From an uncultured Veillonella sp. (GTDB taxonomy: Bacteria > Bacillota_C > Negativicutes > Veillonellales > Veillonellaceae): a stretch of 13,671 nt of DNA. Shown in pieces: positions 1 through 13,671 of this stretch. The position numbers were made by a program, and so were the translations under genes. The first letter of the stretch is position 1, and each line of letters opens with the position of its first letter. The notes beneath the pieces were generated by a model. The model did not search any database. It was not told where the DNA came from and saw nothing but the letters and a program-made list of their open reading frames with translations. The stretch lies in contig CAAFRK010000161.1 in assembly GCA_900765235.1 (NCBI GenBank), positions 1 through 13,671 of the forward strand, written 5' to 3'.

Positions 1-8
1 AGGTTGGG

Positions 9-32
9 CCTCTCTTCGTCATCGAAGGGAGG
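9..32 (+). promoter_or_regulatory. Hairpin sequestering the toxin Shine-Dalgarno
   Basis: Positions 9-18 (CCTCTCTTCG) pair with 23-32 (CGAAGGGAGG) around a 4-nt loop, giving 10 consecutive pairs of which one is a G-T wobble. The 3' arm contains most of the purine-rich Shine-Dalgarno (27-33, GGGAGGG), which lies 8 nt before the ATG at 42. The ribosome site would therefore be closed in the folded mRNA. Sequestration of this kind is established for several type I toxin mRNAs. Its role here is inferred. Confidence 0.7.
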
Positions 33-41
33 GATAAGCCT

Positions 42-143
42 ATGAGTGATTATGAAATAATCATGCTCTTATTACAGGTAATAACTGTCGTTATTGCCTT
101 TGGGGCATTAATAGCGCTTATTTGTCTTACAAAAGACAAATAG
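42..143 (+). CDS. Holin-like small membrane toxin of a type I toxin-antitoxin system (33 aa)
   Basis: This 33-residue peptide starts MSDYEIIMLLL, has one hydrophobic membrane segment at about residues 6-29 and ends with the charged tail TKDK. The N-terminal polar 'YE' followed by a hydrophobic helix with 'FGALI' matches the putative holin-like toxin family (Hol_Tox; relatives are Bacillus TxpA and BsrG), which are type I toxins acting at the membrane. The start is well supported by a GGGAGGG Shine-Dalgarno 8 nt upstream, although that site is buried in a hairpin. Bases 121-127 and 134-140, at the 3' end of the gene, can form a further 7-bp stem. A convergent antisense RNA with a strong promoter lies just downstream. 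The toxin promoter must lie left of the window. I am fairly sure of the family. Toxicity is inferred. Confidence 0.75.
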   Translation: MSDYEIIMLLLQVITVVIAFGALIALICLTKDK

Positions 144-175
144 CCCTTCATTTCCACTAACCTGGAGATTAGTAT

Positions 176-224
176 AAAACGAAAAGGCCATTTCTCAAAA
201 TTTTATGTTTTCCGAGATGAGCCT
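176..224 (-). terminator. Imperfect terminator of the antisense RNA
   Basis: On the - strand, bases 224-214 (AGGCTCATCTC) pair with 196-185 (GAGAAATGGCCT) in an interrupted stem of about 10 pairs. It is followed by TTTTC and then GTTTT (184-176). It would end a transcript started at about 249. The stem has bulges, so efficiency is uncertain. Confidence 0.5.
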
Positions 225-249
225 GACGTAGCTACTCGTCTGGCTATCT
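177..249 (-). ncRNA. Predicted antisense RNA antitoxin
   Basis: This is a predicted small RNA on the strand opposite the 3' untranslated region of the toxin mRNA. It would start near 249, seven bases past a near-consensus promoter, and end in a hairpin with a T-rich tail near 177, about 70 nt in all. Its 5' part folds into a stem (245-242 with 223-220, and 240-237 with 228-225, separated by one mismatch) with an 8-nt loop. The 8-base palindrome GTAGCTAC (228-235) spans the loop and the adjoining stem base, which could allow loop-loop contact with the complementary toxin mRNA. If the toxin mRNA runs to the terminator at 323-352, the two RNAs would be fully complementary over this stretch. Its existence is inferred from promoter, terminator and position only. 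Confidence 0.6.
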
Positions 250-255
250 ATTTAT

Positions 256-284
256 ATTATAGGGTTAATCTTATATATCGTCAA
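256..284 (-). promoter_or_regulatory. Sigma-A promoter for the antisense RNA
   Basis: Read on the - strand, a TTGACG -35 box (284-279) and a perfect TATAAT -10 box (261-256) are separated by exactly 17 nt. Predicted initiation is near 249. No gene follows on this strand before the left edge, so the promoter is best explained by a small RNA running against the toxin mRNA. Confidence 0.75.
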
Positions 285-322
285 ATACGGATAAACGATA
301 CTATAGTACACTTATACATACT

Positions 323-352
323 AAAAGGCAGCAATAAAATTGCTGCCTTTTT
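323..352. terminator. Strong bidirectional terminator
   Basis: A perfect 12-bp stem (323-334 with 340-351, arms AAAAGGCAGCAA and TTGCTGCCTTTT) closes a 5-nt loop and has T-runs on both strands. On the - strand it ends the small secreted-protein gene that stops at 362. On the + strand it is the best candidate 3' end for the toxin mRNA. Confidence 0.85.
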
Positions 353-361
353 ATTTACCCT

Positions 362-688
362 TTATCTACGTGCCACACGCATAGCTGCCATCATACCTGG
401 AGATTTCCAGACGGATTGGCCATTGTCTGAAACGAGTTTATTGTTATAGTAGAATACATCTGCATTGTAATAGTTACTATCGCTAGATGATACCTTATAG
501 CTAAGGCCAGACGTAGTGTACACTGTAAAGTTGAGTACATCCCCTACTTTCTTCACAGAGTCTTGATCTACGTACCAGCTATTACCATTATAGGTTGTAG
601 CATACACATCTGTACGAGCTTCTACATCATGTGTATTAATACCGATCAACACGAGTAGAGCTGCTAACATATATAAGAATTTACGCAT
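362..688 (-). CDS. Small secreted protein of unknown function (108 aa)
   Basis: I do not recognise this family. The start at 688 is chosen because GGAGGT lies about 8 nt upstream and the protein then begins with a clean signal peptide: MRKFLYM, a hydrophobic stretch up to about residue 18, and a likely signal-peptidase I site at VEA, about residue 24. The reading frame is open further upstream to 847, but that part has no signal sequence or ribosome site. The mature part (about 85 residues) is rich in Tyr, Ser, Asp and Val, has no cysteine, and suggests a small beta-rich domain with 'NGNSWYVDQDSV' near its start. The C-terminus is basic (MRVARR). It is probably periplasmic or extracellular. 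It has its own promoter and terminator, so it is likely monocistronic. Confidence 0.8.
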   Translation of the reverse strand: MRKFLYMLAALLVLIGINTHDVEARTDVYATTYNGNSWYVDQDSVKKVGDVLNFTVYTTSGLSYKVSSSDSNYYNADVFYYNNKLVSDNGQSVWKSPGMMAAMRVARR

Positions 689-725
689 TAGAATTACCTC
701 CGTTTTATCGTTGGAATACTTGTTT

Positions 726-734
726 ATTATACCA
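726..734 (-). promoter_or_regulatory. Extended -10 promoter of the small secreted-protein gene
   Basis: On the - strand a perfect TATAAT (731-726) is preceded by TGG (734-732), forming the TG-n extended -10 motif. No good -35 box is seen at 16-18 nt spacing, which is usual for extended -10 promoters. Initiation near 719 gives a leader of about 30 nt before the ATG at 688. Confidence 0.6.
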
Positions 735-930
735 AAAAACGGTGAAATTCGCATTAAAATGGCAACTTCTGAGCCAACTACTATCGGCTGCTCAATATAC
801 AATACAATACGTTTCATAACAGATTTGTTATATAAGAGAACATTCAATCCCTATTTCTTATCTTCGTATATCTAATAAAGATATTATAGGTTGATCTAAA
901 TTTAGTATCCCATCAATTTGATTTCTACAT
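735..930. other. Intergenic stretch with nothing identifiable
   Basis: The whole gap between the two small genes is 308 nt (689-996). Apart from the promoter and ribosome site at its left end and the terminator at 931-966, it is A+T-rich with only a short 6-bp inverted repeat (816-821 with 826-831). I see no convincing small gene or RNA in it. Confidence 0.5.
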
Positions 931-966
931 AAAAGAAGGTATCAACTGCCGTTGATACCTTCTTTT
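931..966. terminator. Very strong bidirectional terminator
   Basis: A perfect 16-bp stem (931-946 with 951-966) closes a TGCC loop, and the stem ends in A/T runs on both sides. It follows the gene that stops at 997. No clear terminator is seen after the wzy-like gene at 1610, so this may also be the final stop of the whole polysaccharide operon. Confidence 0.9.
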
Positions 967-996
967 AATTCCACTATATAGTTATTAAGAATTATC

Positions 997-1407
997 TTAA
1001 TATACTAGTTCTCCATTAAATGTACGATATTCATCACCAATTTTTGTTAAATCCTTTACAAGTAATTTAGAAGTTTGATGATCTAACTTCATAACTAATG
1101 TATGTCCAATAGATTTAGCCTTATGTATTACTTCACCAAGAAAATTAACAATGTTAAAGAATATCTCCTGAGGAGTACAATCTAAACATTTTACTAAAGA
1201 ATCATCTTCCTTTAATCTAATACTATATACAGTTTCTCGATCGTCTTCCAACGTAAAATTCAATAAAACAGAAGTTGTCTCTACATCATAATCCAAATGA
1301 TATGTATCAAGACGACCACGCACTATGGTTTTGTCATCGTCTAAAATATTTGTGATTTCAAGCTCTATCGGCTTATTCTTATCAACTGAAAGTACATATT
1401 TTTTCAT
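997..1407 (-). CDS. Hypothetical cytoplasmic protein (136 aa)
   Basis: I do not recognise this protein. It is 136 residues, acidic in its N-terminal half, with no signal peptide or membrane segment, so it is probably cytoplasmic. The N-terminal half (about 1-70) reads as alternating beta strands with many Asp, Glu and Thr. A more helical stretch follows at about 79-100, and then basic strands. A CLDC pair (about residues 74-77) is the only cysteine-containing motif and could bind metal or form a disulfide, but that is speculation. The start has GGGAG about 10 nt upstream. It lies downstream of the wzy-like gene in the same direction with a 202-nt A+T-rich gap. A 12-residue stretch near the C-terminus, DEYRTFNGELVY, is a convenient search handle. 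Confidence 0.7.
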   Translation of the reverse strand: MKKYVLSVDKNKPIELEITNILDDDKTIVRGRLDTYHLDYDVETTSVLLNFTLEDDRETVYSIRLKEDDSLVKCLDCTPQEIFFNIVNFLGEVIHKAKSIGHTLVMKLDHQTSKLLVKDLTKIGDEYRTFNGELVY

Positions 1408-1609
1408 AATTAAAATCTCCCAAACAAATATATTAACTAATGTAATCCACTAGGAATGAAACTCCCAATATATTCATTCCATAATATTTTGCTACACAAA
1501 TTATAACTAATTATGAGATAGAAAAGCCATAAACTATATATCAAATATATTCGATATATTTTAAATATTAGTTACAATATACACATTATACTTTATTTAG
1601 AATAACCCC
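1408..1609. other. A+T-rich intergenic region with an inverted repeat in the downstream leader
   Basis: On the - strand this region lies between the wzy-like stop and the start of the 136-residue protein. An 8-bp perfect inverted repeat (1453-1460 GGAATGAA with 1473-1480 TTCATTCC, 12-nt spacer) sits about 45 nt before the start codon and could be an operator or leader hairpin. A TATAAT at 1505-1500 on the - strand is a possible -10 box, but no credible -35 box accompanies it. A weak 6-bp hairpin (1599-1616) overlaps the wzy stop and has no U-tract. Confidence 0.4.
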
Positions 1610-3169
1610 CTATTCTCTGGTTATATCATTATGCTCATAAAATTTAATATAACAAACCAAAATCCCTACAAGAATTGGATATGCTAATAAAAATTCATTA
1701 CTCATAAAGCATGCAATTTGCCCCAAAAATGCCACTAACAGGTAGACTAATATAGGGTTATTAATATACTTCTTAATCTTATATGTTCTATATAAAATAT
1801 ATAAAATTGGAGTAATAAATAAGACTTCTCCTATTAACCCAAACCATGCCAATATGGCTGCGAATTCATTAAGTACTGGATATTCAAATGCTAGAAAGCC
1901 CTTTTGTAATACGTCTTCTGTCCAACGTTTAACTTCGCCACTATCTTTAGCAAAATCAGGGAATTTATCAACCATATAGCTTGAGTGCAATCCTCTACCA
2001 ACACCAAATGCTAGATGATCTAGACCAACGTTAAACATAGCTACTGTATTACCAAATCTAGCTGAATTAGATCTAGAACTAGTATTGCTGACTGACTTAA
2101 CATTACTATCAATATACTTATCTAGAGCCTTTTCTACGGATATAGCCTTAGGTGCTTCCTTGGTAGTATTCGTTTGAGAAATACTAGCCTTAATTATAGG
2201 GCTTACTACGGAATCACCAACAATAGCAAAAGAATAACTTAGAACACTAAGTCCAATTGTAAATAGACATAGTTTCCACCAAGATTTATATCTAAATATT
2301 AGACTTAATACAATAAACGCAACTAGTTCGAATAGATAAACAACAACACCTGTTCGAGCCTTAGTTAAGAAAATCATGACAACTAAGAGAAATGCTAATA
2401 TAATATCAAGTTTATTCTTAGAATTTACATAATGAATACCTAATAATGGTGCCAAAAATACAGCAATCATACTAAAATAGGATGGTTCTAACGCAAGGCT
2501 TCTAAGTTGACCTGGCCATAATTCCGGAGGCCACCACCCACTTTGTACAACAGGATCATATAAGCTATTATTAATAGTTACTAATATACTAGCCAAGTAA
2601 TCTGAACCACTCCATAGCCAAGAAACCTCTATAATGGAGTAAGCTATACATAGTATTGTTAATATCCTTGCAGCATTAACAATGGTATCAAGACCTTTTT
2701 TACAATCATCTTTATATAGATTAAAAATGATTAAGAATAGCCCAATTAATGGAAATATAAAGTTTCTAAACAGATACCAAACTAAAGACACCATTAACTT
2801 TACTTGTAGAATAAATTCATTACCTACAAACGAAGGAAATAGCGCATATAGTTTTTGGACAACGGATGTATTGATTAAATATGTGTAAATAACAGTATCA
2901 TAAAAAGGAAAAGAAAATACCCCTAAAATGGTACAAAAAACAATCCAAGTAACAGATATTGTAAAATATGGTTTAAAGGGAATCTCTGTCTTCTTGTTCC
3001 ATATGCTATATACAATAAATAGTAAAATGGAAAAGAACAAAAATACCATCGACAGATTATTTCCCATGGAAAACAAGGTATACCGATCTGGTATCCGCAT
3101 CAGTGGTAATGAAATTATCATTGCACAAAGCAATAGCTCTTGAATTTTATAATATACTGTATTAATCAT
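1610..3169 (-). CDS. wzy: O-antigen polymerase (Wzy-like)
   Basis: This is a 519-residue multi-pass inner-membrane protein, predicted to join polysaccharide repeat units on the outer face of the membrane. Membrane spans are visible from about residue 10, interrupted by a large hydrophilic loop at about 315-430. Loop signatures typical of the Wzy/O-antigen ligase superfamily are RSLALEPSYF (223-232), an Arg-containing SRSNSARFGN (365-374) and GVGRGLHSS (389-397). FEYPVLNEFAAILAWFGLIG then leads into the last spans. Wzy proteins vary too much to predict the linkage. It lies 34 nt after the wzx-like gene, which fits a Wzx/Wzy pathway. The start at 3169 has GAGG about 12 nt upstream, a rather long spacing. 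A ligase of the same superfamily cannot be fully excluded, but its place in the operon favours polymerase. Confidence 0.85.
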   Translation of the reverse strand: MINTVYYKIQELLLCAMIISLPLMRIPDRYTLFSMGNNLSMVFLFFSILLFIVYSIWNKKTEIPFKPYFTISVTWIVFCTILGVFSFPFYDTVIYTYLINTSVVQKLYALFPSFVGNEFILQVKLMVSLVWYLFRNFIFPLIGLFLIIFNLYKDDCKKGLDTIVNAARILTILCIAYSIIEVSWLWSGSDYLASILVTINNSLYDPVVQSGWWPPELWPGQLRSLALEPSYFSMIAVFLAPLLGIHYVNSKNKLDIILAFLLVVMIFLTKARTGVVVYLFELVAFIVLSLIFRYKSWWKLCLFTIGLSVLSYSFAIVGDSVVSPIIKASISQTNTTKEAPKAISVEKALDKYIDSNVKSVSNTSSRSNSARFGNTVAMFNVGLDHLAFGVGRGLHSSYMVDKFPDFAKDSGEVKRWTEDVLQKGFLAFEYPVLNEFAAILAWFGLIGEVLFITPILYILYRTYKIKKYINNPILVYLLVAFLGQIACFMSNEFLLAYPILVGILVCYIKFYEHNDITRE

Positions 3170-3203
3170 ATTAAAACAAACCTCGCAAACTAGTTAATAC
3201 ATC

Positions 3204-4445
3204 TTACAAGAGTCGCTTCCATAATAAGCCTCCCATAATAATCATAATTAGAAATTCTGTTAGTAACATTGTCATTGCTACACCTTCTGCACCCCACATA
3301 TAACACAACGGGAATATAGATAGCAAACTAAAGAGTGCTGCTAATACTAAAGTCCGGCTATAAGCACTATTCATATTGAGTGGTAGCATAGTTTCTTCAC
3401 CAAACACAGTACTAATAGCAACAGCTAGTGGAACAAATGACAAAATTCGTAATACATCAACAGTTAAATCATAATCAGCTCCGAATAATAGCTTAACTAT
3501 AGTATCCGAAAAGAAAAATAGTGATGTACAACCAACAAGACCTACAACTAGATATAAGAGCAATTGCTTTTTAATGAACTGTAACCCTTTTGGAATATCA
3601 TCCTTCATCATCTTACTTATAAATGGATATATGGCGTCACTGACAGCATATATACCTCTACGAACACATGTAATTAATTTATCAGCAGCACTATAGTAAC
3701 CAACGATAACATTATTCGTAAGCATACCTAATACCACTACATTAGTTGCAGTATATAAGTTAACCGCTAAGGAGGATACGAATATAGACCAGCCTTCTTT
3801 ATAAGAATTAATAATTTCACCTATAGTTGGCCATTTAAACAATCCCGTATAATGTTTTCTTAACCAGACTATTGAAAAAACACCTGCAATTAAAGGCGTG
3901 CAAGCTTGTAAGAATGCAGCGAGTATATAATCATCTGGAGATTTTACAAGTAAAAATATACCAAGCATCGTACAGATACGACCACTCATATTTAATATGG
4001 TAATATACCGCATCTTCTGTATGCCCTGGAAAAACCATACAGGAAATAAAACATTGCCTATAATTCCACAGTACATAACTTGAAATAATAATATATCAAT
4101 CGTGTTCCCTAGGAATATGCGTTGCAAATTATAAATAGCAAAAAATACGGCCGTAACAAATATTAATATACATACTTTTCCATAAAAATATTTGGCAAAT
4201 AGAGATCCTATCTTCTGTTCTTCAGCCTGTGCTATTGCCTTTGGCGCCGTTAAGGAGTACCCAAAATCAACAAAGATTCGAAAATATTCCATAATACCTT
4301 GCATAAATGCAATCATTCCAAAATGCAAAGGTCCTAATACGCGAATTAAATATGGTACCAAAATAAAAGCGAGTACATACTCTAAGGCGCGTAGGGTTAG
4401 TAGAGAAAATATATTCTCTATTAATACGGAGTAACTCTTCCTCAC
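3204..4445 (-). CDS. wzx: Polysaccharide repeat-unit flippase (Wzx-like)
   Basis: This 413-residue membrane protein with about 12 predicted spans belongs to the polysaccharide transporter family in the MOP superfamily (RfbX/Wzx). It would move undecaprenyl-diphosphate-linked repeat units across the inner membrane. The N-terminus is typical: a cationic start, then 'LRALEYVLAFILVPYLIRVLGP' interrupted by 'HFG', followed by a helix with 'FRIFVDFGYSLTAPK'. Conserved charged residues within membrane segments and the second-half repeat 'GYYSAADKL' also fit. The start codon is GTG at 4445, supported by AGAGGA about 8 nt upstream. It is separated from the preceding glycosyltransferase gene by 161 nt containing a hairpin, so its expression may be partly uncoupled. 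Substrate cannot be told from sequence. Confidence 0.88.
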   Translation of the reverse strand: MRKSYSVLIENIFSLLTLRALEYVLAFILVPYLIRVLGPLHFGMIAFMQGIMEYFRIFVDFGYSLTAPKAIAQAEEQKIGSLFAKYFYGKVCILIFVTAVFFAIYNLQRIFLGNTIDILLFQVMYCGIIGNVLFPVWFFQGIQKMRYITILNMSGRICTMLGIFLLVKSPDDYILAAFLQACTPLIAGVFSIVWLRKHYTGLFKWPTIGEIINSYKEGWSIFVSSLAVNLYTATNVVVLGMLTNNVIVGYYSAADKLITCVRRGIYAVSDAIYPFISKMMKDDIPKGLQFIKKQLLLYLVVGLVGCTSLFFFSDTIVKLLFGADYDLTVDVLRILSFVPLAVAISTVFGEETMLPLNMNSAYSRTLVLAALFSLLSIFPLCYMWGAEGVAMTMLLTEFLIMIIMGGLLWKRLL

Positions 4446-4512
4446 ATTACTTTTCCTCTATCATTAATATCTATCAAACCTTACTAACCATGCTTTCATA
4501 ATTAGAGAAAAT

Positions 4513-4556
4513 CCCATAGTATTATCAATTAAAAATATAAAGATAATCTCTATGGG
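4513..4556 (-). terminator. Intra-operon hairpin between GT2 and wzx
   Basis: The arms CCCATAG (4513-4519) and CTATGGG (4550-4556) form 7 pairs and are extended by ATTATC (4521-4526) with GATAAT (4542-4547) across a small bulge. On the - strand the 3' arm is followed only by ATTTT, so it is at best a weak terminator. It may instead be an RNA-processing or stability element setting the ratio of upstream to downstream gene products. Confidence 0.45.
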
Positions 4557-4606
4557 TTTTAATCATATGTTACATACAACCGTATAAATATGGTTATGAT
4601 TCATAT

Positions 4607-5560
4607 TCAATAATACAATTTAACCAATACCCTCTTTATATCTTGTTTGCACTTCCACAATGGGTTATGGCTAGTATCAACTGTATGATCTAAGACATAG
4701 TGCTTATATTGAGTGAGTAAATCATTGTACTCTGTCTTACATTTATTAACATGAACTCTACGAGATAATTCCACATAGGAATTTAAAAGATACAATTGCA
4801 GTTCGTTCTTTACACTACTACAGTGATCCATAAGATAATCATTCATATATATATGGGACTCTACGGTATCTGTCATAAAACGTCTACTAAAATTAGCCAT
4901 TATACTACCAGCGCGTTGTACATAATAATAAAGAGGTTCATTTACTGTTACTATAGTATTAGCATTCAAAAATAGCCTGAAAATAGTAAAATTATCCTCT
5001 TGAACTCTCCCCTTTGGAAAACGAACTAATACTGTCCCATTGAATAACTCAGATTTAAAGAGTTTATTCCATACTACATTGAGATCGAATGGTTCCGTTT
5101 TTAATAGATAATATCGTAACATATCCATGCCTGTGAAAGTTCTTGTATCATCTTGAACAGACATAGTATGTATACTAATATCATCATCACCTCTATAGAT
5201 ATAATAATTACAAGAAACCATATCAGCATTGCTACTATTCGCTACAGTAAGCAATCTTTCACACATTGTATTTTCTATAAAATCATCACTATCAACGAAT
5301 AAAATATAGTCTCCTGTAACATGATCTAAACCATAATTACGGGCATCGGAAAGCCCTCCATTTTCTTTATGAAAGACCTTTACACGTTTATCCTTCGCCG
5401 CATAAGAATCTGCAATAGAACCGCTGCGATCGGTTGCCCCATCATCTACTAAAATAATTTCTAAATTTTGATAAGTTTGATTAAGTATTGATTGAATACA
5501 TTTATCAATATACTGTTCAACATTATAAATGGGAACAATAATAGAAAGTAACGGCTCCAT
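4607..5560 (-). CDS. Family 2 glycosyltransferase (GT-A fold)
   Basis: This 317-residue cytoplasmic glycosyltransferase is predicted to add a sugar from a nucleotide-sugar donor to the lipid-linked repeat unit. The N-terminus has the classic GT2 pattern LSIIVPIYNVEQYI (5-18), a VDDGATD nucleotide-binding segment (38-44), ENGGLSDARNYG (66-77) and the metal-binding VDSDD (89-93). A later QEDN (187-190) fits the catalytic acidic position of the family. The C-terminal part (about 220-317) is helical and basic, as often seen in capsule GT2 enzymes that sit at the membrane surface. Donor and linkage are unknown. The start at 5560 follows AAGGA about 9 nt upstream and is 4 nt from the stop of the licD gene, so translation is probably coupled. 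Confidence 0.88.
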   Translation of the reverse strand: MEPLLSIIVPIYNVEQYIDKCIQSILNQTYQNLEIILVDDGATDRSGSIADSYAAKDKRVKVFHKENGGLSDARNYGLDHVTGDYILFVDSDDFIENTMCERLLTVANSSNADMVSCNYYIYRGDDDISIHTMSVQDDTRTFTGMDMLRYYLLKTEPFDLNVVWNKLFKSELFNGTVLVRFPKGRVQEDNFTIFRLFLNANTIVTVNEPLYYYVQRAGSIMANFSRRFMTDTVESHIYMNDYLMDHCSSVKNELQLYLLNSYVELSRRVHVNKCKTEYNDLLTQYKHYVLDHTVDTSHNPLWKCKQDIKRVLVKLYY

Positions 5561-5564
5561 ATAC

Positions 5565-6386
5565 TTAATCCTTTCGATTTATCTTATAGGCAACAATATT
5601 ATGTCCACAGCGTTGGTTCTCAGGAGGCATCTGCATATAGTCATCATACATATTATCTAAATATTGTCTCCAACAGGACATAACAGAAAATAATTGATCT
5701 TCAAACTCAATAGTAGTCATCTTCTCAAAGTCCTGTTTAGGCAATCGTTCCTTTACACCTTCACCCCAGGCAATTACACCAACATGCTCTGATTTAGTAT
5801 AGTCATAAGATTTAGCCAAACGATCCATAATATCGATACAACGTTGTTTACCAAATAAACGACACAATGGAACAATAACTAATTTACCTAAAGCATGAAT
5901 AAGAGATTTCCCCTTAAACAGTTTAGCGCTAGCTAATGTAAGTATTTTCTGATAAAAAATCGATTTATCATAAATCTCTTTCATAATGGACATATCTTCA
6001 CTAAATCCATCAACAGGGAAAATATCTATCCATAAATACTTGCTACGTAATGTATTAGAATATGTATTTTCACAAGGAATATTCTTATTGATGATAGCTG
6101 CATAGGTTGCATCTAAGCTATGATTGATAGGATTTGCGATTAACTCTAATCCATCATGATCATAATGCTCTTTTAACGTTAATAATCGTTCGTAATCAGG
6201 TCTTGGCATGCAAACATCAATATCATCATCCCAAGGTATAAACCCTTTATGTCGAGCTGCACCTATTAATGTGCCATAACATAAACTATATTTTAAATTA
6301 TATTTTTTGCAAAATCTGTCAAAATCCTTGAGAAGATTCAACTCTTCTAGCTGAACCTCTCGTAAAGATAATTGTTGCATACTCAT
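5565..6386 (-). CDS. LicD-family phosphotransferase A
   Basis: This 273-residue protein belongs to the LicD family, whose founding members transfer phosphocholine from CDP-choline onto surface glycans; the fold is nucleotidyltransferase-like. The signature is clear: YGTLIGAARHKGFIPWDDDID (37-57) with the metal-binding Asp cluster at 53-57, WIDIFPVDGF (119-128), and a C-terminal MPPENQR (253-259) typical of the family. The donor is not known to be choline. The genome neighbours suggest a CDP-linked amino-alcohol or polyol instead. The first ATG at 6386 has GGGA close upstream, and an in-frame ATG two codons later is an equally reasonable start. It lies 11 nt after the cytidylyltransferase fusion gene, which probably makes its donor. 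The shared motifs with the second LicD protein of the operon lie around the active site, and the rest diverges. Confidence 0.87.
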   Translation of the reverse strand: MSMQQLSLREVQLEELNLLKDFDRFCKKYNLKYSLCYGTLIGAARHKGFIPWDDDIDVCMPRPDYERLLTLKEHYDHDGLELIANPINHSLDATYAAIINKNIPCENTYSNTLRSKYLWIDIFPVDGFSEDMSIMKEIYDKSIFYQKILTLASAKLFKGKSLIHALGKLVIVPLCRLFGKQRCIDIMDRLAKSYDYTKSEHVGVIAWGEGVKERLPKQDFEKMTTIEFEDQLFSVMSCWRQYLDNMYDDYMQMPPENQRCGHNIVAYKINRKD

Positions 6387-6397
6387 TCAATCCCATA

Positions 6398-7732
6398 CTA
6401 AATAACGGTAACATCTGTATTAGATACAAATTTATTGAGGACGCGTACCTCTTCAATCATATCTTGATGACTCATCAAGAAGCTTTCAGAGTCCTCTCTA
6501 ATACATTTTAAGAACTCAACGATTTCATATCGTAAGCCTTCACCTTCAAACTTATAGAAGTATTTTTGGTTTAAGTTTACATCTTCAAAACGCAATTCAA
6601 AGAATTCTGTTTTCCACCAAGGTGCAGGTACATAGATATATCCTTTAGAACCAGATATAACTAAATCTCCCTCTGCCTTAGCATTAATTGCCACAGTAGC
6701 AGAGGCCATAGCATCATCATAAAGAAAATTAATCTTTGATAAAATATCGATATCATCAACCTTATGACTTATAAAATCAACTCGATTATAATCAAATCCT
6801 AGGAGTTTAAAGATAGCTAATAATGGATAGGATGCTAAGGATAAAATACTACCACCAGCTATTCTAATTTGATTAGCCAAATCTTCTCCCAAAACTTGTG
6901 TAAAATTAGCTTCTACATTAAAGATTTTACCAATTTTTCCACTACGAGCCATGGCAATTAACTTATTAAATGCAGGACTATAAGCTGTTTTCAAGCCTTC
7001 CATCAATACTAAGTTTGAAGATTTCGCTAAGTCCATTAAGCGTAATGCTTCATCAAGATTACTACTAAATGGGAATTCTGTTAATACATGTTTTTTGGCT
7101 TGTAGTGCTTTTTCGATATAAGCACCACGTTTGGATAAAGGCATATTAATATATACTGCATCTACTTTATCTAGCAATTCTTCAGATGAACCAAATTGTT
7201 CTAAATTATTAAATTGATGTGATTTATATATAGTATCAACCGATTCTGCCTCTGTGTACCCACCAATAATATCGATGCCACTAACAAATTTAGACTCATC
7301 CAAAAATCTATCTAATATAATTTCATTACCAATGATACCAAGTCTAATATTCTCAGAATTTCTAATCTGCGTACTTGAAATACCTTGTGTTCTTGGTAAG
7401 TAAACTACTTTGCAATACTCATTTAAATAGTCAAAATAGCCTTCCCAATCAGATCCAACGGTAAATATATCTACATTAAATCGTTTAATATCATCTATTT
7501 TTTGGCCAAAATATTCTTCTACTACAATTTCATCTGCAAAACCTGTAGCACGCACATTATCAATGCGCGTCATTAAAGAATCACGAACATTAAATTTACC
7601 TCTAGATTTATCAAAATAGTCAGACGTAACCCCAACAATTAGGTAGTCACCTAATGCTTTTGCATTCTTTAATAGATTGTAATGTCCCTCATGAAACAAA
7701 TCATATGTTCCATATGTTATCACTTTTACCAT
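6398..7732 (-). CDS. Fusion: TagD-like cytidylyltransferase + Gfo/Idh/MocA oxidoreductase-like domain
   Basis: This 444-residue two-domain protein has an N-terminal domain (1-128) that closely resembles glycerol-3-phosphate cytidylyltransferase (TagD/GCT): VITYGTYDLFHEGH (4-17) carries the HxGH CTP-binding motif, followed by VGSDWEGYFDYL (92-103) and RTQGISSTQIR (114-124). It should attach CMP to a small phosphate such as glycerol phosphate or a relative. Residues 129-444 resemble the Gfo/Idh/MocA NAD(P)-dependent oxidoreductases: a Rossmann start LGIIG (131-135), KKHVLTEFPFSSNLDEA (213-229), MEGLKTAYSPAFNKL (244-258) and GGSILSLASYP (293-303). In the usual family the equivalents read EKP and an Asp-containing D-x-G-x-Y; here they are EFP (219-221) and Ser298, so the normal catalytic Lys and Asp positions are lost. 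The oxidoreductase half may thus be non-catalytic or altered. The gene begins 1 nt after the aminotransferase stop (TAA-T-ATG), implying coupling. Confidence 0.85.
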   Translation of the reverse strand: MVKVITYGTYDLFHEGHYNLLKNAKALGDYLIVGVTSDYFDKSRGKFNVRDSLMTRIDNVRATGFADEIVVEEYFGQKIDDIKRFNVDIFTVGSDWEGYFDYLNEYCKVVYLPRTQGISSTQIRNSENIRLGIIGNEIILDRFLDESKFVSGIDIIGGYTEAESVDTIYKSHQFNNLEQFGSSEELLDKVDAVYINMPLSKRGAYIEKALQAKKHVLTEFPFSSNLDEALRLMDLAKSSNLVLMEGLKTAYSPAFNKLIAMARSGKIGKIFNVEANFTQVLGEDLANQIRIAGGSILSLASYPLLAIFKLLGFDYNRVDFISHKVDDIDILSKINFLYDDAMASATVAINAKAEGDLVISGSKGYIYVPAPWWKTEFFELRFEDVNLNQKYFYKFEGEGLRYEIVEFLKCIREDSESFLMSHQDMIEEVRVLNKFVSNTDVTVI

Positions 7733-7733
7733 A

Positions 7734-8810
7734 TTATTTACCTGTAATCTCTTTAATGACTGATTTCATTGTTTCTACGAGCATTTTATTATCCTCAATG
7801 GTTGTATCGCCAATATGAGCAACGCGTAGAACATAGTCTTCATTAACCCCACCTGTAGGATTTACAAAAATATCGTATTTATCTTTCAAAATTGTAAATA
7901 CCTCTTTAGCAATTGGTTGTTCAAAACGGATAGGCGTAACCGCATTACTGATGCTGAAAGTAGGAAGAGATACCGGTAATTCTTTAATTCTATTTCTGAA
8001 ATCTTTCGCCACACTATCAATACGAGCTAAATAGTTTTCAAAACCTTCCTCTTCAATCAGATGTAATGCTTTATTCATTTCTAAACATACCCCAACAGCA
8101 GGTGTGAATGGTGTTTGACCTCTTGTAAAGTTTTTTACATATTGGTTGAAATCAAAGTAAAGATTCTTAATATGATTATTTTTTACACGTTCTTCATATA
8201 ATCTATCACTAATTACAATAGGGGATATACCTGGTGCAATACAAAGACCTTTTTGGGAACTCAAAATAGTAACATCAATATTATTACCAGCCATATCATA
8301 ATGATCAATTAAGAACGAACTAATGGCATCAATTACCAAGTATGCTTCTTTCTTTTTAGCGAAATTGCTTAATAAATTAATATCATATAACTGTGCGGTC
8401 GAAGTTTCATCAATATTAGCAATAACAAATGTAAATGATTGTTCTTCTACGGCAGCAAAGTGTTTCGCGGTTAACTCCTCACCGTCTTCTAATTTAATCA
8501 CGGTATGAGGTATCTCATGGAGTTCACATAAATCGACGAAACGTTGACCAAAAGTACCACCATTAATAACTAACACATGGTCTGTTTCATTCATACAATT
8601 CATAATAGTAGCTTCTAAAGCACCCGTACCAGAAGCTGTTAAGTAGATGGATTTATAGCTTTCTGGTGCATTCATAAATTTTTTAAGCAGTCTATCTGAA
8701 TCTAACATAACTTCAGAAAATTCTGTTGTTCTAAAATAAGGAACTTGTTGATGTCTTACATCAAGAATTTCCTGTCTCATTTGAGTTGGTCCTACTGTAA
8801 ATAGTTTCAT
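7734..8810 (-). CDS. Class V PLP-dependent aminotransferase (PhnW/alanine-glyoxylate aminotransferase-like)
   Basis: This 358-residue fold-type I PLP enzyme belongs to the class V group containing 2-aminoethylphosphonate-pyruvate and alanine-glyoxylate aminotransferases. Motifs in order: FTVGPTQMR at the N-terminus (4-12), the phosphate-binding ASGTGALEA (59-67), ETST (135-138), the PLP-ring Asp in VIDAIS (159-164, Asp161), the Schiff-base lysine in SSQKGL (184-189, Lys187) and GQTPFTPAVG (231-240). It should interconvert a small aldehyde or keto compound and an amine. Given the cytidylyltransferase and licD neighbours, I infer that it makes the amino group of an alcohol phosphate or phosphonate later activated as a CDP derivative. 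No phosphonate-forming genes are seen. The start at 8810 is chosen over an upstream in-frame ATG at 8837 because GAGGGG lies about 9 nt before it and because the longer form would overlap licD. Confidence 0.85.
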   Translation of the reverse strand: MKLFTVGPTQMRQEILDVRHQQVPYFRTTEFSEVMLDSDRLLKKFMNAPESYKSIYLTASGTGALEATIMNCMNETDHVLVINGGTFGQRFVDLCELHEIPHTVIKLEDGEELTAKHFAAVEEQSFTFVIANIDETSTAQLYDINLLSNFAKKKEAYLVIDAISSFLIDHYDMAGNNIDVTILSSQKGLCIAPGISPIVISDRLYEERVKNNHIKNLYFDFNQYVKNFTRGQTPFTPAVGVCLEMNKALHLIEEEGFENYLARIDSVAKDFRNRIKELPVSLPTFSISNAVTPIRFEQPIAKEVFTILKDKYDIFVNPTGGVNEDYVLRVAHIGDTTIEDNKMLVETMKSVIKEITGK

Positions 8811-8827
8811 AATATAATCCCCTCTTA

Positions 8828-9679
8828 TTATTTCCAATACACTCTATAGTTATGATGCGGTACCTGGCGATCTTTAGGTGGTGCTTCCATATAATTATTG
8901 TACAAATGACTTAAATAGAAATCGCTATCTGTAAGTCCCCAAAACTCAGTATCCTCAAAAGGATATAAACTTCTATTATCAAACAAAGTTTTTTCGTATA
9001 CTTCCCGTTTATTACCACTCGCACAATCGACGAGAACACTTATGTAGTTCGAATTGGAAAATGGATACTGTTGGGCATCTTGATTAATCTTTTTGATTAA
9101 ACTTGTAGTTGGTAAAAAATGCATTAAACTAATAGCACCAAATTTTAAGAATGTACGAACATAACCTTTTAACTTTGCAAAGCTACCTTTAGAGTCTACA
9201 TAACGATTACTGAATGTAAACTTCATAGAAGACCCATGGAATAACAAGTTTAAAAATTGTTGATGTCTAAATATTTTTTGTTGTGCCTGTGTTTCATCCG
9301 GTAACCCATCAATTGGGAAAATATCTATAAATACACCTGCTTTATCAAAATTACGCCATAATGTATTATCAATCATAACCGTTTCTTGATCGAATACCTT
9401 TGCCATTGTATAGGTATAAGTATCATCGTTTTCAATAGAAAACACTTGATATCTTGAGTTATGCTCATTATATGTCTTAATAAAGCGATTATAATCATCC
9501 CGTGGCATCATGATATCAATATCATCATCCCATGGAATAAAACCTTTATGTCTAACGGCTCCCAACATTGTTCCATACGCTAATACATATCGAATATCAT
9601 GTGTATCACAAAAATGTGCCACATCTTTTAAAATATCTAAAGCGACACTCTTAATCTCCGAAAATCCAATTTCTCTCAT
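8828..9679 (-). CDS. LicD-family phosphotransferase B
   Basis: This second LicD-family protein is 283 residues. It carries YGTMLGAVRHKGFIPW (35-50) followed by the metal-binding DDDID (51-55) and MMPRDDYNRF, then FIDIFPIDG (112-120) and a C-terminal APPKDRQVPHH (266-276). It probably transfers a phospho-substituent from a CDP donor to the glycan. The start at 9679 is preferred because GGAGGA lies 9 nt upstream; the longer frame from 9703 has no ribosome site. It sits 17 nt before the aminotransferase gene. It shares the active-site motifs with the other LicD protein but differs widely elsewhere, so the two may place the substituent on different acceptors or use different donors. Choline as donor cannot be excluded, but no choline uptake or licA-type gene is in the window. 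Confidence 0.87.
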   Translation of the reverse strand: MREIGFSEIKSVALDILKDVAHFCDTHDIRYVLAYGTMLGAVRHKGFIPWDDDIDIMMPRDDYNRFIKTYNEHNSRYQVFSIENDDTYTYTMAKVFDQETVMIDNTLWRNFDKAGVFIDIFPIDGLPDETQAQQKIFRHQQFLNLLFHGSSMKFTFSNRYVDSKGSFAKLKGYVRTFLKFGAISLMHFLPTTSLIKKINQDAQQYPFSNSNYISVLVDCASGNKREVYEKTLFDNRSLYPFEDTEFWGLTDSDFYLSHLYNNYMEAPPKDRQVPHHNYRVYWK

Positions 9680-9712
9680 CAAAAAAATTCCTCCATAATA
9701 CAAATAGGTCTA

Positions 9713-10471
9713 TTATTTAAAGAATTTTCTTTTCAAGAATAATCCACCTTTTTTAATCCAGTTTTGTGGCTCCATAAATGATACATTTTGTTCCTTATAG
9801 TCAATGTTATTGGCTTCAAGCCATACGTCGAGCAAGATTTCACTTACGAAACCATAGATGCGCGCTTCGTATGTATCATAATCGGAAATATCGACGCGAT
9901 GTTCAATCTCTTCCAAGATGGAGAACATCCATTCACAGTATTGATCAAAGAGGTCGCGTCGCATGACGAACATATTGAACATATGCGCCCAAGTGCGATT
10001 ACAAACCTTTGTGAAAGCTGCGCTATATTCAGGATATTTCTCAGCGATGATTTGCTCTGCCGCATCAAGGCCATCGCTATGATGCGCATTATTATAGTGA
10101 GAACGGTTAGATTCAATATAATATTTGCGTTTATCCGCCACGACTACAGGATACTTTGAAAGTAGTTGTTCCCATTCCGCTCCTGTAAGAATTTGGTTCT
10201 TTTTATCCTCTACGGAACGCACCTCTTTGCGCGTAAAGTAACGTCTATAATGGACGAGACCGATATAGTCCGCATCAAGGTTTTTCCAAGCCCAATAAAG
10301 GCCTGTCAATTCGCAGTAATTTGCATTTTTTGAGGAAATATTATCCCCTGTATGATCGCCAGTATAACCAATATCAGCCTTGCCCTCTCTACCTACATGG
10401 ATTGGCATGTATACGGAGTCCTCTGGCATCCAATATTGCTTATGTGTAGCTACTAAAATCTTAATATTCAC
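9713..10471 (-). CDS. DUF4422 capsular polysaccharide glycosyltransferase, probable galactofuranosyltransferase
   Basis: This 252-residue protein belongs to the DUF4422 family found in many capsule and O-antigen loci. Visible family features are an N-terminal KILVATHKQYWMP (4-16), NYCELTGLYWAWKN (51-64) and YIGLVHYRRYF (69-79). Members of this family have been linked to galactofuranose transfer, and the neighbouring glf gene would supply UDP-galactofuranose; the substrate assignment here is therefore inference. It starts with GTG at 10471, supported by AGGAGAG about 8 nt upstream. It lacks membrane spans and has a basic C-terminus (LFLKRKFFK) that could touch the membrane. Base composition looks visibly richer in G+C than the licD-wzy genes that follow, similar to glf and wbaP. 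Confidence 0.82.
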   Translation of the reverse strand: MNIKILVATHKQYWMPEDSVYMPIHVGREGKADIGYTGDHTGDNISSKNANYCELTGLYWAWKNLDADYIGLVHYRRYFTRKEVRSVEDKKNQILTGAEWEQLLSKYPVVVADKRKYYIESNRSHYNNAHHSDGLDAAEQIIAEKYPEYSAAFTKVCNRTWAHMFNMFVMRRDLFDQYCEWMFSILEEIEHRVDISDYDTYEARIYGFVSEILLDVWLEANNIDYKEQNVSFMEPQNWIKKGGLFLKRKFFK

Positions 10472-10529
10472 TAGTACTCTCCTACATGAGTGTTGATTCT
10501 CAAATCTATATTTACGTCGGAAATAGAGC

Positions 10530-11627
10530 TTATGCTAATTCCTTTTCTACTAATGCCAAGGCACTAGCAATAACCTTATCCATATCGTAATATTTATATT
10601 CCCCTAAACGACCACCAAAGATAACATTGGAAATCGTTTCAGCCTTTTTAACATATTTTGCGTAAAGGTCTAAATTCTTTACATCGTTCACTGGATAATA
10701 GGCTTCTTCGCCGATTTTCCAGTCTTTTGGATATTCTTTTGTTACATATGTAACAGGTTGTGTACCAAATTCAAAATGCTTATGTTCAATAATGCGAGTA
10801 TACGGAATGTCCCCTTCTGTATAGTTCACAACGGCAACACCTTGATGATTTTCCTCTTCAAAACATTCAGTTTCAAAGTGAAGACCACGATATTCCAATA
10901 CACCTTCAGAGTAATCAAAATACTCATCAATAGGACCTGTATAGATAATTGTATCTGCCAAGGCTTCATATTCATCGCGATGTTTGAGGAAGTCTACACC
11001 TAAACGAACTTCAATACCCTCTAACATGCGTTCAATCATCTTGGTATAACCGCCCATAGGAATGCCTTGAAAACGGTCATTAAAGTAATTGTTATCATAG
11101 GTATAACGAACTGGTAAACGCTTAATAATGAAAGCTGGCAATTCTGTACATTTGCGGCCCCATTGTTTTTCCGTATACCCTTTGATGAGCTTTTCGTAAA
11201 TATCTGTACCTACAAGGCTAATAGCTTGCTCTTCTAGGTTCTTAGGTTCACTTGTAATAGCAGCCCGCTGTTTCGTAATGATATCCTGTGCCTCTTTTGG
11301 AGTACGAATATTCCACATTTTAGAGAATGTATTCATATTAAACGGCAAATTGTACATTTCACCTTTATAATTTGCTACAGGGCTATTTACATAGTGATTG
11401 AACTCAGCAAATTGATTAACATAATCCCACACATGCTTCAAAGATGTATGGAAAATATGGGCACCATACACGTGAATGTTAATATCATCTTTGCTTTCAC
11501 AATACAAATTACCTGCTATATGATTACGGCGATCGATAACAAGTACAGATTTACCACGCTTATGCGCCTCATGGGCAAATACAGCACCAAATGGGCCTGC
11601 CCCAACTACTAAATAATCGTATTTCAT
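10530..11627 (-). CDS. glf: UDP-galactopyranose mutase
   Basis: This 365-residue flavoenzyme converts UDP-galactopyranose to UDP-galactofuranose in the cytoplasm. The length is normal for bacterial Glf. The FAD-binding start is VVGAGPFGAVFA (7-18) with VIDRRNHIAGN (30-40). Family motifs follow: HVYGAHIFHT (52-61), YNLPFNMNTF (92-101), YTEKQWGRKC (151-160), the Arg-rich VRYTYDNNYFNDRFQGIPMGGY region at about 173-194, and a C-terminal FGGRLGEYKYYDMD (337-350). No key segment appears missing. The ATG overlaps the wbaP stop by one base (TAATG), with AAGGGG about 8 nt upstream, so the two are probably translationally coupled. Its presence indicates a galactofuranose-containing glycan. Confidence 0.97.
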   Translation of the reverse strand: MKYDYLVVGAGPFGAVFAHEAHKRGKSVLVIDRRNHIAGNLYCESKDDINIHVYGAHIFHTSLKHVWDYVNQFAEFNHYVNSPVANYKGEMYNLPFNMNTFSKMWNIRTPKEAQDIITKQRAAITSEPKNLEEQAISLVGTDIYEKLIKGYTEKQWGRKCTELPAFIIKRLPVRYTYDNNYFNDRFQGIPMGGYTKMIERMLEGIEVRLGVDFLKHRDEYEALADTIIYTGPIDEYFDYSEGVLEYRGLHFETECFEEENHQGVAVVNYTEGDIPYTRIIEHKHFEFGTQPVTYVTKEYPKDWKIGEEAYYPVNDVKNLDLYAKYVKKAETISNVIFGGRLGEYKYYDMDKVIASALALVEKELA

Positions 11628-13063
11628 TAATAGGCCCCTTTCGATTTAACGACAGCCAACACAGTTTTCAAAAGATATACAATATCGATCCATACGGACC
11701 AGTTATGAACATACCAAGAGTCCATTAATACACGCTCTTCATAGGTAGTATCGCTACGACCGCTAACTTGCCATACACCGGTAATTCCTGGTGGTACAAG
11801 GTAAAAATCGTTGATATAGTCACCGTATTTCACGATTTCATCACGCACGATAGGACGAGGACCTACGAGGCTCATATCACCAACGAGAACATTCCACAAT
11901 TGTGGCAATTCATCAAGACTCGTTTTGCGAAGGAATTTACCAATACGAGTAACACGAGGATCATCTTTCAATTTGAAATCTCGTTCCCATTCCTCACGGG
12001 CTGCAGGGTTTTCTTTCAAATATACCTCTAATGCCTCTTGTGCATTCGGCACCATGGAGCGGAATTTATAGCATGGGAACTCTTTACCACCTTGGCCAAC
12101 GCGCTTATGACCAAATACGATAGGCCCTGGAGAATCTAGATAAATCAATACAGCTACAATGGCTAAAATTGGCAAAATCAAGAGGCCCCCACATACAGTA
12201 GCTACAATATCAAATATGCGCTTCATAATGCGGTTAGACTTGCGAGCCAAGTTATTTTGTACGCGCAATACAACGGCTTGCTCTTCCATCATGCCACGAG
12301 CCGTAATATTACTTGTGGGCAAACCAAATAATTCAGGCACAAAGGCTACTCGTTTTACCAATAATTGCAATCGATTGATCAAAGATACTAACTTTTTAGG
12401 TTCTAACCCTGGTGCACAAATAAGAACTGTTTGTACACCTGTATCTTTGATAACATGTTCAACATCGGAAAAAGCACCTAAACATGGATATTCTTTAGCA
12501 ATAGTAGAGGATTTGGGATTATCATCTACATAACCAATAATCTTGTACGTAGCAATCGGCATACGATCTAAGGATTTCTTTACGAGCTCTGCTGTTTTAC
12601 CTGCACCAACTAATAAAACTGGTATCGTTAAGTATCCGGCCTTAGAAAGAATCTTGCCTACAATAAAACGGGAGCTAAAGATAAAGATCAACATGAATAA
12701 GTAAGCAAAGACAACAAATAATCGGGATACATCGTTGATTACGTGCCCTGTATACATGAGCACAATAGATACAACTACGCCAATCGTGATACTGCGGAAT
12801 AGGTTTTTCATAGTATCCCAATAAGGGGATACTACTGAGTATGCATTATTGAGAAGTAATATGGCTAAAAATACGAAAGGTATAATGCCATATACATAGA
12901 TTTCATCTACCTTAAAATGTGGACTAACCGGTAAAAATGGCAAGTTTAACCGCAAATAATAAGCTGCTAATGTCCCTAAAACAATAGAAACATAATCGGC
13001 TATAAGCACTATTATTTTACTAACAAGCAACTTGTTGTGATTATTATATCCATAACTATTCAT
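11627..13063 (-). CDS. wbaP: Undecaprenyl-phosphate galactose phosphotransferase (WbaP-type initiating enzyme)
   Basis: This polyprenyl-phosphate hexose-1-phosphate transferase starts the repeat unit on undecaprenyl phosphate at the inner membrane. With the start at 13063 it has 478 residues, close to the well-known WbaP length. Four or so N-terminal membrane spans (about 10-135) are followed by a Rossmann-like CoA-binding/NAD-like domain ([11 protein letters not shown], 149-159) and the re-entrant helix (about 283-310). The catalytic domain carries [18 protein letters not shown] (320-337), the Asp-Glu pair in [10 protein letters not shown] (382-391), [10 protein letters not shown] (395-404) and [13 protein letters not shown] (424-436). 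Galactose is the likely sugar but glucose cannot be excluded. The frame stays open upstream to 13144, but that start is TTG, has no ribosome site and would run through a terminator hairpin; the chosen ATG has GGGG about 7 nt upstream. Confidence 0.9.
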
Positions 13064-13081
13064 ACTAATACCCCAAACTAT

Positions 13082-13125
13082 AAAAAAAGGTTGTTTTCTC
13101 AATACAATTTTTAAGAAAACAACCT
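13082..13125 (-). terminator. Intrinsic terminator in the wbaP leader (putative attenuator)
   Basis: On the - strand a perfect 12-bp stem (13125-13114 AGGTTGTTTTCT with 13099-13088 AGAAAACAACCT) closes a 14-nt loop and is followed by an uninterrupted run of seven T (13088-13082, the first in the stem). It ends only 18 nt before the wbaP ATG, leaving no room for an ordinary promoter. Any transcript for the operon that starts upstream must pass it, which points to attenuation or processive antitermination. Confidence 0.82.
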
Positions 13126-13163
13126 CTAAACCATACGAATACAATGTACCAATATTTACTTAT

Positions 13164-13172
13164 ATTGTATCA
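13164..13172 (-). promoter_or_regulatory. Candidate extended -10 promoter for the polysaccharide operon
   Basis: On the - strand TGATACAAT (13172-13164) fits the TG-n extended -10 pattern (TACAAT against TATAAT). No clear -35 box is present at normal spacing. Initiation near 13157 would give a leader of about 75 nt ending at the terminator before wbaP. Confidence 0.45.
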
Positions 13173-13185
13173 TATTCAAAAGTTT

Positions 13186-13210
13186 AAAACTATGAAAAAC
13201 CATAGATTTT
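13186..13210 (-). terminator. Weak hairpin downstream of the O-antigen ligase-like gene
   Basis: On the - strand CTATG (13205-13201) pairs with CATAG (13194-13190) around GTTTTT. Flanking AAAAT and TTTT extend the stem with one bulge. The stem is A+T-rich and short, so it is only a possible weak terminator for the upstream gene. Confidence 0.3.
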
Positions 13211-13294
13211 AGCTATCTTTTATGTAGTTTTTTGGAGATTCTCAGTCTATTTAAATCAGACATAAAAATCAATTAAATAATGCGTAAATATTTT

Positions 13295-13671
13295 CTAAAT
13301 AACCTTGTGATTCTCATTTATTTTCAATTGAATCATGATGCCCATAACAATCCAAAACATGCGAATGCCCGATGAATTTCCCCACGTATAATCTATAGAT
13401 CCAAACAAGAACAAATAGCTAATAAAGCCTAACATTATTGATAAATCATAAGGGTTTCTTGATTTAACATAATGTATCAAAGATTTACAGAATATAAAGA
13501 ATGAAAATCCTAAGAATCCAATGAGCCCTAATATGCCAGATTCAGAGGCTATTTGCAATAGATTATTATGAGAATGGCCTAGATCTTGAGTTTCTTGTTT
13601 TAATTTATAGTGCTCTCGATATGTTTTTTGCCATAATCCAGGACCAACACCTGTTACAGGATGATCCATAA
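13295..13671 (-). CDS. O-antigen ligase/polymerase-family protein, C-terminal part (truncated by window edge)
   Basis: The last 124 or so residues of a membrane protein of the O-antigen ligase (WaaL)/Wzy_C superfamily are visible. HPVTGVGPGLWQ followed by a HSHNNLLQIASESGILGLIG block is the characteristic periplasmic loop and following span, with the conserved His-x-His-Asn-Asn-Leu. At least three further membrane segments follow. The ATG at 13669 is probably internal, because the motif normally lies well inside a protein of about 400 residues and the frame has no stop up to the window edge. The stop at 13295 is 231 nt before the wbaP start, so the gene probably belongs to a preceding transcription unit. 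It could be the lipid A-core ligase or a polymerase for another glycan. Confidence 0.85.
   Translation of the reverse strand, partial: MDHPVTGVGPGLWQKTYREHYKLKQETQDLGHSHNNLLQIASESGILGLIGFLGFSFFIFCKSLIHYVKSRNPYDLSIMLGFISYLFLFGSIDYTWGNSSGIRMFWIVMGIMIQLKINENHKVI

Follow-up and report, generated by a model that had tools for sequence, protein, structure and literature searches.

Which molecule is made by a four-gene cassette that sets an aminotransferase and a cytidylyltransferase between two LicD-family transferases in a surface-glycan locus of Veillonella? The window, the whole 13,671-nt stretch analyzed (contig CAAFRK010000161.1 of an uncultured Veillonella sp.), carries the cassette on its minus strand in the transcription order LicD-2, class V aminotransferase, cytidylyltransferase fusion, LicD-1. 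The LicD-2 gene (8828..9679, ATG at 9679, ORF 8828-9703; Pfam LicD, E = 2.2e-48) is followed by the aminotransferase gene (7734..8810, ORF 7734-8837; Aminotran_5, E = 3.1e-16; SSQKG), whose likely ATG at 8810 encodes the start methionine of 14 of 17 aligned homologues. The fusion (6398-7732; CTP_transf_like, E = 7.7e-17; GFO_IDH_MocA, E = 7.9e-12; GFO_IDH_MocA_C3, E = 1.5e-6) and LicD-1 (5565-6386; LicD, E = 3.6e-41) complete the cassette. All four enzymes have their motifs intact. Counted from the ATG starts, the four contiguous genes are spaced like an operon, by 17, 1 and 11 nt, in agreement with a preliminary description of this DNA. Both LicD proteins retain an intact WDDDID motif and exceed the PF04991 gathering cut-off of 22.6 bits (142 and 166 bits), and LicD-2 is predicted to carry an amino-alcohol phosphate from CDP onto the glycan.

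The flanking minus-strand genes encode an initiating sugar-phosphate transferase (11627..13144; Bac_transf, E = 2.5e-66), the UDP-galactopyranose mutase Glf (10530..11627; GLF, E = 2e-82), a DUF4422 protein (9713..10471; E = 4.7e-92), a family 2 glycosyltransferase (4607..5560; Glycos_transf_2, E = 2.5e-41), a Wzx-like flippase (3204..4445; Polysacc_synt, E = 5.9e-45) and a Wzy/WaaL-like polymerase or ligase (1610..3169; Wzy_C, E = 4.3e-8). The gene order Glf, DUF4422, LicD, aminotransferase, fusion, LicD, glycosyltransferase, Wzx, Wzy recurs in three further genomes (L083-L085), so the cassette is not a chance array; the DUF4422 gene also lies close to the fusion in these three loci and in L087 and L090. 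The best overall explanation, with a probability of about 0.7, is that the cassette makes a CDP-activated amino-alcohol that is hung as a phosphodiester on a Wzx/Wzy-type surface polysaccharide.

The first 128 residues of the fusion (7349..7732) form a TagD-like cytidylyltransferase domain of the glycerol-3-phosphate type, which matches the solved TagD-type proteins 2b7l (E = 2e-33) and 1coz (E = 1e-32). It scores 117.9 bits against TIGR01518, under the cut-off of 165.4; the motifs HxGH and RTxGISST (RTQGISST in the window) argue for a TagD-like function despite this score. Residues H14, H17, R44, K46, R114 and S119 are invariant in 168/168 fusion loci. The domain thus shares intact motifs with the TagD/GCT glycerol-3-phosphate cytidylyltransferases of teichoic acid synthesis, from which the window enzyme differs in its score, in its predicted amino-alcohol substrate and in its fusion to a Gfo/Idh/MocA oxidoreductase domain.

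The preliminary description left this oxidoreductase half, the most informative part of the protein, unrecognized. Residues 129-444 (6398..7348) are modeled as a complete Gfo/Idh/MocA fold (AF2 pLDDT 86; Foldseek TM (target) 0.83-0.85 to KijD10). K102 and Y186 of KijD10 align with F220 and Y302 of the window protein (numbering via an offset of 18). The lysine of the EKP motif is absent (E219-F220-P221), as is the GxGxxG/A dinucleotide motif (GNEIIL at 135-140). Because the catalytic lysine and the NAD glycines are missing, the domain is predicted to be redox-dead, and we rejected a live dehydrogenase here although the full fold is present.

Of the 168 non-duplicate fusion loci, 41 adjoin a class V aminotransferase, 13 a HisC-like one and 39 an SDR; the other 75 have no neighbor of these kinds. 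Partners were assigned by phmmer at more than 60 bits to one or two query sequences for each class, which makes SDR and aminotransferase broad categories. One locus collection comprised 80 of at least 582 loci; later draws contributed 43 of 47, 12 of 13 and 32 of 35 loci, the remaining three of the 35 being already in the set. Among 395 Bacteroidia genomes drawn, the fusion turned up in just two, both found before, and 35 of 241 genomes drawn from one family had it. L001, L002 and the duplicates L091, L092 and L155 were dropped before counting.

The redox lysine is absent in 93/93 loci with an aminotransferase or SDR neighbor and present in 62/75 without one. The held-out loci gave a similar pattern (absent in 34/34, including the duplicate L155; kept in 13/16). 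On the trees, lysine loss requires only one or two changes, so the association is not phylogenetically independent, and we did not count lysine loss alone as independent proof of replacement by an SDR or aminotransferase. Lysine-bearing fusions also adjoin an 846-residue protein, which we considered for hints at what the ancestor made. Pfam and NCBIfam gave no match for it, and a PDB sequence search gave no significant one; its AF2 model (pLDDT 80) matches UDP-GlcNAc 2-epimerases and propellers, and these searches assign no function.

A second position in the oxidoreductase domain also follows the neighbor. Residue 279 is neutral (Q/S/T) in 56/56 aminotransferase loci, including the window (Q279), and basic (K/R) in 100/102 classified others; this count leaves out 10 loci without a recognized partner (5 neutral, 5 basic). 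Residue 279 is the top-ranked of 435 columns in the first 119 loci alone; the other 49 show a neutral residue in 17/17 aminotransferase loci and a basic one in 30/30 others, the split having been made after the pooled residue scan. Two natural relatives illustrate the difference, with K at this position in L014 (SDR partner) and Q in L023 (aminotransferase partner). All four independent tree pairs agree (three pairs in 6/200 pairings; two-sided p = 0.125-0.25) on a tree that omits the very divergent L122, which is kept in the counts. As residue 279 follows the presence of the aminotransferase, the fusion appears tied to an aminated ligand. The fused domain has probably kept its ability to bind the small molecule, and residue 279, which judging by the fold would lie within the ligand pocket, is probably tuned to an ammonium versus a hydroxyl on that molecule.

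This switch bears on whether the aminotransferase belongs to the pathway at all. It could instead act on the way to another sugar of this glycan, leaving the fusion and the LicD proteins to add plain glycerol phosphate, and indeed 114/168 fusion loci have no aminotransferase within two genes, and three of the eight genomes of the class that have the aminotransferase carry it apart from the fusion. We consider this quite unlikely, given the 1-nt gap between the two genes in the window, the immediate adjacency of aminotransferase and fusion in 21/23 first-set loci where the former lies within three genes, and a switch inside the fusion that tracks the aminotransferase. The order of steps could also be reversed, with the fusion acting first to give a CDP-ketone (e.g. 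CDP-dihydroxyacetone) on which the aminotransferase, the SDR or a live Gfo domain then acts. A cytidylyltransferase-oxidoreductase fusion with SDR and aminotransferase alternatives would suit such processing on CDP, and the switch lies in the oxidoreductase domain, with only column 47 of the 30 most different columns falling in the TagD domain. However, the better-known chemistry of these aminotransferase families is on free phospho-carbonyls, and we regard the reversed order as unlikely.

We therefore return to amination before activation and ask what is aminated. The class V aminotransferase is predicted to act on a phosphorylated carbonyl. Its closest solved structure is PDB 3f0h (E = 3e-97), named there only "Aminotransferase". 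The preliminary label "PhnW-like" is misleading: the protein scores 143.7 bits against the AEP-transaminase model TIGR03301 (cut-off 360.8) and 93.5 bits against the PhnW model TIGR02326 (cut-off 400.8). That weak family similarity to PhnW/AepZ would fit a route in which the enzyme aminates phosphonoacetaldehyde, supplied from another part of the genome, to 2-aminoethylphosphonate (AEP), which the fusion would convert to CMP-AEP for transfer by a LicD protein. The Pfam scan found no recognizable pepM among the ten window proteins, as first described, and pepM was found in 0/28 genomes of the window's family. Among 33 genomes with the aminotransferase-type fusion, pepM exceeded the cut-off in 6, and in L058, L073 and L076 it shares a contig with the cassette, approximately 4 to 10 kb away; it did not exceed the cut-off in the other 27, many of them incomplete MAGs and three with weaker matches of 100-108 bits. 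There was no enrichment relative to 12 other fusion genomes, 3 of which had pepM (Fisher p = 0.68). L076 and L073 also encode Pnt-type AEP transaminases that exceed the TIGR03301 cut-off (456 and 468 bits) and form their own clade, whereas the cassette aminotransferases of these loci score only 165 and 161 bits. The PEP mutase searches and model scores together make the phosphonate route very improbable.

The Pnt pathway, which consists of PepM, an AEP transaminase and the cytidylyltransferase PntC in excerpts of Rice et al. 2019 (PMC6697681), resembles the cassette in using a transaminase of the same PLP class and a CTP-activated, amino-alcohol-like phosph(on)ate to decorate a surface glycan. 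It differs in the absence of pepM from the 28 genomes of the window's family, in the sub-threshold score of the cassette transaminase and in its cytidylyltransferase family (PF12804/PF00483 for PntC/LicC-like enzymes, PF01467 for the TagD-like domain). The Lic phosphocholine pathway (LicC, LicD) likewise pairs a CDP-activated amino-alcohol phosphate with a LicD-family transferase; the choline is imported and phosphorylated in the same excerpts (PMC6697681), whereas the cassette apparently obtains its amino-alcohol by transamination and uses a cytidylyltransferase of another family.

The partners of the fusion are exchangeable. A non-homologous HisC-like aminotransferase replaces the class V enzyme even within the window's clade, where L086, L087, L088 and L090 have the former and the window and L083-L085 the latter. 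The class V enzymes of L009, L033, L054 and L147 branch off as a deeper clade of their own. Three HisC-like partners score 229-238 bits against the hisC cut-off of 276.6. The substrate of HisC is an acetol phosphate, chemically near dihydroxyacetone phosphate (DHAP). The CTP enzyme is exchanged as well: in L173 and L174 an aminotransferase of the same family (54% and 48% identity to the window enzyme) adjoins, instead of the fusion, a PntC/LicC-like nucleotidyltransferase whose best match among solved structures is PntC, the cytidylyltransferase for AEP (E = 3.5e-12 and 1.1e-14), together with a LicD gene and a methyltransferase domain. pepM was not found in either genome, and neither is among the fusion-positive ones.

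These partners also bear on two other substrates. Ethanolamine phosphate or its N-methylated relatives could arise via glycolaldehyde phosphate or a serine phosphate route: HisC-like partners also resemble CobD-type decarboxylases (135 and 138 bits; cut-off 290.6), and the methyltransferase domains of L173 and L174 are what a choline-like product would require. However, class V aminotransferases are not known as usual decarboxylases, glycolaldehyde phosphate is not known to form a common pool, and a C3 unit is better matched by the CDP-glycerol-type transferases described below; we judge an ethanolamine product improbable. The same logic could run on another C3-C4 substrate, yielding 1-amino-1-deoxyglycerol 3-phosphate from glyceraldehyde 3-phosphate, or an amino-tetritol phosphate from erythrose 4-phosphate. 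Both precursors are equally common, the TagD-like domain could fit a 1-amino-glycerol phosphate, and nothing in the sequence fixes the position of the carbonyl. A ketone of the acetol phosphate type fits the HisC-like substitutes better, and we consider these substrates fairly unlikely.

Within six genes of the 56 aminotransferase loci we found LicD in 39, a PF04464 (CDP-glycerol glycerophosphotransferase) homolog in 18 and one or the other in 47; neither was found within this distance in the remaining 9, a count that includes loci at contig edges. All 18 PF04464 members from aminotransferase loci, to which the Pfam check was confined, matched the family. The proximity of these homologs to 18/56 loci fits a glycerol-shaped CDP donor. 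CDP-glycerol-type transferases are no commoner here than near fusions with an SDR (13/40), the 846-residue protein (19/39) or other neighbors (12/33), and their donor may therefore be a different one made by the locus. Fourteen gene clusters recur near at least three of the 56 aminotransferase loci, one of them without a Pfam match, and the Pfam-matched members of these clusters include no kinase, decarboxylase or C-P enzyme, which points to a widely available phosphate, for instance DHAP, as the precursor. The L132 locus carries extra enzymes of the Mu-crystallin and opine-dehydrogenase types, and lineages may thus vary in the molecule they make.

Taken together, the class V aminotransferase would aminate a phosphorylated carbonyl, most likely DHAP, to give serinol (2-amino-1,3-propanediol) phosphate. 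The TagD-like domain would couple this with CTP to form CDP-serinol, and one or both LicD proteins would move serinol phosphate to a sugar, the end product being a phosphate ester with no phosphonate. By hand calculation, such a serinol phosphodiester would add 153.02 Da, against 123.01 for ethanolamine phosphate, 107.01 for AEP and 154.00 for glycerol phosphate, and the 31P NMR shifts of phosphodiesters and phosphonates are clearly distinct. The order of amination, CTP activation and phosphodiester transfer had already been proposed and is now supported by the exchange of aminotransferases and of CTP enzymes, by the residue-279 switch and by the CDP-glycerol-type transferases; we hold it with good confidence. 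Serinol phosphate as the specific product stands at even odds, raised from slightly below even because of the CDP-glycerol-type transferases. Of the three products first suggested, it fits best, ethanolamine phosphate is less likely and AEP is disfavored; the accompanying view that the donor is not predictable from known pathways was too strong.

Searches of open-licence PMC literature did not find the fusion described, and turned up the Pnt work and a serinol amide of Campylobacter jejuni. In excerpts of PMC12409886, Cj1437 makes serinol phosphate from dihydroxyacetone, in that paper's wording. This branch resembles our proposal in deriving a capsular serinol phosphate from a dihydroxyacetone unit; it differs in that an amide bond links the serinol phosphate to glucuronic acid before the phosphate is removed, with no CDP step described in those excerpts.

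More broadly, we tentatively suggest, at somewhat less than even odds, that the cassette represents a widespread third CDP-amino-alcohol route beside Lic phosphocholine and Pnt AEP, one in which CDP-serinol would arise by DHAP transamination. The oxidoreductase half would have turned into a substrate reader whose residue 279 switches repeatedly between basic (hydroxyl) and neutral (ammonium) as the neighbor changes from a reductase to an aminotransferase. The fusion family forms a natural series, from the lysine-bearing domain to the SDR partner to the aminotransferase partner, across which one residue appears to report product chemistry, so genomes could be read for their product. Positively charged phospho-amino-alcohols such as phosphocholine and AEP on surface glycans shape host and phage recognition. 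If the proposal is true, anaerobes from several phyla in the mouth and gut would bear an uncharted decoration of this kind, built on a central metabolite and needing neither choline uptake nor C-P chemistry.

The cassette (window 5565..9679) lies on the minus strand and, by ORF reading, is transcribed in the order LicD-2, class V aminotransferase, cytidylyltransferase fusion and LicD-1. The contiguous four-gene array with gaps of 17, 1 and 11 nt proposed in the preliminary description holds with ATG starts at 9679 and 8810. Pfam matches place the cassette within a Wzx/Wzy-type glycan locus, with an initiating transferase, Glf and DUF4422 upstream and GT2, Wzx and Wzy downstream. Gene order is identical in three genomes (L083-L085). 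The window fusion shares 88% identity with a protein named for V. parvula, which makes a Veillonella source probable. The fusion is present in 5/28 genomes of the family and 47/330 of the class; the locus is thus variable, in keeping with a serotype-like character. Window 13295-13669 encodes a partial membrane protein with weak similarity to the IctB/O-antigen ligase type, cut off by the window end, and two small proteins 3' of the locus (362-847 and 997-1407) have no NCBIfam match.

The first 128 residues of the fusion (window 6398-7732) are TagD-like (2b7l match, E = 2e-33), scoring 118 bits against TIGR01518 (cut-off 165), and the six tallied motif residues of this part are identical in 168/168 loci. 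Residues 129-444 form a complete Gfo/Idh/MocA fold (AF2 pLDDT 86; Foldseek matches to KijD10 and others). The catalytic EKP lysine of these dehydrogenases, K102 in KijD10 (structures of its K102A and K102E mutants have been solved), is replaced by F220. The GxGxxA motif is altered as well, to GNEIIL, and Y302, aligned with KijD10 Y186, is retained. The domain is thus probably not a functional dehydrogenase.

We read the gene context of the fusion at 121 loci and then at 50 as a hold-out (168 after removing duplicates), with the hold-out prediction fixed in writing before those 50 were examined. Partners, defined as same-strand neighbors within two genes of the fusion, were a class V aminotransferase (n = 41), a HisC-like aminotransferase (n = 13), an SDR (n = 39), an 846-residue protein (n = 39) or none of these (n = 36). 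The lysine is missing in 93/93 loci with an aminotransferase or SDR partner and kept in 24/36 of those in the last category. In the hold-out it occurs in 0/34 loci with an aminotransferase or SDR and 13/16 without; the three misses are L132, whose aminotransferase is three genes away, L150, at a contig edge, and L162, a true exception. Ten first-set loci without such a neighbor also lack the lysine; four have one within eight genes, and L043, another exception, carries a piece of one where its contig ends. Parsimony places two changes of lysine state on one tree and one on another, so the association is clean but not phylogenetically independent. The 846-residue family (L041:6424-8964 and 38 further loci) adjoins fusions that keep the lysine in 38/39 cases; neither Pfam nor NCBIfam gave a match for the one member scanned, and the model matches UDP-GlcNAc 2-epimerases and propellers. 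Thiamine-diphosphate enzymes directly adjoin fusions without the lysine at L066:4679-10341, where an HMGL-like protein is also present, and at L122:6336-9403, suggesting yet another carbonyl precursor.

A scan of 435 columns, in which loci whose fusion has an aminotransferase no more than three genes away were compared with the rest, singled out column 279, in a cleanly aligned region. Residue 279 is Q, S or T in 56/56 aminotransferase loci and K or R in 39/40 SDR loci and 61/62 lysine-bearing loci, the exceptions being the very divergent L122 and the 4.7-kb contig L015. These counts omit ten loci without a recognised partner (neutral in L043, L050, L066, L072 and L074; basic in L005, L064, L089, L150 and L162). 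In a split made after the pooled scan, the 119 earlier loci by themselves also put this column first, and among the 49 later ones the residue is neutral in 17/17 aminotransferase loci and basic in 30/30 others. When these columns are left out of tree building, 4/4 independent pairs agree and none oppose in 194/200 pairings (two-sided p = 0.125 at best); the remaining six give 3/4 agreeing and one tie. Within one SDR-type fusion clade, L023, L030, L034, L040 and L152 pair an aminotransferase with Q, and their near relatives L008, L014, L154 and L159 pair an SDR with K. We infer that residue 279 lies in the ligand pocket. The simplest reading is that positive charge is removed where the ligand gains an ammonium, and this ties the aminotransferase product to the fusion. 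One member of the window clade (L089:7577-8917), with Y220 and a basic R279, is predicted to be an alcohol-type enzyme; no aminotransferase was seen in the stretch examined around it.

The aminotransferase itself was found in 8/240 genomes of the class, directly adjoining the fusion in five. In two others it adjoins a PntC/LicC-like nucleotidyltransferase, LicD and a methyltransferase domain (L173:6597-10061; L174:6674-10175, where the methyltransferase domain is fused to LicD). Neither genome contains pepM, the PEP mutase gene, and the product there is possibly N-methylated and phosphocholine-like, made without choline. In a third genome (L175) the aminotransferase has a short frame and lacks a recognised partner; pepM is present and the fusion lies on a different contig. 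Because a PntC/LicC-like partner stands in for the fusion in L173 and L174, and aminotransferases are also swapped, the aminating and CTP-using enzymes can each be exchanged for an unrelated one with the logic unchanged.

Against TIGR03301 (cut-off 360.8 bits), the window aminotransferase reaches 144 bits. Transaminases for aminoethylphosphonate (AEP) of the pnt type occur in the same region as the cassette in L073 and L076; they exceed this cut-off (468 and 456 bits, versus 161 and 165 for the cassettes' own aminotransferases) and form a separate clade. In L058, L073 and L076, pepM lies about 4 to 10 kb from the cassette on the same contig; with a pnt (AEP) cluster and the serinol-type cassette no more than about 10 kb apart, one surface locus may carry both decorations. 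A pepM search found none in 28 genomes of the family; the gene is present in 6/33 aminotransferase-type versus 3/12 other fusion genomes (p = 0.68).

Neighbors that recur at three or more of the 56 aminotransferase loci fall into fourteen gene clusters: LicD, glycosyltransferases, flippases, Glf, DUF4422, epimerase and pyruvyltransferase families, a FrhB/ferredoxin type, two acyltransferase types, CDP-glycerol glycerophosphotransferases and one without a Pfam match. By Pfam none is a kinase, decarboxylase or C-P enzyme, and the precursor should therefore be a common phospho-carbonyl. LicD occurs within six genes in 39/56 loci, a PF04464 transferase in 18/56 (domain confirmed in 18/18) and at least one of the two in 47/56. 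As members of the PF04464 cluster are about equally common beside other fusion types, the donor of all types is probably glycerol-shaped, but this is no specific pointer to the amine. A GNAT acetyltransferase (L126:9183-9977, with relatives in L057, L069 and L125) recurs within a few genes of aminotransferase and fusion and could acylate the new amine. Ornithine-cyclodeaminase/Mu-crystallin-type and opine-dehydrogenase-type genes lie between aminotransferase and fusion at L132:4623-9353, as if to alkylate the amine further. Near an aminotransferase-type fusion, L125:2834-5614 encodes a 926-residue protein with cytidylyltransferase-like, PPDK_N and PEP-utiliser domains.

The TagD-type domain, the HisC-like substitute and the SDR as alternative partner all fit dihydroxyacetone phosphate, which gives a glycerol phosphate on reduction and serinol phosphate on amination; the substrate of HisC is an acetol phosphate. 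Glyceraldehyde 3-phosphate or a CDP-linked ketone is also possible as the true substrate. For serinol phosphate, C. jejuni Cj1437 offers a precedent in capsule synthesis, though there the compound is used as an amide (PMC12409886; PMC13276843). Our searches of open-licence literature brought up no description of the fusion or of CDP-serinol. The proposed pathway resembles Lic/Pnt CDP-amino-alcohol decoration.
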